Source: Alteromonadales bacterium alter-6D02 (lineage in GTDB: Bacteria; Pseudomonadota; Gammaproteobacteria; Enterobacterales; Psychrobiaceae). From it: a DNA stretch of 64,000 nt. Position 1 is the stretch's first letter, and each line of letters begins with the position of its first letter. The notes under the pieces are model-generated. The model saw only the letters and a list, made by a program, of their open reading frames with translations, was not told the DNA's origin and ran no database searches. The stretch lies in NCBI GenBank assembly GCA_002835545.1, contig PIZK01000005.1:1-64000 (forward strand). The letters are read 5' to 3'. Below, one piece after another: positions 1 through 64,000 of the stretch. A program made the position numbers and the translations under genes.

Positions 1-21
1 TACTTTTAAGCGGATTGGTAT
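1..21. repeat. Partial copy of the ATTGGTAT hairpin repeat at the transposase break
   Basis: The first 21 bases are identical, in the same orientation, to positions 924-944, the right half of a small hairpin repeat. They begin where the IS630 reading frame is cut. The left half of this copy, if present, lies outside the window. Confidence 0.75.
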
Positions 22-881
22 AACTCGGGGGAATAGGGAGGGAGTTTGATGGTTGAGCGGTTATCAAACTCAAAAGCAATATCATCAGTGTGCCAGCCTG
101 CACCATCCATAATGACGACGGCATATCGGCCAGCTTCTGTTTTTTCTGATATCTGCGATAAGTGTTGGATCATCATTTCTTTAGAAACTAGCGGTGTAAT
201 GATCGCTTCTGTTTCGCCTGTCGCTGGGCAGACGGCTCCATACATATAGGCATACTCAAACTGCTGTTGTTGGACAGCTCTTGGGCGAGTCCCCGTTTTT
301 GCCCAAATTCTTGTTGTTGTGTTTTGTTGACCAAAACGACCCTCATCTTGAAACCAAATATCCACTTGCGACAAAGACACTGTACCAGGGATCGTTTGGA
401 TCATTGTATGTTCAATTTTTTTAAACTCGTCTTGCGCTTTTTGTGATTGTTTTGGGTGTTTTGAACGGCTTGTGATCCAACTAAAGCCTATCTTTTTAAG
501 CAGCTTGTATACGTGATTGAGGTGGTAATCAACGCCAAACTGAGTTGATATATAGTCTTTAATGTCATGACCAGTTAATCGACCACCAACGTCTGATTTT
601 GCTTGATGCTCAATATAGCTGGCGAGCTGTTTTGTTTGTTGAGGTGATAGTTGGGCTTTCCTTCCAAGACGAGGTTTATCTTCAAGGCCTGATAAACCTT
701 GAGATAAATAGTTCGATACCCAGTTGTTAACACTTCGTCTGCTAACCTTCAGTGTGTTGGCGACAAGCGTTCTATTTTGGCACTCCAAAAAGTGTGCAAC
801 GGCTAGTAAGCGAATACGCTTGTTAGCATTTTTTTCTTTCTTCGATAGACGAATTAATTCATTTGAATCGATTAATGCCAT
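6..881 (-). pseudogene. IS630-family transposase, 3'-truncated
   Basis: This is a DDE transposase of the IS630/Tc1-mariner group. An N-terminal helix-turn-helix region (about residues 15-75) is followed by the catalytic core, with the first Asp in WFQDEGRFG (about residue 177) and the second in VIMDGAGWH (about residue 257). The family motif LPPYSPEL is present, but it normally continues into NPIE, which carries the third catalytic residue. Here the frame instead runs into YQSA and a stop, because the coding sequence is replaced by a short genomic repeat (positions 1-21). The protein is therefore 291 aa instead of roughly 340 aa and lacks the catalytic Glu, so it should be inactive. Truncation is seen directly; the inactivity is inferred. 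Confidence 0.9.
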
Positions 882-906
882 AGTGACTGTGACGATATTG
901 GTTTTA

Positions 907-944
907 ATACCAATATTAGATCATACTTTTAAGCGGATTGGTAT
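907..944. repeat. Short palindromic repeat with ATACCAAT/ATTGGTAT ends
   Basis: This 38-bp unit has 8-bp perfect inverted ends, ATACCAAT (907-914) and ATTGGTAT (937-944), around an internal GATCATACTT (919-928). The same internal decamer follows an ATACCAAT end in the larger element at 50347-50557. It lies directly upstream of the transposase start and just before the next gene, and its right half recurs at 1-21. It looks like a REP/MITE-type unit. Confidence 0.6.
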
Positions 945-949
945 CACTC

Positions 950-1699
950 ATGAATACTTTATTTGCCTCAATTTTTATTATCAGTCAGCCTGCGTATACT
1001 AGTGACATGAACTTAGATCCTCTTGATGATAAAGGCGGGATAGAGAAAAAAATTGAGATTAAAGCGAAAGCTGGTAAACCAACTAGTATCTTTATTGATG
1101 ATAATGGGAAAGAGCATAAGTTTGTTCTCTCTGCTGGAGAGATTAAAGATATTGATTTGTTGAAAGAGAAACTAGCATTGCTAAGTGATGATGCATTTGA
1201 AAAAGTCACAATAGCAATTAAACGTCTTCATATGAATATTGGTACTCTGACAGCTGATGAGGTTGTGTTTCTTGAGGGCGCTGGAGACGAAATAGTAGCA
1301 GATGTCGTGACGCTCAAAGAGTTAAAGCCTTATGATAAGGTTGAAAGGTTAGAAGGGTTAAAAAAGCTTGAACAATTGATGTTTCGTGAACATGCCCTAG
1401 CTGTAAGAGCACGTATTGAGGCTGTCCATGAGTTGGAGTTAGTTGAGCAAGAGTTAAAAAATATTGAAAGTGAACGTCATAAACACAAGTTTATCGTCAT
1501 TGATGGTAAAGAAGCTGACATTGTTTACAACAATAGCGGTGAAGCTCCAGCTAATAGCAATGTCTATAAATTCAAACTTGACCAAGAGAATGTTGTTTTG
1601 AAAGGGCACGTTGATGCTATTCTTAAATTAATTAATCATGGTGAGTTTAGCCCTGAAGAGCTAGATAAAATTCAACAAATACTCGATAGTAAAAGGTAG
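950..1699 (+). CDS. Hypothetical protein, possibly the 3' remnant of a larger gene
   Basis: I do not recognise this 249-aa protein. From the ATG at 950 it starts with a hydrophobic stretch (MNTLFASIFIISQPAY) that lacks a basic n-region, so it resembles the end of a membrane helix more than a good signal peptide. A charged region follows, with alternating Lys/Glu, a predicted helical coiled stretch (about residues 125-185) and a C-terminal acidic/basic tail. The reading frame opens inside the repeat flanking the broken transposase and I see no good ribosome-binding site. The insertion may therefore have removed the 5' part of a longer membrane protein; that is inference. Confidence 0.55.
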   Translation: MNTLFASIFIISQPAYTSDMNLDPLDDKGGIEKKIEIKAKAGKPTSIFIDDNGKEHKFVLSAGEIKDIDLLKEKLALLSDDAFEKVTIAIKRLHMNIGTLTADEVVFLEGAGDEIVADVVTLKELKPYDKVERLEGLKKLEQLMFREHALAVRARIEAVHELELVEQELKNIESERHKHKFIVIDGKEADIVYNNSGEAPANSNVYKFKLDQENVVLKGHVDAILKLINHGEFSPEELDKIQQILDSKR

Positions 1700-1703
1700 A
1701 GAG

Positions 1704-1730
1704 GCACCTTAAATATTTGGCTTAAGGTGC
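1704..1730 (+). terminator. Hairpin after the 950-1699 gene
   Basis: A perfect 9-bp stem (GCACCTTAA / TTAAGGTGC) with a 9-base loop starts 5 bases after the stop codon. The T-run is poor, so termination is inferred from position and stem. Confidence 0.45.
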
Positions 1731-1744
1731 GGTCCTTATAATCT

Positions 1745-1996
1745 ATGTCAAAACCCAATAAAAAATTACCTCAAAAAGCAGTTAAGATATTTTGCTTTAA
1801 TTGTCGCGCCTTGCTTTATAAATATCGTAAAGGGGGAAAGGGCAGTTTAGTTAAATGTTTCAAAGAAAGGATTACCGAGGATTACACCTCGGTATCGGGT
1901 ATGTGCCCTGAATGCGAGCAGCAGTTTGCTCGAGAAACCATGATAAGAGGTGCTCCGGCTTTTAAAATTATTGGTGGTAAAGTCTTCGTTAAGTAG
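1745..1996 (+). CDS. Small zinc-ribbon protein, conserved hypothetical
   Basis: This 83-aa basic protein carries two CxxC knuckles, C17-C20 (CFNC) and C54-C57 (CPEC), spaced as in a zinc ribbon. There is an additional Cys at 38. It has no signal peptide or membrane segment and should be cytoplasmic, perhaps binding nucleic acid. The function is unknown. It is convergent with arfB and preceded by a hairpin, so it is probably transcribed alone. Confidence 0.75.
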   Translation: MSKPNKKLPQKAVKIFCFNCRALLYKYRKGGKGSLVKCFKERITEDYTSVSGMCPECEQQFARETMIRGAPAFKIIGGKVFVK

Positions 1997-2029
1997 TCAG
2001 TTTTGTAAGGTAGCCGCTTTAGTTTTTGG

Positions 2030-2452
2030 TTAATACTTTACAGCCTTGCGTAATTGCTTTTTTTCTCCTCGCTGATTTTTCTTATCGAGACGTTTCATTT
2101 TGGAGCCAAAGGTTGGCTTAGTGGCTATCCGTCTTTTATCTTGCGTGTTAGCTTTTTGTATTAATGCGGCTAACTGGGCTAATGCCTCTGATCTATTGGC
2201 GTCTTGGCTACGACTCCCTTGGCTTTTTATAATGACTTTTCCTGACTTGGAAATCCTATGGTCTGCCATAGTCAGCAAACGGTCTTTTAATCTTTGAGGT
2301 AAAGATTCGCTCGCCTTAATATCAAAGAAGAGGTGAACGGCTGTTGACGTTTTATTGACGTGTTGGCCACCTGCACCTTGAGAGCGAATAAACTGCATCT
2401 CGATTTCAGTATCATTGATAGTGATGGAATTTGATATTTTGAGCATATACAT
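2030..2452 (-). CDS. arfB: Alternative ribosome-rescue factor ArfB (YaeJ)
   Basis: A class I release-factor-like peptidyl-tRNA hydrolase that frees stalled ribosomes without a stop codon. The catalytic GGQ is at residues 28-30 within RSQGAGGQHVNKTSTAVH, followed by a basic, disordered C-terminal tail (about residues 110-140) that in this family enters the empty mRNA channel. The length (140 aa) equals the E. coli protein. A second Met at residue 3 is an equally plausible start. The gene is monocistronic and convergent with the zinc-ribbon gene. Confidence 0.95.
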   Translation of the reverse strand: MYMLKISNSITINDTEIEMQFIRSQGAGGQHVNKTSTAVHLFFDIKASESLPQRLKDRLLTMADHRISKSGKVIIKSQGSRSQDANRSEALAQLAALIQKANTQDKRRIATKPTFGSKMKRLDKKNQRGEKKQLRKAVKY

Positions 2453-2540
2453 TGCCTAGCCAATACGAGAGTAAATAGAGAGATAAATCAGTGTTAATAA
2501 GCTAATCTATATATGTAGTTTACTTTAAAAAGGATCAGAT

Positions 2541-2834
2541 ATGCTCGTTTCTAGTGGCGATAAACGTGTTTTTTCAAGAATGAATGTTGAAAGTGACGTT
2601 AAATATAGAGTTAGTAATGGTGCTGAAACCTTCCATGGCCAACTACTAAACCTCAGCGCAGAAGGGATTTCATTCCGTTCAAGCCGCCAACTGGTGATTG
2701 ACACACAGATAAGTATAGAGGTTATTTCTTCAGGAGGCGTCCCACCGTTAGTTGCTAGTGGATTGGTTTTACGCTGCGATGAAATGGCGTCAGATGACTA
2801 TCATATCGCGTGTAGTATTAAAATTTGTGGATAA
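2541..2834 (+). CDS. PilZ-domain c-di-GMP-binding protein
   Basis: A 97-aa single-domain PilZ protein. Both ligand motifs are present: RxxxR at residues 9-13 (RVFSR) and the (D/N)xSxxG motif at 37-42 (NLSAEG). It should bind cyclic di-GMP in the cytoplasm and act as an adaptor; the partner is unknown. A ribosome-binding site (AAAAGGA) lies 8 bases before the ATG. Other c-di-GMP-related (8174-12655) and type IV pilus genes occur in the window but are not adjacent. Confidence 0.88.
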   Translation: MLVSSGDKRVFSRMNVESDVKYRVSNGAETFHGQLLNLSAEGISFRSSRQLVIDTQISIEVISSGGVPPLVASGLVLRCDEMASDDYHIACSIKICG

Positions 2835-2922
2835 TTTTGATACTTAAGTCCAGTACTTTATCGGAGTAATAATGATAGCATGGTGGTAATATTTAATACC
2901 TTAACTTAATAGGGTTATTGCT

Positions 2923-3846
2923 ATGAGCACTGCTATTATTTCACACTTTGATTGCCGCCGTCATAAGATGACAGATGGACACCCAGAAGATCCCGCTCGT
3001 ATTGACGCGGTTTCTGATAGGTTAATTGCAAGTGGCTTGGAATATAGCCTAGATCATTTCGATGCTAAACCAGTAAATAAAGCTGATTTACTGCGAGTTC
3101 ACGATAGTTTATATCTTGCTGAGTTAGAGGAAATGTTACCTAGCGAAGGCCTAGTTAATGTTGATGCTGATACTCAAATGTGCCCTAATACCCTTAAGGC
3201 TGCGGTGCGTTCCGCTGGCGCTGGTGTGCAAGCAGTTGATTTGGTTTATGGGAGTGATCATAAAGCGGTTTTTTGTAATGTTAGGCCTCCTGGTCATCAT
3301 GCTGAGCGCGCTAAAGCAGGGGGGTTTTGCTTTTATAATAATATTGCCGTCGCTGCTGCATATGCTTTGGAAAAGCTAAGCCTTGAACGAGTCGCCATTG
3401 TCGACTTTGATGTTCACCATGGGAATGGGACTGAAGATATCTTTAGAGATAACGACCAAGTGATGTTTTGTTCTGCTTTTCAGCACCCGCTTTTTCCTTA
3501 CTCTGACATTTCGACACCTAATCCCTTGCATATCAAAGCACCATTAAAAGCGGGGGCGGGGTCACAAGAGTTTCGTAATGCGGTGGAAGAATATTGGTTG
3601 CCTGCCTTAAGAGAGTTTAAGCCTCAGCTATTGTTCATTTCTGCTGGCTTTGACGCCCATCGTGATGATGATATGGCGGAAATGAATTTAGAAGACTCCG
3701 ATTACTCGTGGGTCACTGGACAACTAGTCGATTTATCACATGAGTTAAACTGTGAAGGGATAGTCTCAATGCTTGAAGGTGGTTATGTGCCTGATGCCCT
3801 AGGACGAAGTGTCGTTGCTCATGTCAGATCATTAGCTGGCCTATAG
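2923..3846 (+). CDS. Histone-deacetylase-family protein (deacetylase/amidohydrolase)
   Basis: A 307-aa zinc-dependent deacetylase of the arginase-like HDAC/AcuC/acetylpolyamine-amidohydrolase superfamily. All core motifs are present in order: GHPEDPARI near the N-terminus, the His-His charge relay in RPPGHHAE (about residues 122-128), the zinc-binding DFDVHHGNGT (about 161-170), the SAGFDAH zinc ligand and a C-terminal LEGGY. An active enzyme is therefore expected. The substrate may be acetylated lysine, acetylpolyamine or another amide; sequence alone does not decide. It is cytoplasmic, in its own transcription unit, and only about 440 bp from the protein acetyltransferase gene pat. Confidence 0.9.
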   Translation: MSTAIISHFDCRRHKMTDGHPEDPARIDAVSDRLIASGLEYSLDHFDAKPVNKADLLRVHDSLYLAELEEMLPSEGLVNVDADTQMCPNTLKAAVRSAGAGVQAVDLVYGSDHKAVFCNVRPPGHHAERAKAGGFCFYNNIAVAAAYALEKLSLERVAIVDFDVHHGNGTEDIFRDNDQVMFCSAFQHPLFPYSDISTPNPLHIKAPLKAGAGSQEFRNAVEEYWLPALREFKPQLLFISAGFDAHRDDDMAEMNLEDSDYSWVTGQLVDLSHELNCEGIVSMLEGGYVPDALGRSVVAHVRSLAGL

Positions 3847-3904
3847 TAATAGGCTAACTAACCTTTTACTTGAGCTGAAAGGGAAGTCACTTTCTTTTTC
3901 GGGA

Positions 3905-4096
3905 TTAAGCGACCTGATAATAATCAGAAGTTGCAGCTAGCTCTTGATTCAACACTTGCTTTGCTAGAGGTACACATCCACCACACTCGCTAGCGATGGC
4001 GAATTTTTCTTTTAAACACCTCATTGTCTCACCACCATCTTTCACCGCATTGCGGATATCAGTATCGGTAATTCCAAGGCAGACACAAACGTACAT
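3905..4096 (-). CDS. bfd: Bacterioferritin-associated ferredoxin Bfd
   Basis: A 63-aa [2Fe-2S] protein with the Bfd cysteine pattern C4, C6, C38, C41 (CVC near the N-terminus, CGGC later). Bfd donates electrons that release iron stored in bacterioferritin. No bfr gene is adjacent. A possible Fur site lies 40-54 bp upstream of the ATG, in keeping with iron-starvation control of this family. Confidence 0.93.
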   Translation of the reverse strand: MYVCVCLGITDTDIRNAVKDGGETMRCLKEKFAIASECGGCVPLAKQVLNQELAATSDYYQVA

Positions 4097-4135
4097 GAAA
4101 ATAATTCCTACTAAGATTTATTTGTGAAGTATAAA

Positions 4136-4150
4136 TGATATTGATTTGTA
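4136..4150 (-). promoter_or_regulatory. Possible Fur box upstream of bfd
   Basis: TGATATTGATTTGTA matches about 10 of 14 informative positions of the 7-1-7 Fur consensus (TGATAAT-N-ATTATCA). It is placed 40-54 bp before the bfd start. bfd is a classical Fur target in other bacteria; the match is imperfect. Confidence 0.35.
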
Positions 4151-4213
4151 TTTGAAGTTTTTTTAGGTCGTTTTGTGAGCTGCTTTTCGTATGAAGGAGC
4201 GATCTTATTGATG

Positions 4214-4264
4214 TTCAGTAGGTTAACGTAAAAATTAATTTTTAAATACTATTAACCTACTGAA
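4214..4264 (-). other. Large hairpin between pat and bfd
   Basis: A 13-bp perfect inverted repeat (TTCAGTAGGTTAA 4214-4226, TTAACCTACTGAA 4252-4264) encloses a second palindrome, AAAAATTAATTTTT (4231-4244). It starts 18 bp after the pat stop codon in the pat reading direction. It may terminate pat, but it has no T-run on either strand. Confidence 0.55.
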
Positions 4265-4282
4265 AGGGACTACCGATGTGAT

Positions 4283-6988
4283 TTAAGCTAAGTTATATGA
4301 TTGGAGATCGAGCTTCATTTCAACCCAACCTTCTTCAATATCAAACTTGACCTTGAAGCCTAGTTTTCTTGCAAGGCTAACCATTCCTGCATTTTGTGGT
4401 AACGTTAATCCAAGCATAGTGACTGTTTCACGGTGCTTACAGTAATCAATCATTTTGACCATTAACTTTTTACCTAAACCCTGGCCTTGCATATCACTTC
4501 GAATAACAACAGCAAATTCGGTTTCATGGTTTTCTGGATCTGTGATTGCTCGCACAACGCCGAGTGTATGGAATTTATTATCAGGATCACGATAGGTCGC
4601 GATAAAAGCCATTTCACGGTCAAAATCAATTTGTGTCATTTTGGCCATTTCTTCATGGCTTAATTGCCCGACTTCGCCAAAGAAACGCTTATAGCGATCC
4701 TCTTTACTGAGGTTGTCGTTAAATTCAATGTGGGATTGTTCATCTTCCGCTTTGATAGGGCGGAGTAAGACTTCCCGGCCATCCCGAAGTAAAAACAACT
4801 CTTCTAGCTCTTTAGGGTAAGGGCGTATAGCAAGGCGCTGTGCTCCGTCACTGTCACATGCTTGTAGCTTTATATTCACATCAAGTAATGTGATGTCCTC
4901 ACCACTAACTAACATCGGGTTAATATCGAGTGAAGCTATCTCTGGGCAGTCAATAATCAAGTAGGATAGCTGAGTCAATACGATAGACAGCGCATTAATA
5001 TCTAAAGCTTGTATCGCACGATGATCTTTTATCTTTCCTGCTTTTAATGCGCTGATTAACATGTATCTAGCTAGTGCAGTATTAAGAGGGGGGAGCGCTA
5101 CCGCTGCATCTTGTGCGACATCCCAATTAGACCCTCCTTCACCAATGTATAGAACAGGTCCAAATACGGGATCATTATGCATGGCAAAACGCAGCTCTTG
5201 AGCACCTGCGGTGGATGCCATTTTCTGAATAGTTAAGCCATTGAATGAAACGTCATCAGTATAAGCTGCCACTCGCTCTAACATTCCGTTGGCAGCCACT
5301 TCAACTTGCTCAGCACTATTTAAGTTGAGTACAACGCCACCGATGTCTGATTTATGAGTTAAGCTAGGCGCACCGATTTTCAGTGCGACAGGAAAACCGA
5401 TTTCTTGAGCTGCCTCTTTCGCTTGCTCTGGTGTATCAACTAACTTCGTTGCAAGGGCTTTTAACCCATAAGTTGCTAAAAGTGGTTGGGCTAAATTTAA
5501 ATCGATGATTGAGTGCCCCTGCTGAATTAGGGTTTGGGCAATTTCTCTTACTCTATTTGGGTCTGTTGCATAATGGCGAGAAATAGATTTAGGGGTTTCC
5601 TGCAGTAAGCGTTGGTTGCGGCGATATTCAACCATATGCATAAATGCACCTACGGCACCTTCAGGGGTTCTGTAAGTGGGTAAACCTGCTTTTCTGACAA
5701 TTCTTCTTGCAGCATAAGCTGAATCTTCACCAATCCAGTTGGTTAAAATGTTAATTCGCTTTGCATGCTTATTGGTTTTTATATGATTAACGATTTCAGT
5801 TGCAAAGTCTTCACCTGATGCCGTAGCACTTGGTGAATGGATAATGAGCAAAGTATCTATTTCTCTTGATTCAAGTATTGTACCAACCGCTTGTGCGAAC
5901 CTTTTAGGGGTTGCATCCCCTGCGATATCAACGGGGTTGGTATGAGACCAATAGCTTGGCAAAAAGCCATTTAGCTTTTCGAGTATCTCGGGCTCCAATT
6001 GAGCAAGCTTTCCTCCTCGAGAGATTAAAGCATCAACTGCCATAATCCCGGGAGCTCCACCGTTTGTTATTACCGCGAGGCGTTCCCCTTTTAAAGGTTT
6101 TGAGTAGGCGAGCGTTTCAAACGCTGCAAACAGTTCGTGTAAATCATTAACCCTCAGCATACCTGAGCGTTTGAATGCCGCATCGTAGACGACATCACTT
6201 CCAGCATGTTGCCCTGTATGCTTAATCACTGAAAGTTGTCCTTCGTAGGTTCGCCCAGATTTTATCACGATGATTGGTTTTGAACGGGCGGCTGTACGCG
6301 CTGCTGACATAAAGTGGCGATGATCGTTAATACTATCGATATAAAGCAAAATTGCTTGGGTTTTATTGTCTCGCCCTAAATAGTCGAGTAGTTCGTTAAA
6401 GTTGAGATCTAAGGTTTCACCGACTGATACAAAATGAGAGAAGCCAATGCCTTTATGATTAGCCCAGTCAAGCATTGTTGTCGCAATAGATGAGGATTGA
6501 GAGATAAAAGCCACTTTTCCTGGTAGCGCTTGCTGATGAGAAAAGCTTGCGTTTAAGCCTAAGTGAGGGATTTGCATCCCTAGGCTGCTGCCTCCGAGTA
6601 AACGAATACCATAAGATTTGGCAATTTTTAATACTTGCTGATTACCTGATAAACCATCTTCTTCTGGGAGTTGATCGATTCCTGCCGCTAATATAATAAC
6701 GTATTGGCAACCTAGTTCTCCCAACTCAGATAAAATCGAGGTTACCTTTTTTGCACTAATTGCGATAACTGCTAAGTCAGGAATATGCGGCAGCGATGCA
6801 ATATTTTTATAAGCCAAAACACCACAAACTGCAGCATGTTTAGGGGTGACTGGCATTATAGGACCACTAAAGTTACCTTGTAGTAGATTCCTCATAACCA
6901 AGTTACCAGCGCGGTTAATATTATTTGATGCACCAATGACAGCGATAGACTGTGGATTAAGTAAACGATTTATCGGGTTACGGCTCAT
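4283..6988 (-). CDS. pat: Protein lysine acetyltransferase Pat (acyl-CoA synthetase-like domain plus GNAT)
   Basis: This 901-aa protein has the Pat/PatZ (YfiQ) architecture. A CoA-binding Rossmann domain (about residues 1-130) and succinyl-CoA-ligase-like domains (about 150-440, with an HTGQHAGSD loop near residue 254) are followed by an ATP-grasp domain (about 480-700). A C-terminal GNAT acetyltransferase (about 735-890) has an RSDMQGQGLGKKLM acetyl-CoA loop. Known relatives acetylate and switch off acetyl-CoA synthetase and other metabolic enzymes. Length is close to the E. coli protein (886 aa). It is divergent from the lipoprotein gene at 7306 and lies downstream-facing toward bfd. Confidence 0.93.
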   Translation of the reverse strand: MSRNPINRLLNPQSIAVIGASNNINRAGNLVMRNLLQGNFSGPIMPVTPKHAAVCGVLAYKNIASLPHIPDLAVIAISAKKVTSILSELGELGCQYVIILAAGIDQLPEEDGLSGNQQVLKIAKSYGIRLLGGSSLGMQIPHLGLNASFSHQQALPGKVAFISQSSSIATTMLDWANHKGIGFSHFVSVGETLDLNFNELLDYLGRDNKTQAILLYIDSINDHRHFMSAARTAARSKPIIVIKSGRTYEGQLSVIKHTGQHAGSDVVYDAAFKRSGMLRVNDLHELFAAFETLAYSKPLKGERLAVITNGGAPGIMAVDALISRGGKLAQLEPEILEKLNGFLPSYWSHTNPVDIAGDATPKRFAQAVGTILESREIDTLLIIHSPSATASGEDFATEIVNHIKTNKHAKRINILTNWIGEDSAYAARRIVRKAGLPTYRTPEGAVGAFMHMVEYRRNQRLLQETPKSISRHYATDPNRVREIAQTLIQQGHSIIDLNLAQPLLATYGLKALATKLVDTPEQAKEAAQEIGFPVALKIGAPSLTHKSDIGGVVLNLNSAEQVEVAANGMLERVAAYTDDVSFNGLTIQKMASTAGAQELRFAMHNDPVFGPVLYIGEGGSNWDVAQDAAVALPPLNTALARYMLISALKAGKIKDHRAIQALDINALSIVLTQLSYLIIDCPEIASLDINPMLVSGEDITLLDVNIKLQACDSDGAQRLAIRPYPKELEELFLLRDGREVLLRPIKAEDEQSHIEFNDNLSKEDRYKRFFGEVGQLSHEEMAKMTQIDFDREMAFIATYRDPDNKFHTLGVVRAITDPENHETEFAVVIRSDMQGQGLGKKLMVKMIDYCKHRETVTMLGLTLPQNAGMVSLARKLGFKVKFDIEEGWVEMKLDLQSYNLA

Positions 6989-7305
6989 AGCTAAGTCCTA
7001 GTGTCTTTATAGAGTGAACTAAATTATTGAGAATAAAGTTAAAGCTTATGAATAACAGCTACACGTTAGTGTAATAATAAAAGCTAAATATTGCGCTATG
7101 TTATTCAGTTTTTATTGGTAATAACTTGATTTAACCCCATACTTTATACAGTTTTAATCATGAATTATTAAATCTTGCACTCGGTGTCGAAGGTGTTTGC
7201 TTTTATTTAGCTTAAGTTCAGCTTTAGTAAGCTATTTTTGAACTTTTGCTAGTATAATAGTTCACAGCTAAGATGAACTATAAACGCTTAATTAAGGTAT
7301 TTTAT
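6989..7305. other. Divergent promoter region between pat and the OmpA-type lipoprotein gene
   Basis: This 317-bp AT-rich spacer between divergent genes contains a perfect TATAAT at 7253-7258, about 48 bp before the lipoprotein ATG, but no convincing -35 at normal spacing. No small gene or strong palindrome was recognised. Confidence 0.4.
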
Positions 7306-7965
7306 ATGAAACGATTAAACAAAAAACTTTCCGTGGCTGCGGTGGTTATCTCAACACTCTCTCTATCTGCTTGTCAAACGACAGATCCTTATACTGGCGA
7401 AACGAAAACAAATAATGCTACGAAGTATGGTGTAGGTGCAGCAGTTGTTTGTGCACTTATTGGCTCGAAGAAAAATAGTAAACATGCTCGAAATGCTGGG
7501 TTAGGGTGTGGCGCAATCGGTGCTGGTATTGGTGCCTACATGGACTCTCAGGAAGAAGAAATGCGTAAAGAAATGGCCGGTACGGGTGTACAGGTCGAGC
7601 GAAACGGAGATCAGATTCGTCTAATTATGCCTGGAAACATTACTTTTGAAACATCTAAATATGATATTAACCCTGGCTTCCATCAAACTTTAGGTGGTGT
7701 GGTACGGGTCTTAACTAAGTTTAAAGATACGCAATTAATGGTGGGTGGCCATGCTGACAGTACTGGTAATGCACAGTCTAATCAAACCTTATCGGCAAAC
7801 AGAGCTTTATCTGTTGCTAACTACCTACAATCACAAGGCATTGCTTCAAATCGTTTGATGAGCCGAGGTTTTGGTTCTGATATGCCAATAGCATCTAATA
7901 AAACGGTCGACGGTCGACAAGCAAATCGTCGTGTAGAACTTGATATTGTTGCGATCAAGCAGTAA
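7306..7965 (+). CDS. OmpA-family outer-membrane lipoprotein (YiaD-like)
   Basis: From the ATG at 7306 (220 aa) a lipoprotein signal peptide ends in the lipobox LSAC, so Cys would be lipidated. A glycine-rich segment (GVGAAVVCALIG, GCGAIGAGIGAY) typical of YiaD-type proteins follows, then a C-terminal OmpA domain with the peptidoglycan-binding pattern GHADSTGNAQSNQTLSANRA and ANRRVEL. It probably tethers the outer membrane to peptidoglycan. An in-frame upstream start at 7273 would spoil the signal sequence, so I chose 7306. It is followed by a hairpin terminator. Confidence 0.9.
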   Translation: MKRLNKKLSVAAVVISTLSLSACQTTDPYTGETKTNNATKYGVGAAVVCALIGSKKNSKHARNAGLGCGAIGAGIGAYMDSQEEEMRKEMAGTGVQVERNGDQIRLIMPGNITFETSKYDINPGFHQTLGGVVRVLTKFKDTQLMVGGHADSTGNAQSNQTLSANRALSVANYLQSQGIASNRLMSRGFGSDMPIASNKTVDGRQANRRVELDIVAIKQ

Positions 7966-7988
7966 CTACATATTCGCTCTCACATTCT

Positions 7989-8017
7989 CGTCACCTAACT
8001 TATTAGGTGACGTATTT
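7989..8017 (+). terminator. Terminator of the OmpA-type lipoprotein gene
   Basis: A perfect 10-bp stem (CGTCACCTAA / TTAGGTGACG) with a CTTA loop, then TATTTT, lies 24 bp after the stop codon. Confidence 0.65.
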
Positions 8018-8173
8018 TAACCACTCACCCCTTCATTTCGTTGGAAAGTGTATAATTGTTAGTAATTTAATTTATTTTTATGATAGGTTATCAATACCTG
8101 AATCGTATCATGAAGATCGTATCTGTAATTCAACCTTTATTTTCATGATCAATTACTATCTAGGTCGCAGTAT

Positions 8174-11100
8174 ATGAACCTATCACAGAAATTTTGTTGT
8201 CTCAGTTTTCTTCTTTTTATGGGGGGCCTTAGTCTATTCCCTACTAAAACATTAGCTGAGAACGCACAATTTACTCTTCAGCAAGGGCCCGTTAGCTCTG
8301 CGAAGTATACCTATTTTGGTCCTGAACAAGGACTAACGAAACCCACAGTGACTAATATTGTTCAAGACAACAATGACTTTCTTTGGTTAGGTAGTTTAGG
8401 TGGCGTGAGTCGTTTTGATGGAACAAATTTCAAGCTATTTAATAAAGAAAACAGTGCACTTTCAGATAATTATATTAGAACCCAATACGTTGATAGCAAA
8501 GGGCAACTGTGGGTTGGAACTGATAATGGCTTAAATCTTTATTTACCTTCTCAAGAAGACTTCTTACACAAGCCATTTAACTTAGCGGATCAAGAAATTT
8601 TAAGTATTTATGAAGATAGTAAGGGTAATTTATGGGTAGGGACAAAAACAGGCTTACATAAATACGATTTTGACAGTGAGCAATTTGAATTGCAGAACTT
8701 TCATTTTAAAAATGAAAGCCACTCAGTGAAGGAAGTGAAGACAATTTATCAGGCCAATAATGACTTATTGTGGTTATCAAGTCGACTTGGGGTGAATTAT
8801 ATTATTGACTTAAAAGGAAATGCTTTAAAAGAGATTAATAACTCAAGTGTTCCAAACGGTACTATAAACGAAGTTGTAGGTGACGGTAGTTCACTTTATT
8901 TAATATACAAACGTAAGATTGTTCGATATAGCAATAACTCCTTTGCAACAGTTTTACAGTTAAATGATGATGAGTCCGGTGAGCTTTTTTCGGGAGCGTT
9001 CGATAATGATCATCGCCTATGGGTGGGCTCTTCAAACGGAATAACAAAGTACAAAGTATCAAATCAACAATTAGAAGTTTTAGAGAGGCTTAATAATAGT
9101 CAAACTGTTCATAGTGTTTTAAAAGATAAATATGGCACGGTGTGGTTTGGCACAAATGTTAGTGGGTTAGTAAAGCATACTGAGCAGAGCCATTATTTTA
9201 AAGACCTTAGCTCAATTGGGAGTGAACCAGAACAAGAAGCAATTTGGTCTCTTGAAGAGGATATGAATGGTGACGTATGGAGTGCGAGTAACTCGTCGAT
9301 GATAAGGAGACTTAGTTTAGATTCTGAAAAAATTACACTGTTCGAAACTAATATGCAAGGAACAAAAACATTAGCGTTCGATAATGAAAATTACCTTTTC
9401 GTTGGTGGTGATAGTGGTTTATATCGATTTGATATTCGCGCTTCTAGTTTTGCTGAATCTAAGAAACTGATATCAGATAAAGAAGTGACATATATAGTTA
9501 TTGTTGATGATTTCCTTTACTTTGGATCATGGGGGGATGGGCTATACCGAGTTTCGCTTAACGAACATTTAAATATTGAAGGTGGACAGTTATTTAGTGA
9601 GCAACCTGCAGCACCTAAGCCTCTTGAAAGCGTTTTAGGTGATATAGAAGCCACTACTTATGTGACTACACTGACATCTCATGAGAAGAATATATATATT
9701 GGTACATTCCAGGGGCTGATTATTGCTGACTTGGAAAGGCGAAAATCTATTGAGTCTCATTTACTTAAGGGGAAAACGGTTAGCTTTGTGCACGTAAATC
9801 CGCGCGGTATCTATGTTGCAACCACCTCGGATGGTATTTACTTATTAGATTATGAAACTTTAGAACAGAAAAATCACTTTGCTGCTCCCTCCTTGTTAGC
9901 TCGTAACATATATTCTGTATTAGTTGATGATTTTGGCAGGTTATGGCTTTCAACAGATCAGGGGATCAGTCGAGTTAATGAAGACAATTCAATAGAGCAC
10001 TTTAACAAAGCTGACGGGTTGTTGGGCACCGACTTTAATGATAATAGTGCTCTTTTAGCGTCAAATGGGCTTCTCTTCTTTGGCGGTGTCAGTGGGCTGA
10101 ATTTCATCGATAGCACAACTAAAGAAGGTGAGAAGGTTTTAGATGCTCATCTCTTATTTACAGATTTTAATTTGTTTAACCGTGACGTGAAAATTGGAGA
10201 AGTAGAGGGGCAGCTTACACGCCTCCAGCGCTCGATTATTGAGAGCGATTTGGTGACCTTAAATTATAGCGACTACCCATTTGAGTTTACTTACAACTTA
10301 ATTAATTATCCTCGACCGGACAAAGTTTCTTATCGCTACATGATTAAAGGGGTTGATGTCGACTGGATACCAAGTAAATCAACAAGAACAGCTACATATA
10401 CAAACCTAAACTTTGGCACTTACACCTTAGAAGTTGAGGCTTTTCTAAATAATGGCTCTGAAAAGGTTGCCTCTAAGTCAGTAGAAGTTAACATTTTACC
10501 GCCGTTATGGTTATCTAAATACGCACTGTTTAGCTATATCGCTATTATAATTATCATTGCCATCATCATTATACGAGTTGTTCAACAGCGCCGTGAATCT
10601 GCATTTAAATTAAAGCAGAGCAAAGAAAGACTTGAGCTTTCCTTGTGGGGAAGTGGTGACCTGATGTGGGATTGGGACTTAATCACTAACAAGGTCTACC
10701 GTACCAAGCATTGGCAACCTTTTGATTATGAGGGTTTGAAGGATTCATCTTATGAAAAAATTCATCCAAATGACCGCGACCATGTAATCACTTTATTAAT
10801 GGAACATATCAAAGGCGATAGTGAATTTTTTGAAGCTAACTATCGAATAAAACGCCATGATGAACCAAATAAATGGGTATGGATTGTTGACCGAGCTAAA
10901 GTGGTCTCACGTGCAATAGATGGCAAAGCGACGCGTATTGCTGGCACTATTCGAGACGTTACTGCATTGAAAGACGCTGAGCTAAGGCTTAACTTACAAG
11001 CTGATGTAATGGAAAATATCTCCGATGCAATTTATATTTTAGATCTAGAATTTAATGTCGTTGATGTAAATAAGTCCTTTGAAAAAATTACTGGGCTATC

Positions 11101-12655
11101 TCCTGAAAATGTCATCGGTAATAAACGTATCTTTAATACTTACCCTGGTGGCGTTACAGAGCAAATTCAAGCAAGGCTCGCTCAAGGGATTGATTGGGAT
11201 GGTGAAGTTAAAACGCTTAAAGCTAATGGTAAGTATTGTTACGTAGAGTTACACTTCACTTCAATGCGTGATGGTGATGATGAGGTGAGTCATTATGTTG
11301 CAGCCTTTTCAGATATTACCAACCGTAAAGAGACGGAAGAAGAGCTTCGAAACCTATCTAATATTGACCCTCTGACCCAGCTTCCAAACCGCTCTTATTT
11401 TCAATATGCTCATCGTAATTTGATTAGACGTAAAGAGCCACATGCTCTCCTCACTATGGATATTGATAATTTTAAGAAAATCAATGACTCAATGGGGCAT
11501 GATGAAGGCGATAAGCTGCTGTGTATGATCGCTGAACGTATTGACCAAGAGATCAATTGTCAGCACCTTCTTTGCCGCCTCGGAGGCGATGAGTTTGCCG
11601 TTCTTTTAGAAGATATCGATCAAATTAGTACGATTACCCAAGTGCTTTATGAAATAGAAAACTCAATGCAGGCTCCATTCTATCTGGCAAGTCAGGTACT
11701 TGTGATGAGTTGTAGTGTTGGTGTTGCAATTTATCCGAATGATGGTGAAACCGCGGAAAATATGTTGCAAAGTTCTGATACTGCCATGTACCACGCTAAA
11801 TCTGAAACAGGGTTTAGCTATCAATTCTTTAGTTCCTCGATGAATGATTCAGCGGTACGCCGTTTACAAGTTGAAAGTATGATCAGACAAGCATTAAAAA
11901 ATGATTGGTTTGAAGTGTACTACCAACCTAAAATTGATATTGAAACAAAGGAAGTTTCAGGTATGGAGGCCTTAGTCAGACTAATTCACCCGGAGCTAGG
12001 TATAGTTAGCCCTAATGAATTTATTCCGATAGCAGAAGACACGGGATTGATTATTGCAATAGGTGAAAAAGTATTAGAAAAAGCATGTTTTGCAACCCAG
12101 CAATGGCGGAAAAATGGCTTATTTAATGGGCGTGTGGCAGTTAATCTCGCTGCAAAACAGTTTGCACAAGAAGATTTACTACAACGAATTGAACATACGT
12201 TAGCGTGCGCTCAATTACCTCAGGAGAACTTAGAGCTAGAGATAACTGAAGGTACCGTCATTGAAGACCCTGAGCTCGCTATTGCAACGATGGAAAAATT
12301 GACGAGTAAAGGTATCCATTTGGCGTTAGATGACTTTGGAACGGGTTACTCATCACTGAGTTATTTAAAACGCTTCCCGATTCACACTTTAAAAATCGAC
12401 AAAGCATTTATTGACGATTTAGCCGTTGAAAAAGGCGAGAGCCATATGGTGGCGTCAATAATATCTATTGCTCATAATATGGGGCTTTCCGTTGTTGCCG
12501 AAGGTGTTGAGGATAAAGATCAGCTACAAGCACTGTCTTTACTGGGTTGTGAAACTGTTCAAGGCTTTTATTTCTCAAGGCCACTCTCAGAGCAAGATTT
12601 TACTTCATTTTTATTAAAAAGAGCGTCTTTGACACAGAAAGAGTTTTATAGCTAA
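8174..12655 (+). CDS. Propeller-sensing PAS-GGDEF-EAL cyclic-di-GMP enzyme
   Basis: A 1493-aa membrane signalling protein. A signal peptide (1-28) precedes periplasmic two-component-regulator propeller repeats (about 40-690, recurrent LWVGT/LWLGS motifs), a Y_Y_Y domain (about 705-770), one membrane helix (about 784-806), two PAS domains (about 815-935 and 940-1052), GGDEF and EAL. GGDEF is intact at 1137-1141, with no RxxD inhibitory site at the usual distance. EAL is intact (EAL at 1265-1267, DDFGTGYSSL, KIDKAFI, AEGVED, VQGF), so phosphodiesterase activity is likely and cyclase activity possible. Propeller plus Y_Y_Y sensors usually detect extracellular compounds, often glycans; the ligand here is unknown. 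The gene is probably monocistronic. Confidence 0.93.
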   Translation: MNLSQKFCCLSFLLFMGGLSLFPTKTLAENAQFTLQQGPVSSAKYTYFGPEQGLTKPTVTNIVQDNNDFLWLGSLGGVSRFDGTNFKLFNKENSALSDNYIRTQYVDSKGQLWVGTDNGLNLYLPSQEDFLHKPFNLADQEILSIYEDSKGNLWVGTKTGLHKYDFDSEQFELQNFHFKNESHSVKEVKTIYQANNDLLWLSSRLGVNYIIDLKGNALKEINNSSVPNGTINEVVGDGSSLYLIYKRKIVRYSNNSFATVLQLNDDESGELFSGAFDNDHRLWVGSSNGITKYKVSNQQLEVLERLNNSQTVHSVLKDKYGTVWFGTNVSGLVKHTEQSHYFKDLSSIGSEPEQEAIWSLEEDMNGDVWSASNSSMIRRLSLDSEKITLFETNMQGTKTLAFDNENYLFVGGDSGLYRFDIRASSFAESKKLISDKEVTYIVIVDDFLYFGSWGDGLYRVSLNEHLNIEGGQLFSEQPAAPKPLESVLGDIEATTYVTTLTSHEKNIYIGTFQGLIIADLERRKSIESHLLKGKTVSFVHVNPRGIYVATTSDGIYLLDYETLEQKNHFAAPSLLARNIYSVLVDDFGRLWLSTDQGISRVNEDNSIEHFNKADGLLGTDFNDNSALLASNGLLFFGGVSGLNFIDSTTKEGEKVLDAHLLFTDFNLFNRDVKIGEVEGQLTRLQRSIIESDLVTLNYSDYPFEFTYNLINYPRPDKVSYRYMIKGVDVDWIPSKSTRTATYTNLNFGTYTLEVEAFLNNGSEKVASKSVEVNILPPLWLSKYALFSYIAIIIIIAIIIIRVVQQRRESAFKLKQSKERLELSLWGSGDLMWDWDLITNKVYRTKHWQPFDYEGLKDSSYEKIHPNDRDHVITLLMEHIKGDSEFFEANYRIKRHDEPNKWVWIVDRAKVVSRAIDGKATRIAGTIRDVTALKDAELRLNLQADVMENISDAIYILDLEFNVVDVNKSFEKITGLSPENVIGNKRIFNTYPGGVTEQIQARLAQGIDWDGEVKTLKANGKYCYVELHFTSMRDGDDEVSHYVAAFSDITNRKETEEELRNLSNIDPLTQLPNRSYFQYAHRNLIRRKEPHALLTMDIDNFKKINDSMGHDEGDKLLCMIAERIDQEINCQHLLCRLGGDEFAVLLEDIDQISTITQVLYEIENSMQAPFYLASQVLVMSCSVGVAIYPNDGETAENMLQSSDTAMYHAKSETGFSYQFFSSSMNDSAVRRLQVESMIRQALKNDWFEVYYQPKIDIETKEVSGMEALVRLIHPELGIVSPNEFIPIAEDTGLIIAIGEKVLEKACFATQQWRKNGLFNGRVAVNLAAKQFAQEDLLQRIEHTLACAQLPQENLELEITEGTVIEDPELAIATMEKLTSKGIHLALDDFGTGYSSLSYLKRFPIHTLKIDKAFIDDLAVEKGESHMVASIISIAHNMGLSVVAEGVEDKDQLQALSLLGCETVQGFYFSRPLSEQDFTSFLLKRASLTQKEFYS

Positions 12656-12740
12656 GCTTTTGAAAACTGGCATGGTATTCGCATTTATTTAATCGTTATA
12701 ACAAAAAATTGACAATTAAATAACTTTTTAAGGGATACTT

Positions 12741-12983
12741 ATGAAATCTTTATTATTAACTTCAGTGTTAGGTTTATCTTTAGTTTCTTCAGCTGCGTTT
12801 GCTACTTCACTTTCTGGGGAAAACTCTGCATGGCGTAAAGCGGATGCAAAACCTTCAGTAGAAGCTAAAATAGAAGAAAAGCAGAGCTGGCGTGCGATTA
12901 GCATTAAGCCTGTTGAGACGAGTGACCAAGCAAAAGAAGCTGAAGCTTGGCGCAAAATTAAAGCTTGGCGTAAAATCAAGTAA
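12741..12983 (+). CDS. Small secreted peptide with repeated Trp-Arg motifs
   Basis: An 80-aa product that I do not recognise. A clear signal peptide (MKSLLLTSVLGLSLVSSAAFA) would be cleaved after AFA, leaving about 59 residues with four Trp-Arg units: AWRK, SWRA, AWRKIK and AWRKIK. The last two are encoded by a near-perfect 15-bp tandem duplication. The mature peptide is mildly cationic, most strongly at its C-terminus. The ribosome-binding site AAGGGA is well placed, and a textbook terminator follows, so it is a real monocistronic gene. Its upstream neighbour is the c-di-GMP enzyme, 85 bp away. Function is unknown. Confidence 0.75.
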   Translation: MKSLLLTSVLGLSLVSSAAFATSLSGENSAWRKADAKPSVEAKIEEKQSWRAISIKPVETSDQAKEAEAWRKIKAWRKIK

Positions 12984-13002
12984 GACGCTTCGCGAAATTG
13001 AT

Positions 13003-13027
13003 AGAGCCTTTCGAGGCTCTTTTTTTT
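13003..13027 (+). terminator. Rho-independent terminator of the WR-repeat peptide gene
   Basis: A 7-bp stem AGAGCCT / AGGCTCT with a TTCG loop is followed by seven T. It lies 20 bp after the stop codon. Confidence 0.9.
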
Positions 13028-13057
13028 GCTTTAAATTATACCGTGGCAAGCTTTTAC

Positions 13058-14182
13058 CTAGTTTGCCGGAAAAAATGAGCCCAAAACTGCCGCTTTTTTG
13101 GCACCTGTAACTCGTGGCAGATTACCCGTCAATTTATTGTTAAAACAATAGGCTAACCAAGCAAAAGCGATTGCTTCAACCCATTGTGGATCTATGCCTG
13201 CTACTTCAGTTGATTGTATCTTCGTATTCGGAAGCAATCGAGATAGTCGCTTGATTAAATGAATATTAAAAACACCGCCACCACAGATGTATATCTGATT
13301 TGGGGTTCCTATTCCCTTAATATCTTGAGCAATAGACGCGGCAGTTAATTCGCAAAGCGTTGCTTGAATATCGCTGGCTGATAATCGGGAATAATTTAAT
13401 AAATGCTTATCTAACCATGCTAAGTTAAATAGCTCTCGCCCAGTACTTTTTGGGGCTGCTAGTTTAAAGTAAGGCTCTTGTCGCATTTGTTGTAATAAAG
13501 CCTCATTTACCTTGCCAGATGCTGCCCAAGCCCCTTGAGAATCAAAGCTTTCACTAGGGTGATGCTTGTTGTGCCATAAGTCTAATAAGGTATTGCCAGG
13601 GCCTGTATCAAAGCCACAAACATCACTTGTTTCTCTGCCGAGCCAAGTAATATTTGCAATACCACCGATGTTGAGAATTACTCTACTTTGGTTTGGCTCA
13701 TGAAATACAGTTTGGTGAAATGCCGGTACTAAAGGTGCGCCTTGCCCCCCTAATGCAATATCTTTTCGCCGAAAATCAGCGATAGTATCGATGCCGGTGA
13801 GCACTGATATTGTATTGGGATCACCGATTTGAATGGTGAAGGGGTGGCTCTCGTTGGGCATATGCCTAACCGTTTGTCCATGTGAACCAATTGCAATTAC
13901 GTCTTCAGGGGTTAAGTTTACTTTTTTGAGTAACTCATTGGTTGTTTGTGCAAAGAGTTCCCCACAAGCTCGATCGCATTGTCCTAATAAATTAATATCT
14001 TGGGTCGAGGGTTTGGATAGGTGGTGAAGTTTTTCTAATAACTCATTAGGGATTTCTTTGGAATGTGAGCTAACTAAAGATGGCTTGCCATTGTTAAAGC
14101 AGACAAGCGCTGCATCAACACCATCCATACTAGTGCCGGACATCAGTCCGACATAGTATTGTCTAGAAGAGTCATTATTCAT
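13058..14182 (-). CDS. anmK: Anhydro-N-acetylmuramic acid kinase
   Basis: A 374-aa sugar kinase of the ASKHA fold that phosphorylates and opens 1,6-anhydro-MurNAc during peptidoglycan recycling in the cytoplasm. Visible motifs include the N-terminal GLMSGTSMDGVDAAL phosphate loop, GSHGQTVRH, and NIGGIANITWLG, with FDTGPGN and ICGGGVFN. The start overlaps the end of the upstream M23 peptidase gene by 8 bp, indicating a coupled two-gene cell-wall unit. Length is normal for the family. Confidence 0.96.
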   Translation of the reverse strand: MNNDSSRQYYVGLMSGTSMDGVDAALVCFNNGKPSLVSSHSKEIPNELLEKLHHLSKPSTQDINLLGQCDRACGELFAQTTNELLKKVNLTPEDVIAIGSHGQTVRHMPNESHPFTIQIGDPNTISVLTGIDTIADFRRKDIALGGQGAPLVPAFHQTVFHEPNQSRVILNIGGIANITWLGRETSDVCGFDTGPGNTLLDLWHNKHHPSESFDSQGAWAASGKVNEALLQQMRQEPYFKLAAPKSTGRELFNLAWLDKHLLNYSRLSASDIQATLCELTAASIAQDIKGIGTPNQIYICGGGVFNIHLIKRLSRLLPNTKIQSTEVAGIDPQWVEAIAFAWLAYCFNNKLTGNLPRVTGAKKAAVLGSFFPAN

Positions 14183-15602
14183 TGTTCGTTGCTAACATAA
14201 CTCTTTGATTAGCAGATAATTGCTCCATGCGATTTGACGCAATCGCTAAGAAAGCAGACTTTTCGTCTCTATCTATCGACTGTGATTTAGGCAATTTAAC
14301 GGTACGAGGATTACGGTGAGAGCCATTGACTAAGAATTCATAGTGTAAGTGAGCGCCGGTAACGCGGCCAGTTGCTCCCACATTACCAATACGTTGACCT
14401 TGTTTTACTTTTGCCCCTTTACGAACAAACTTTTTTGATAAATGAAGATATTTAGTGACGTACTTTTCACCGTGTTTAATAAATACGTAGTTACCATTGT
14501 ACTTATTGTATGCTGAAGCGATAACTGTTCCTGAGCCCGCAGCAACCACTGGGGTGCCCGTTTTTGCAGCATAATCGATACCATTATGCGCTTTGACGCG
14601 TCCGGTTACTGGGTGTAAGCGTCTAGGGTTAAAGTTTGAACTAATATATTTGAAGTTTACCGGTGCACGTAAAAACGCTTTACGCATACTACGCCCTGTT
14701 GCCGAATAATACTCTCCATCGGTATGTCGAATAGCTTGATAGCTTCGGCCCTGGTTAATGAATTCGGCGGCTAAAATTTTTCCAGTTTTTACTTCAACAC
14801 CATCGAGATATTTTGTCTCATAGACGAGGCTAAAATGATCGCCTTGACGAATGTCTAAACCAAAATCAATATCCCAACCAAAAATGTTGGCTAAATTCAT
14901 GATAACTGAAGCTTCAAGGCCAGCGTCTACGGCAGCATTCCAGAAGTTTGAGTTAATGGTTGCACTGGCAATTCGTTCTCTGGTTTCTAAATCTTTAGTT
15001 ACTTTTTCTACAGTAAACTTATCATCCACTTTAGTAATTTCTAAAGTATTGATGATGTCTTGTTGGTATTTTAGCTTAACTAATTCTTGTTCGCTGTTAG
15101 CACCAAAGTGGATAACTTGCCCCGGCATAATTTTTCTTAATGCGCTAGTGGCCTTACCTAAGCTAGTAATTTTATGTAATGTTTTGGCACTAAAACCTGC
15201 GCGATTAAAGATTAAAGCAAGGTTATCTCCAGATTTGACCTTGACCTTTTTCCAATGTAACGAATCCATTTGTTTAAGTGCTGTGCCTGACGGTTCAACC
15301 TTTGTTGTTGAGTTTGCTAATACCTCAGTACTTCTATGGGGTATTGCTTGTGGTGTTACGTGACTAGGCGCTTCAGGTAAGCGACTCATTGGGGCTAAAG
15401 AAGAACCTGCCGTTGGAGCGATATTCGTAGTGGGTACATCGACAGTATAGCGCTTTGCTACTTCTAGCGTGCTAGCAGAATCGGTTGACTTTGAGGCTTT
15501 AGCATTATCGCTCGGCAATAAAAATAAAAAACCAGTGACCACAGAAACCGCGATAAGTAACTGTTTATGACGAAGAGGTAACCGCTGGTATAAATGAGTC
15601 AT
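14175..15602 (-). CDS. M23-family murein endopeptidase (MepM-like)
   Basis: A 475-aa LytM-type metalloprotease expected to cut peptide cross-links in periplasmic murein. An N-terminal anchor or signal segment (about 12-30) is followed by a Ser/Thr/Pro-rich linker, a LysM/OapA-like region (WKKVKVKSGDNLALIFNRAG, about 118-137) and the peptidase domain. There the zinc-ligand pattern HNGIDYAAKTGTPV and the HLHYEF motif are intact, so activity is expected. It is divergent from tyrS and translationally overlaps anmK, the arrangement common in this order of bacteria. Confidence 0.93.
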   Translation of the reverse strand: MTHLYQRLPLRHKQLLIAVSVVTGFLFLLPSDNAKASKSTDSASTLEVAKRYTVDVPTTNIAPTAGSSLAPMSRLPEAPSHVTPQAIPHRSTEVLANSTTKVEPSGTALKQMDSLHWKKVKVKSGDNLALIFNRAGFSAKTLHKITSLGKATSALRKIMPGQVIHFGANSEQELVKLKYQQDIINTLEITKVDDKFTVEKVTKDLETRERIASATINSNFWNAAVDAGLEASVIMNLANIFGWDIDFGLDIRQGDHFSLVYETKYLDGVEVKTGKILAAEFINQGRSYQAIRHTDGEYYSATGRSMRKAFLRAPVNFKYISSNFNPRRLHPVTGRVKAHNGIDYAAKTGTPVVAAGSGTVIASAYNKYNGNYVFIKHGEKYVTKYLHLSKKFVRKGAKVKQGQRIGNVGATGRVTGAHLHYEFLVNGSHRNPRTVKLPKSQSIDRDEKSAFLAIASNRMEQLSANQRVMLATNNE

Positions 15603-15828
15603 AACTTAAAATACAACCTTTAAATTAATATTTGAAAAGGGGGGCTATTTATACTCTATATAAGTTCTAATTAGCTTCTTAATAAAGTAAGATTACCAGC
15701 TTTATTTATAACCTTAAACCTACAACTCAGATTTGGGTCAAGAAAATGCTATATTTTTTAATATTTATAACATTTTTGTGCCATTTAGTCGCATTTTAGG
15801 TTTTATACAACATTCAGGAGAGCAGTGA

Positions 15829-17016
15829 ATGTCACAAGTAGCTGATGCACTGGCAGAGATTCAACGTGGTGCTGATGAAATTCTTGTTGAGCAAGAATTA
15901 ATTGAGAAACTAAAATTAGACCGCCCACTTCGTATTAAACTAGGTGCTGACCCTACCGCACCAGACATTCACTTAGGTCACACCGTTATTCTTAATAAGC
16001 TGCGCCAATTTCAGCAGTTAGGCCATGAGGTTACATTTCTTATTGGTGACTTCACCGCAATGGTTGGGGATCCAACGGGTAAGAATTCAACACGTCCTCC
16101 ACTGACTAAAGAGCAAGTTTTAAAGAATGCAGAATCTTATACTGAGCAAGTGTTTAAAATTCTCGACCCTAACAAAACTAAAATTGCATTTAACTCGACT
16201 TGGTTAGAGCAACTAGGTGCGGCAGGGATGATCAAGTTAGCATCAAACCAAACTGTTGCCCGCATGCTAGAGCGAGATGATTTTAAAAAGCGTTATGCCG
16301 GTGGTCAGCCAATCGCGATACATGAGTTTTTATACCCGTTACTGCAAGGTTGGGACTCAGTAGAAATGGAAACGGATGTTGAGCTTGGTGGTACAGATCA
16401 GAAGTTTAACTTACTAATGGGACGTGAACTACAAAAAGCCAATGGTCAAAAGCCGCAGTGCGTGGTAATGATGCCATTACTTGAAGGTTTAGACGGCGTT
16501 AAGAAAATGTCTAAATCTGCAAATAACTATATTGGTATTAATGACGCTCCATCTGAAATGTTTGGTAAAATCATGTCTATTTCAGATGTCTTAATGTGGC
16601 GCTATTATGAATTATTAAGCTTTAGACCGCTTAGTGAAGTCGAGCAATTTAAAGCCGATATCGCTGAAGGGGCTAATCCTCGTGATATTAAAATTGCTTT
16701 GGCTAAGGAAATTATTGCCCGTTTCCATACTGAAGAAGATGCTGAAAAAGCGCATCAAGAATTTATCAATCGTTTCCAGAAGAAAGCTATTCCAGATGAA
16801 ATGCCTGAATTGGATTTAGACGCGATGCCAATTCCAAATCTATTAAAAGAAGCTGGCTTAGTGACTAGTACATCTGAAGCGAACCGCATGATTAAGCAAG
16901 GTGCGGTCAAAATTGATAGTGAAAAATGTGCTGATAATAAATATCAAGCTGAAGTTGGTACCACCAAGGTTTACCAGGTCGGTAAGCGTAAGTTTGCACG
17001 GATCACTATAAAATAA
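15829..17016 (+). CDS. tyrS: Tyrosyl-tRNA synthetase
   Basis: A 395-aa class I aminoacyl-tRNA synthetase charging tRNA-Tyr. The HIGH-type motif is HLGHT (about residues 45-49), the KMSKS motif lies at about 225-229 (KKMSKSANN), and an S4-type RNA-binding domain occupies the C-terminus (about 330-395). The start ATG follows AGGAGAGC at good distance. The gene is single and ends with a strong terminator. Confidence 0.97.
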
Positions 17017-17045
17017 CGGTTAAGCTTGTTAAAGTCAGCCCGTTG

Positions 17046-17089
17046 AAAAGCCGGTTAATGATCCTAGTGATTGTTAATCGGCTTTTTTG
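17046..17089 (+). terminator. Terminator of tyrS
   Basis: A long stem AAAAGCCGgTTAA / TTAAtCGGCTTTT, broken by one G-T opposition, is followed by a T-run. It starts 30 bp after the stop codon. Confidence 0.88.
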
Positions 17090-17164
17090 TGCAATAAAAT
17101 CTCTAGCTCTCATGAAATAATGATGCTTTAATGATTACATTTACTGGTCAGTCCAGAGGTTGTT

Positions 17165-17965
17165 ATGGAATCAAGAGTCAAGGTTGAATATAGAGAAAAG
17201 ATAGCAATTGTTAGTCTTAATCGAGGTGAGAAATACAATGCGCTCGATATGGCCATGTTTGAAGCTATAACTAAAACTATCAATGAACTAAAACTAAATC
17301 GTGCCATTCGCGCAGTAATCCTCCGTGGCGAAGGTAAAGGCTTTTGCGCTGGCTTAGATATGCTTTCGGTAATGAAAAAGCCACTTAATGTTCCTAAACT
17401 GTTAAAAAAAGAGCAAGGGAATTTATCTAACTTAGCACAAGATGTTGGCTATTTATGGCGTTCAGTCCCTGTGCCTGTTATTGCAGTAACCCATGGTTCA
17501 TGTTTCGGTGGTGGAATGCAAATTGCTCTAGGGGCTGACTTTCGCTATTCAACCCCTGATTGTCGATTCTCAATAATGGAAGCTAAATGGGGGCTTATTC
17601 CTGATATGAGCTTAAGTGTTACTTTAAGGGAGTTAACACGTATTGATGTCGCTAAAGAACTAACAATGTCTGGTCGAGTTTTTGAAGCGTCAGAGGCGCT
17701 TGAACTCGGGTTAATTAGTAAAATTAGTGATGACCCTTTCCAAGAGGCTTTAGCCTTTGCTCACTCCCTGACTAAACGTTCCCCTGATGCTGTAATGTAT
17801 GCCAAGTCGTTATTTAATGAGACGTGGCTTAGCGATGAAGCCAGTGCCTTAGATTGTGAAACACGTTATCAAAAGAGACTGCTAGGACGCTGGAATCACT
17901 TGGTTGCAACGAGTAGAAACTTCTTTAAAAGCCCGCTAGGTTATAAAAAGCGTGATAAAAGTTAA
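17165..17965 (+). CDS. Crotonase/enoyl-CoA hydratase-family protein
   Basis: A 266-aa crotonase-fold enzyme. The oxyanion-hole segments FCAGLD and HGSCFGGGMQIALGADFR are visible, and the second catalytic region reads EAKWGLIPDMS. The Glu usual in classical hydratases is absent and an Asp (PDM) occupies the nearby position seen in dienoyl-CoA isomerase-like or other members. The exact reaction cannot be assigned. No other fatty-acid gene is adjacent, so the pathway is unclear. Confidence 0.88.
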   Translation: MESRVKVEYREKIAIVSLNRGEKYNALDMAMFEAITKTINELKLNRAIRAVILRGEGKGFCAGLDMLSVMKKPLNVPKLLKKEQGNLSNLAQDVGYLWRSVPVPVIAVTHGSCFGGGMQIALGADFRYSTPDCRFSIMEAKWGLIPDMSLSVTLRELTRIDVAKELTMSGRVFEASEALELGLISKISDDPFQEALAFAHSLTKRSPDAVMYAKSLFNETWLSDEASALDCETRYQKRLLGRWNHLVATSRNFFKSPLGYKKRDKS

Positions 17966-17992
17966 TACCACGCAATATAGTCTACATTCGAG

Positions 17993-19336
17993 TTACATGT
18001 ATTGTTTAAATAGTTTATCAAGGTTCGTGCGGCGTAAGCGATTTAACCACTTTCGTACAATTAATGGATAATCGTTTGCTGTCTGGATTTGGTTCCAGTG
18101 CTTCACTTCTGTCGTATGCTTAATGATTTGCTGATGTTCTTGAGCAAAAGTGTCAATCAACTGGCCCTGTTTGTCATCAATCATTAGGCCATTTTCTATA
18201 TCCAAGCGCCAAGCTCGTGGGTTAAGGTTATTGCCTGTTAATAAATGATAACGATCATCAACTTTCATTCCTTTTAAGTGGAATGAATTATTGTCATGTT
18301 GCCATAAGCGAATAGTTAATAAGCCATTATTGATCGACTTCTGATGGCGCTTAACAAATTGCAATAACGTTGTTTCGTATAAGTAGGGTACTAAGCCAAT
18401 CTTATTAAAAGGCTGATCTTCTGGAATAAAGAAATCACTGGCTCTCTTATCACCGACTATAATTTCAATTTTTATTTTTCGACGCAATAACCTTGCAATA
18501 TCGCGTTTCAGTACGCCGGGTAAGTTGAAATATGGAGTATACAAAACAAGGTTGTCTTGAGCTTGCAGCATTTGCTGGTGGATAACCTTGTTCAGTTGGT
18601 TATTACGTTTGCCCAAGCCAATTAATGGTGTCACGGTTAAGTCAGCGTTACTGTGCTGCGGTAGCTGGTATTTTACTCGGCTAAGCTGTTTGTGTTGATT
18701 GGCGACTTTTTTCTTGAATTTATTATCAAGTACTAATGGGTAACGATTAAATAGGTAAACACCTTCGCTTGGGATTAATGCGTCATTCAGGTAATCAACA
18801 AAGCTATCGGATAAGGCAATGGAGTTGATGGTGCAATAGCGGTCGTAGCGGTAACGCTCTTTATAGTGGAGGTAAATATTATTAATACTTGCTCCGGTAT
18901 ATAACAAAGTGTCATCGATAACTAGCCCCTTAAGGTGTAATACCCCAAAGAGCTCACGTTGTTTTACTGCAACGCCATAAAACTTGATTAAATCAGGGTG
19001 CGCAATATCGATATCACGATAAAAAGCGGCATTCCCTTCTGAATTTTTTTGTCCTATTAAGCCTCGTCGTGCTCGATGAAAATCGACAAACACCTTGATC
19101 TCTAACTCTGGACAGCGCTGTTTTGCGGCAATGAGGTGTTCAACAACTAAACGTCCTGCTTCATCATTCTCAAGGTAAAGGGCCGTAATATATATACGAG
19201 TTGTTGCACTATTAATGAGGGACAGTAGTTGTGTTAAATAATCCTTTGCCGTTAACAGCACTGAAATATCAGCGGCAGAAACCGATGAGCTCGGAAGTGT
19301 TTCTAGGAGTTGCTTTCGACGATAAAGGTTAACCAT
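17993..19336 (-). CDS. pssA: CDP-diacylglycerol--serine O-phosphatidyltransferase
   Basis: A 447-aa phospholipase-D-superfamily enzyme making phosphatidylserine from CDP-diacylglycerol and serine, the committed step to phosphatidylethanolamine. It has the two HKD motifs of the E. coli-type enzyme: HLKGLVIDD with TGASINN, and HLKGMKVDD with TGNNLNPRA. Length matches E. coli PssA (451 aa). There are no obvious membrane segments, as expected for this peripheral-membrane class. It is a single gene, convergent with the crotonase gene. Confidence 0.95.
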   Translation of the reverse strand: MVNLYRRKQLLETLPSSSVSAADISVLLTAKDYLTQLLSLINSATTRIYITALYLENDEAGRLVVEHLIAAKQRCPELEIKVFVDFHRARRGLIGQKNSEGNAAFYRDIDIAHPDLIKFYGVAVKQRELFGVLHLKGLVIDDTLLYTGASINNIYLHYKERYRYDRYCTINSIALSDSFVDYLNDALIPSEGVYLFNRYPLVLDNKFKKKVANQHKQLSRVKYQLPQHSNADLTVTPLIGLGKRNNQLNKVIHQQMLQAQDNLVLYTPYFNLPGVLKRDIARLLRRKIKIEIIVGDKRASDFFIPEDQPFNKIGLVPYLYETTLLQFVKRHQKSINNGLLTIRLWQHDNNSFHLKGMKVDDRYHLLTGNNLNPRAWRLDIENGLMIDDKQGQLIDTFAQEHQQIIKHTTEVKHWNQIQTANDYPLIVRKWLNRLRRTNLDKLFKQYM

Positions 19337-19488
19337 GACTCAGTTATAATAATGATTTGTAGGCTCACTTTATCTCGGAATGAGTGACATATAAAGCCTT
19401 TGGCATATTTTTTTATTACTTTAGATTTAACTTGGTCAAAAAACTCGCTATTGAAGCTTTACTCATGTTTTTTATTAAGAATGAAGGG

Positions 19489-19508
19489 CTAGGTTTTATT
19501 AAACCTAG
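19489..19508. other. Small hairpin upstream of the 19554 micro-ORF
   Basis: A perfect 8-bp stem CTAGGTTT / AAACCTAG has a 4-base loop (TATT). It may be an attenuator or terminator; no T-run follows directly. Confidence 0.4.
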
Positions 19509-19553
19509 TAAATAAGTTTAGCATATGCACTCAGTATCAAATGAGAGGTTATA

Positions 19554-19703
19554 TTGGTTGTATCAAGAAAACCTGATGACCGACGTCTGCGTTATCTCCT
19601 TAAACCATTAAGTTTGTTGCTGACATTAGCCAGCTATGCGCTCTCTTTTAATTTAAGTAACTCTATCGAGAAGCGCAATAATCAATCACTACTTATTAAC
19701 TAG
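19554..19703 (+). CDS. Possible 49-aa membrane micro-protein (TTG start)
   Basis: A TTG start preceded by GAGAGG at ideal spacing opens a 49-codon frame. The product has a basic N-terminus (SRKPDDRRLRYLLKP), one predicted hydrophobic helix (LSLLLTLASYALSF) and a polar end. Its stop overlaps the 3' end of the convergent mutarotase gene by 4 bp. I do not recognise it. Protein-like composition and the ribosome-binding site support it; nothing else does. Confidence 0.4.
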   Translation: MVVSRKPDDRRLRYLLKPLSLLLTLASYALSFNLSNSIEKRNNQSLLIN

Positions 19704-20599
19704 CTTAGGTGCTGAGTAATATAAAGGCGCGCGCTCTTTTGCTCACCGGGGGCAATAAACCACTGCTGATCTTTTATCGCTCCGCGCTCAACACAAACAA
19801 ATTGGTGATAAAACTCTTCCCCTATATCAGCCATATTACTTGCTAACTCTTGACCAGGGTTCCAAGTGATCACACTAGGGCAATTGTCGCCAGCAATGAT
19901 TAACTGATGCTGTGAGTTTATTGTTTGCTCTCCTTGAGTTTGTGTAAAGTATCGGTCCACCTCTGTGCAAAAAGTCAGTTCACCTAAGAGCGTGGCTTCT
20001 AGTTGGTTAACTGTATCGACATAATCTTGATTATCCAACCCTGTAACATATGTCTTGTTGATGTCATCGACATTAAAATAACTGTGTAGTGCCCACTCAC
20101 AAGGGATTGTTTGTTCGCTTTGGTTTTCGACGCTAAATTCAACCGTCAATTCTCTGCCTAGAGTGAAATGAACTCGCATTGTGAACTCATAAGGAAACAC
20201 TTTGCGCGTCATTGTATTAGGCGTTAGTGACAGAGTGACTTGCTGGTTCTGGTTATCGAGAGTTGATACATCATCTAATTGCCACAGGCTAGTTCGGGCA
20301 AAACCGTGGCTAGGGTATGGCTTACACGAGTGAGCGCCAAACCATGGTGCGCAAATTGGAATTCCACCACGAATTGCTTTACCTTGCTCAAACGTTGCCA
20401 GTGGACTAAGCCATAACACTGCTGGCTTCCCCTTAGGTGTAAACTCTAAAATTTGACCACCATAAAGGGATATAACCGCTTGGCATTGCTCATTATCAAT
20501 GATAAGCAATGGTAACGCTTGCGTCGAATGGTAATGTTTTTGGGTATCACTAAATGTAATACCTGTTGGAAGTGCAGATTCTTTTCGTTCCATTGGCAT
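19700..20599 (-). CDS. D-hexose-6-phosphate mutarotase (YeaD-like)
   Basis: A 299-aa aldose-1-epimerase-superfamily protein interconverting anomers of hexose 6-phosphates. Typical elements are GGQILEFTPKGKPAVLWLS near the N-terminus, the IRGGIPICAPWFGAH segment, the catalytic-His region ALHSYFNV and a C-terminal Glu in VCVERGAI. It is cytoplasmic, without a signal peptide. It is divergent from mutT with about 130 bp between them. Confidence 0.92.
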   Translation of the reverse strand: MPMERKESALPTGITFSDTQKHYHSTQALPLLIIDNEQCQAVISLYGGQILEFTPKGKPAVLWLSPLATFEQGKAIRGGIPICAPWFGAHSCKPYPSHGFARTSLWQLDDVSTLDNQNQQVTLSLTPNTMTRKVFPYEFTMRVHFTLGRELTVEFSVENQSEQTIPCEWALHSYFNVDDINKTYVTGLDNQDYVDTVNQLEATLLGELTFCTEVDRYFTQTQGEQTINSQHQLIIAGDNCPSVITWNPGQELASNMADIGEEFYHQFVCVERGAIKDQQWFIAPGEQKSARLYITQHLS

Positions 20600-20726
20600 C
20601 GCTTGTCACTACAAATTATGTTTTTCGAAGTATAATAAGCAATGAATATAGCAATAACCCACCGGAATACCAAGCGAGAGAATTGATTTGCTTATATTGC
20701 TGGGAAGAAAACGGATAATATAAATT

Positions 20727-21116
20727 ATGAAAAAGATTGCAGTTGCTGTTGGTGTTGTAACTAACCGCCAAGGTCAAATACTTTTGGCGCTTCGTCATGA
20801 GCACCTTCACCAAGGTGGAAAATGGGAGTTTCCAGGTGGGAAAATTGAACAAGGAGAGCAAACATTTGACGCATTGAGCCGTGAATTGAATGAGGAAGTC
20901 AATATCAATGTTGAACAAGCGAGTCCGTTAATTAAGCTCGAATATGACTATGGAGATAAACTTGTTGTACTTGACGTGTGGCAAGTCAGTGAGTTTAGTG
21001 GTGTTGCCCAAGGCATGGAGCAACAGCAGATAAAATGGGTCGATAAAGTCGACTTAGCGAATTATCAATTCCCTGATGCTAATCAACCGATTGTTGATCT
21101 ATTAATCAAAGAGTAA
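20727..21116 (+). CDS. mutT: 8-oxo-dGTP diphosphatase MutT
   Basis: A 129-aa Nudix hydrolase that removes oxidised dGTP from the nucleotide pool. The Nudix box lies at residues 38-60: GKIEQGE, seven residues, then RELNEEV, with all catalytic Glu present. The usual Gly after the box is Asn here. Length and neighbours (yacG, zapD, coaE) fit the standard gammaproteobacterial mutT locus. Confidence 0.95.
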   Translation: MKKIAVAVGVVTNRQGQILLALRHEHLHQGGKWEFPGGKIEQGEQTFDALSRELNEEVNINVEQASPLIKLEYDYGDKLVVLDVWQVSEFSGVAQGMEQQQIKWVDKVDLANYQFPDANQPIVDLLIKE

Positions 21117-21139
21117 CCTTACTATTAATACCAGTCTGG

Positions 21140-21355
21140 TTATTCATCTGGTTGAAAAAATTCGTCATTTAATGGCAAGTCAAATTCATCTATCGCTAGT
21201 TCATTATTTAATGACGGGCCTGCAATGGTATTATTTTCACTTGCCCATTCCCCCAAGTCGATGAGTTTACAGCGCTCACTGCAAAATGGTCTAAAAGTAC
21301 TTTCTTTTATCCATAGTACAGTTTTGTCACAAGTTGGGCAGTTTACTTCAGTCAT
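21140..21355 (-). CDS. yacG: DNA gyrase inhibitor YacG
   Basis: A 71-aa zinc protein with the four Cys ligands C6, C9, C25 and C29 (CPTC, then FCSERC) and the conserved [12 protein letters not shown] helix. In E. coli YacG binds GyrB and inhibits gyrase. It is the last gene of a zapD-yacG unit and is convergent with mutT. Confidence 0.95.
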
Positions 21356-21369
21356 GGAGCTCTCTTTGA

Positions 21370-22104
21370 TTAGCAGCAGGCAAGGGCGAAGTTTATATCA
21401 TGAAGTGGTTGCTCATTCCAAGAGATAAAGCGAATAGAATAACGATTACGATAACCACTAATGCAAGGGTAGCAACCTTGATGAACGGCTACTTTTATTC
21501 TCACCAGTTGGCTTTCGGTGCAGCCATCCTGGAAAAAACCATCGGTTGCCACCTGTTCGTAATACGTTGAGGACTCCCTAAGTAACTGAAGTAGTAGAGT
21601 GACTGCTTCAATGGTTTGTTCAAAAGGTGCTAACCATTTATTGATATCACTCAAACGTTGATGTTGGGGTAAATGCTGCCAATAATGAAGTAGTGGTGTG
21701 TCAAACTCACAACCTCCACCAGGTAGGGATTGTTTATTCTTTATTTGCACTAGCAAAGGGTCTTGGCTGATTAATGCATGTACTTTATTAGGCTGAGCTT
21801 GGCTAAAGTTAAAACTATCAATTTTTTTAATTAACTTATTTAATTGCTCTTTGTCGATACTTTCAACATCAAACCACTGGTTTAAAGAAACCTTTCTCGT
21901 GTCCAAGTCACGTAATAGCTCTTTTTTGAACTCGCCACGATCCACTTGCTCTGCTAACGTAAATAACGCAGAAAAGAATGGTTTAAATAACTCTGGCTGT
22001 TGTAAGCTTTGGTATGCGTGTAATTGCTTACTTAGCTGTTCGATACGTAAATAACATCGAATTTTTTCTGTTAATGGATACTCATAGATAATAGTGTCAG
22101 ACAT
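21370..22104 (-). CDS. zapD: Cell-division protein ZapD
   Basis: A 244-aa protein when started at [11 protein letters not shown]; a longer in-frame extension to 22140 adds only a non-conserved Ile-rich stretch. ZapD cross-links FtsZ filaments. The N-terminal [16 protein letters not shown] and the C-terminal [19 protein letters not shown] are characteristic. It is upstream of yacG with 14 bp between, probably co-transcribed. Confidence 0.95.
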
Positions 22105-22246
22105 AATAATTATTATTGTGTATGTAATATAACTCACCATTCTATTAACATTTGTTGTTATTATTTTACATTGTTAATGTTAATACCTACTCAATGCTTT
22201 ATAGCTTGTTGAATAGTGAACCAGTTTTTATTATTGTGCTTTAAAT

Positions 22247-22268
22247 AAAGGTTTTTGATCAACCTTTT
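22247..22268 (-). terminator. Hairpin at the end of the coaE unit
   Basis: A 7-bp stem (AAAGGTT / AACCTTT) overlaps the first base of the coaE stop and is followed, in the coaE direction, by ATTTAAAG. It is a weak terminator. Confidence 0.45.
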
Positions 22269-22896
22269 AGTTTCCGGTTCCTTCCAGAGCACGTTCAAGA
22301 TAGCTATGATGCAATTTTTTTACATCATTAGTCAACTTATTGATCATTCCTGTGTTTTCTATAATATCATCTGCATGACTTAAGCGTAAATTACGCTCCA
22401 ACTGCGATGACATTATTGCTTGTGCTTGGGCTTCATCGCAACCGTCTCGCTCCATAGTTCGTTTGAGTTGTTGTTGTTCCGAAGCGTCAATGATTAACAC
22501 GCGATTTACCATTGTCTGAATGTTGTTTTCAATTAACAAAGGTGCAACAAGTAAGCAGTATGTTGATTGAGTTTGTTGCAGTTGCCTTGTAATCTCTTGG
22601 CGGATTATTGGGTGGAGTAGTTCATTTAACCAAGCTTTTGCTTGGTTATCAGCAAAAACGATCCGACGAAGCTCAGAGCGTTTAAGTTCACCTTGTTCAT
22701 CAATCACGGCATCACCAAATTTTTTAGCGATGGCGTTCAGTGCATGAGTCCCTTGAGCAACAACCTCTCGAGCAACAATGTCGGCATCAACCACATCAAT
22801 GCCTAACTCCATAAATAAATTAGCAACCGTTGTTTTACCGCTAGCTATTCCGCCGGTTAGGCCGACAATATATTTTTTATCAGCTGGCATACTCAT
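22267..22896 (-). CDS. coaE: Dephospho-CoA kinase
   Basis: A 209-aa P-loop kinase catalysing the last step of coenzyme A synthesis. The P-loop GGIASGKT is at residues 15-22, and the DVVDADIVAREVV segment follows. Its ATG overlaps the pilD stop (ATGA), showing translational coupling to the pilus genes. This pilD-coaE order is standard in gammaproteobacteria. Confidence 0.97.
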   Translation of the reverse strand: MSMPADKKYIVGLTGGIASGKTTVANLFMELGIDVVDADIVAREVVAQGTHALNAIAKKFGDAVIDEQGELKRSELRRIVFADNQAKAWLNELLHPIIRQEITRQLQQTQSTYCLLVAPLLIENNIQTMVNRVLIIDASEQQQLKRTMERDGCDEAQAQAIMSSQLERNLRLSHADDIIENTGMINKLTNDVKKLHHSYLERALEGTGN

Positions 22897-23780
22897 AGCC
22901 CAATAGATTGGAGGTATAACTGGTTAATTTGTTCACCCCAAATTAATGCAATCCAACCTGCAATTGCTAAATAAGGACCAAAGGGGATAGGGATGTTTTT
23001 ATCTTGCCCACGGACCGCTAATATTGTGATGCCAATAATTGCACCAACAAGTGATGACAAAATGATCGTTAGTGGCAAATACTGCCAACCAAGCCAAGCA
23101 CCGATTAACGCAAAGAGTTTAAAATCACCATAGCCCATGCCATCCTTGCCGGTGAGTATTTTAAATAACCAAAATACAGTCCATAAACTCATGTAACCAG
23201 CAACAGCACCAATGACAGCACTATTTAAATCAACGAATGTGCCGTTAAGGTTGATGATTAAACCAAACCATAGCATAGGTAAGACGATGGAGTCGGGCAA
23301 CAGCATGGTGTCAAAATCGATAAAGGTTAAAGCGACTAGGCTCCATGTAAAGCATAGCGCTGCAACACATTGCCAAGTCGGACCAAATGTACAAGCTACA
23401 ACCAAAGATAAAATCCCCGTTATTAACTCGACCATTGGGTAGCGTGTTGAAATGGGGGTTTGACATTGGCTACATTTCCCTTTCAGCCATAAATAACTAA
23501 CAACAGGGATGTTTTCTCGTGCCGTAATTTGATGTCCACACTTAGGGCAGCCTGAACGAGGGACGATTAAGTTATATGCCGTCGCGTGCTTAGCAGTTGA
23601 ATCTTTTTCATCTGGTAGCTCAAAATACTCTTTAGCTTCAGCTTTAAATTCACGCTCCATCATAATGGGCAGGCGATGGATCACCACATTGAGAAAACTG
23701 CCAACTAATAAACCGAGTATTGTAATTACCCCGTAAAAATACCAAGGGTAATTAACCATCACATTTACAAAATCATTCAT
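22893..23780 (-). CDS. pilD: Prepilin leader peptidase/N-methyltransferase PilD
   Basis: A 295-aa polytopic inner-membrane protein that cleaves and N-methylates type IV prepilins (and type II secretion pseudopilins if present). A cytoplasmic zinc-type tetracysteine loop (CPKCGH and CSQCQT, about residues 78-103) is followed by the two catalytic Asp regions, FDTMLLPD and GYGDFKLFA, within the membrane segments. It follows pilC by 45 bp. Confidence 0.96.
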   Translation of the reverse strand: MNDFVNVMVNYPWYFYGVITILGLLVGSFLNVVIHRLPIMMEREFKAEAKEYFELPDEKDSTAKHATAYNLIVPRSGCPKCGHQITARENIPVVSYLWLKGKCSQCQTPISTRYPMVELITGILSLVVACTFGPTWQCVAALCFTWSLVALTFIDFDTMLLPDSIVLPMLWFGLIINLNGTFVDLNSAVIGAVAGYMSLWTVFWLFKILTGKDGMGYGDFKLFALIGAWLGWQYLPLTIILSSLVGAIIGITILAVRGQDKNIPIPFGPYLAIAGWIALIWGEQINQLYLQSIGL

Positions 23781-23825
23781 TTATTCGTGTTCTTTTAGCT
23801 TTTTTTTAATAGGAAAAATAGGGGG

Positions 23826-25061
23826 TTAAACAACATTACCCATTTCAAATATCGGTAGATACATGCCGATGATTAAGCCACCAACAATGGTACCAATTAC
23901 GACCATTAACATTGGCTCGATTAAGGTGGTTAGCCCATCAACCGCATCGTCAACTTCCATTTCATAGATAGCAGCAACTTTATTGAGCATGTCATCAATA
24001 GAGCCAGCCTCTTCACCAATCATTATCATTTGAATAAGCATATCGGGGAATACGCCAGTGGTGCGCATAGCTATATTGAGCATTAAGCCAGACTCTACTT
24101 CTCGTCGGGCACTGAGGATCGCATCGCGATATAATGCATTGCCTGAAGCTCCTGCGGCCGATTCTAAGCCTTCAAGTAACGGGACACCTGCGTTAAAGGT
24201 CGTTGCTAGTGTACGACTGAACCGTGCGATTGAAGACTTATGTAAAATTGATCCGATGATAGGAAGTTTCAATAGAACATGGTCAGTTTTATCTCGAACT
24301 TTTTGTGAGTTAAAGTGGGCACGCTTAAAGGCAAAAATTGAAAAGCCTAAAACGCCAAATATGATGTACCAATAGTCTTGCACCGCGCGGGAAATTTTTA
24401 GTATTAATTGAGTAAACGCTGGCAGTTCTGCTCCGAAACTAGCAAATATTTCTTCAAACTGTGGCACTACAAAGATTAATAGCAACATAGTGACACCGAA
24501 CGCTACCGCAATAACAGCGGCCGGATAAAATAATGCTTTTTTAATTTTTGACTTTAGCGCTTCAGTTTTTTCTTTATAAGTCGCAATGCGATCGTAAACC
24601 GTATCTAGTGAGCCTGAGTGCTCACCTGCCGCCACAAGGTCACAATATAAGTCGTCGAAGTATTTTCGGTGTGGGCGTAGAGAGTCAGCAACAGGCACGC
24701 CGGCTTGAATATCATTATTAATAGCCGTGAGTAGCTCTCTCATTTTTGGCTTTTCATGACCATCTGCAACAATCTTCATGCTTTGAACTAGCGGTACACC
24801 AGCAGATAACATTGTTGCTATCTGGCGTGTTATCATCGCCATATCCATCGGAGTAATTTTGTTAGATGAACCGAAACTAAATAATGGCTCGGGTTTCTTT
24901 TTTAGTTTAGTAACATTGACACCTTGCTTACGTAAAGCATCTTTGACGTCTTTCTCACTAGCCCCTTTATAGTCCCCGGAGGTTCTTTCACCTTTGCGGT
25001 TTATCCCATGCCAAATGTAGGTGTTAATTTTGGCTGTGGATTTGTCTTTTATGCTAGCCAT
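23826..25061 (-). CDS. pilC: Type IV pilus inner-membrane platform protein PilC
   Basis: A 411-aa T2SSF-family protein. Two homologous cytoplasmic four-helix modules, each beginning with a FxRQIATMLSAGVPL-like or FSRTLATTFNAGVPL motif, are separated by membrane helices, with a final helix in the last 40 residues. It organises the pilus assembly ATPase. pilB lies 122 bp upstream. Confidence 0.96.
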   Translation of the reverse strand: MASIKDKSTAKINTYIWHGINRKGERTSGDYKGASEKDVKDALRKQGVNVTKLKKKPEPLFSFGSSNKITPMDMAMITRQIATMLSAGVPLVQSMKIVADGHEKPKMRELLTAINNDIQAGVPVADSLRPHRKYFDDLYCDLVAAGEHSGSLDTVYDRIATYKEKTEALKSKIKKALFYPAAVIAVAFGVTMLLLIFVVPQFEEIFASFGAELPAFTQLILKISRAVQDYWYIIFGVLGFSIFAFKRAHFNSQKVRDKTDHVLLKLPIIGSILHKSSIARFSRTLATTFNAGVPLLEGLESAAGASGNALYRDAILSARREVESGLMLNIAMRTTGVFPDMLIQMIMIGEEAGSIDDMLNKVAAIYEMEVDDAVDGLTTLIEPMLMVVIGTIVGGLIIGMYLPIFEMGNVV

Positions 25062-25183
25062 ATAAATCCCTATGAATGCATCCAGTGGTATTAACTTAAG
25101 CTAAATGCTTATTATATTGCAAATCACTAATGATATTTAATTTACTTGTAAGCATTTACAAAACTTCGCACATAATGTCTTAA

Positions 25184-26893
25184 TTAGAAACTCGTGACTC
25201 GATTAACTTCTGCAAGACTTGTGACCCCTTGTAAGGCTTTTAGTAAAGCTGAGCGACGTAGGCTATTAACTCCTTCATCTGTTGCAATTTCAGCAATTTG
25301 TAACGAGTTACCACCTTCCATAATGGTTTTACCAATTTGTTCACTCATCGGCATAACCTCGTAGATACCGACACGGCCTTTATAGCCTCCAGAACATTTA
25401 TCACAGCCAACGGCATGATAAAAGTGAGGCTGGGCAGCAATTTCTTCTGCTTTAAAACCGAGTTTGACTAGTTCTGCTTCAGGCAACTGCTCTGACTGTT
25501 TACAATGCTCACAAAGGCGCCTTGCTAATCGTTGGGCGATAATGAGGCTAACAGAGCTTGCGATATTATAACCCGGCACCCCCATGTTGACTAAACGAGT
25601 AATAGTTTCAGCAGCCGAATTTGTATGTAGTGTTGATAACACTAAGTGACCAGTTTGTGCTGCTTTAATAGCTATTTCAGCGGTTTCTAAGTCCCGGATC
25701 TCACCCACCATCACAACATCAGGATCTTGACGTAGGAAAGCACGCAGCGCAGAAGCAAAGTCAAGTCCTGCTTTACTATTGATATGAACTTGGTTAACGC
25801 CGGATAAGTTAATTTCTACGGGATCTTCAGCTGTTGAAATATTACGTTCAGGCGTATTAAGGATATTAAGTCCAGTATAAAGAGAAACGGTTTTTCCAGA
25901 ACCTGTGGGTCCTGTTACTAAAATCATCCCTTGCGGCCGTTTTAAGTTTTCTTCATATAGGGCGCGTTGCTCCGGCTCATAACCTAATACTTCAATACCC
26001 ATCATCGCAATCGATGAATCTAAAATACGAAGCACTATTTTTTCACCAAACAAGGTTGGTAATGAACTCACCCGAAAGTCGATGGATTTCTTACTCGAAA
26101 TCTTTAATTTGATACGACCATCTTGAGGTACACGCTTTTCGGCAATATCCATTTTCGACATGACTTTTAATCTTGCAGCTAACCGAGAGGCTAAATAAGC
26201 TGGTGGACTACCCATTTCGTGCAAAATGCCATCGATACGAAAGCGAACCCGATAGTTTTTTTCATAAGGTTCAAAGTGTAAATCAGAAGCGCCTTTGCGT
26301 ATCGCGTCCATTAATAGCTTATTGATATAAATAACGATGGGCTGGTCATCAGTATCTAAGTCGGAATCTTGGTTGGTAGCAGGGCTTTGGTCATCGACAT
26401 CAATCGCTGAAAGCTCATCTTCATCAAAATCATCAAGCGATAATGCGCTAGAATCAGACTCAAACAAAGTATTAATGACTTTACTGAGTTGATCTTCGGC
26501 AACTAAAATGGGTTCAGTGCGCATCCCAGCATTAAATTGGAACTCTTCAAGGGCGTTAATATTGGTTGGGTCGCCAATTGCAACATACAACCGATTGCCA
26601 CGAGTGTATAAAGGCAAAGCTTGGTGCTTTAAAATACGCTTTTCATTGAGTAAATCAGAAGGCAGCTGTGCTACATCGAAGTTATTGATATCAAGTAAAG
26701 GAATAGAAAATTCAATACTGCATAAATTGGCTACGGCCGTAGCATCAATTAATTTCTCTTCAACTAAATAGCTTAAAAAAGGTTTCTTATCCCTATCACA
26801 CTGCTCAGCGGCTTTTTTGGCAACCTCAGCAGTTAATAGCTGATGCTCGACAAATAAGTTGAGTAAACCGTGAAAGGATGAATTGCGCGCCAT
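25184..26893 (-). CDS. pilB: Type IV pilus assembly ATPase PilB
   Basis: A 569-aa hexameric extension ATPase. An N-terminal T2SSE_N/MshEN domain (about 1-160) precedes the ATPase domain, with Walker A GPTGSGKT near residue 330, a Walker-B/Asp-box [12 protein letters not shown], the His box [12 protein letters not shown], and a tetracysteine zinc site (CEHC ... CDKC, about 460-505). It is the first gene of pilB-pilC-pilD-coaE and divergent from pilA. Confidence 0.97.
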
Positions 26894-27438
26894 TTACTTA
26901 AAACCCAAAATAAAAAATGAAATTAATTTCATCAGCTTAAACTAAAACAAAAGCGATGACTATTAAATACGACCTTTTGAAGTACCTTTAATCAATATAG
27001 CCACATAATGCTCTAAAAAACATATATCTAATATAATCCTTTTATCTGATGGGGTTTAATTAAAGATTACTTGGCAGCGTTTCAAGGTACTGTTGTTTCT
27101 AGTGAACTATATTTTATTGTACTTTCACCACAATGAAATGTGGAAAAGAGAGTATATGAGTCAGTCTTTTATAAGTTGTATTTTTGTTAATCAAGTGCTA
27201 ATTTATCTGTAGCCGCTTAGAAGCGCTGTATTGTTTTAGTAACAGGCTAAAGTGGTCAATGAGCAGCCAAGGCAAATTAGAAAAAGGTTAAATTATTGAT
27301 GGTATACAATATTTTTGATCGTTAAATTAGCATCGGGTGTTCCCGTATTATTGAAACATGGTTATACTGTTTTTATTAGTTAAAACTAAACTAATTTACA
27401 AAAACAATAACTGTGAGTTTTCTCAAAGGAAAAATATT
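26894..27438. other. pilB/pilA divergent intergenic region
   Basis: This 545-bp AT-rich spacer contains only minor palindromes, such as TGAAATTAATTTCA near the pilB start and CCACA/TGTGG around 27130. I found no convincing sigma-54 -24/-12 pair and no good -35/-10 pair, although PilR/sigma-54 control of pilA is known in relatives. No gene was recognised. Confidence 0.4.
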
Positions 27439-27864
27439 ATGAAAAAAGTACAACAAGGTTTTACCTTAATCGAATTAATGATCGTTGTGGCAATCATCGG
27501 TATTCTGGCTGCTGTAGCGTTACCGGCTTATAAAACATATTCAGACCGTGCTAAGTTTTCTGAGGCCGTCTTAGCAGCGACTCCAGCCAAAACTGCTGTT
27601 GATATGTGTCTTCAAACTCAAGTGTTAGCTAAATGTCAAGCTCTGACAGGTACAGGCTGGAATGCTTCTTCGAATATTGACACTGTAGCTGTTTCTGCTG
27701 ACGGCACTACGGCTGTCTTTATTACTGTAACGCCTGATAATTCTGGCCCTGCTGGCTTTGCTGCTACTGATACTTACATCTTAAAAGGAACTCCGAATGC
27801 TGGTGGCTCTGCTGATTGGGTGGTGGTTCAAACGAGTGGTTGTATCACATCTGGTTTATGTTAA
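27439..27864 (+). CDS. pilA: Major type IV pilin PilA
   Basis: From the ATG at 27439, preceded by AAAGGA, the 141-aa prepilin has a short leader MKKVQQG cut before [10 protein letters not shown] by PilD. Glu at mature position 5 is present. The N-terminal hydrophobic helix is followed by an Ala/Thr-rich globular domain. It has one Cys pair around [10 protein letters not shown] and a C-terminal GCITSGLC pair typical of the pilin D-region. An in-frame upstream extension to 27358 lacks a leader and is not used. Confidence 0.95.
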
Positions 27865-27908
27865 TCCTTAGTTCTTGCCACTTAGAATAATCACAGCGCT
27901 AAAAGAAG

Positions 27909-27933
27909 AAAGCTCCATCCGGAGCTTTTTTTA
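27909..27933 (+). terminator. Terminator of pilA
   Basis: An 8-bp stem AAAGCTCC / GGAGCTTT with an ATCC loop and a T-run lies 45 bp after the pilA stop. It may also serve nadC in the other direction. Confidence 0.88.
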
Positions 27934-27952
27934 TATCCAAAGTTTCATATTT

Positions 27953-29352
<1,400 letters not shown>

Positions 29353-29513
29353 TCAATATAAAGTTAAATTAACATAATCTTCGAATTGAGGGTAATAGAT
29401 GTAGCGTGCTAAGACTGCTGGCCTTTGCTAAAAAGGTAAACTCTTTTATCATGTAAAGATTAAATTTTTATCGCTAGCAACTAAGGGCGGTCATACAGCT
29501 GTTGGGTAAAATA

Positions 29514-30107
29514 ATGAATGTAATAGATAGAACATCGAAGCAGCAGTACCAAGCTAGCTCGATTAATAACACTGGTTGGTTAACGCATACTCGCCACTGT
29601 CCGTCACCGCACTTCAATCAGCGGCCCATGGGCTGTGCTATTTCGCTATTAGTGATTCATAACATTAGTTTACCACCAGGGAAGTTTGGCGGTAGCTTTA
29701 TTGACCATTTATTTCAAGGGACCTTGGATTGTAATGCAGATCCTTTTTTTGCTGATCTTGAAGGATTACGTGTGTCGGCTCACTGTATGATTAACCGCAC
29801 AGGAGAGGTCACGCAATACGTCGCGTTTAATGAGCGTGCGTGGCATGCGGGAGTTTCCAGCTTCGAAGGTATGGATAATTGTAATGATTACTCAATTGGT
29901 ATTGAACTTGAAGGAACCGATACTACTCCGTATACACCAGCGCAGTATGTAACACTTGCTACACTAACTAAAAAAATTCAACAGGCTTATCCTAATATTA
30001 CTAACCATCGTATCACTGGGCATAGTGACATCGCTCCTGGGCGTAAGACCGATCCTGGGGCAGCATTTGATTGGGGACATTTTAGAGAGTTGCTGGCCTT
30101 ATCTTAA
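29514..30107 (+). CDS. ampD: 1,6-anhydro-N-acetylmuramyl-L-alanine amidase AmpD
   Basis: A 197-aa cytoplasmic zinc amidase of the N-acetylmuramoyl-L-alanine amidase type 2 family, acting in peptidoglycan recycling. Zinc-ligand and substrate motifs are LLVIHNISL (about 45-50), the HCMINR and HAGVSSF segments, and the C-terminal GHSDIAPGRKTDPG. I chose the ATG at 29514; a TTG 12 bases upstream is also possible. ampE follows closely. Confidence 0.95.
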   Translation: MNVIDRTSKQQYQASSINNTGWLTHTRHCPSPHFNQRPMGCAISLLVIHNISLPPGKFGGSFIDHLFQGTLDCNADPFFADLEGLRVSAHCMINRTGEVTQYVAFNERAWHAGVSSFEGMDNCNDYSIGIELEGTDTTPYTPAQYVTLATLTKKIQQAYPNITNHRITGHSDIAPGRKTDPGAAFDWGHFRELLALS

Positions 30108-30168
30108 TGACAAACTGAATACCTTTAGGATAAGATTCTGTTTATTAAAACTTATTAACGAGATAATT

Positions 30169-31035
30169 ATGGCTTTATTTGCCTTACTAGCTGCTTTGTT
30201 TATCGAGAGAATGACCAGTCTAACCCAAGGTTGGCAATTTCAGTACTGGTTTGAGAAGTTAGCGTTAAAATTGGCGACGACGTTTGAGAAAACGTCAAAC
30301 AGTTTTAAGTTATTAGTTCTTGTGTTGCCCGCGTTGATTATGCATATAGTGCTATCAGCAGTTGAAGGGGTGTTATTTGGCATTATTTCTCTAGTAATAT
30401 GGACCTTAGCGACTTTAATGTGTGTCGGCTGTGTTTATTATCGGACGCTGTATAAGAAATACTTACTTGCGGTAAGCCATCAAGATGTGCAAGCAAGTTA
30501 CCATTTAGCTTCACAATTGGCCGATGTACAAGATATTAATGTTGATAATAAAACGATGCTTGGCGCTCGTGTTGGACGTCAGCTGACTTGGATTAATTAT
30601 CGCTTTTATTGTGCTGTTATTTTGATGATGGTGATTGGTGGACCTGTAGCTATGGTATTTTACGCAACAGTTAGAGCCTTTGATGTAATGATGTTTAAAG
30701 GGCAACTGCCGGATTCAAACGTTGTTCGGCGTTTATTGTTTATACTCGATTGGCTACCAGCGAGAATGATTGCTTTGTGTTATGTGTTAGTTGGTAATTT
30801 CTCCCATGCTATTGGCGAATGGGGTAAAACCATTGCGCAACCAAGTCTTGCTACCTATGACGTATTAACTCGTGTAGCGATGGCTTCAGAACAATTTTCT
30901 TATGACCAGTTTTCACAAGGTGAGGATAGTGTATGCATGGAAAGCACTTGTCGATTAGTGAAGTTAGCTAAACGCACTGCTGTATTGCTTGTTGCTGTTA
31001 TCTCGATGTTGACGATTGCTGGGGTATTAATTTAG
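30169..31035 (+). CDS. ampE: AmpE, regulatory inner-membrane protein
   Basis: A 288-aa polytopic protein from the ATG at 30169; longer upstream frames overlap ampD and lack support. N-terminal MALFALLAALFIERM, a conserved VLVLPALIMHIVL helix, WINYRFYCAV and the ILDWLPARMIALCYVLVGN segment identify AmpE. Its role in beta-lactamase signalling is poorly defined even in E. coli. It follows ampD by 61 bp and is the usual partner gene. Confidence 0.92.
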   Translation: MALFALLAALFIERMTSLTQGWQFQYWFEKLALKLATTFEKTSNSFKLLVLVLPALIMHIVLSAVEGVLFGIISLVIWTLATLMCVGCVYYRTLYKKYLLAVSHQDVQASYHLASQLADVQDINVDNKTMLGARVGRQLTWINYRFYCAVILMMVIGGPVAMVFYATVRAFDVMMFKGQLPDSNVVRRLLFILDWLPARMIALCYVLVGNFSHAIGEWGKTIAQPSLATYDVLTRVAMASEQFSYDQFSQGEDSVCMESTCRLVKLAKRTAVLLVAVISMLTIAGVLI

Positions 31036-31057
31036 CCCTGCGACTCCTAAAGCTTTC

Positions 31058-31101
31058 CGATATGAGATCCTCGAGGCGGTTTAATCGAGGATCTCATATC
31101 G
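31058..31101. repeat. Large perfect palindrome downstream of ampE
   Basis: A 17-bp perfect inverted repeat (CGATATGAGATCCTCGA at 31058-31074 and its complement at 31085-31101) has a 10-base loop. No T-run follows on either strand, so a simple terminator is doubtful. A diverged copy of the right arm is seen at 39262-39277. Confidence 0.75.
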
Positions 31102-31105
31102 CACG

Positions 31106-31239
31106 TTAATTTAATTCCGTTGCCGCACATTGAGCAACATTCCGACCTAAAAACATCACAAGAATGATGATACCCATCAAAGAATCAAACGCTCGTTTAA
31201 AGGTCTTACCAATTTAACGAAATGCGAGTTTCTTGTCAT
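31106..31239 (-). pseudogene. Possible small membrane-protein gene with a -1 frameshift
   Basis: A strong ribosome-binding site (AGGAGAGGT) precedes an ATG at 31239. The first frame codes for MTRNSHFVK and then runs to a stop at 31177-31179 (20 aa). If one A were added to the AAA following GTT, the frame would continue as IGKTFKRAFDSLMGIII, then a hydrophobic helix and a tail ending ATELN, giving 44 aa. The second half also has its own ATG overlapping the first stop (TGATG). So this is either a decayed gene, a sequencing indel, or two coupled mini-ORFs. A TTGACG-like -35 lies upstream. Function is unknown. Confidence 0.45.
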
Positions 31240-31353
31240 ACCTCTCCTTGGCTAAAGTCTGATATCTTAAGCTATAAATCCGTCAAAGGTTGTATTTACG
31301 CGCTTGGAAAACTTTAAATGATTTTTCTAAGTAAAATTTAATTTAGACTAAAG

Positions 31354-31384
31354 TTGATTTTTTTGTGCAGTGATTGGGTATAAT
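31354..31384 (+). promoter_or_regulatory. Putative pdhR promoter
   Basis: TTGATT (31354-31359) and a perfect TATAAT (31379-31384) are separated by 19 bp. A start about 8 bp further on would leave a leader carrying the PdhR operator before the ATG at 31473. The spacing is longer than ideal. Confidence 0.45.
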
Positions 31385-31440
31385 CGACAGGCAAAAGTGG
31401 ACATTAACAGTATTCTTTGCTAAATTTCACATTAATGGTT

Positions 31441-31457
31441 AATTGGTAATACCAATT
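31441..31457. promoter_or_regulatory. PdhR operator
   Basis: AATTGGTAATACCAATT is a perfect 17-bp palindrome with exactly the ATTGGTnnnACCAAT form of the E. coli PdhR box. It lies 16 bp before the pdhR ATG and downstream of the predicted promoter, so PdhR bound here should block transcription of its own gene (roadblock-type autorepression). Confidence 0.88.
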
Positions 31458-31472
31458 GTTGTGAGAGGGAAT

Positions 31473-32240
31473 ATGACCTATCGTAAAATCAGGCAGCCAA
31501 AACTTTCCGATGCGATTGTTGAAGCGCTTGAGACAATGATTCTTGAAGGGACATTACGTCCTGGAGAAAAGCTGCCTTCAGAGCGAGACTTAGCGAAGCA
31601 GTTTGAAGTGTCTCGTCCTTCGATTAGGGAAGCAATTCAAGCACTTGAAGCTAAGGGCTTGTTGTCACGCCGCCAAGGTGGTGGTACTTATGTACAAGAC
31701 CAGTTGTGGCAAAGCCTCAGCGATCCTGTACTAGAGCTAATCGCAAATGATCCGGAAAGTCAGTATGACTTGCTTGAGTTTCGTCATGCGACTGAAGGCA
31801 TGTTGGCGTTTTATGCCGCAATTCGTGGTACGACAACTGACTTTGAACGAATCCGTTCATGTCAGGAGGCGATAGCACAAGCACAGCAATCACAAGATAT
31901 TGATTTAGAAGCTAATGCTATTGTGGAGTTGTATAAAGTTGTCGCAGAAGCGTCACATAACGTTGCTATGCTTCATTTAGTATTGAGTATGAGTGAGCTA
32001 TTACGACAAAATATCGTACAGAATTTAGCGCTGCTATACCGCCATGAAAAAGCAGTAGAAGTAAGTAATAAACATCGTAGTGCATTAATTGAAGCCATTG
32101 TGTCACGAGATTCCGAGCAAGCTAGAAATGCATCGAATGCTCACTTAGCTTACATCGAAGAGGTTTTACTCTCGGTGAGGCAAGAAGACTCAAGAGTACA
32201 ACGCGCACTGCGTAGAATACAGAATAACGACCCTGCCTAA
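31473..32240 (+). CDS. pdhR: Pyruvate dehydrogenase complex repressor PdhR
   Basis: A 255-aa GntR/FadR-family transcription factor (E. coli 254 aa). The N-terminal winged helix-turn-helix has LRPGEKLPSERDLAKQF and SRPSIREAI (about residues 30-62), and a C-terminal FCD domain should sense pyruvate. The ATG at 31473 follows GAGAGGG at ideal spacing and matches the family N-terminus; an upstream in-frame start adds sequence inside the operator. It lies ahead of aceE with a 129-bp gap. Confidence 0.96.
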   Translation: MTYRKIRQPKLSDAIVEALETMILEGTLRPGEKLPSERDLAKQFEVSRPSIREAIQALEAKGLLSRRQGGGTYVQDQLWQSLSDPVLELIANDPESQYDLLEFRHATEGMLAFYAAIRGTTTDFERIRSCQEAIAQAQQSQDIDLEANAIVELYKVVAEASHNVAMLHLVLSMSELLRQNIVQNLALLYRHEKAVEVSNKHRSALIEAIVSRDSEQARNASNAHLAYIEEVLLSVRQEDSRVQRALRRIQNNDPA

Positions 32241-32369
32241 GTGTAGGGTTTTACTATTTTAGCTAGTTTAAAAAGATTGGTTATATCGCCTACTGATTAA
32301 TGCAATAACGTAGACATTGCACAGCAGAGCATAAAACCACTGAAATTATAAAAATATAAGGATAAGACA

Positions 32370-35042
32370 ATGTCTGACATCAACTTACACGATGTAGACC
32401 CTCAGGAAACTGAGGAGTGGATCGATGCTCTTGAAGCAGTTCTTCAAGAGGAAGGTCCTGAGCGTGCTCACTATTTACTTGAAAAGTTAATCGATAAGGC
32501 GCGCCGTTCAGGTGCTCACCTGCCTTACACTGCCACTACTGCCTATGTAAACTCGATCCCTACGGGGCAAGAGCCACACATGCCTGGCGACCAACAAATT
32601 GAGCGTAACATTCGTTCTATGATCCGTTGGAACGCACAGGCAATGGTATTACGTGCTTCTAAGAAAAACTTAGAGCTTGGTGGTCACATTTCAAGTTTCG
32701 CATCGTCTGCGACCTTATATGATGTTGGTTTCAACCATTTCTTTAAAGCGCCCAATGATAAAGATGGCGGTGACTTAGTCTATTTCCAAGGTCATATTTC
32801 TCCAGGTATCTACGCACGTTCTTTCTTAGAAGGTCGTTTTACTGAAGAGCAAATGGATAACTTCCGTCAAGAAGCAAACAGCGACGGTTTATCGTCTTAC
32901 CCACACCCTAAATTAATGCCTGAATACTGGCAGTTCCCGACGGTATCTATGGGCTTAGGTCCAATTCAAGCAATCTATCAAGCTCGTTTCCTAAAGTACC
33001 TAACAGATCGTGGTATTAAAGACTGCTCAGGTCAAACAGTTTACTGTTTCATGGGCGATGGTGAGTGTGATGAGCCAGAATCACTAGGTGCAATTGGTCT
33101 TGCCGCTCGTGAAGGGTTAGATAACTTATGTTTCATCGTTAACTGTAACTTACAACGCTTAGATGGCCCTGTTCGTGGTAACAGCAAAATCATTCAAGAG
33201 CTTGAAGGTGAATTCCGCGGCGCAGGCTGGGAAGTTATCAAAGTTATCTGGGGTCGTTACTGGGACTCTTTATTAGCGCGTGATACTAGCGGTAAATTAT
33301 TACAGTTGATGGAAGAAACCGTAGATGGTGAATACCAAAACTGTAAGCAAAAAGGCGGCGCATACACGCGTGAGCATTTCTTCAATAAATACCCTGAAAC
33401 AGCCGAAATGGTTGCGAACATGAGTGATGAAGATATCTGGCGTCTAAACCGTGGTGGTCATGATCCAGTAAAAGTTTACGCAGCTTACGCAAAAGCGAAA
33501 GCAACGAAAGGTCGTCCAACAGTAATTCTTGCTAAGACCGTTAAAGGTTACGGTATGGGTGACTCAGCTGAGGGTAAGAACATTGCTCATGGCGTGAAGA
33601 AGATGGATATCGACGTGATCAAGCAGTTCCGCGATCGCTTCAATATTCCTGTATCTGATGAAGATTTACCGAACCTGCCATACTACCGCCCGGCTGAAGA
33701 TAGCCCTGAAATGAAATACATGAAGGCGCGTCGTGATGAGTTAGGTGGCGTATTGCCTCAACGTTTACCTAAGTTCAGCGGCGAATTAAACGTGCCAAAC
33801 TTGAGTATCTTTGATGCAGTATTAAAAGGCTCTGGTGAGCGTGAAATCTCAACCACTATGGTAATGATCCGCTTAATGACAGCGTTAGTTAAAGATCGTG
33901 AGATTGGTAAGCGTATCGTTCCTATCGTACCAGATGAAGCACGTACTTTCGGTATGGAAGGTATGTTCCGTCAAATCGGTATTTATGCACATGAAGGTCA
34001 AAAATACGTTCCTCAAGATCGTGACCAAGTGGCTTACTATCGTGAAGATCAATCAGGCCAAGTATTACAAGAAGGTATTAATGAGCTAGGCGCAATGGGT
34101 TCTTGGGTATCGGCGGCAACGTCTTACTCAGTGAATGACTGCCCTATGATCCCATTCTACATCTACTACTCAATGTTTGGTTTCCAACGTATTGGTGACA
34201 TGGCGTGGGCAGCAGGTGATATGCAAGCACGTGGCTTCATGGTTGGTGGTACGTCAGGTCGTACAACACTTAACGGTGAAGGTTTACAGCATCAAGACGG
34301 TCATAGCCACATTCAAGCGGGCACTATCCCTAACTGTGTGTCTTACGATCCAACTTACGGTTATGAACTTGCTGTTATCGTCCAAAACGGTATTGAGCGT
34401 ATGTATGGTGAAGCACAAGAAAACATCTTCTATTACCTGACAACGCTAAATGAAAACTACCAACAACCAGCAATGCCAGAAGGCGTAACTGAAGGTATCA
34501 TCAATGGTATTTACCCATTTGCTACGGTTCAAGGTAATGGTAGCAACACAGTTAAATTATTAGGCTGTGGTACTATTTTTGAGCAAGTTCGTAAAGCCGC
34601 TGATATCCTTGCACAAGAGTATGGCGTGACAGCTGAATTATACAGCGTAACTTCTTTCAACGAATTAGGCCGTGATGGTCAAGATGTAGAACGTTGGAAC
34701 ATGCTAAACCCAACAAGTGAAGCTAAAGTTCCTTACATCGCTGAAGTACTTGGTCAAGACGAAGATAACGTAGTTATCGCGTCAACGGATCACATGAAGT
34801 CATTCGCTGAGCAAGTACGTGCTTACGTTCCTGGTAGCTACAAAGTATTGGGTACCGACGGTTTCGGCCGTAGTGATAGCCGCGCTAACTTACGTTCTCA
34901 CTTCGAAGTTGATGCAGCTCATGTTGTTGTTGCCTCTCTTTCTGAGTTGGTAAAACGCGGAAAACTTGAGCAATCAGTACTATTAAGCGCGATGGAGCGT
35001 TTTGGTATCGATGGCGATAAAATTAACCCACTTTACGCATAA
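32370..35042 (+). CDS. aceE: Pyruvate dehydrogenase E1 component
   Basis: An 890-aa homodimeric thiamine-diphosphate enzyme that decarboxylates pyruvate and acetylates E2 lipoyl groups (E. coli 887 aa). The TPP/magnesium motif GDGECDEPE ... NCNLQRLDG (about residues 230-265) and the transketolase central domain [11 protein letters not shown] are intact. A strong codon preference and good ribosome-binding site (AAGGATAAG) suit high expression. It is followed by aceF after 11 bp. Confidence 0.98.
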
Positions 35043-35053
35043 GGCTAAATAAT

Positions 35054-37048
35054 ATGTCTGATTTACAAGATATTTTAATCCCTGACGTTGGTGGGGAAGA
35101 AGTAGAAATTATTGAGATTTGTGTTGCTGTTGGCGAGACAGTTGAAGAAGAAGCGGCATTAATTACCGTTGAATCTGATAAAGCATCAATGGATATTCCT
35201 GCACCGTTTAGCGGCACAATTAGCGAACTGAGTATCAGTGTTGGTGACAAAGTGTCTGAAGGTATGCGTATTGGTGCAATGGCTACAGGTGCAACAGCAC
35301 CGGTAGAGGCGCCAGCTGCTGTAGAGGCTTCTACTCCTGCACCAGCTGCTCCTGTAGTTGAAACGGCACCTGTTGCTGCACCAACAGCGACTGCTAGCGC
35401 AGTTCTGGAAGTCCATGTCCCTGATATCGGTGAAGACGGTCAAGTTGATGTTATCGAAGTATTAGTTAGCGTTGGTGATGTTGTTGCTGAAGAAGATGGC
35501 TTAATTACGCTTGAAACTGATAAAGCAACCATGGATGTACCTGCGCCATTTGCTGGCACAGTGAAGGAAATTAAAGTCACTGTCGGTGATAAAGTTGGCG
35601 AAGGCTCTTTGATTGTCCTTATTGAAACGGCAAGTGCTGCCTCTGCACCCGTTTCTGCACCTGTTGCAGAAGCTCCTGCTCCAGCTACCCAACCAGCTCC
35701 AGCTTCAGCACCTGTTGCTGCACCTGCGGTTGCTTCAGCTCCAGCATTACAAGATGTTGCGGTACCAGATATCGGTGAAGACGGTGAAGTTGATGTTATC
35801 GAAGTCTTAGTAGCTGTTGGTGACACGGTTGCTGAAGAAGATGGCTTAATCACTTTAGAAACTGATAAAGCGACGATGGACGTGCCTGCTCCTTTTGCCG
35901 GTGTGGTTAAAGAATTACGTATCGAAGTCGGTGGAAAAGTTGCGACAGGCACTATTATCGCCGTTATTGAAACGGCTGGTGGTACTGTTGAAACCGCTCC
36001 AGTTGCTGCAGCGCCAGCTCCTGTAGCTCAAGCTGCACCTGCACCAGTTGCTGCGCCAGCGCCAAAAGCGCCGCCGGTACCTCATCATCCATCTGCAGGT
36101 GATAAAGGCAAGCGCACTAAAGCACATGCTTCACCGTCTGTACGCCGTTTAGCGCGTGAGTTTGGCGTTGATTTGTCACTTGTTACGGGTACAGGTCGTA
36201 AAGGTCGTGTATTACGTGAAGATGTACAGTCATACGTTAAATATGAACTATCTCGCCCGAAAGCGACGGCGGCAACAAATACTTCAGCTAGTAATGAAGG
36301 TGGTTTAAGCGTTGTTTCAGCTAAGCCTGTGGATTTCTCGAAGTTTGGTGAAATCGAAGAAAAGCCGTTATCGCGTATTCAGAAAATTTCTGGTCCATTC
36401 TTACATCGTAACTGGGTAACTATTCCACATGTTACTCATTTTGATGAAGCGGATATCACTGAATTAGAAGTGTTCCGTAAAGAGCAAAACGCTTTAGCTG
36501 AAAAGCAAAAGCTAGGCCTTAAAATTTCACCATTAGTGTTTATCATGAAGGCGGCAGCAAAAGCGTTAGCGGCTCACCCAACGTTTAACTCATCGTTAAG
36601 CCCGGATGGTGAATCGCTTATTCTTAAGAAATACATTCACATTGGTATCGCGGTTGATACACCAAATGGGCTTGTGGTACCAGTGGTGCGTAATGTTGAT
36701 CAGAAAGGTATTCATGAGCTATCTCGTGAGCTAGGTGAGATTTCTAAGAAAGCCCGTGATGGCAAGCTTAAAGCGGCTGACATGCAAGGTGGCTGTTTCA
36801 CTATTTCAAGCCTTGGCGGCATCGGCGGTACGGCATTTACGCCAATCGTTAATGCGCCAGAAGTGGCTATCTTAGGTGTTTCTAAATCAGAAATTAAACC
36901 GAAATGGAATGGTAAAGAATTTGAACCTAAATTAATGGTTCCGCTATCTACTTCATACGATCACCGTGTGATTGATGGCGCTGAGGCAGCACGCTTTAGT
37001 GCAACCTTAGCTGGCGTGTTATCAGATATTAGACGCCTAGTTCTTTAA
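35054..37048 (+). CDS. aceF: Pyruvate dehydrogenase E2, dihydrolipoamide acetyltransferase
   Basis: A 664-aa core enzyme transferring acetyl groups to CoA. Three N-terminal lipoyl domains are present, with lipoyl lysines at residues 43 (ESDKAS), 157 (ETDKAT) and 272 (ETDKAT). They are separated by Ala/Pro-rich flexible linkers. The E1/E3-binding domain lies at about 358-390 ([13 protein letters not shown]), followed by the catalytic domain with active-site His in SYDHRVIDG (about 634-642). Domains 2 and 3 are almost identical in DNA around their lipoyl sites. It is co-transcribed with aceE. Confidence 0.98.
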
Positions 37049-37066
37049 GCCAAGTTTGTTAATTTT

Positions 37067-37091
37067 GAAGCCGCTTTCGAGCGGCTTTTTC
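37067..37091 (+). terminator. Terminator after aceF
   Basis: AGCCGCT / AGCGGCT with a TTCG loop and TTTTT lies 20 bp after aceF, separating aceEF from lpd. Confidence 0.88.
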
Positions 37092-37236
37092 TTTATAGAC
37101 TAATTACTGAAATAAAAATCATTAGTTGGTAGTAATTTCGCTATACATAATGAGTGTAGCTCGCTAAAATTGCTGCAATTTATAAAAAGACACATTTCGC
37201 TCTTGTAACAAGAAGCGAACACACATCGAGGTGAAA

Positions 37237-38664
37237 ATGAGCAACGAAATTAAAACTCAAGTTGTTGTATTAGGGGCTGGTCCTGGTGGTTATTCTGCAG
37301 CGTTTCGCGCAGCTGACTTAGGTCTAGACGTTGTATTAGTAGAAAAATACGCAGAGCTTGGCGGCGTTTGTTTAAACGTTGGCTGTATTCCGTCTAAAGC
37401 ACTATTACATGTTGCTAAAGTAACTCAAGAAGCAAAACACATCGAAGCACACGGTATTTCATACGGTGAGCCAACAATCGATATTGCTAAGATCCGTGGT
37501 TACAAAGAAGGCGTTGTTAACAAACTTAGCGCTGGTGTTGCTGGCATGGCAAAAATGCGTAAAGTTAAAACAGTGACTGGTACGGCTAAATTCACTAGCA
37601 CAACTAGCATGGTTGTTGAAGGCGAAGAGAACACGACGATCAACTTCGATAACGCGATTATCGCTTGTGGTTCACGCCCAATTGAATTGCCATTCATTCC
37701 ACACAATGACCCACGTATCTGGAACTCAACTGACGCACTAAAAGTTGAAGAAGTGCCTAAGAAATTATTAGTGATGGGCGGTGGTATCATCGGTCTAGAA
37801 ATGGGTACTGTATACGAGTCATTAGGTAGTGAAGTCGACGTTGTTGAAATGTTCGACCAACTTATCCCTGCTGCTGATGCTGATATGGTTAAGCTATACA
37901 CTAAAGCGAACAAAAAACGTTTCAACTTAATGCTGTCAACTAAAGTGACTGCTGTTGAAGCTAAAGATGACGGTATCTACGTTTCTGTTGAAGGCAAGAA
38001 AGCACCAACTGACCCTATTCGTTACGATGCAGTATTAGTGGCTATCGGTCGTGCACCAAATGGCTTAATGATTGGTGCTGAAGGCGCTGGTATTGCTGTT
38101 GATGAGCGTGGTTTCATTAACGTTGATAAACAAATGCGTACCAACGTACCAAACATCTTTGCTATTGGTGACGTTGTTGGTCAACCAATGCTTGCACATA
38201 AAGCAGTACATGAAGCACACGTTGCTGCAGAAGTTATCGCTGGTAAGAAGCACTTCTTCGACCCTAAAGTTATTCCTTCAATCGCATACACTTTCCCTGA
38301 AGTTGCATGGGTTGGTCTAACAGAGAAAGAAGCGAAAGAACAAGGCATCAACTTTGAAGTTGCTAAATTCCCATGGGCAGCAAGTGGCCGTGCAATCGCT
38401 TCTGACGTGTCAGACGGTATGACTAAGCTTATCTTCGATAAAGACACTGACCGTGTTATCGGTGGTGCTTTAGTAGGTGAAAATGCGGGTGAACTATTAG
38501 GTGAAATCGGCCTGGCAATCGAAATGGGTTGTGATGCAGAAGACATCGGTTTAACGATTCACGCTCACCCAACACTTCATGAGTCTATCGGTATGGCTGC
38601 TGAAATTTATGAAGGTTCTATTACTGACTTACCTAACCCGAAAGCGGTTAAGAAGAAAAAGTAA
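37237..38664 (+). CDS. lpd: Dihydrolipoamide dehydrogenase (E3)
   Basis: A 475-aa flavoprotein reoxidising dihydrolipoamide with NAD, shared by the pyruvate and 2-oxoglutarate dehydrogenase complexes. The FAD motif GAGPGGYSAAFRAADLG, the redox-active disulphide CLNVGC (about residues 44-49), the NAD motif MGGGIIGLEMG and the C-terminal HAHPTLHE are all present. The ATG at 37237 follows GAGGTG; a GTG six bases upstream is in frame but poorer. The aceF terminator and a 188-bp spacer suggest its own promoter, allowing expression independent of aceEF. Confidence 0.98.
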   Translation: MSNEIKTQVVVLGAGPGGYSAAFRAADLGLDVVLVEKYAELGGVCLNVGCIPSKALLHVAKVTQEAKHIEAHGISYGEPTIDIAKIRGYKEGVVNKLSAGVAGMAKMRKVKTVTGTAKFTSTTSMVVEGEENTTINFDNAIIACGSRPIELPFIPHNDPRIWNSTDALKVEEVPKKLLVMGGGIIGLEMGTVYESLGSEVDVVEMFDQLIPAADADMVKLYTKANKKRFNLMLSTKVTAVEAKDDGIYVSVEGKKAPTDPIRYDAVLVAIGRAPNGLMIGAEGAGIAVDERGFINVDKQMRTNVPNIFAIGDVVGQPMLAHKAVHEAHVAAEVIAGKKHFFDPKVIPSIAYTFPEVAWVGLTEKEAKEQGINFEVAKFPWAASGRAIASDVSDGMTKLIFDKDTDRVIGGALVGENAGELLGEIGLAIEMGCDAEDIGLTIHAHPTLHESIGMAAEIYEGSITDLPNPKAVKKKK

Positions 38665-38682
38665 TTAACGTGGATTAAATAG

Positions 38683-38713
38683 AAAAAGGGCTGTCATTTG
38701 ACGGCCCTTTTTT
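38683..38713 (+). terminator. Terminator of lpd
   Basis: A long stem AAAAAGGGCTGTCA / TGACGGCCCTTTTT (one T-G opposition) with a T-run starts 18 bp after lpd. Confidence 0.93.
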
Positions 38714-38813
38714 ATGGCTATGTCTTAGTTAGCTGTTGTAGATATTTTATTATTTTTAAACTCAATGCATTAAATATAGCAGACTACTTTTCAGCATGAG
38801 GTATTCCCCGGTA

Positions 38814-39138
38814 TTAATTGCCTTTAAGTGGAGAGCTGTTAGGATAAAAATTCAGGGACGAATTTTTAGATTTTAGCGCATGGATGCGCATAAAAATCGG
38901 TGACGTTAAAACAGCTTTTCACTTAAAGGTCAGCAATTAAATTACGGGTCGCCTTTGCAAATAACATCCTTGTTATTTGTCCTACGGACCAGCTAAAGCT
39001 GTCTTAAATTGCTCCCTGCAATTTAATCTTTTAGTTACTTTTCTTTGGCGAAGCACAAAATTGTCTGGAACAATTTTGTACAGCGCGGCTGCCCGAAGGG
39101 TGAAATACATGGATGTATTTCATATAAGAAAAGTAACT
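38814..39138. repeat. Non-coding multi-hairpin repeat element
   Basis: This gene-free segment is a chain of palindromes. A three-part long stem pairs 38814-38840 with 38910-38940 (8-, 9- and 7-bp perfect blocks). Inside it lie AAAAATTC/GAATTTTT (38846-38867) and GCGCAT/ATGCGC (38876-38889). Next come AAATAACA/TGTTATTT (38959-38978), CAGCT/AGCTG (38990-39001) and TTAAATTGC/GCAATTTAA (39004-39026). A 13-bp perfect pair AGTTACTTTTCTT (39033-39045) / AAGAAAAGTAACT (39126-39138) encloses ACAAAATTGT/ACAATTTTGT (39055-39079) and TGAAATACAT/ATGTATTTCA (39101-39122). Loops are mostly 2-6 bases. Sequences of this style recur in related genomes to my knowledge, without an assigned role. Confidence 0.75.
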
Positions 39139-39261
39139 GGTGTGCTCGAGCAAGCTTCACATTAGTCAGCAACTAGTCTTAGCACATCAAAGATCAGCTG
39201 CCATTAACAAATCGCAACAGTTAACAGCGACATAGCCTTTTTTATGGGCGAGGGGTTTTTA

Positions 39262-39277
39262 TCGAGGATTTTATATC
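39262..39277. repeat. Diverged half-copy of the ampE-downstream palindrome
   Basis: TCGAGGATTTTATATC matches the right arm at 31085-31100 at 14 of 16 positions, with further similarity in the preceding GGTTT. The left arm is absent. It lies just before the stop of the CorB-like gene. Confidence 0.4.
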
Positions 39278-39297
39278 ACGCGCTGTTATTTTGAGTG

Positions 39298-40596
39298 CTA
39301 TTCTTCGTCTTCTTCATCTTCGCTTTTCTCTGCTTGGTAGAATGCAGGGATAATGCGGATGCTTTGAACCTTGTTATTGTCAACGCCAATCACTTCCAGT
39401 GGATAACCTGCTAGGCGGATGCTGATGCCCGGTTCTGGGATATCTTGGAAGTGCTCGAGCAATAAACCATTAACGGTTTTTGGCCCATCAATCGGGAAGT
39501 GCCAATTCATTTCGCGATTCATTTCTCGGATATTCATTGAGCCCTCAACGATGTAACTGCCATCTTCTTGCAGTTGTATTTCATCGCTAACCGTTGGGGT
39601 TACGTTGGTGGTAAAGTCACCGACAATCTCTTCTAGAATGTCTTCTAAGGTTACTAAGCCTTGAATATCACCGTATTCATCAACCACTAGACCAATACGC
39701 TCTTTATTCTCTTGAAATTTAAGCAGTTGTACATTTAAAGAAGTCGCTTCAGGAATAAAGTACAATTCGCGTACTGAGCGAATAAGGTTGGATTTATCAA
39801 ATTGATCTTTCGATTGTAAGTGCATTAAATCACGGGCGTGAATAAAGCCAACAGCATCATCAATTTTATCGCGGAATAATAGAATACGGGTGTGCTGAAT
39901 ATGGCGCAGCTGTTTTTGAATACTTTTCCAGTCATCGTTGATATCAATGCCGGCAATCTCACTGCGTTGCACCATAATATCTTCAACAGTCACTTTCTCT
40001 AAATCGAGAATACTGGTTAGCATGTCTTGGTGCTTTTGCGGGATCATACCGGTGGTTTCACTCACAATAGAGCGCAGCTCGTCACTACTTAATTGATCAA
40101 CGGTCTTCTCATCTGGGTTGACGCCCAATAAACGTAACATACCGTTGGTGATCATATTGACCATCCAGACAAACGGGTAAAGTATTTTTAATAAAGGCGA
40201 AAGGATAAGAGAGCTTGGAAAAGCGACTCGCTCAGGGTGAAGCGCCGCGACAGTCTTCGGTGTTACCTCGGCAAAAATGAGGACGATAAGCGTTAACGCA
40301 AATGTTGCTACAGCAATACCTGCATCACCATAAAGGCGTATACCAATAATTGTAGCAATCGCAGAAGCTGCAATATTAACTAAATTATTACCAATGAGGA
40401 TCAAACCTATTAAACGGTCTGGGCGTTGTAATAGCTTATCGACGCGCTTAGCCGCTTTGTTTTTATTTTTTACCTGATGTCGCAAACGATAACGGTTGAT
40501 TGACATCATGCCTGTTTCTGAGCTTGAAAAATAAGCTGAGAGAAAGACAAGGCCGAACAGGATCCCAAATAATGTTGGGGTTGATATGCTGTCCAA
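39298..40596 (-). CDS. CNNM/CorC-family membrane protein (CorB/YfjD-like)
   Basis: A 432-aa HlyC/CorC family transporter. An N-terminal DUF21 membrane domain (about 1-190, four helices, with SSSETGMMSINRYRLRH) is followed by a CBS-domain pair (about 200-325) and a CorC_HlyC domain (about 340-420) ending in an acidic tail. Relatives are linked to magnesium or cobalt efflux. It lies downstream of ypjD, 76 bp away in the same direction. Confidence 0.92.
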   Translation of the reverse strand: MDSISTPTLFGILFGLVFLSAYFSSSETGMMSINRYRLRHQVKNKNKAAKRVDKLLQRPDRLIGLILIGNNLVNIAASAIATIIGIRLYGDAGIAVATFALTLIVLIFAEVTPKTVAALHPERVAFPSSLILSPLLKILYPFVWMVNMITNGMLRLLGVNPDEKTVDQLSSDELRSIVSETTGMIPQKHQDMLTSILDLEKVTVEDIMVQRSEIAGIDINDDWKSIQKQLRHIQHTRILLFRDKIDDAVGFIHARDLMHLQSKDQFDKSNLIRSVRELYFIPEATSLNVQLLKFQENKERIGLVVDEYGDIQGLVTLEDILEEIVGDFTTNVTPTVSDEIQLQEDGSYIVEGSMNIREMNREMNWHFPIDGPKTVNGLLLEHFQDIPEPGISIRLAGYPLEVIGVDNNKVQSIRIIPAFYQAEKSEDEEDEE

Positions 40597-40672
40597 GTAA
40601 GGAGTTCCTTTTGTTAGTTAATAGCTCCTTATACGGTGTTCGTCTAAGGGCGTCAAGAGTCTTTGGTCTAAG

Positions 40673-41470
40673 TTAGCTAATCACAAGTTCAGTGACTAAG
40701 CGACTGCCGAAGTAGGCGAGGGTTAACAGTGCTGCACCAATAATCGTTATTTTAACGGCGGTTTTAATAGGCACACCTTGCTGTTGGTGTTGCCATAACA
40801 GCCAGCTGTAGACACACCACGCCGCTAAAGAAAGAATGGTTTTATGGAGTTTTCCTTGCGCCAGCATATCTTCAAGGAAGAAAAAGCCAGTCATTAATGA
40901 CAAGGTCAATAATAATGCACCCGCTAGCACTAATTGAAACAACTGCTTCTCAACCGTTAATAATGGCGGTAACGGAGAGGCGGTTAAGTTCAGTTTTTTG
41001 CTTTTTAAACGGTTATTAATAATATTAAGCTGAATTGCGTAGAATGCCGCAATCATTAACGTGCTATAAGAGCTAAGCGCCAAACATATATGAATAAGAA
41101 CTTCAGGATTTGCTTCAAAATGAGTGATATAACTCGATGGTACTAACCACACCCCTAATACTGTAAGTAGAGAAAAGCCATAGACGACGGGGAGTAAGGT
41201 AATAATGGCAAACTTAGGTAGTGCGATGGTGAGTATTGCAGCAATGAGCCAGCTGACAATGGAGGCAACAATCAAAATACTCATATTCTGGCCGTCAATG
41301 GCAAGAATGATATTAGCTAAAGCAATGGTGTGAAAACCGATACCAATACTGGCTAGGCCGAAAATGATTTTCTCATTGATGCTGACGTGAGTAAATAAGC
41401 TTTTGATAACTAAAGCTAAACTGATGCTATAAAAAATGATCGCGCCAAGTGATGAAATATCAGTCCACAT
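40673..41470 (-). CDS. YpjD/CcsA-like inner-membrane protein
   Basis: A 265-aa polytopic protein with eight or so hydrophobic helices and the cytochrome-c-assembly (CcsA) family pattern, including HICLALSSYSTLMIAAFYA and a C-terminal WLLWQHQQQG loop. The catalytic heme-handling role of CcsA is not established for this YpjD subgroup. It is paired with the CorB-like gene downstream, as in many gammaproteobacteria. The usual divergent neighbour ffh is absent. Confidence 0.88.
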   Translation of the reverse strand: MWTDISSLGAIIFYSISLALVIKSLFTHVSINEKIIFGLASIGIGFHTIALANIILAIDGQNMSILIVASIVSWLIAAILTIALPKFAIITLLPVVYGFSLLTVLGVWLVPSSYITHFEANPEVLIHICLALSSYSTLMIAAFYAIQLNIINNRLKSKKLNLTASPLPPLLTVEKQLFQLVLAGALLLTLSLMTGFFFLEDMLAQGKLHKTILSLAAWCVYSWLLWQHQQQGVPIKTAVKITIIGAALLTLAYFGSRLVTELVIS

Positions 41471-41584
41471 ATTCTTTTAGATTACGTTTTTCCATAAAAA
41501 CGCATTATATCCTTAAGTTGAGGTATCTGCAGTGCTTTATATCAATAAAAGTAATTATTATTCACTTTTATTGAGCTTTCACGG

Positions 41585-41725
41585 TTAATTCGTGTAATAA
41601 AGGTAGAATAGGTACATTAAGATTGCCCATATCACCATAGCGCGTATTTTACGACATCGAGGGCAATCAGCCTTTTTAACTGGCTTAGGTTTAGCAGGTG
41701 ATGAGTGCTTTGATAACGGTTTCAT
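41585..41725 (-). CDS. 46-aa putative membrane micro-protein with CPRC motif
   Basis: This short frame lies in the 334-bp gap upstream of ypjD. The product starts MKPLSKHSSPAKPKPVKKAD, carries a single CPRC knuckle, then RKIRA and a hydrophobic helix (MVIWAILMYLFYLYY) near the C-terminus. Lys/Pro-rich plus helix composition looks genuinely protein-like. The ribosome-binding site is weak. I do not recognise a family. The rest of the gap holds nothing clear. Confidence 0.5.
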   Translation of the reverse strand: MKPLSKHSSPAKPKPVKKADCPRCRKIRAMVIWAILMYLFYLYYTN

Positions 41726-41804
41726 TTTGCTACTAGAGTTAGAATGTTGATAACTGCTAGACTAGCAGTAATTACTAATAATTTACATCGAATAGGTCTT
41801 AGCT

Positions 41805-42767
41805 ATGGGAATTAGTGGTGTCTTGCTTGATCAGCAAACATTAGGCGATGATATTTCATTAACGCCGTTAATGACTTTATTTTCTCAGTGGAAAAGTTAC
41901 ACCCACACAGAGCCGCAAGAAATTGTAGAACACAGTAAAGATAGGCAGGTGATTATTACTAACAAAGTAGTCATTGATGAGTTGGTTATGGTGCAATTAC
42001 CACAGCTTAAATTAATTGCTGTGGCGGCTACTGGAACTAATAATATTGATCTGGAAGCCGCACAACGCTTAGGCATTCGAGTTGTTAATGTTGAGGGCTA
42101 CGCAGGGGCGGCCGTCGCTCAACATTGCTTTAATCTATTATTGCAACTTGCTGGACGCAGCCAAGAGTATCACCAGTTTATGCAACAAGGCGGTTGGCCT
42201 CAGAGTCAGCAGTTTTGTCATTTAGGCTATACAATGACGGAGCTAGCAGGAAAAACCTTAGGCATTGTAGGCTTTGGTAATTTGGGCAAGGCGGTTGCTA
42301 AAGTTGCAAAGGCTTTTGATATGCATGTCTTGATTAGTGACCATCCGGGGGTTGAGTTCATTAGGGAAGGGCGGGTTAGTTTTGAACAGCTACTAAGTCA
42401 CAGTGATGTCGTGAGCTTACATTGTCCTCAGACTGCTCATAACGAGCTAATGATCAACCGCGAAACATTAGCACTGATGAAGCCAAGTGCATTTCTTATT
42501 AATACTGCACGCGGAGGTTTAGTTAATGAGCAAGATTTGGTTGATGCACTAACGGAACAAGTGATTGCCGGCGCAGCACTTGATGTTCTTTCGACGGAAC
42601 CACCAACTATTGATAACCCTTTATTGAACTATCAAGGGGGTAATCTGGTTATTACACCACATATTGCTTGGGCTACTAAAGCTGCACGCATCCGTCTGGT
42701 GGAGATATTGAGTGATAATATCGCCCAAGAGTTGTCCACGTTAAAACCGAGTCAAACTAAAGATTAG
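41805..42767 (+). CDS. D-2-hydroxyacid dehydrogenase (glycerate dehydrogenase-like)
   Basis: A 320-aa NAD-dependent oxidoreductase. The Rossmann motif is GIVGFGNLGKAVAKVAKAF (about 150-168). The catalytic Arg is in NTARGG, the Glu in STEPP and the His in TPHIAWAT, in the order of the 2-hydroxyacid dehydrogenase family. It most resembles HprA-type glycerate/hydroxypyruvate reductases; the substrate cannot be fixed. It is followed after 29 bp by an acetyltransferase-fold gene. Confidence 0.9.
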   Translation: MGISGVLLDQQTLGDDISLTPLMTLFSQWKSYTHTEPQEIVEHSKDRQVIITNKVVIDELVMVQLPQLKLIAVAATGTNNIDLEAAQRLGIRVVNVEGYAGAAVAQHCFNLLLQLAGRSQEYHQFMQQGGWPQSQQFCHLGYTMTELAGKTLGIVGFGNLGKAVAKVAKAFDMHVLISDHPGVEFIREGRVSFEQLLSHSDVVSLHCPQTAHNELMINRETLALMKPSAFLINTARGGLVNEQDLVDALTEQVIAGAALDVLSTEPPTIDNPLLNYQGGNLVITPHIAWATKAARIRLVEILSDNIAQELSTLKPSQTKD

Positions 42768-42796
42768 TTGATACTATTTTTGAAGAGAATTTATTT

Positions 42797-43462
42797 TTGA
42801 ATTATCAGGTTATTGATTTACCGAACTGGCCGCGATATCAGCACTTTGAATTTTATCGAAATGCCGCACAACCTTGGTTTAATATTTGTGCGGATGTTGA
42901 TGTGAGTGAGCTTTATCGTTATTGTCAGGCACAACAACTTAGCTTCTTTCATGCTTACTTATTTTTGACACAAGTTGCCGTCAACCAACACCCCGCATTT
43001 CAGCTAAGGATCGTTAAACGTGAGCTAAGGTGCTACCAAGAGATTGCTATTAGCTGTGCGGTGTTAGGCGATGATCAATTAATGCGCTTTTGTGATCTTC
43101 CCTTTGCAGACTCGTTTAGTGATTTCACTCGGTTAGCACAAAGTAAGGTTGCTCAAGCTAAGGAACAGCCATTTATTGCTAAGGAGTTTTGTGGACAAGC
43201 GATAAAGCAAGATGTGGTGCATATGTCAGTTATTCCTTGGCTCAACTTTCGAAGTTTTAGCAATGCTCGCCACTCTTTTATTGGTGATAGTATTCCTAAA
43301 ATTGTTTATGGCAAACTTGTTGAGAGTAAAGATGGGTATAGCATGCCATTATCGGTTGAAGTGCATCATGGTATGATGGACGGCTTAGCGGTTGGTCAAT
43401 TTTTTAGCACCATTGAGGAGTTATTTTCTCAGCCACAGTTATGGCTTACTCGTTCAAGTTGA
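42797..43462 (+). CDS. Chloramphenicol acetyltransferase-family protein
   Basis: A 221-aa protein of the type A CAT fold. The catalytic HHxxxDG motif is intact at residues 190-196 (HHGMMDG), preceded by the typical SIPKIVYGKL and PLSVEV strands, and the N-terminus resembles CAT (W-x-R-x-x-H-F-x-F-Y). Chromosomal homologues are often not resistance enzymes, so the acceptor is unknown. It starts with TTG, 29 bp after the dehydrogenase, probably in the same transcript. Confidence 0.85.
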   Translation: MNYQVIDLPNWPRYQHFEFYRNAAQPWFNICADVDVSELYRYCQAQQLSFFHAYLFLTQVAVNQHPAFQLRIVKRELRCYQEIAISCAVLGDDQLMRFCDLPFADSFSDFTRLAQSKVAQAKEQPFIAKEFCGQAIKQDVVHMSVIPWLNFRSFSNARHSFIGDSIPKIVYGKLVESKDGYSMPLSVEVHHGMMDGLAVGQFFSTIEELFSQPQLWLTRSS

Positions 43463-43796
43463 GTGGGCGTTTAGCGCATCGATAAGCGTCGAGAGTGCAC
43501 AGTTGCCACAATATTAACAAACTGAAACTGATAATAGTTTGATGGTGTGAGGAATATACTTCTGATTGCTTAGTAACTTCTTGTAAGATTGTTGTAAAAT
43601 CTGGGGGGATTTCACCTGCGATAATGCGGTCAGCAATTAGTTGAGCTCGACTTAATATATTGGAAATAATCATCACTGCCGCAGCGCCAAAAATACCGAA
43701 AAATAATGCTGCTGTTTTGTACCGCTTTAAAAAGATGTGCCCAGCGCCAGGGAAAACAACAATGGAGAGTACAACCGCTTTCGTTGTCTTTTTCAT
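43446..43796 (-). CDS. Small membrane protein, hypothetical
   Basis: A 116-aa protein from the ATG at 43796, preceded by GGAT; a longer in-frame start at 43844 adds no conserved sequence. It has an N-terminal helix with VFPGAGHIFLKRYKTAA, a second helix (LFFGIFGAAAVMII), a polar loop and a third helix near the C-terminus. The PGxGHxF-like motif is reminiscent of small TM2-type membrane proteins. Its end overlaps the convergent CAT-like gene by 17 bp. Confidence 0.72.
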   Translation of the reverse strand: MKKTTKAVVLSIVVFPGAGHIFLKRYKTAALFFGIFGAAAVMIISNILSRAQLIADRIIAGEIPPDFTTILQEVTKQSEVYSSHHQTIISFSLLILWQLCTLDAYRCAKRPLNLNE

Positions 43797-43912
43797 AACA
43801 ATAGATCCGTAACAGTATAAATTAATGATAATAAGACAGGCCATGAGTTTAAATCAATTGGCTGGTAAATAATAATATTTGTGCTATTAACATTTAGATA
43901 AACTTAACAAGT

Positions 43913-44509
43913 ATGAGTGGTTGTATGACACCAAGTAAATTAGAACAAGCGTTCAAGTTAATTGATTTAGCCAATCAACAAGATCCTAATCGAGAACTAG
44001 ATAGTGGGATTGAGCAACCGAAAGAATGGCTCTACGGTCTTAGAATGAGTGCGTGTTTAAAGGAATTTGAGCCAAATGCGAGTGAAGCATTGCAAATAGC
44101 GGCAAGGGCGCAACATATTAAGCGCTGGTCTATCGCTCGATCGCAATACCCTTTAGGGAGAAAAGGTTATAACGACTGGCGACAAGCGTTAGGGCGCTAT
44201 CATGCTGAGGAGGCAATGGGAATTGCCCTACAGGTCGGTTATACGAATGAGGAAGTCGCTGCCATTGGTCGCATGCTACGTAAAGAAAAGCTAAAACGCG
44301 ATCCTGAGGTGCAGGCCCTTGAAGATGTTATTTGCTTAGTGTTTCTGACCTTTTATTTTACTGACTTTGCAGCAAAGCACAGTGAAGAAAAGATTATTCG
44401 AATTGTGCAAAAAACGTGGGCTAAAATGTCAGAACGAGGGCAAGAAGAAGCACTAAAATTAACCTTTACCGAAGTGCAACTCGCATTACTAAAAAAAGCA
44501 TTGGCCTAA
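43913..44509 (+). CDS. DUF4202 family protein
   Basis: A 198-aa cytoplasmic helical protein clearly of the DUF4202 family. Family signatures are ARAQHIKRW, YPLGRKGYNDWRQ, a RYHAEEA helix and RKEKLKRDPEVQALEDV, then FYFTDFAAKH and KTWAKMSERG. The His and Asp residues suggest an HD-like metal site, but the activity is unknown. A second ATG at residue 5 is an alternative start. It is a single gene. Confidence 0.85.
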   Translation: MSGCMTPSKLEQAFKLIDLANQQDPNRELDSGIEQPKEWLYGLRMSACLKEFEPNASEALQIAARAQHIKRWSIARSQYPLGRKGYNDWRQALGRYHAEEAMGIALQVGYTNEEVAAIGRMLRKEKLKRDPEVQALEDVICLVFLTFYFTDFAAKHSEEKIIRIVQKTWAKMSERGQEEALKLTFTEVQLALLKKALA

Positions 44510-44540
44510 TAAGTTGCCGGGAGTGGAAAACAGGGGCGGC

Positions 44541-45500
44541 TTACTTTTTAATAACACCGCGCTGTTCTATTTCTTTAGGTGGTTTTAGACCCCAACGTGT
44601 TAACTCGTGTTGGCTGAATTTTAAAGTGCCACGTTGAGGTGTGGTAATTCGGGCCATTTCTCCTGTTCTAAGGTAGAGGTTCACCTTCTTAGCAGCGGAC
44701 TTTCCTTGTTCTAATCCACTAATAATTAAGCCGCCAATTGCTTTATCTTGCCCTATCGAATATGACCAGAATGCAAATACCGGAATGTGACTAAACTTAC
44801 TTGTCCACTCGCTGGCTTCATTGAGTGGAATTGTTCTTTCATGAGTTTTTAAGCCTGCATAGTTTGCAATTATAATTGCCTGATAGCCTTGCTGTGCACT
44901 ATTTCTGACTTCGACTTGCCACTGTTTATAGGTACTGACCAATACAGTTTGAATATTAATTCCAGATATTTTCTGCATTAAGCGGTTTTCAAATGATGTT
45001 TCTAAAATTGCATGGGATGTTACGGTGTTATCCATCATCACTTTGACGTCTTTAAGATCAGGGATTAATTTTTTGAGCATAGTAACAGAGCGTTTCATTA
45101 AAGGGCGCTCTAACACACCGGTGACTTGCCCTGTTAAAGGAATATAAGCTCGAGGATTGCTATTTATCCCCAAAAAAGCGATAGGGATCTTTTGCTCGAT
45201 TAACCGAGGGCCCAAAAGCTTTAGTGCATTATCATCTGCGAGTACGACGATACTTGGGTTATTTTCTTGGATAAAGGCCCACGCATCATTCGCTATTTGA
45301 GGGAATTGATGAGCGGGTTTGCGTTTTGTATCCATTTCATATTCAACTAGGCTAACATCATCAATCGCCGCCAAAAAGCCATTGCGGTACTCCTGTACCC
45401 ACGGGTACTCGAGGTGATAGCTATGAATTAGTAACACTTTAGCTGCATATGTATTAAAACTGATAACAAACAACACTAATAACAAGAGTAGTTTTTTCAT
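44541..45500 (-). CDS. Orphan ABC-type periplasmic binding protein
   Basis: A 319-aa protein with a signal peptide (cleavage after TYA, about residue 19) and the ABC_sub_bind fold (PF04392-type). It begins KVLLIHSYHLEYPWVQEY and contains VVLADDNAL and IPIAFLGINSNPR. No permease or ATPase genes are adjacent. It may instead be an adaptor or sensory binding protein. The ligand is unknown. Confidence 0.8.
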   Translation of the reverse strand: MKKLLLLLVLFVISFNTYAAKVLLIHSYHLEYPWVQEYRNGFLAAIDDVSLVEYEMDTKRKPAHQFPQIANDAWAFIQENNPSIVVLADDNALKLLGPRLIEQKIPIAFLGINSNPRAYIPLTGQVTGVLERPLMKRSVTMLKKLIPDLKDVKVMMDNTVTSHAILETSFENRLMQKISGINIQTVLVSTYKQWQVEVRNSAQQGYQAIIIANYAGLKTHERTIPLNEASEWTSKFSHIPVFAFWSYSIGQDKAIGGLIISGLEQGKSAAKKVNLYLRTGEMARITTPQRGTLKFSQHELTRWGLKPPKEIEQRGVIKK

Positions 45501-45570
45501 TAGCTGCCTTATCTGTTTAATTAATACAAAAGATACTTACTCACTTGTCTTTGAAAGCGTAAGTGAATAC

Positions 45571-46476
45571 TTAATATTGGTAATGTAACAACTCAATGTC
45601 AACTAATGTCTTGAGTAATTGCACAGACTGTTGGTATTGACTGACTGGAGCACTCTTAGACTCGACTAAAATGGCGGTTTTTATTTCAGAGAATTGTTCT
45701 CCTGCTAGGTGAAGGGCTATTAACGCCGACTGCAGGGGAGATAAGCTTGGATTATATGCACAATTTTCTGCGTAACGTCCTGAGTATTGGCTATTCTTGG
45801 TGCTTATTACAATCCCACTTGGACTATTTGAGTAAGGGCTGTAACTCGCTTTTGCATTTTCAATAGCGGTTACTAGTTGGGGCTCATCAGTTTGATAAGC
45901 AATTTGATTAGGTTTGGAGTTCATTAGTCGATCATTGACCGCTAGGTCATCGGGGCCAAATGAGTGGGGGAGAAAAGCAGGGAAAGTGATAGCGTCTTGT
46001 TCAGGTAATAGGATTCTAAGTTTCTTAGCCCCTTCTAACTCATTGATAAACTGGCGGCAATGGCCACAAGGCGTAGCGGTCACCGCAAGGTGAGTGAGAT
46101 AAGTGGCTCCATGGTGCCACGCATTGCTAATTACAGCTTGCTCTGCATGGACTGTTTGTCCTAATGTTTGCTGCGCGAACTCAATGTTTGCCCCTAAAAA
46201 TATTGACCCATTATCAGCCAAAGCAACGGCTCCGACTTTAAACTTGGAAATCGGGCAAAAACTATAGCTTTGGGCTAGTGGGAGTAAATGACGCAATAGT
46301 AATTCACAATCAGGTTCAATAGCTAAAAGTGTACTAACTTGAGCGGGGCTAAAATAGGCTTTGAATTGGGGCTGCTGAATGATTTCACTGACCAGAGACT
46401 GAAGTGAGGGCGGTAATTTAGCTACACTCTCGAGTTGCTGTGCGGCGCGTAAAAAGTTGATGTTAGGTGTTGTCAT
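45571..46476 (-). CDS. cdd: Cytidine deaminase
   Basis: A 301-aa E. coli-type (two-domain, dimeric) cytidine deaminase converting cytidine and deoxycytidine to the uridine forms. The catalytic HAEQA (zinc His plus Glu) and PCGHCRQ (zinc Cys) motifs are in the first domain; the second domain repeats the fold without ligands, with SPYSNSPSGI. E. coli Cdd is 294 aa. It is monocistronic. A nucleoside-type importer occurs elsewhere in the window (55.9-60.6 kb). Confidence 0.95.
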   Translation of the reverse strand: MTTPNINFLRAAQQLESVAKLPPSLQSLVSEIIQQPQFKAYFSPAQVSTLLAIEPDCELLLRHLLPLAQSYSFCPISKFKVGAVALADNGSIFLGANIEFAQQTLGQTVHAEQAVISNAWHHGATYLTHLAVTATPCGHCRQFINELEGAKKLRILLPEQDAITFPAFLPHSFGPDDLAVNDRLMNSKPNQIAYQTDEPQLVTAIENAKASYSPYSNSPSGIVISTKNSQYSGRYAENCAYNPSLSPLQSALIALHLAGEQFSEIKTAILVESKSAPVSQYQQSVQLLKTLVDIELLHYQY

Positions 46477-46558
46477 AGTGGCTCTTAAAAATTACTAATA
46501 TATAAGCGAAGGTCGCTAAAGGCGTTGGCAAACTAAAAGAGCAAAGAATGAAAAGGCT

Positions 46559-46589
46559 ATTGTTTAAGGCATTTAATGCCTTAAACAAT
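46559..46589 (-). terminator. Hairpin between ygfZ and cdd
   Basis: A perfect 14-bp stem ATTGTTTAAGGCAT / ATGCCTTAAACAAT with a 3-base loop lies 19 bp beyond the ygfZ stop. The T content after it is modest (CCTTTTC), so terminator function is likely but not certain. Confidence 0.6.
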
Positions 46590-46608
46590 GAACTTGTCGG
46601 TGGCTAGA

Positions 46609-47589
46609 TTATTCTTGCTCGATGCGTTGAAAGTAAGCTGGTTCGTTTATTGTAAAGACACCTGAGTCACTATGCTCAGTTGCTCTTAATTGTGTTCCTA
46701 ATTCGATATCGGTTGGTAGTACTGCTAGGGCAACAGTTGTTGAACCTACTTGCTCAGCGCTAACAACAGTCCCTGCATTTCGCCAGTTATCACCTAATTG
46801 TTTTTCAAGACTATCACCTGCCGCACAAGGGATATGTGATGTTGCACTCAAAACAAACATTGCTCTTTTATTTAAGCCACGAAAATGCATGCGGGCGACT
46901 GTTTCTTGGCCGATATAGCAGCCTTTATTAAAGCTAATACCGTCAATCATTTGTAGGTTTTGCATTTGAGGGACAAATTCAGCTTGCGTTGTTGGTAGTA
47001 ATTTAGGTGTTCCAGTTAGGATATCTAAAGCTGACCATATATTGGCTTCTTGCTGGGTTGCATCGATTGTTTCAAGCGCTTGTGACAGCTTTTCATGTTG
47101 CTCTGGTGTTGCAATCACAATAAGACGTGGTTGCTGTTCATAATCAAATGAGAAGTTGGTGATAAGACCAAAATCACTAATCAATGTGTCAACATTGTCA
47201 CTGAATGTTTGTCCTGCTTGTTGTTCAAGCCACTCTTTAGCTAATGAGCCGCTAAAGCCGATGCATTGGTAATGTTGTGTCGAATCGGATATTTCAACTT
47301 GCGAGAATACGGCATACTTTTTTAGTTGCGGTAAATGTGATTCGATGTTTTCTATGGCTTGTAACGCGAGAATGGCTTGTGGTGTTTTTAATAAACGTAG
47401 AATACCTAACATCTTACCTTTAGCATCACAATGCGCACCAAGTAAGCTATGGCTTTCGGTGATCGTCGTAACATCACAGGTTAGTTGACCCTGCAAGAAA
47501 ACTTCATTTTCAACACCGCTTAAAGAAATTACGCCAAGAGGCAGCTGAGGGTAAACATTAAATGGAGTAAGAGAGGTGGTAATAGACAC
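46609..47589 (-). CDS. ygfZ: Folate-dependent tRNA-modification/Fe-S repair protein YgfZ
   Basis: A 326-aa GcvT-fold tetrahydrofolate-binding protein. The signature KGCYIGQETVARMHFRG (about residues 225-241) with its essential Cys identifies YgfZ/IBA57. It supports Fe-S cluster enzymes such as MiaB. It follows serA in the same direction 120 bp away, with a hairpin between. Confidence 0.94.
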   Translation of the reverse strand: MSITTSLTPFNVYPQLPLGVISLSGVENEVFLQGQLTCDVTTITESHSLLGAHCDAKGKMLGILRLLKTPQAILALQAIENIESHLPQLKKYAVFSQVEISDSTQHYQCIGFSGSLAKEWLEQQAGQTFSDNVDTLISDFGLITNFSFDYEQQPRLIVIATPEQHEKLSQALETIDATQQEANIWSALDILTGTPKLLPTTQAEFVPQMQNLQMIDGISFNKGCYIGQETVARMHFRGLNKRAMFVLSATSHIPCAAGDSLEKQLGDNWRNAGTVVSAEQVGSTTVALAVLPTDIELGTQLRATEHSDSGVFTINEPAYFQRIEQE

Positions 47590-47635
47590 TGGAAACCTAT
47601 TTAGTAAATCGATAATTAACAGTCATCCTAATGCG

Positions 47636-47670
47636 AAATGCCACAGGAATCAAAGATTGCTGTGGCATTT
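47636..47670 (-). terminator. Hairpin between serA and ygfZ
   Basis: An 11-bp perfect stem AAATGCCACAG / CTGTGGCATTT with a 13-base loop lies 40 bp after the serA stop. There is no good T-run. Confidence 0.5.
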
Positions 47671-47709
47671 ATTATAAATAAAACGCTGATTGTGTATTTG
47701 ATTTACTGA

Positions 47710-48945
47710 TTAAGCAGAGTGAAGCGTACGGGCGCGAATAGTACCTTCGATTTTGTTTAACTCATCCAGAGCAATGTCAGCATCTTTCGCTTCAACTTCC
47801 ATAACAACATAACCAATATCAGCGGTTGTTTGTAAGTATTGGGCGCTAATATTGATTGCTTTTTCAGCAAATGCCATATTGATCTTATTCATAATACCTG
47901 GTTGGTTTTGATGAATGTGCAATAAGCGAGAGCTACCAACGTGTTGCGGTAAAGATACTTCAGGGAAGTTAACTGCTGATAGCGTTGAACCATTATCAGA
48001 GTACTTAGCCAATTTACCCGCAACTTCGATACCAATATTAGCTTGCGCTTCTTGTGTGCTACCACCGACATGCGGCGTTAAGATCACATTATCGATACCT
48101 CGTAATGGGGAAGCAAATTCTTCACTATTTGATTTAGGCTCCACTGGGAATACATCGATTGCTGCACCACTGATGTGGCCTTGTTCCAGCGAAGAAGCTA
48201 AATCTTCAATGTTTACAACGGTACCACGAGAGGCGTTGATTAATATTGCACCTTGCTTCATTTTTGCCATTTCAGTGGCAGTGAACATGTATTTAGTTTG
48301 TGGGGTTTCTGGGACGTGTAAAGAAACCACATCAGACGTTGCCAATAATTCATCGAGCTTAGCAATTTGACTAGCATTACCTAATGGTAGTTTATCTTCA
48401 ATATCGTAAAAACGTACACGCATACCAAGGTTTTCAGCTAAGATGCCTAGCTGCGTACCGATATGACCATAACCAATAATACCCAGTTGTTTGCCACGGG
48501 CTTCATATGAACCAATTGCGGACTTTTGCCATTCACCACGGTGTGCTTTAGCACTCTTTTCAGGGATGCCACGTAACAATAATAGCGTTTCACCTAGCAC
48601 TAACTCTGCAACTGAGCGAGTATTGGAAAATGGTGCATTAAAGACTGGAATGCCTAACTTTTCAGCCGCTGACAGATCAACTTGGTTGGTACCGATACAA
48701 AAACAACCAATACCCACAAGCTTGCTCGCTGCGGCAAGAACATTAGCGTTTAATTCAGTACGAGAACGAATGCCGATGAAGTGAACATCTTTAATCTTTT
48801 CGATTAATTCATTTTCAGGTAATGAAGTCTTCAGACTTTCAATGTTGCTATAACCTGCATTTTGTAAGACTTCTAGGGAGCTTGGGTGTAAGCCCTCAAG
48901 GAGTAAAATCTTGATTTTGTCTTTGTTGAGCGAAAAATGAGCCAT
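47710..48945 (-). CDS. serA: D-3-phosphoglycerate dehydrogenase
   Basis: A 411-aa first enzyme of serine biosynthesis (E. coli 410 aa). The NAD motif GIIGYGHIGTQLG, catalytic ASRGTVV (Arg), the Glu in VEPKS and LTPHVGGST (His) are present. The C-terminal ACT domain (about 335-411, HIHQNQPGIMNKI) provides serine feedback control. It lies next to rpiA in the same orientation, as in E. coli, with about 300 bp between. Confidence 0.97.
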   Translation of the reverse strand: MAHFSLNKDKIKILLLEGLHPSSLEVLQNAGYSNIESLKTSLPENELIEKIKDVHFIGIRSRTELNANVLAAASKLVGIGCFCIGTNQVDLSAAEKLGIPVFNAPFSNTRSVAELVLGETLLLLRGIPEKSAKAHRGEWQKSAIGSYEARGKQLGIIGYGHIGTQLGILAENLGMRVRFYDIEDKLPLGNASQIAKLDELLATSDVVSLHVPETPQTKYMFTATEMAKMKQGAILINASRGTVVNIEDLASSLEQGHISGAAIDVFPVEPKSNSEEFASPLRGIDNVILTPHVGGSTQEAQANIGIEVAGKLAKYSDNGSTLSAVNFPEVSLPQHVGSSRLLHIHQNQPGIMNKINMAFAEKAINISAQYLQTTADIGYVVMEVEAKDADIALDELNKIEGTIRARTLHSA

Positions 48946-49251
48946 CTATAATTTTCCTAGCAGGTTTTAAGGTGTTTAATGTTAAGTAAAATAACAAATT
49001 TAATGAACTAAAGGGAGAGTTAATTGAAAATAACTATAAAAATGATTGTAACAGCTAGAACACCTGTTATTAAAGGCTTTTACTCTATGACTTTTGGCTA
49101 ATGGAATGGCTATAACTAGAGGTTATTAACTATATCATTAGTGTTTATAAGGTTGCTTTGTTAATAAAATGTTGTGTTGTGTTTTTATGATAAACAGGGA
49201 GGAAAGTAGCGTAATGTCATACGCTACTTTGATAGGTAATTATTGGGTAGC
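48946..49251. other. serA-rpiA intergenic region with a terminator-like hairpin
   Basis: This 306-bp spacer holds a perfect 11-bp inverted repeat, AAAGTAGCGTA / TACGCTACTTT (49203-49230), about 20 bp after the rpiA stop. It is probably the rpiA terminator, although followed by TTTCC rather than a long T-run. Sequences nearer serA contain its promoter, which I could not place. No gene was recognised. Confidence 0.5.
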
Positions 49252-49914
49252 TTATTTATTATTAATTTTTTTTACACCATCAGGCGTTGCTAATAATAAA
49301 CTATCGGCGCTGCGCTCAGCAAAGAAGCCGTTCGTTACTACACCAACAATACCATTGATTTGACGTTCTAATTCACACGCATTTACAACGTTGAAGTTGT
49401 GAACATCTAAAATTATATTTCCGTTATCAGTAATGACACCTTCACGGTAAACTGGATCACCACCAAGTTTTACCAGTTGACGAGCAACGTATGAACGCGC
49501 CATTGGAACGACTTCAACGGGTAATGGAAATTCACCCAGTAATTTAACTAACTTACTTTGATCAGCGATACAAACAAACTTTTCTGCCACGGCTGCAATA
49601 ATCTTTTCACGCGTTAGCGCTGCGCCTCCGCCTTTAATCATTTGCATATGATCGTTGATTTCATCAGCACCATCAACATATACACTTAACTGATCTACAG
49701 TATTTAGGTCAAATACTGGAATGCCATACTCTTTTAATCGGCGCGTCGATTCTTCTGAGCTTGAAACCGCTCCTTCGATATCACCTTTTATTGAGCCTAA
49801 TGCATCAATAAAATGATTAACCGTCGAGCCAGTACCAACACCGACAATAGTGTCTCGCTCTACATATTCTAAGGCCGCCCAACCGGCTGCTTTTTTCATT
49901 TCATCTTGATTCAT
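49252..49914 (-). CDS. rpiA: Ribose-5-phosphate isomerase A
   Basis: A 220-aa pentose-phosphate-pathway isomerase (E. coli 219 aa). Motifs [32 protein letters not shown] and [12 protein letters not shown] are intact. It follows the PGPGW-type gene by 62 bp. Confidence 0.97.
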
Positions 49915-49976
49915 TAGTGTGATCCAGCTAGCAATTTATGATGAGCTTATTGTACCTAACCGCTGGTGCTTTAGCA

Positions 49977-50204
49977 CTATCTACGGCGATATTTACTGAC
50001 AAATTGGTCCATTTTTTTTGCTGATTGAGTTAGCATACGCTGAGCCACTTTAAGATACCGTTTAGCCCAGTCATATTCTAATGCTAAAATTGCCAGCGAT
50101 AGTGGTAACAAAATGACGGTGCCAGGCAGCGCTATAAATATCAGGCTGATAAGCAATAGAAAACCACCGCTGAGGGTAATGGCTATTTTTCTTAAATTAT
50201 TCAT
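49977..50204 (-). CDS. Small PGPGW-like membrane protein
   Basis: A 75-aa protein with two closely spaced hydrophobic helices joined around IALPGTVILLPLSLAIL, then ALEYDWAKRYL and a basic tail. This layout matches the PGPGW transmembrane family, although the first Pro-Gly-Pro-Gly-Trp is changed to PGTVI. Function is unknown. Confidence 0.65.
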   Translation of the reverse strand: MNNLRKIAITLSGGFLLLISLIFIALPGTVILLPLSLAILALEYDWAKRYLKVAQRMLTQSAKKMDQFVSKYRRR

Positions 50205-50346
50205 AAGCTATTTCTTGATTAATCGATTAATGGCTTATTTATTCAAGGTTAATGCCATATGTATAACATATTGAAATGTAAGTGTTGTTATGTTTTTTTT
50301 ATTTGCACTACATGTAAGAATACTTAATAGTTAGTGAGATTGACTA

Positions 50347-50557
50347 ATACCAATTTCATTAATAGCCTGATCATACTTCACGGTCTAAACGAATGATGAT
50401 TGCGTTATTTATTATTTATGTAAAACAAATGCACCTGTTTATAAATGCCTTGCCGATATAAATGTCAGTACTTAGGTTCTTTTTGGAATGTGGTGCCAGT
50501 GCGCTAATTAGTTTATTCACTTTACAAAGTTGGTCACTTAATTAACGGAATTGGTAT
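50347..50557. repeat. Possible 211-bp MITE
   Basis: The ends form a 17-bp inverted repeat with 2 mismatches, ATACCAATTTCATTAAT (50347-50363) against the complement of 50541-50557. Internally, GATCATACTT at 50369-50378 is shared with the hairpin repeat at 907-944. There is no coding frame inside. It fills most of the 356-bp gap before the GIY-YIG gene, so it may supply that gene's 5' leader. Confidence 0.55.
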
Positions 50558-50560
50558 AAG

Positions 50561-50884
50561 ATGATGACTCCAGAAACTACCATTGAACATGCTAAAAAAC
50601 ACACTAAAGAGTGGTTTGTTTATTTGATGCGTTGTAATGATGCGTCACTATATTGTGGGGTAACTACGGATATTAAACGGCGTGAACAAGAGCATAATCA
50701 CGGACCTAAAGGGGCTAAATATACGAGGGTACGACGCCCGGTCACTTTGGTTTACCTGCAAAGCGCAGTCAATCGAAGTGAAGCCTGTCAGTTAGAGGCC
50801 AAGATAAAAAAATTATCTAAGCGAAATAAAGAAGTGCTGGTGGCGCAGCACCAAGCGCTTCTTAAACAAGAGGGGTTATTATAA
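50561..50884 (+). CDS. GIY-YIG nuclease-domain protein (YhbQ-like)
   Basis: A 107-aa single-domain protein of the UPF0213/YhbQ group. The catalytic strands read FVYLMRC and YCGVTTDIKRREQEHN, with the Arg and Glu of the family in place; Ile of YIG is replaced by Cys. Then comes GAKYTRVRRP. The cellular role of this group is uncertain, possibly DNA repair. Confidence 0.9.
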   Translation: MMTPETTIEHAKKHTKEWFVYLMRCNDASLYCGVTTDIKRREQEHNHGPKGAKYTRVRRPVTLVYLQSAVNRSEACQLEAKIKKLSKRNKEVLVAQHQALLKQEGLL

Positions 50885-51253
50885 AATACAGTTAGCTAAG
50901 GTTTTTTGAATAGCCACTACATCTGAGCCTCGCTTTAACTCGTAACTAATTGGTTTTTCAGTACCGCTAATCCACAATTTTAATTCAGCGTCCATATCGA
51001 AATGGCCTGCACTTTCTAGAGCGAAGTGACTGATGGATTTAAACGGGACTGAATGATAGAGCACCTTTTTGCCTGTTAGCCCCTGTTTATCAACGATTAG
51101 CATACGCTTATTGGTAAAAATAAACATATCTCGAATGAGCTTGAAACCCAGTTCAATTTCTTCATCGTTTGCTAAAATTGGCTCGAACTCACTCGCTAAT
51201 TCTTCGATATCTAACTCAGAAGCATTACCCATTAAGCCATCTAAAAGACCCAT
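50879..51253 (-). CDS. PH-domain-containing protein (bPH_1)
   Basis: A 124-aa cytoplasmic protein with a bacterial pleckstrin-homology-like domain. Diagnostic features are FKLIRDMFIFTNKRMLIVDKQG and the SVPFKSISHFALE strand. No signal or membrane segment is seen. Its stop overlaps the convergent GIY-YIG stop by 6 bp. Function is unknown. Confidence 0.85.
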   Translation of the reverse strand: MGLLDGLMGNASELDIEELASEFEPILANDEEIELGFKLIRDMFIFTNKRMLIVDKQGLTGKKVLYHSVPFKSISHFALESAGHFDMDAELKLWISGTEKPISYELKRGSDVVAIQKTLANCIL

Positions 51254-51271
51254 AATAAAAATATCCTGTTT

Positions 51272-51991
51272 TTATTGAATTGCTTTAGTAATACGTTGTT
51301 GGGCAAGGTCAGTCAACTCTTTTAAACTAAGTTCTTGATATTCTTCTGGAGTGATTGGCTCTAATACCTCAACAGTGATCTTTTGGTGTCCTTTAAAGTG
51401 CAAACTATTTTTAGGGACCGCTTTATCGGTACCTGTTAAAACAACCGGCATGATCGGAACATTCATTTCTTTGGCAATCTTAAACGCCCCAGTTTTAAAT
51501 GGCTTTAAGTGGCCATCGCTAGAGCGTGAACCCTCGGGGAAAATGAAGATGGAACTACCATTGTCTAAGTGGGCTTTCGACTGTTTCATCATCGACTTTA
51601 TTGAACTAATTCCACCTCGCTTAATGGCGACATAGCGATTTAAATACATGGTCCAGCCGATAAAAGGGATTTTAAAGTTTTCAACTTTTGAAACCCATTT
51701 AAAGTGAACAAATAGCCGAGAGGCAGCTAATACATCAATCGTGGATAAGTGATTGGAGATTACAACATAAGGTTGATCTTGCTTAAACTTGTCTCTCCCA
51801 GAGATTTTTATTGACCAAAACGGGTTGGTCCAAAAATAGAGAGAGCCCCAAAAGTGGCTAAAATAATTTAAAACGATAAGGCGACGATCAAAGGGAGTTG
51901 TCACAATGCGGATGATTAATGCGATAGGAAACAAAATGACTGAAATAATCACTACCCAAAGAAGGTAGAGTGCTGATAATAAATAACTCAC
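51272..51991 (-). CDS. 1-acylglycerol-3-phosphate acyltransferase-family protein (PlsC-like)
   Basis: A 239-aa membrane acyltransferase. An N-terminal helix (about 2-27) is followed by the catalytic NHxxxxD motif (SNHLSTIDV, about residues 76-84) and the substrate motif FPEGSRS. Relatives make phosphatidic acid; a paralogue role is possible. It starts with GTG. The AGGA ribosome-binding site lies in the 3' arm of a small hairpin (51999-52018). Confidence 0.88.
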   Translation of the reverse strand: MSYLLSALYLLWVVIISVILFPIALIIRIVTTPFDRRLIVLNYFSHFWGSLYFWTNPFWSIKISGRDKFKQDQPYVVISNHLSTIDVLAASRLFVHFKWVSKVENFKIPFIGWTMYLNRYVAIKRGGISSIKSMMKQSKAHLDNGSSIFIFPEGSRSSDGHLKPFKTGAFKIAKEMNVPIMPVVLTGTDKAVPKNSLHFKGHQKITVEVLEPITPEEYQELSLKELTDLAQQRITKAIQ

Positions 51992-51998
51992 TATTTAA

Positions 51999-52018
51999 TC
52001 CTGTTGTTTTTAACAGGA
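51999..52018 (-). promoter_or_regulatory. Hairpin sequestering the plsC-like ribosome-binding site
   Basis: Read in the gene direction, TCCTGTT AAAAAC AACAGGA forms a 7-bp perfect stem with a 6-base loop. The AGGA of its 3' arm is the only Shine-Dalgarno candidate, 7 bases before the GTG start. Translation could therefore be limited by folding; this is inference. Confidence 0.5.
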
Positions 52019-52134
52019 GGATTATAACTAAGTTAGTTTCAGAACAGCAACAGAGTTGTTAATCGCCACTAACTGGTTATTATAAATAATAAAGACTAAA
52101 TTGGTTGTGTTTAGCCTAATAATGGGGAAGGTGA

Positions 52135-53019
52135 ATGAGCAAAATAATATTAGCTGCAAATAACCTAGTTAAGCGCTATGACGATGTGTGTGCGGTTGAT
52201 AATTTATCTTTTGAAATTATTGAGGGCGAGTGCTTTGGGTTGTTAGGCCCTAATGGCGCAGGAAAGTCTACAACGATTGAGATCTTAGAAAATGTCATTA
52301 GTGCTGATGGTGGTGAAGTGTTGTTCTATGGTAAAGCCATTGATGACCGCTTTGCACAATCGATTGGTATCCAGTTTCAGAGTACCGCTTTACAGGACTA
52401 TTTAACCGTATCTGATACTTTGAGGTTATTTAGAGCACTTTACGATAACCCAGTACCGACTGAGCAACTGGTGGAGGATTGTGCTTTGGAAGAGTTACTT
52501 AATCGCGATAATCGCAAACTCTCTGGAGGGCAACGGCAGCGTTTGTTGCTTGCATTAGCCTTAATAAACGACCCGAAGCTGGTCTTTTTAGATGAACCGA
52601 CAACGGGACTTGACCCGCAAGCTAGGCGCAATTTTTGGCAGCTGATTACACGGCAAAAACAAGCGGGAAAAACAATTTTACTCACAACTCATTATATGGA
52701 TGAAGCACAGATTTTATGTGATCGAGTTGCTATTGTGGAGCAAGGGAAGATTATTGCTGTTGGCGCACCTGATGAATTATTATTGGAACACCTGCCCGGA
52801 ATGATGATTCGCTTACCGTCGAGTGCAATAAACCATTGCCAATTACCTCATCTTAATTTTGAATTTAAACAAGACTCGGCACAGCTTATTTCGGATGATG
52901 TCAACCAAACTATTGCTGAGCTATTAAACCATGAGGTAGATCTAACCGGTCTGACAATTAATGCGCCCACGCTAGAAGACCTATTCATTCACCTTACTGG
53001 TCACCAATTGAGAGAATAA
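52135..53019 (+). CDS. ABC transporter ATP-binding protein
   Basis: A 294-aa ABC-2-type exporter ATPase. Walker A GPNGAGKST, Q-loop region, signature LSGGQRQR and Walker B LVFLDEPTTGLDP are intact, with a C-terminal extension typical of CcmA/YhhA-type exporters. It is one base from the permease gene and shares its transcript. The substrate is unknown. Confidence 0.93.
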   Translation: MSKIILAANNLVKRYDDVCAVDNLSFEIIEGECFGLLGPNGAGKSTTIEILENVISADGGEVLFYGKAIDDRFAQSIGIQFQSTALQDYLTVSDTLRLFRALYDNPVPTEQLVEDCALEELLNRDNRKLSGGQRQRLLLALALINDPKLVFLDEPTTGLDPQARRNFWQLITRQKQAGKTILLTTHYMDEAQILCDRVAIVEQGKIIAVGAPDELLLEHLPGMMIRLPSSAINHCQLPHLNFEFKQDSAQLISDDVNQTIAELLNHEVDLTGLTINAPTLEDLFIHLTGHQLRE

Positions 53020-53020
53020 A

Positions 53021-54040
53021 ATGAAACGATTATTTGCCTTATGGTATGCAAGAAACTTAGAGTTTGTTCGTGATCGTGCTTCATTATCTTGGAACTTAGC
53101 ATTTCCTTTATTATTAATTTTTGGTTTTGCATTTGCCTTTGGTAATGGGCAGCCCGATCAATATCGAGTGGGAGTCATCAGCCAGCCCATAGCTAAGATT
53201 GCTGATAAGGACTCATTTACCAACTTCTCTGAAATTAAACATATTGAGTTTATTAGTTATGACAATCAGAAAAGTGCTTTAGAAAAACTAAAACAGCACC
53301 AGTTAGACTTGGTGATTGCTCCATCAATAGATAAGTATTGGATCAACCAACAATCTGCTAAAGGTTATTTAATAGAAAAAATATTATTATCAGAGGTTAA
53401 GAGTCCAATTCAACAAGGGCAAGTGGACAGTGAACCTATTCGATATGTCGATTGGGTACTGCCAGGGGTTATTGGCATGAATATGATGTTTAGTGGCTTA
53501 TTTGGTATTGGTTATGTCATCGTCCGATATCGTAAAAATGGCGTGTTAAAACGACTCAAAGCAACTCCATTATCCTCATTGGAATTTATTAGCGCACAAA
53601 TTTTATCCCGCTTGTTTATTCAGCTTTCGACTTCGCTATTTATCGCTGTTAGTTGTATTCACATCTTAGACTTAAAAATGAATGGGTCATACCTGTTATT
53701 ATTTTTAATGATGTTTTGTGGTAGCTTAAGTTTAATATCAGTGGGCCTAATGATGGCTAGTCGTAGTAGCAGTGAGGAGTTTGCTGGTGGTATATTGAAC
53801 TTAGTTTCATGGCCGATGATGTTTTTATCTGGGGTGTGGTTTTCAATTGATAATGCTCACCCTGCTTTACAAACACTCGCACAGTTACTGCCTTTAACAC
53901 ACTTAGTTAGCGGTTTACGTGATATTATGTTAGAGAGCGCTAACTTAACCACGTTACTGCCTAATATTTTTACCTTGCTATTGATTACTAGCTGTTGCAT
54001 TGCAATTAGTGCTTATCGATTTAGCTGGGGTGAGCAATGA
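53021..54040 (+). CDS. ABC-2-type transporter permease
   Basis: A 339-aa permease. One N-terminal helix (about 25-40), a large extracytoplasmic loop (about 45-145) and five C-terminal helices (from about 150) fit the ABC2_membrane/YhgE-type family. It contains WVLPGVIGMNMMFSGLFG and FLSGVWFSIDNAHP, found in antibiotic/lipid-type exporters. The last codon overlaps the next ATG (ATGA). Confidence 0.88.
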   Translation: MKRLFALWYARNLEFVRDRASLSWNLAFPLLLIFGFAFAFGNGQPDQYRVGVISQPIAKIADKDSFTNFSEIKHIEFISYDNQKSALEKLKQHQLDLVIAPSIDKYWINQQSAKGYLIEKILLSEVKSPIQQGQVDSEPIRYVDWVLPGVIGMNMMFSGLFGIGYVIVRYRKNGVLKRLKATPLSSLEFISAQILSRLFIQLSTSLFIAVSCIHILDLKMNGSYLLLFLMMFCGSLSLISVGLMMASRSSSEEFAGGILNLVSWPMMFLSGVWFSIDNAHPALQTLAQLLPLTHLVSGLRDIMLESANLTTLLPNIFTLLLITSCCIAISAYRFSWGEQ

Positions 54041-54633
54041 ATTATTTTCAAGAGATGGGTCTATCAATGACAATGACAGGATTAAAAAAATTATCTGTTG
54101 CCATGGCAGCAGTAGTAACAATGAGCTTAACTTACTCAATGGATGTGGCTGCTCATAATCATAGTGGCGATAGCAAAAAACACCAACACCAAAAGAATCA
54201 GGGCATTATGGTTCACATGGCATGGGCTAGAGCCTTGCCGCCTGTAGCAATGAATGGTGCTGCTTACCTGATGTTACATAACAACGGAAAACAAACGAGT
54301 ACCTTAGTTAGTGCGTCGAGCCCAATTGCAAAGTCAGTTATGTTACATCAAAGTGTTGAAAGCAATGGCAGCGTTAGTATGCAACATGTTGATAGCTTAG
54401 AGATTAAGCCTAAAGGGGCGGTAACGTTCAAGCCGGGCGGTTATCATCTGATGCTAATGGGCCTTAAAAAGCCGCTGATTGCAGGAAAATCGTTTCCTGT
54501 AACATTGAATTTTTCAGATGGTTATTCATTAAAAACGTTGGTTAAAATCAAAAAAGGTAACCAAAAAGCTCCAAGTATGTCTCATCAGCATATGAAGCAT
54601 GAGAAATCGACAACAAATGCTCACCAACATTAA
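54037..54633 (+). CDS. Periplasmic copper chaperone PCu(A)C family
   Basis: A 198-aa protein with a signal-type hydrophobic segment (residues about 17-40) followed by a His-rich stretch. The PCu(A)C copper-binding pattern is visible: MLHQ, then MQH, then HLMLMGL. A His-rich C-terminal tail (HQHMKHEKS) adds potential metal ligands. The start overlaps the permease stop; a downstream ATG at 54067 would shorten the leader and is equally possible. Such chaperones deliver copper to cytochrome oxidase, but here it sits with an ABC exporter. Confidence 0.88.
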   Translation: MNYFQEMGLSMTMTGLKKLSVAMAAVVTMSLTYSMDVAAHNHSGDSKKHQHQKNQGIMVHMAWARALPPVAMNGAAYLMLHNNGKQTSTLVSASSPIAKSVMLHQSVESNGSVSMQHVDSLEIKPKGAVTFKPGGYHLMLMGLKKPLIAGKSFPVTLNFSDGYSLKTLVKIKKGNQKAPSMSHQHMKHEKSTTNAHQH

Positions 54634-54645
54634 TGCTCTTATATC

Positions 54646-54677
54646 GCCTTACGCATTGGTGTAAGGCTAGTTTTCTT
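54646..54677 (+). terminator. Terminator of the ABC/copper-chaperone operon
   Basis: GCCTTAC / GTAAGGC (7 bp) with an 8-base loop precedes TAGTTTTCTT. It lies 13 bp after the chaperone stop. Confidence 0.6.
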
Positions 54678-54747
54678 CCTTAGCTTAGCAATGATTCGTT
54701 AGCTGCTATTTGAGTGGTTAAGTGATAAAGTATTCCTAGATTATTTA

Positions 54748-55887
54748 GTGGACTTTAACGTGAACGAATCAATTTGCTATCAACAACTCGCGCAGCAAAT
54801 AGAGCAGTGGGCCATTGACTTGGGTTTTACCGGCTTTGGTATATGCGACACGGATTTATCACAACATGAAGCGGCATTTCAGCAATGGCTAGATAATGGC
54901 TATCATGGGGGGATGGAATATATGGCTCGTCACGGCATGATGCGTGCTCGGCCTAATGAACTACTACCCGGGACCTTACGGGTGATCAGCGTCCGTTTAG
55001 ATTATTTACCTCCAGATGCATTGATTGTTTCAACAATGAAAGAGCCGACCAACGCTTATATCAGCCGATATGCAACTGGCCGTGACTATCACAAAATAAT
55101 GCGAAATCGCTTGAAAAAATTACAGCAGAAAATCGAGACCCAGGTTGAGGGCTTAATTGCTCGCCCGTTTGTTGACTCTGCCCCCATTTTAGAGCGCCCA
55201 TTAGCTGAAAAGGCCGGCTTGGGTTGGGTCGGAAAGCACACTTTGATCCTGAATCAAGATGTTGGTTCCTTTTTTTTCCTTGGTGAATTATTAGTTAGTA
55301 TTCCGCTACCTGTATCTGAACCGGTCAAAGAGCAATGTGGTAGTTGCGTTGCTTGTATCACGATTTGCCCAACACAAGCAATTGTAGAACCCTATGTCGT
55401 TGATGGCAGGCGCTGCCTGTCCTATATCACCATTGAGAAATTTGGTGAGATCCCAGTAGAGTTCCGTAAAGCGATGGGTAATCGTATTTATGGTTGTGAT
55501 GATTGCCAGCTTATTTGTCCATGGAATAAGTTTGCTCAAGCAAGTAGTGAAGATGACTTTAAACCCCGTAAAGATTTGCACTCCCCACAATTATTAAGTC
55601 TTTTTTCTTGGGACGAGGCTACATTTTTAAAGCGCACAGAAGGCTCCCCGATAAGACGCATTGGCCATGAACGCTGGCTACGTAATATTGCTGTAGCTTT
55701 GGGTAATGCACCCTATGAAGAAGCCATCGTTCAAGCGCTCAAAGATAAACGTGAAGAGGTGAGTGAGCTGGTTCAAGAGCATATTGACTGGGCCATAGCG
55801 CAGCAGCAAGAAAAAACAAACTCGATTAACCGTAAAACGTTGCGGATGTTAAAAGCGGTTGAACGAGGGATGCCAGCGCATCAATAA
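54748..55887 (+). CDS. queG: Epoxyqueuosine reductase
   Basis: A 379-aa cobalamin- and 4Fe-4S-dependent reductase, the last step of queuosine tRNA modification. Two ferredoxin-type clusters are visible (CGSCVACITICPTQAI and CDDCQLICPWNKFA), with the upstream AEKAGLGWVGKHT segment and a C-terminal HEAT-like region. It appears to start with GTG at 54748; a second GTG 12 bases further on is possible. No yjeE or nnr gene adjoins it in this window. Confidence 0.95.
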   Translation: MDFNVNESICYQQLAQQIEQWAIDLGFTGFGICDTDLSQHEAAFQQWLDNGYHGGMEYMARHGMMRARPNELLPGTLRVISVRLDYLPPDALIVSTMKEPTNAYISRYATGRDYHKIMRNRLKKLQQKIETQVEGLIARPFVDSAPILERPLAEKAGLGWVGKHTLILNQDVGSFFFLGELLVSIPLPVSEPVKEQCGSCVACITICPTQAIVEPYVVDGRRCLSYITIEKFGEIPVEFRKAMGNRIYGCDDCQLICPWNKFAQASSEDDFKPRKDLHSPQLLSLFSWDEATFLKRTEGSPIRRIGHERWLRNIAVALGNAPYEEAIVQALKDKREEVSELVQEHIDWAIAQQQEKTNSINRKTLRMLKAVERGMPAHQ

Positions 55888-55932
55888 CATTTCTAGGTAT
55901 GATCTTGAGTGCGACAATTAAATAGGAAGCCA

Positions 55933-56949
55933 GTGTTTTATAAAATTAGTGTGCTTATCTTATCAATGATATTAATGTATTTTTCAACTGCAGTTGCTGT
56001 AGAGCGCAATGCTACGCGCAAAGCTGCCGTGGTTTATGATCGTCCGAGTAAGTTTGATCATTCGTTTAATCAAGCCGTCTTTGATAATGGAGTGATTAAA
56101 CTTAAAGTGCACGGCGTGGAAGTGAAAGAGTTTGAGCCTGCAAATAGTGTTCAGATAGAGAAAGGTATTTTGAAGCTGGCTGCCAGAGGCTACAACCCCA
56201 TTGTTGGGGTCGGTTATGCAACAGCACCAGCTATAGCGCGTGCTGCAAATCTTTATCCTCAAGTATCTTTTATTATTATTGATAGTGTGGTCGAAGCTCC
56301 GAATGTGCAATCCATTCTATTTAAAGAGGAGCAGGGGGCTTATCTTGCAGGAAAGCTTGCAGCACTAAAAAGCCATAGCGGTATTATCGGCTTTATTGGT
56401 GGTATGGATATTCCGCTTATTGATAAGTTTAGTTGTGGTTATGAACTTGGCGCACAATCTGTTAATTCGGATATTAAGATTTTAAAAAACTATTTAGGGT
56501 CCACGTTGCACGCGTGGAATGACCCAAGTAAAGGGCTCGAGTTGGCTATATATCAAATAGAGCAACAGGCCGATGTGATTTTCTCGGCCGCTGGTGGTTC
56601 TGGCTTGGGTGTGTTTCAAGCTGCGAAGGACTATCAAATAAATGCGATTGGTGTTGATTCAAATCAAAACATATTGCAACCAGGAATCATACTTACTTCA
56701 ATGGTTAAGCGGGTCGGTAGAGCTGTATTTAAAAATGTAATGAGTTTTTATCAGGGAACATGGCAACCCGGTGTGTTCCAATATGGGTTAGAAAGTAATT
56801 GGGTCGACTTGGCTAAAGATAAATATAATCAAGACGTTTACACCGAAGAGTTCGAGCGCATTATAAATAAAGAGAAAGCGCTAATTATTAACCATGAATT
56901 AGAGCGACTTTCGTTACTGAATGAATGTGCTATTTCTGGAGGTCAGTAA
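55933..56949 (+). CDS. BMP-family ABC transporter substrate-binding protein
   Basis: A 338-aa periplasmic nucleoside-type binding protein of the Bmp/Med family. I chose the GTG at 55933, preceded by AGGA, because it gives a clean signal peptide (FYKISVLILSMILMYFS, cleavage near AVA); an upstream in-frame GTG at 55909 has poorer context. Motifs are KAAVVYDRPSKFDHSFNQA, IGFIGGMDIPLIDKFSCGYELGA and VIFSAAGGSGLG. It has no lipobox Cys, unlike many family members. It heads a four-gene import operon. Confidence 0.88.
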   Translation: MFYKISVLILSMILMYFSTAVAVERNATRKAAVVYDRPSKFDHSFNQAVFDNGVIKLKVHGVEVKEFEPANSVQIEKGILKLAARGYNPIVGVGYATAPAIARAANLYPQVSFIIIDSVVEAPNVQSILFKEEQGAYLAGKLAALKSHSGIIGFIGGMDIPLIDKFSCGYELGAQSVNSDIKILKNYLGSTLHAWNDPSKGLELAIYQIEQQADVIFSAAGGSGLGVFQAAKDYQINAIGVDSNQNILQPGIILTSMVKRVGRAVFKNVMSFYQGTWQPGVFQYGLESNWVDLAKDKYNQDVYTEEFERIINKEKALIINHELERLSLLNECAISGGQ

Positions 56950-58485
56950 ATGTTGGCTTTTGCGCTAGAACTACGAAACATTAGTAAAAGCTATCAACAT
57001 GTCAATGTATTAACTAATGCAACATTAACAGTGGCTCCGGGGTCAATACATGGCTTGATTGGAGAGAATGGTGCGGGTAAGTCAACATTACTACAAATTG
57101 CTTACGGTTTAATTAAGGCTGATGAAGGGCAAGTTTACGTTGACGGTGCTAAAGTGGATATTATTAATCCACAGCAAGCAATCACCCATGGTGTGGGTAT
57201 GTTGCATCAGCATGTGAGTTGGTTAGAGGATGCTTCGGTTTTAGATAATATTATTTTGGGTGACCCCGTTACCTCTGTTTTTTATCAAAATAGCCAACAA
57301 GCGAGTAAGCAACTGGAGCAGCTGAGACGAGAGTTTGGCTTTCCTTTCTCGTTGGATACATTAATTAATGAATTAAACTTTAGTGAGCGGCAGCTTGTTG
57401 ATGTCCTGCGCTCACTTTATCGGGGAGTCAGAGTACTGGTGCTGGATGAGCCGATGGCGTTATTGTCACAAGAACAAGAGTCTTATTTAGCGAATTTACT
57501 GACAATGCTAAAGATGCAAGGTATCTCTGTTTTGATTGTGTCTCACAAATTAGCTTCTCTTCATTTGCTATGTGATGTTATTTCTCTATTAAAGTCAGGA
57601 CAGATAACCGAGACTATTGAGCCCAAAAAAGTTTCTTTAGCTCATGTGACTAAATTGATGGTTGGGCGTGAAGTTATCTTACCTCATCAAAACTTACCGC
57701 GTCATGGGGTAAACAATACGACAGCGATTGAGGTAAAAAAATTAACTGTTGATAGTGTTTCATCGGGAAGAAAAGCTCGAGGCTTCCCCTTGCTTGATAG
57801 TATTGATTTAACATTTTATGCTGGTGAAATTGTTGCAATCGCTGGGTTAAATGGGGCGGGACAAGAGTTATTATTAAGCGTAATTGCCGGTTATAAAGCA
57901 TTTAACCAAGGTGAATTAGTTTTTTTGGGTAATAAAAACTCTGCTAATTCAGGGTTCAATATAAAGAGAATGCGAAAACTTGGGGGAGGGTTTATTGCCA
58001 ATCCAGGGTTAGGGCTTAATTTAGTTGATTCGATGACCATGGTGGAAAGCTCTTTTTTAGGATATCAGCGTGAATATTCAGGTTGGCTTGGTTTGTTTAA
58101 CAAGCGTGACTTAAATGATGACTGCTATAAGCTGATGCAGCAGTGGCAGATCAAGCCAATGGCTCCTCAAATGCAAACTAGCTTATTCTCAGCAGGTAAT
58201 AAGCAAAAGATGGTATTAGCTAAGGAAACGTCTCGCTCACCTCAAGTGCTATTACTCGATCAGCCAACTCAAGGGGTTGATATTTCTGGGGTGGAAATGA
58301 TTTATAAGGCGCTGTTTAAACTTCGTGACGAAGGTTGCTGTATTTTGGTGTGCTCGAATGACTTAGATGAAGTGATTAGCTTGTCCGATAAGATTGTCGT
58401 TATTTCTCAGGGGAAGGTAACCGCTCAAGTAGATACTCAAAGTATTAACAAAACATCGTTAGGGTTGTTGTTAGCCAATGGTTAA
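56950..58485 (+). CDS. Tandem ABC ATPase of a nucleoside-type importer
   Basis: A 511-aa protein with two ATPase domains (RbsA/NupO type). Domain 1 has an intact Walker A GENGAGKST and a Walker B LVLDEPMALLS. Domain 2 has the degenerate GLNGAGQE and the signature-like LFSAGNKQK with LLLDQPTQGVD. This asymmetry is usual in the family. The ATG directly follows the binding-protein stop, and its 3' end overlaps the permease gene by 8 bp. Confidence 0.93.
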   Translation: MLAFALELRNISKSYQHVNVLTNATLTVAPGSIHGLIGENGAGKSTLLQIAYGLIKADEGQVYVDGAKVDIINPQQAITHGVGMLHQHVSWLEDASVLDNIILGDPVTSVFYQNSQQASKQLEQLRREFGFPFSLDTLINELNFSERQLVDVLRSLYRGVRVLVLDEPMALLSQEQESYLANLLTMLKMQGISVLIVSHKLASLHLLCDVISLLKSGQITETIEPKKVSLAHVTKLMVGREVILPHQNLPRHGVNNTTAIEVKKLTVDSVSSGRKARGFPLLDSIDLTFYAGEIVAIAGLNGAGQELLLSVIAGYKAFNQGELVFLGNKNSANSGFNIKRMRKLGGGFIANPGLGLNLVDSMTMVESSFLGYQREYSGWLGLFNKRDLNDDCYKLMQQWQIKPMAPQMQTSLFSAGNKQKMVLAKETSRSPQVLLLDQPTQGVDISGVEMIYKALFKLRDEGCCILVCSNDLDEVISLSDKIVVISQGKVTAQVDTQSINKTSLGLLLANG

Positions 58486-59626
58486 GTCAAAGAGATCCCT
58501 TGTTCGTCACGGGGTAGTTAAGGTTGAACCTTGGTGGTTTAACTCCCTATTATTACCGTTGGTGAATATTTGCTTAGCTTTGCTTGCGTGTGTCGTTGTC
58601 TTATGGCTAATAGGTATCGATATTATAAATGGGATAGAAGTGATGTTCTTTGGGGCATTAGGTCAGCCAGAAGGGATTGCTTATACTTTATTTTATGCAA
58701 CAAATTTTATTTTCTCTGGCTTGGGCGTTGCACTCGCCTGGCATGCTGGACTATTCAATATCGGTGGTGAAGGACAAGCGACATTAGGGGGAGTGGGGAT
58801 TACTGTTGCTTGTTTATCCCTTGATGGCTGGTCATTTGGTAGCCTGTTTGTTTTAGCTGTCATGCTCAGTGCATTGTTTGGAGCCGCGTGGGCCTTTATC
58901 CCAGGTTGGTTAAATGCTTATCGAGGCTCTCACGTTGTAATTACGACTATTCTATTCAATTTACTTGCAGCAGCGTTGGTGGTGTATTTATTAACGGGGC
59001 CGATGAAATCTTCTGTGCAAATGGCTGCGGTGAGTGAGGTTTTCCCTCAGGCATATTGGTTGCCAACGCTTGATGTGATGGCGCAGTGGTTCGGCATTAC
59101 GATTGAGCGAAATCCACTTAATATTTCGCTGTTTTGGGCGTTAATCTGCTGTCTAATTGTTCATGTCTATTTGTGGCACAGTCGGTTGGGCTATGAAACT
59201 CGACTTGTGGGGCAAAATATGAAGGCTGCTCTCTTCGCTGGAGTTAACGAAAAGAAGATTATTATTATTACTATGATGTTATCGGGCATGCTTGTAGGCT
59301 TTATTGGGCTAAATGAATTATTAGGGAATAGTCACCAGTTACATGCTGAATTTGTTTCAGGGTTTGGCTTTGCCGGAATAGCGGTGGCATTGATGGGACG
59401 GAGCAGCCCTTTAGGGATTATTGCGGCGAGTATTTTGTTTGGCGTTATATATCAAGGGGGATCGGAGTTAGCGTTTTCTGTAGATAGTGTTGGTAATGAT
59501 ATTATTTTGTTAATCCAAGGTTTGATTGTGCTCTTTTGCGGTGCGTTAGAAAAAATGCTTAAACCTACGCTAATGCGTGTTTTTAAGGTTGGTGTGCACA
59601 AGCACCACTTAGCTGAGCAGAGGTAA
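58478..59626 (+). CDS. BMP-type ABC importer permease 1
   Basis: A 382-aa BPD_transp_2-family permease (NupP type) with about eight membrane helices. GLGVALAWHAGLFNIGGEGQ and the AYRGSHVVITTILFN segment are diagnostic. It pairs with the next permease. Confidence 0.93.
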   Translation: MVKSKRSLVRHGVVKVEPWWFNSLLLPLVNICLALLACVVVLWLIGIDIINGIEVMFFGALGQPEGIAYTLFYATNFIFSGLGVALAWHAGLFNIGGEGQATLGGVGITVACLSLDGWSFGSLFVLAVMLSALFGAAWAFIPGWLNAYRGSHVVITTILFNLLAAALVVYLLTGPMKSSVQMAAVSEVFPQAYWLPTLDVMAQWFGITIERNPLNISLFWALICCLIVHVYLWHSRLGYETRLVGQNMKAALFAGVNEKKIIIITMMLSGMLVGFIGLNELLGNSHQLHAEFVSGFGFAGIAVALMGRSSPLGIIAASILFGVIYQGGSELAFSVDSVGNDIILLIQGLIVLFCGALEKMLKPTLMRVFKVGVHKHHLAEQR

Positions 59627-59631
59627 GGCGT

Positions 59632-60594
59632 TTGAATAGTTTATTGGATGTTATTTTACTGTTTGATGCTAGCTTTCGCTTAGCAACTCCGTTGCTCTTT
59701 GCTGCTTTAGCTGGGCTATTAAGTGAACGTGCGGGAATTATCGATATTGGACTGGAAGGTAAAATGCTTTTTGGTGCTTTCGCGGCAGCTTCATGGAGTG
59801 CAACAACAGGCTCACCTTGGCAAGGTCTAGCAGTCGCCATGTTCGCAGGAATGTCTTTAGCGCTATTACATGCTTTTTCATGTATCACACATAAAGGTGA
59901 TCAAGTTGTTTCTGGCATTGCTATTAATATGTTGGCATTAGCGTTGTCTTCAATTCTTGCCCATCGGTTATTTTCATTAGGGGGCATGACCCCTATCCTG
60001 GATTCGGTTGAGCGTTTACCTCAAGTGAATTTCCTCCCCCTGATTTATCCAAGTCAGGAAGAGGCTGCATTATTAGCTTATAAACAGCTGCTCAATGGGC
60101 AGAATATTTTAATTTATATTGCAGTATTGCTCGCGGTGCTGATTTGGTTGTTCTTTAAGTTTTCGCCGTTAGGAAAGCGAGTGCATGCCGCAGGCGAAAA
60201 CCCTGTTGCGTTAAAGCGCTCTGGTGTCTCAGTGGATAGCATCCGATATGGTTCTATTTTGGCTGGTGGCGCAATATGTGGTGTGGCAGGCGCTTATTTA
60301 TCTATTGGCCACGGTGCAGGTTTTGTTGAAAATATGACGGTAGGTAAAGGGTTTATTGCATTAGCAGCGTTAATCTTTGGTAAATGGCATCCAATTGGTG
60401 TGCTTTTCTCATGTCTATTCTTTGGCTTTTTAGAGGCATTGGCTATTCGCTTGCAAGGGGTTGATATCTTTGCATTTGGTTGGCCTATACCGATGCAATT
60501 AATTGAAGTGACTCCTTATTTGCTAACATTAATTGTTTTGGCCGGCTTTGTTGGGGAGTCTCGAGCGCCGAAGGCTCTAGGTAAACGGCTTTAG
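59632..60594 (+). CDS. BMP-type ABC importer permease 2
   Basis: A 320-aa BPD_transp_2-family permease (NupQ type) starting with TTG after AGGTAAGG. SERAGIIDIGLEGKML, KGDQVVSGIAINMLAL and LGKRVHAAGENPVALKR are diagnostic. It ends the operon, overlapping by 4 bp the stop of the convergent PAS-protein gene. Confidence 0.93.
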   Translation: MNSLLDVILLFDASFRLATPLLFAALAGLLSERAGIIDIGLEGKMLFGAFAAASWSATTGSPWQGLAVAMFAGMSLALLHAFSCITHKGDQVVSGIAINMLALALSSILAHRLFSLGGMTPILDSVERLPQVNFLPLIYPSQEEAALLAYKQLLNGQNILIYIAVLLAVLIWLFFKFSPLGKRVHAAGENPVALKRSGVSVDSIRYGSILAGGAICGVAGAYLSIGHGAGFVENMTVGKGFIALAALIFGKWHPIGVLFSCLFFGFLEALAIRLQGVDIFAFGWPIPMQLIEVTPYLLTLIVLAGFVGESRAPKALGKRL

Positions 60595-61535
60595 CCCGTT
60601 AATGTTAGGCCTTCTTCAGCTTCAATGTGCGCATTAATCACCTCGTTACGCTGTATATTTAACATGACAAACACTTGCCCTGACTCCGGAGATAGCCTGA
60701 AGTCACAGTAGAGTTTTGTTTCCCCTATTTGATGTGGAAAACGGATTGTTTTTCCTGGTTGTTTGAGCACTTTTGCCATTTTTGAATTGATAGCTTCTGG
60801 TAGTAGCTTGAACTTTGAAATGCCATTTAGCTTCATGAATTTACTAGCTTGATGATTGTAATAACGGATATTTCCCGTTGGAGAGAGTCGTAGTAGTATA
60901 TTGGGGTGATTTAAAAAAAATAGTGATAAGCGCTCTGCGCGTTGCATTTTTTTTCGTTGTTTTACCAATAGCGCCGTAATAATGATACAGAAGCAGCAAA
61001 GAGCAAGTAGCTGAATGATAAGGTTAACTTTTTCCCACTTTAAGTGTTGTTTTAGTTCGAGTAAATTATTTGCAGTGTGCTTTTGAGTGAGCGTTACTAG
61101 GTTATGGTCTCTTTGAGTATGAGTCGTGAGAAGGTCTAAAAGTAATCGCCTTGTACCGAAAGAGGTTTCAATTTTTCCATCTTTTAATTCTTTGATATAC
61201 ATTAAATATTGTTCACTAAATTCAACTAAACTATCTTGGCTATTCAATCCACGTATAAGAGTTTTTAGCCAAGCTTTATGTTGCTGAGTTTTTGAATCTA
61301 TCAATTGGTAAGCAATATCGAGACGTTTATTTTCAAGGGATTCTCTTAATTGTACTAAATCACTGTTAAGTTGAAAGGTTACTGCTTGCACAGAGCCTAA
61401 CCTCGCGGTTGAAGTACCAATTACATGTATTTTACTGTTATTGATAATGAGCCAGCATTGATGAATTAGAATAAATAATACGATTAAGAGCGCGAGTAAT
61501 TTAAGAACTGAAGTGACGGATTGGACTTTGAACAT
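60591..61535 (-). CDS. Membrane PAS-domain sensor-like protein without output domain
   Basis: A 314-aa protein with an N-terminal helix (about 10-30), a helical periplasmic region of about 140 residues, a second helix (about 172-192, LIIQLLALCCFCIIITALLV) and a cytoplasmic PAS-like domain (about 210-300, FFLNHPNILLRLSPTGNIRYYN). No kinase, GGDEF, methyl-accepting or DNA-binding domain follows, and the frame ends cleanly. It may be a truncated sensor or a stand-alone regulator. It is convergent with the importer operon. Confidence 0.7.
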   Translation of the reverse strand: MFKVQSVTSVLKLLALLIVLFILIHQCWLIINNSKIHVIGTSTARLGSVQAVTFQLNSDLVQLRESLENKRLDIAYQLIDSKTQQHKAWLKTLIRGLNSQDSLVEFSEQYLMYIKELKDGKIETSFGTRRLLLDLLTTHTQRDHNLVTLTQKHTANNLLELKQHLKWEKVNLIIQLLALCCFCIIITALLVKQRKKMQRAERLSLFFLNHPNILLRLSPTGNIRYYNHQASKFMKLNGISKFKLLPEAINSKMAKVLKQPGKTIRFPHQIGETKLYCDFRLSPESGQVFVMLNIQRNEVINAHIEAEEGLTLTG

Positions 61536-61607
61536 TGTAAATAAATCCCTTTCTTTGATGTTTGGTCAGCCGCTGTTGATGGTGATTCAATCATGACTTA
61601 AGAGTAT

Positions 61608-61622
61608 GTCTAAAGTTTAGAC
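61608..61622. promoter_or_regulatory. Perfect palindrome upstream of aroF
   Basis: GTCTAAAGTTTAGAC is a 15-bp perfect odd palindrome in the 252-bp divergent region upstream of aroF, 166 bp before its ATG. It does not fit the TyrR box (TGTAAA-N6-TTTACA). It could be an operator for another regulator; no promoter could be assigned. Confidence 0.4.
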
Positions 61623-61787
61623 GCAAAAATTACTAATGAGGCGATAAAATAGCAGTACCGCAAACTTAATCTAATTATTTGTCCTTCTTAATCGAAATGT
61701 TGCATTGTTTATTTTTTGATGGTACAAATACTCTATCAGCTCAACAGAGCAATCTTGATTTGTATGACTAAAGGCAGAGGATTAGAG

Positions 61788-62864
61788 ATGAATAGTGGAA
61801 AAATTGACAATAAGCATATCTCTTCAGAGAAAGTATTAATTACACCGGCTCAGTTGAAAGAATTGATGCCTTTAAACGAAGGTGCTCAGTCATATATTTC
61901 ACAAGCTCGTGAAACTATTGCTAATATTATTCATGGTAAAGACAAGCGTTTACTTGTTGTCACAGGCCCTTGCTCTATTCATGATATTGAGAGTGCTAAA
62001 GAATACGCCCTTAAGCTCAAAAAACTTCATGAAGAACTTAAAGATGATATGTATTTGGTGATGCGTATTTATTTTGAAAAGCCACGTACTACCGTAGGGT
62101 GGAAAGGTTTGTTAAATGACCCGGATATGGATGGCTCTTTTGAAGTAGAAAAGGGTTTAAAGCAAGGTCGAGAGCTACTGTTATGGTTAGCTGAGCTCGA
62201 GTTGCCAGTGGCAACAGAAGCACTTGACCCTATCAGTCCACAATATTTGTCAGAATTATTTAGCTGGGCTGCAATTGGAGCTAGAACAACAGAATCACAG
62301 ACCCATCGTGAGATGGCGAGCGGTCTATCGATGCCTGTTGGCTTTAAAAATGGTACTGACGGAAAACTTAATGTTGCGATTAATGCTCTAGAGTCTGCAG
62401 CTCATTCACATCGTTTCATGGGGATAAACCCTCAAGGGCAAGTAGCGTTGATGCAAACTCAAGGCAATCCTGATGGTCATATCATACTTCGGGGAGGAAA
62501 ATCCCCAAACTATCAATCGGATCTTATTACTGAAATAGAATCGCAAATTCAAGGCGAAGGCTTAGTACCTAAATTAGTGGTAGATTGTAGCCATGGTAAT
62601 TCAAATAAAGATCATCGCAGACAACCACTAGTTGCGGATGATATATTTGACCAAATAAATCAAGGTAACAGCTCCATTATGGGGATCATGCTCGAGAGTC
62701 ACTTAGAAGAAGGTAACCAATCTAGCTCGTTACCAAAAGAGCAGTTGCGATATGGTGTTTCAGTAACTGATGCATGCATCAACTGGGCTGATACAGAGCA
62801 ACTCTTGATTCACGGTGCAGAAAAAGTTCGCTCTGCATTAAAAAAACGAACGATATCTACATAA
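61788..62864 (+). CDS. aroF: 3-deoxy-D-arabino-heptulosonate-7-phosphate synthase
   Basis: A 358-aa type I DAHP synthase, first step of the shikimate pathway (E. coli AroF 356 aa). Key residues lie in VTGPCSIHD, EKPRTTVGWKGLLNDP and VDCSHGNSNKD. I chose the ATG at 61788 following GGCAGAGG; a 24-residue N-terminal extension to 61716 is not family-like. Being followed by tyrA after 14 bp suggests the tyrosine-sensitive AroF isozyme. This is inference from context. Confidence 0.94.
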   Translation: MNSGKIDNKHISSEKVLITPAQLKELMPLNEGAQSYISQARETIANIIHGKDKRLLVVTGPCSIHDIESAKEYALKLKKLHEELKDDMYLVMRIYFEKPRTTVGWKGLLNDPDMDGSFEVEKGLKQGRELLLWLAELELPVATEALDPISPQYLSELFSWAAIGARTTESQTHREMASGLSMPVGFKNGTDGKLNVAINALESAAHSHRFMGINPQGQVALMQTQGNPDGHIILRGGKSPNYQSDLITEIESQIQGEGLVPKLVVDCSHGNSNKDHRRQPLVADDIFDQINQGNSSIMGIMLESHLEEGNQSSSLPKEQLRYGVSVTDACINWADTEQLLIHGAEKVRSALKKRTIST

Positions 62865-62878
62865 ATTAGGAGGGCTCC

Positions 62879-64000
62879 ATGGCTGAGTTGTCGTGTGAAG
62901 CATTGGATGAGCTACGTGATAAGATTGATGTTGTTGATGGCAAGCTAATAGAGTTAATTGTTCAGAGACTATCTTTAGTCGCTGAAGTCGGTGAAGTTAA
63001 AAGCGCAGCTGGAGTGCCTATTTATGCACCTGAGCGAGAAGCTAAAATGCTAGCTAAGCGCCGTGCTGAAGCTGATGTTGCTGGAATTGGTGGTGATCTT
63101 ATTGAAGACATACTCCGGCGGCTAATGCGTGAGTCATACCATAGAGAAAAAGATACCGGTTTTAAGCGCTTAAATTCAGAGTTGAAAAAAGCGGTTATTA
63201 TCGGTGGTCAAGGAAAGCTTGGTCGGGTGTTTGAAAGAATGCTGACTCTGTCGTCTTATCATGTTGAAGTTCTCGATAAAGATGATTGGGATAATGCTAA
63301 AGAGATACTTGATGGTGCAGGCTTAGTTATTGTTTCGGTTCCAATTAATTTAACGACTGATATCATCAGTGAACTGAGTCATCTTGATGAGGACTGTATT
63401 TTAGTCGACTTAACGTCGGTTAAGCAGAAGCCACTAGAGGCAATGTTGGCGGTTCACTCTGGGCCTGTTTTAGGTCTTCATCCAATGTTTGGTCCTGATA
63501 TTGTGAGCTTAGCTAAACAAGTTATTATTTATTGTGATGGACGGTATCCTGAAAAGTATCAATGGCTACTTGAACAAATGTCAATTTGGGGAGCTAAGTT
63601 AACACAAGCTGACCCACAAGAGCATGATCAAGCAATGACCTTGGTTCAGGGAATGCGCCATTTTACTACCTTTGTTTATGGACAGCATTTAGCGGCGGAA
63701 AACCCCGAGTTATCAACACTTTTGGAGTTCAGCTCGCCTATTTATCGTTTAGAGTTGGCTATGGTAGGTAGATTGTTCGCGCAAAGTCCTGAATTATATG
63801 CGGATATTATTTTCTCTTCGAGTAAAAATAAAGAAATGTTTTCGCGTTACTTGAGTCACTTTGAACAAGCTAGCCAACTGTTGAATAATGATGATAGGAC
63901 TGGCTTTATAGAAAACTTTAATCAAGTGTCTAATTGGTTTGGCGATTATTCCCAACAATTTTTAGATGAATCTAGAAACTTATTAATGCAAGCAAGTGAC
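62879..64000 (+). CDS. tyrA: Chorismate mutase/prephenate dehydrogenase (3' end at window edge)
   Basis: This fused enzyme converts chorismate to 4-hydroxyphenylpyruvate for tyrosine synthesis. The ATG at 62879 follows a near-perfect AGGAGGG. An N-terminal chorismate mutase helix region (about 1-90, LRDKIDVVDGKLIELI) precedes the NAD-binding IIGGQGKLGRVFERML (about 100-120) and the prephenate dehydrogenase domain with LGLHPMFGP. It extends for 374 codons to the last base without a stop; E. coli TyrA is 373 aa, so probably only the last residues are missing. Confidence 0.95.
   Translation, partial: MAELSCEALDELRDKIDVVDGKLIELIVQRLSLVAEVGEVKSAAGVPIYAPEREAKMLAKRRAEADVAGIGGDLIEDILRRLMRESYHREKDTGFKRLNSELKKAVIIGGQGKLGRVFERMLTLSSYHVEVLDKDDWDNAKEILDGAGLVIVSVPINLTTDIISELSHLDEDCILVDLTSVKQKPLEAMLAVHSGPVLGLHPMFGPDIVSLAKQVIIYCDGRYPEKYQWLLEQMSIWGAKLTQADPQEHDQAMTLVQGMRHFTTFVYGQHLAAENPELSTLLEFSSPIYRLELAMVGRLFAQSPELYADIIFSSSKNKEMFSRYLSHFEQASQLLNNDDRTGFIENFNQVSNWFGDYSQQFLDESRNLLMQASD

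Follow-up and report, generated by a model that had tools for sequence, protein, structure and literature searches.

What is the gene-free, hairpin-rich DNA that separates lpd from a convergent corB-like gene in Alteromonadales bacterium alter-6D02? The locus lies in a 64,000-nucleotide stretch of contig PIZK01000005.1 (the window), in which a dihydrolipoamide acetyltransferase with apparently three lipoyl domains is encoded upstream of lpd (35054-37048). A preliminary description pointed to 325 bp (38814-39138) as richer in inverted repeats than chance would give, and offered a mobile repeat, a structured RNA, a protein-binding array or a chromosome-organisation element as its nature. The density is real, with 13 inverted-repeat pairs in 38750-39200. 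The 325-bp segment contains five perfect-stem hairpins of at least 8 bp, compared with 0.07 in dinucleotide shuffles (maximum 2), and six tight perfect hairpins with stems of at least 6 bp, compared with 0.89 (maximum 5 in 500 shuffles); none of the other 325-bp stretches in the window matches either count. Both strands fold strongly relative to shuffles (-113 kcal/mol, z = -7.5, for the plus strand; -109 kcal/mol, z = -10, for the minus strand). The two nested domains that had been described are both present, the first pairing 38821-38840 with 38910-38929 and extended by 38814-38821 with 38933-38940, and the second pairing AGTTACTTTTCTT with AAGAAAAGTAACT (39033-39045 and 39126-39138). Two points required amendment. 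The loop sequences reported as shared do occur, CATGGATG twice and CATCCT once, but the true common core is GGA; and the segment is the hairpin-dense interior of a larger feature, which spans 38716-39237 and is bounded by 8-bp direct repeats. The explanation that we favor overall, with a probability of about 0.6, is that this feature is an IS1595-type miniature inverted-repeat transposable element (MITE) carrying RNA-like modules whose GGA loops serve CsrA.

The complete element is 522 bp long and gene-less. Its terminal inverted repeats measure 23 bp each and are flanked by a target duplication of 8 bp, exact in both copies, in the arrangement TTTTTTAT - GGCTATGTCTTAGTTAGCTGTTG ... CAACAGTTAACAGCGACATAGCC - TTTTTTAT (Table 1). 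The insertion point lies within the T-tract of the terminator of lpd. BLAST comparison identifies 18 matching pieces in the same genome and pieces in seven of the eight other genomes of the genus. The terminal inverted repeats are common to copies, and exact 8-bp duplications flank further ones (TTTTTAAT at L004 and AATAAAAA at L037), with seven of eight positions agreeing at L005. Among the same-genus loci compared around the corB-like gene only one also had lpd, differently arranged, and no element-free lpd site was recovered; the target duplication serves instead as the evidence of insertion. The whole element was not found on plasmids.

Another genome of the same genus (G008, C151) contains an element of 1031 bp whose ends are the same and whose target duplication is TTTTTATA. 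It encloses a transposase gene that is frameshifted, hence inactive in that copy, and whose product is related to a protein of the IS1595 family (tblastn 8e-38; the query protein was taken from a PF12762 hit). Taken with the terminal inverted repeats and the 8-bp duplication, a same-ended relative around a broken IS1595-family transposase gene indicates that the 522-bp feature is almost certainly a MITE of the IS1595 type, and the proposal of a mobile repeat is thus borne out. GGC-starting terminal inverted repeats and an A+T-rich 8-bp target duplication are shared with IS1595 insertion sequences and MITEs, and the element is in this respect an additional representative of an already known type. 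It differs from IS1595 systems in lacking a transposase and in having an interior made of RNA-like modules rather than of an internally deleted insertion sequence. The PF12762 (IS1595 transposase) profile has no match in the alter-6D02 genome, which is not a strict bar to a MITE; the element could be a relic, or could rely on enzyme imported from elsewhere. Contig 1 of a further genome (G009) has 14 matches to the IS1595 transposase family, many of them equal in score, and the copy examined has GGCTCTGT ends; these could provide active enzyme of a related family.

Table 1. Features of the element and its flanks, in window coordinates.
Feature	Coordinates	Strand	Basis or comment
Left target-site duplication, TTTTTTAT	38708-38715		Identical to 39238-39245; within T-tract of lpd terminator
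Left terminal inverted repeat, GGCTATGTCTTAGTTAGCTGTTG	38716-38738	+	10 matches in own genome, 25 in G002
Module Y, closing stem and two GGA-loop hairpins (AGGGAC, CATGGATG)	38812-38942	+	RF01731 match, covariation
Y hairpin 1, loop AGGGAC	38845-38868	+	Inverted-repeat and hairpin scan
Y hairpin 2, GCGCATGGATGCGC	38876-38889	+	Inverted-repeat and hairpin scan
Cassette X copy 2, GGA loops AGGGA and AAGGATG	38953-39027	-	X model 70.1 bits
Carrier hairpin, AGTTACTTTTCTTTGGCGAAGC / AAGAAAAGTAACT	39033-39138	+	Loop contains X copy 1; X-less copies fold as plain hairpin
Cassette X copy 1, GGA loops CTGGA and CATGGATG	39055-39127	+	X model 84.9 bits, E 9.6e-18 (own genome)
Right terminal inverted repeat (reverse complement GGCTATGTCGCTGTTAACTGTTG)	39215-39237	-	End comparison
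Right target-site duplication, TTTTTTAT	39238-39245		Identical to left copy

The first of the interior modules, Y, is aligned over its full length by the TwoAYGGAY RNA model (RF01731) with 38.6 bits (E 1.3e-4), below the gathering score of 43, and no Rfam family matches the window at its gathering threshold. Y has the TwoAYGGAY architecture of an outer stem with two hairpins bearing AYGGAY-like loops, and covariation supports the closing stem and both hairpins, with double changes in 25 of 41 pairs. A covariance model built on Y detects copies in eight of nine genomes of the genus, up to 24 per genome, and at paired positions of the GGA strand G-U exceeds A-C by 43 to 17. We regard Y as a predicted TwoAYGGAY-like RNA module with a sub-threshold score, which departs from the Rfam family in being MITE-borne and dispersed. 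In Kangiella a neighboring module (L078) reaches 44.4 bits for RF01731, and in Kangiella aquimarina (L118, 780-1150) a Y-like TwoAYGGAY match is followed by an X in opposite orientation and then by a second X, the module order of the window in a distant genus. Near a MITE copy on contig 44 of the alter-6D02 genome (L003, 1853-1900) there is a pair of GGA hairpins (GAACAACAGGGATGTTGTTC, then CCTCCATGGACGGA) that may represent another family of double-GGA modules.

The second module, X, is about 72 bp long and consists of a GGA-loop hairpin, two small hairpins, and a final hairpin with the loop CANGGAUG; the window element has it twice, in opposite orientations. Double changes are seen in 16 of 17 pairs, the covariation score is reached by none of 500 shuffles, and an independent analysis also shows covariation. 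Failure of copies to preserve pairing, named at the outset as grounds against a conserved structure, was looked for and is absent, 98.0% of cells being paired over 121 distinct copies of X and 91% in Y; conserved structure is thereby upheld for both modules. Only 17 of about 1,990 paired cells in X stems are G-U, and at paired positions of the GGA strand the ratio of G-U to A-C is 17 to 8. GGA is present in the first loop of 118 and the second loop of 114 of the 121 distinct copies. The first distant copies were found with a pattern that fixed the loops and a small hairpin, so that loop conservation in those copies is by construction while the stems are exempt; copies in the same genus, found by BLAST with no loop pattern, retain GGA by themselves. 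Enrichment of GGA in the loops of all hairpins in a 463-kb sample of the genome is mild (1.47), and the signal thus resides in the modules rather than in every hairpin. X is weakly related to Aggregatibacter sRNA 22 (RF02902; 35.7 bits, below the 39.8 threshold), with which it shares the order of hairpins and linkers (GAAC...GGCCC..GGGCGAG...CGAGUA); the consensus loops of that RNA lack GGA.

Several comparisons indicate that X moves on its own. Some copies of the MITE have X and others lack it, with exact boundaries, at two points, of which one separates Y from the carrier hairpin and the other is in the loop of that hairpin. In one genome (G202), comparison of L204 and L205 with L202 and L203 shows one X nested within a second, in the latter's first loop. 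X also occurs within internal sites of ERIC, the 127-bp enterobacterial MITE, in E. coli, a Salmonella plasmid, Serratia and Sodalis. Three states of the queA-acpH interval are seen in E. coli: it may be empty, hold ERIC alone, or hold ERIC together with an X of 77 bp. In E. coli E2348/69 an ERIC near rpiA has X at both internal sites. Insertion and precise loss are indistinguishable from any one pair of states alone, but the nesting and the recurrence at different sites favor insertion, and X is very probably a discrete insertion cassette. No clear target duplication accompanies X in the copies compared in the MITE, X and ERIC. ERIC hosts the same cassette but is otherwise distinct from the window element: its ends are TATACCC rather than GGCTATGTC, its core is absent from the element, and its target duplication is TA (PMC2759123) rather than 8 bp.

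Other insertion cassettes of about 70 nt seem to exist. Two inserts starting with TTCCAGC and unrelated in sequence to X distinguish L204 and L205 from L202 in the G202 repeat, and an extra insert of about 75 nt (GTATAACAGATATCTTCC...) that is not X occupies the carrier hairpin in G007 (L020, 1440-1510). In the yersiniabactin region of a Salmonella plasmid (L226, 2416-2620) the interval between ybtP and ybtA contains an X-bearing ERIC that the sampled E. coli chromosomal copies lack. Insertions of about 70 bp in ERIC were reportedly described by Wilson and Sharp in 2006; to our knowledge, no cassette with paired, CsrA-like loops has been described before as common to MITE families in distant Gammaproteobacteria.

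In an even sample of the Gammaproteobacteria 116 of 274 genomes match the X model, as do 69 of 249 in a sample of the phylum, and X was found in 676 of 5,426 E. coli genomes; copy numbers per genome are to be read as at least the value obtained, with 17-19 candidates scored per genome. On plasmids X was found only in Salmonella, within an ERIC, and in phages and viral contigs it was not found. In the phylum sample csrA is present in 64 of the 69 X-bearing genomes (the exceptions being G070, G384, G406, G473 and G533) and in 94 of the 180 without X, an association weakened as evidence because phylogeny confounds it.

The character of the loops points to a candidate ligand. The dimeric protein CsrA recognizes GGA presented in the loops of hairpins, with a SELEX consensus of RUACARGGAUGU and a CsrB repeat of CAGGA(U/A/C)G (PMC7652899). 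The second X loop, CANGGAUG, fits this consensus closely, and several copies in the same genus (L031, L039 and L034) contain AUACAGGGAUGU or AUACAAGGAUGU, a full match. Each module, X and Y, displays two GGA loops, which suits a CsrA dimer, and TwoAYGGAY was proposed earlier, on independent grounds of motif matches, to bind CsrA (PMC4333381); Rfam tags it as Cis-reg, a class not given by Weinberg et al. 2010 (PMC2864571). A protein-binding array, as originally suggested, is plausible in this form. The element resembles the CsrB, CsrC and RsmX/Y/Z sponge RNAs in its multiple GGA-loop hairpins (four on the plus strand and two on the minus strand) and its CAGGAUG-like second loop, and differs from them in being a dispersed repeat with 2-4 sites per strand and long stems, known here from sequence alone and with no promoter found. 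A link between MITEs and CsrA did not appear in the literature searched, which mostly left out subscription papers.

We envisage that an IS1595-family transposase supplied in trans would move the 522-bp non-autonomous element, whose interior is a composite of a TwoAYGGAY-type Y and the separately moving X, inserted twice. Read-through from lpd, or other contexts, would provide transcription, and the element would be active only where transcribed; the paired GGA loops of the transcript could then bind a CsrA dimer, so that the transcript would serve as a small CsrA sponge or be shielded by CsrA. That CsrA binding is the reason for loop conservation has, in our estimate, somewhat less than an even chance of being right. 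More tentatively still, X may be a mobile CsrA-binding cassette of about 70 nt that spreads in csrA-bearing Proteobacteria by entering hairpin loops, both those of MITEs, ERIC included, and its own, distributing paired CsrA sites genome-wide and either adjusting the Csr network or shielding its carrier transcripts.

Several observations count against CsrA, and some of them also favor the strongest competing explanation, in which the hairpins act as DNA. X shows no orientation bias relative to the upstream neighboring gene (20 with, 20 against), such as would be expected of a sponge selected in 3' ends, and the two X copies in the window point opposite ways. Both arms of X stems change together with G-U rare, and palindrome-correcting DNA synthesis would also give such stems. 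The stems are 9-10 bp long whereas most SELEX ligands have no more than four contiguous pairs (PMC7652899), and the weakly related RF02902 keeps the scaffold with GGA-less loops. A consensus scan of the element revealed no promoter-like site or terminator, but the terminator of lpd, although evident, also escaped that scan. Viewed as a DNA-level unit, X would be a passenger of single-strand DNA mobility, its folded GGA loops recognized by a hairpin-binding recombinase or transposase with no gain to the host, and its stems would stay perfect through template switching between arms. Discrete insertions that leave little if any target duplication, in or beside hairpin loops and once exactly in the loop of another X, agree with this, as do the nearly pure Watson-Crick stems with double changes, the strong folding of both strands and the unbiased orientation. 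On the other side, such a role names no enzyme so far, the loops are nearer to the CsrA consensus than it requires, G-U exceeds A-C on the GGA strand, and X tracks csrA in the phylum sample. We consider it somewhat unlikely, yet a DNA-level or selfish role stays serious given the unbiased orientation, scarce G-U, failure of the scan to find a promoter-like site and GGA-less RF02902.

Less probable again is a cis-acting 3'-end structure, by which the element in read-through mRNA would alter the decay of neighboring transcripts with the GGA loops incidental or secondary. The insertion immediately after the lpd terminator, the strong folding of both strands and the reported effect of ERIC on mRNA stability in Yersinia (PMC2229807) are compatible with such a role, but the element lies beyond the terminator and between convergent genes, orientation is unbiased, and loop letters are kept across genera where a plain hairpin would suffice. 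A REP/BIME-like array for chromosome organization or protein binding is very improbable; beyond the palindromes being dispersed and intergenic nothing was found in favor of the chromosome-organisation proposal, the asymmetric loops are conserved on one strand per module, terminal inverted repeats and 8-bp duplications are present, and in place of a 20-40 bp palindrome with a GTAG or CGTC tag (the GTAG-type foot being known from REPs; PMC3733652) X on inspection begins with an A followed by its first stem. That the region is coding, or a pseudogene, can be virtually dismissed: the longest open reading frame in the element encodes 62 aa (38977-39165), and the differences between copies are entire 72-bp cassettes and compensatory changes in stems, with no frame kept.

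The interpretation of the locus as an IS1595-type MITE with GGA loops for CsrA joins subjects formerly handled apart: bacterial MITEs, cassettes internal to ERIC, the orphan TwoAYGGAY RNA, and the signature that marks the loops of CsrA sites. Should the loops bind CsrA, a jumping element transports sites for a global regulator, and the E. coli locus in its empty, ERIC, and ERIC plus X states renders this testable. Otherwise X is a small mobile unit, widespread and with conserved loops, for which an enzyme is needed. In both cases repeated hairpins of this sort are no longer to be taken for anonymous palindromes or spurious open reading frames.
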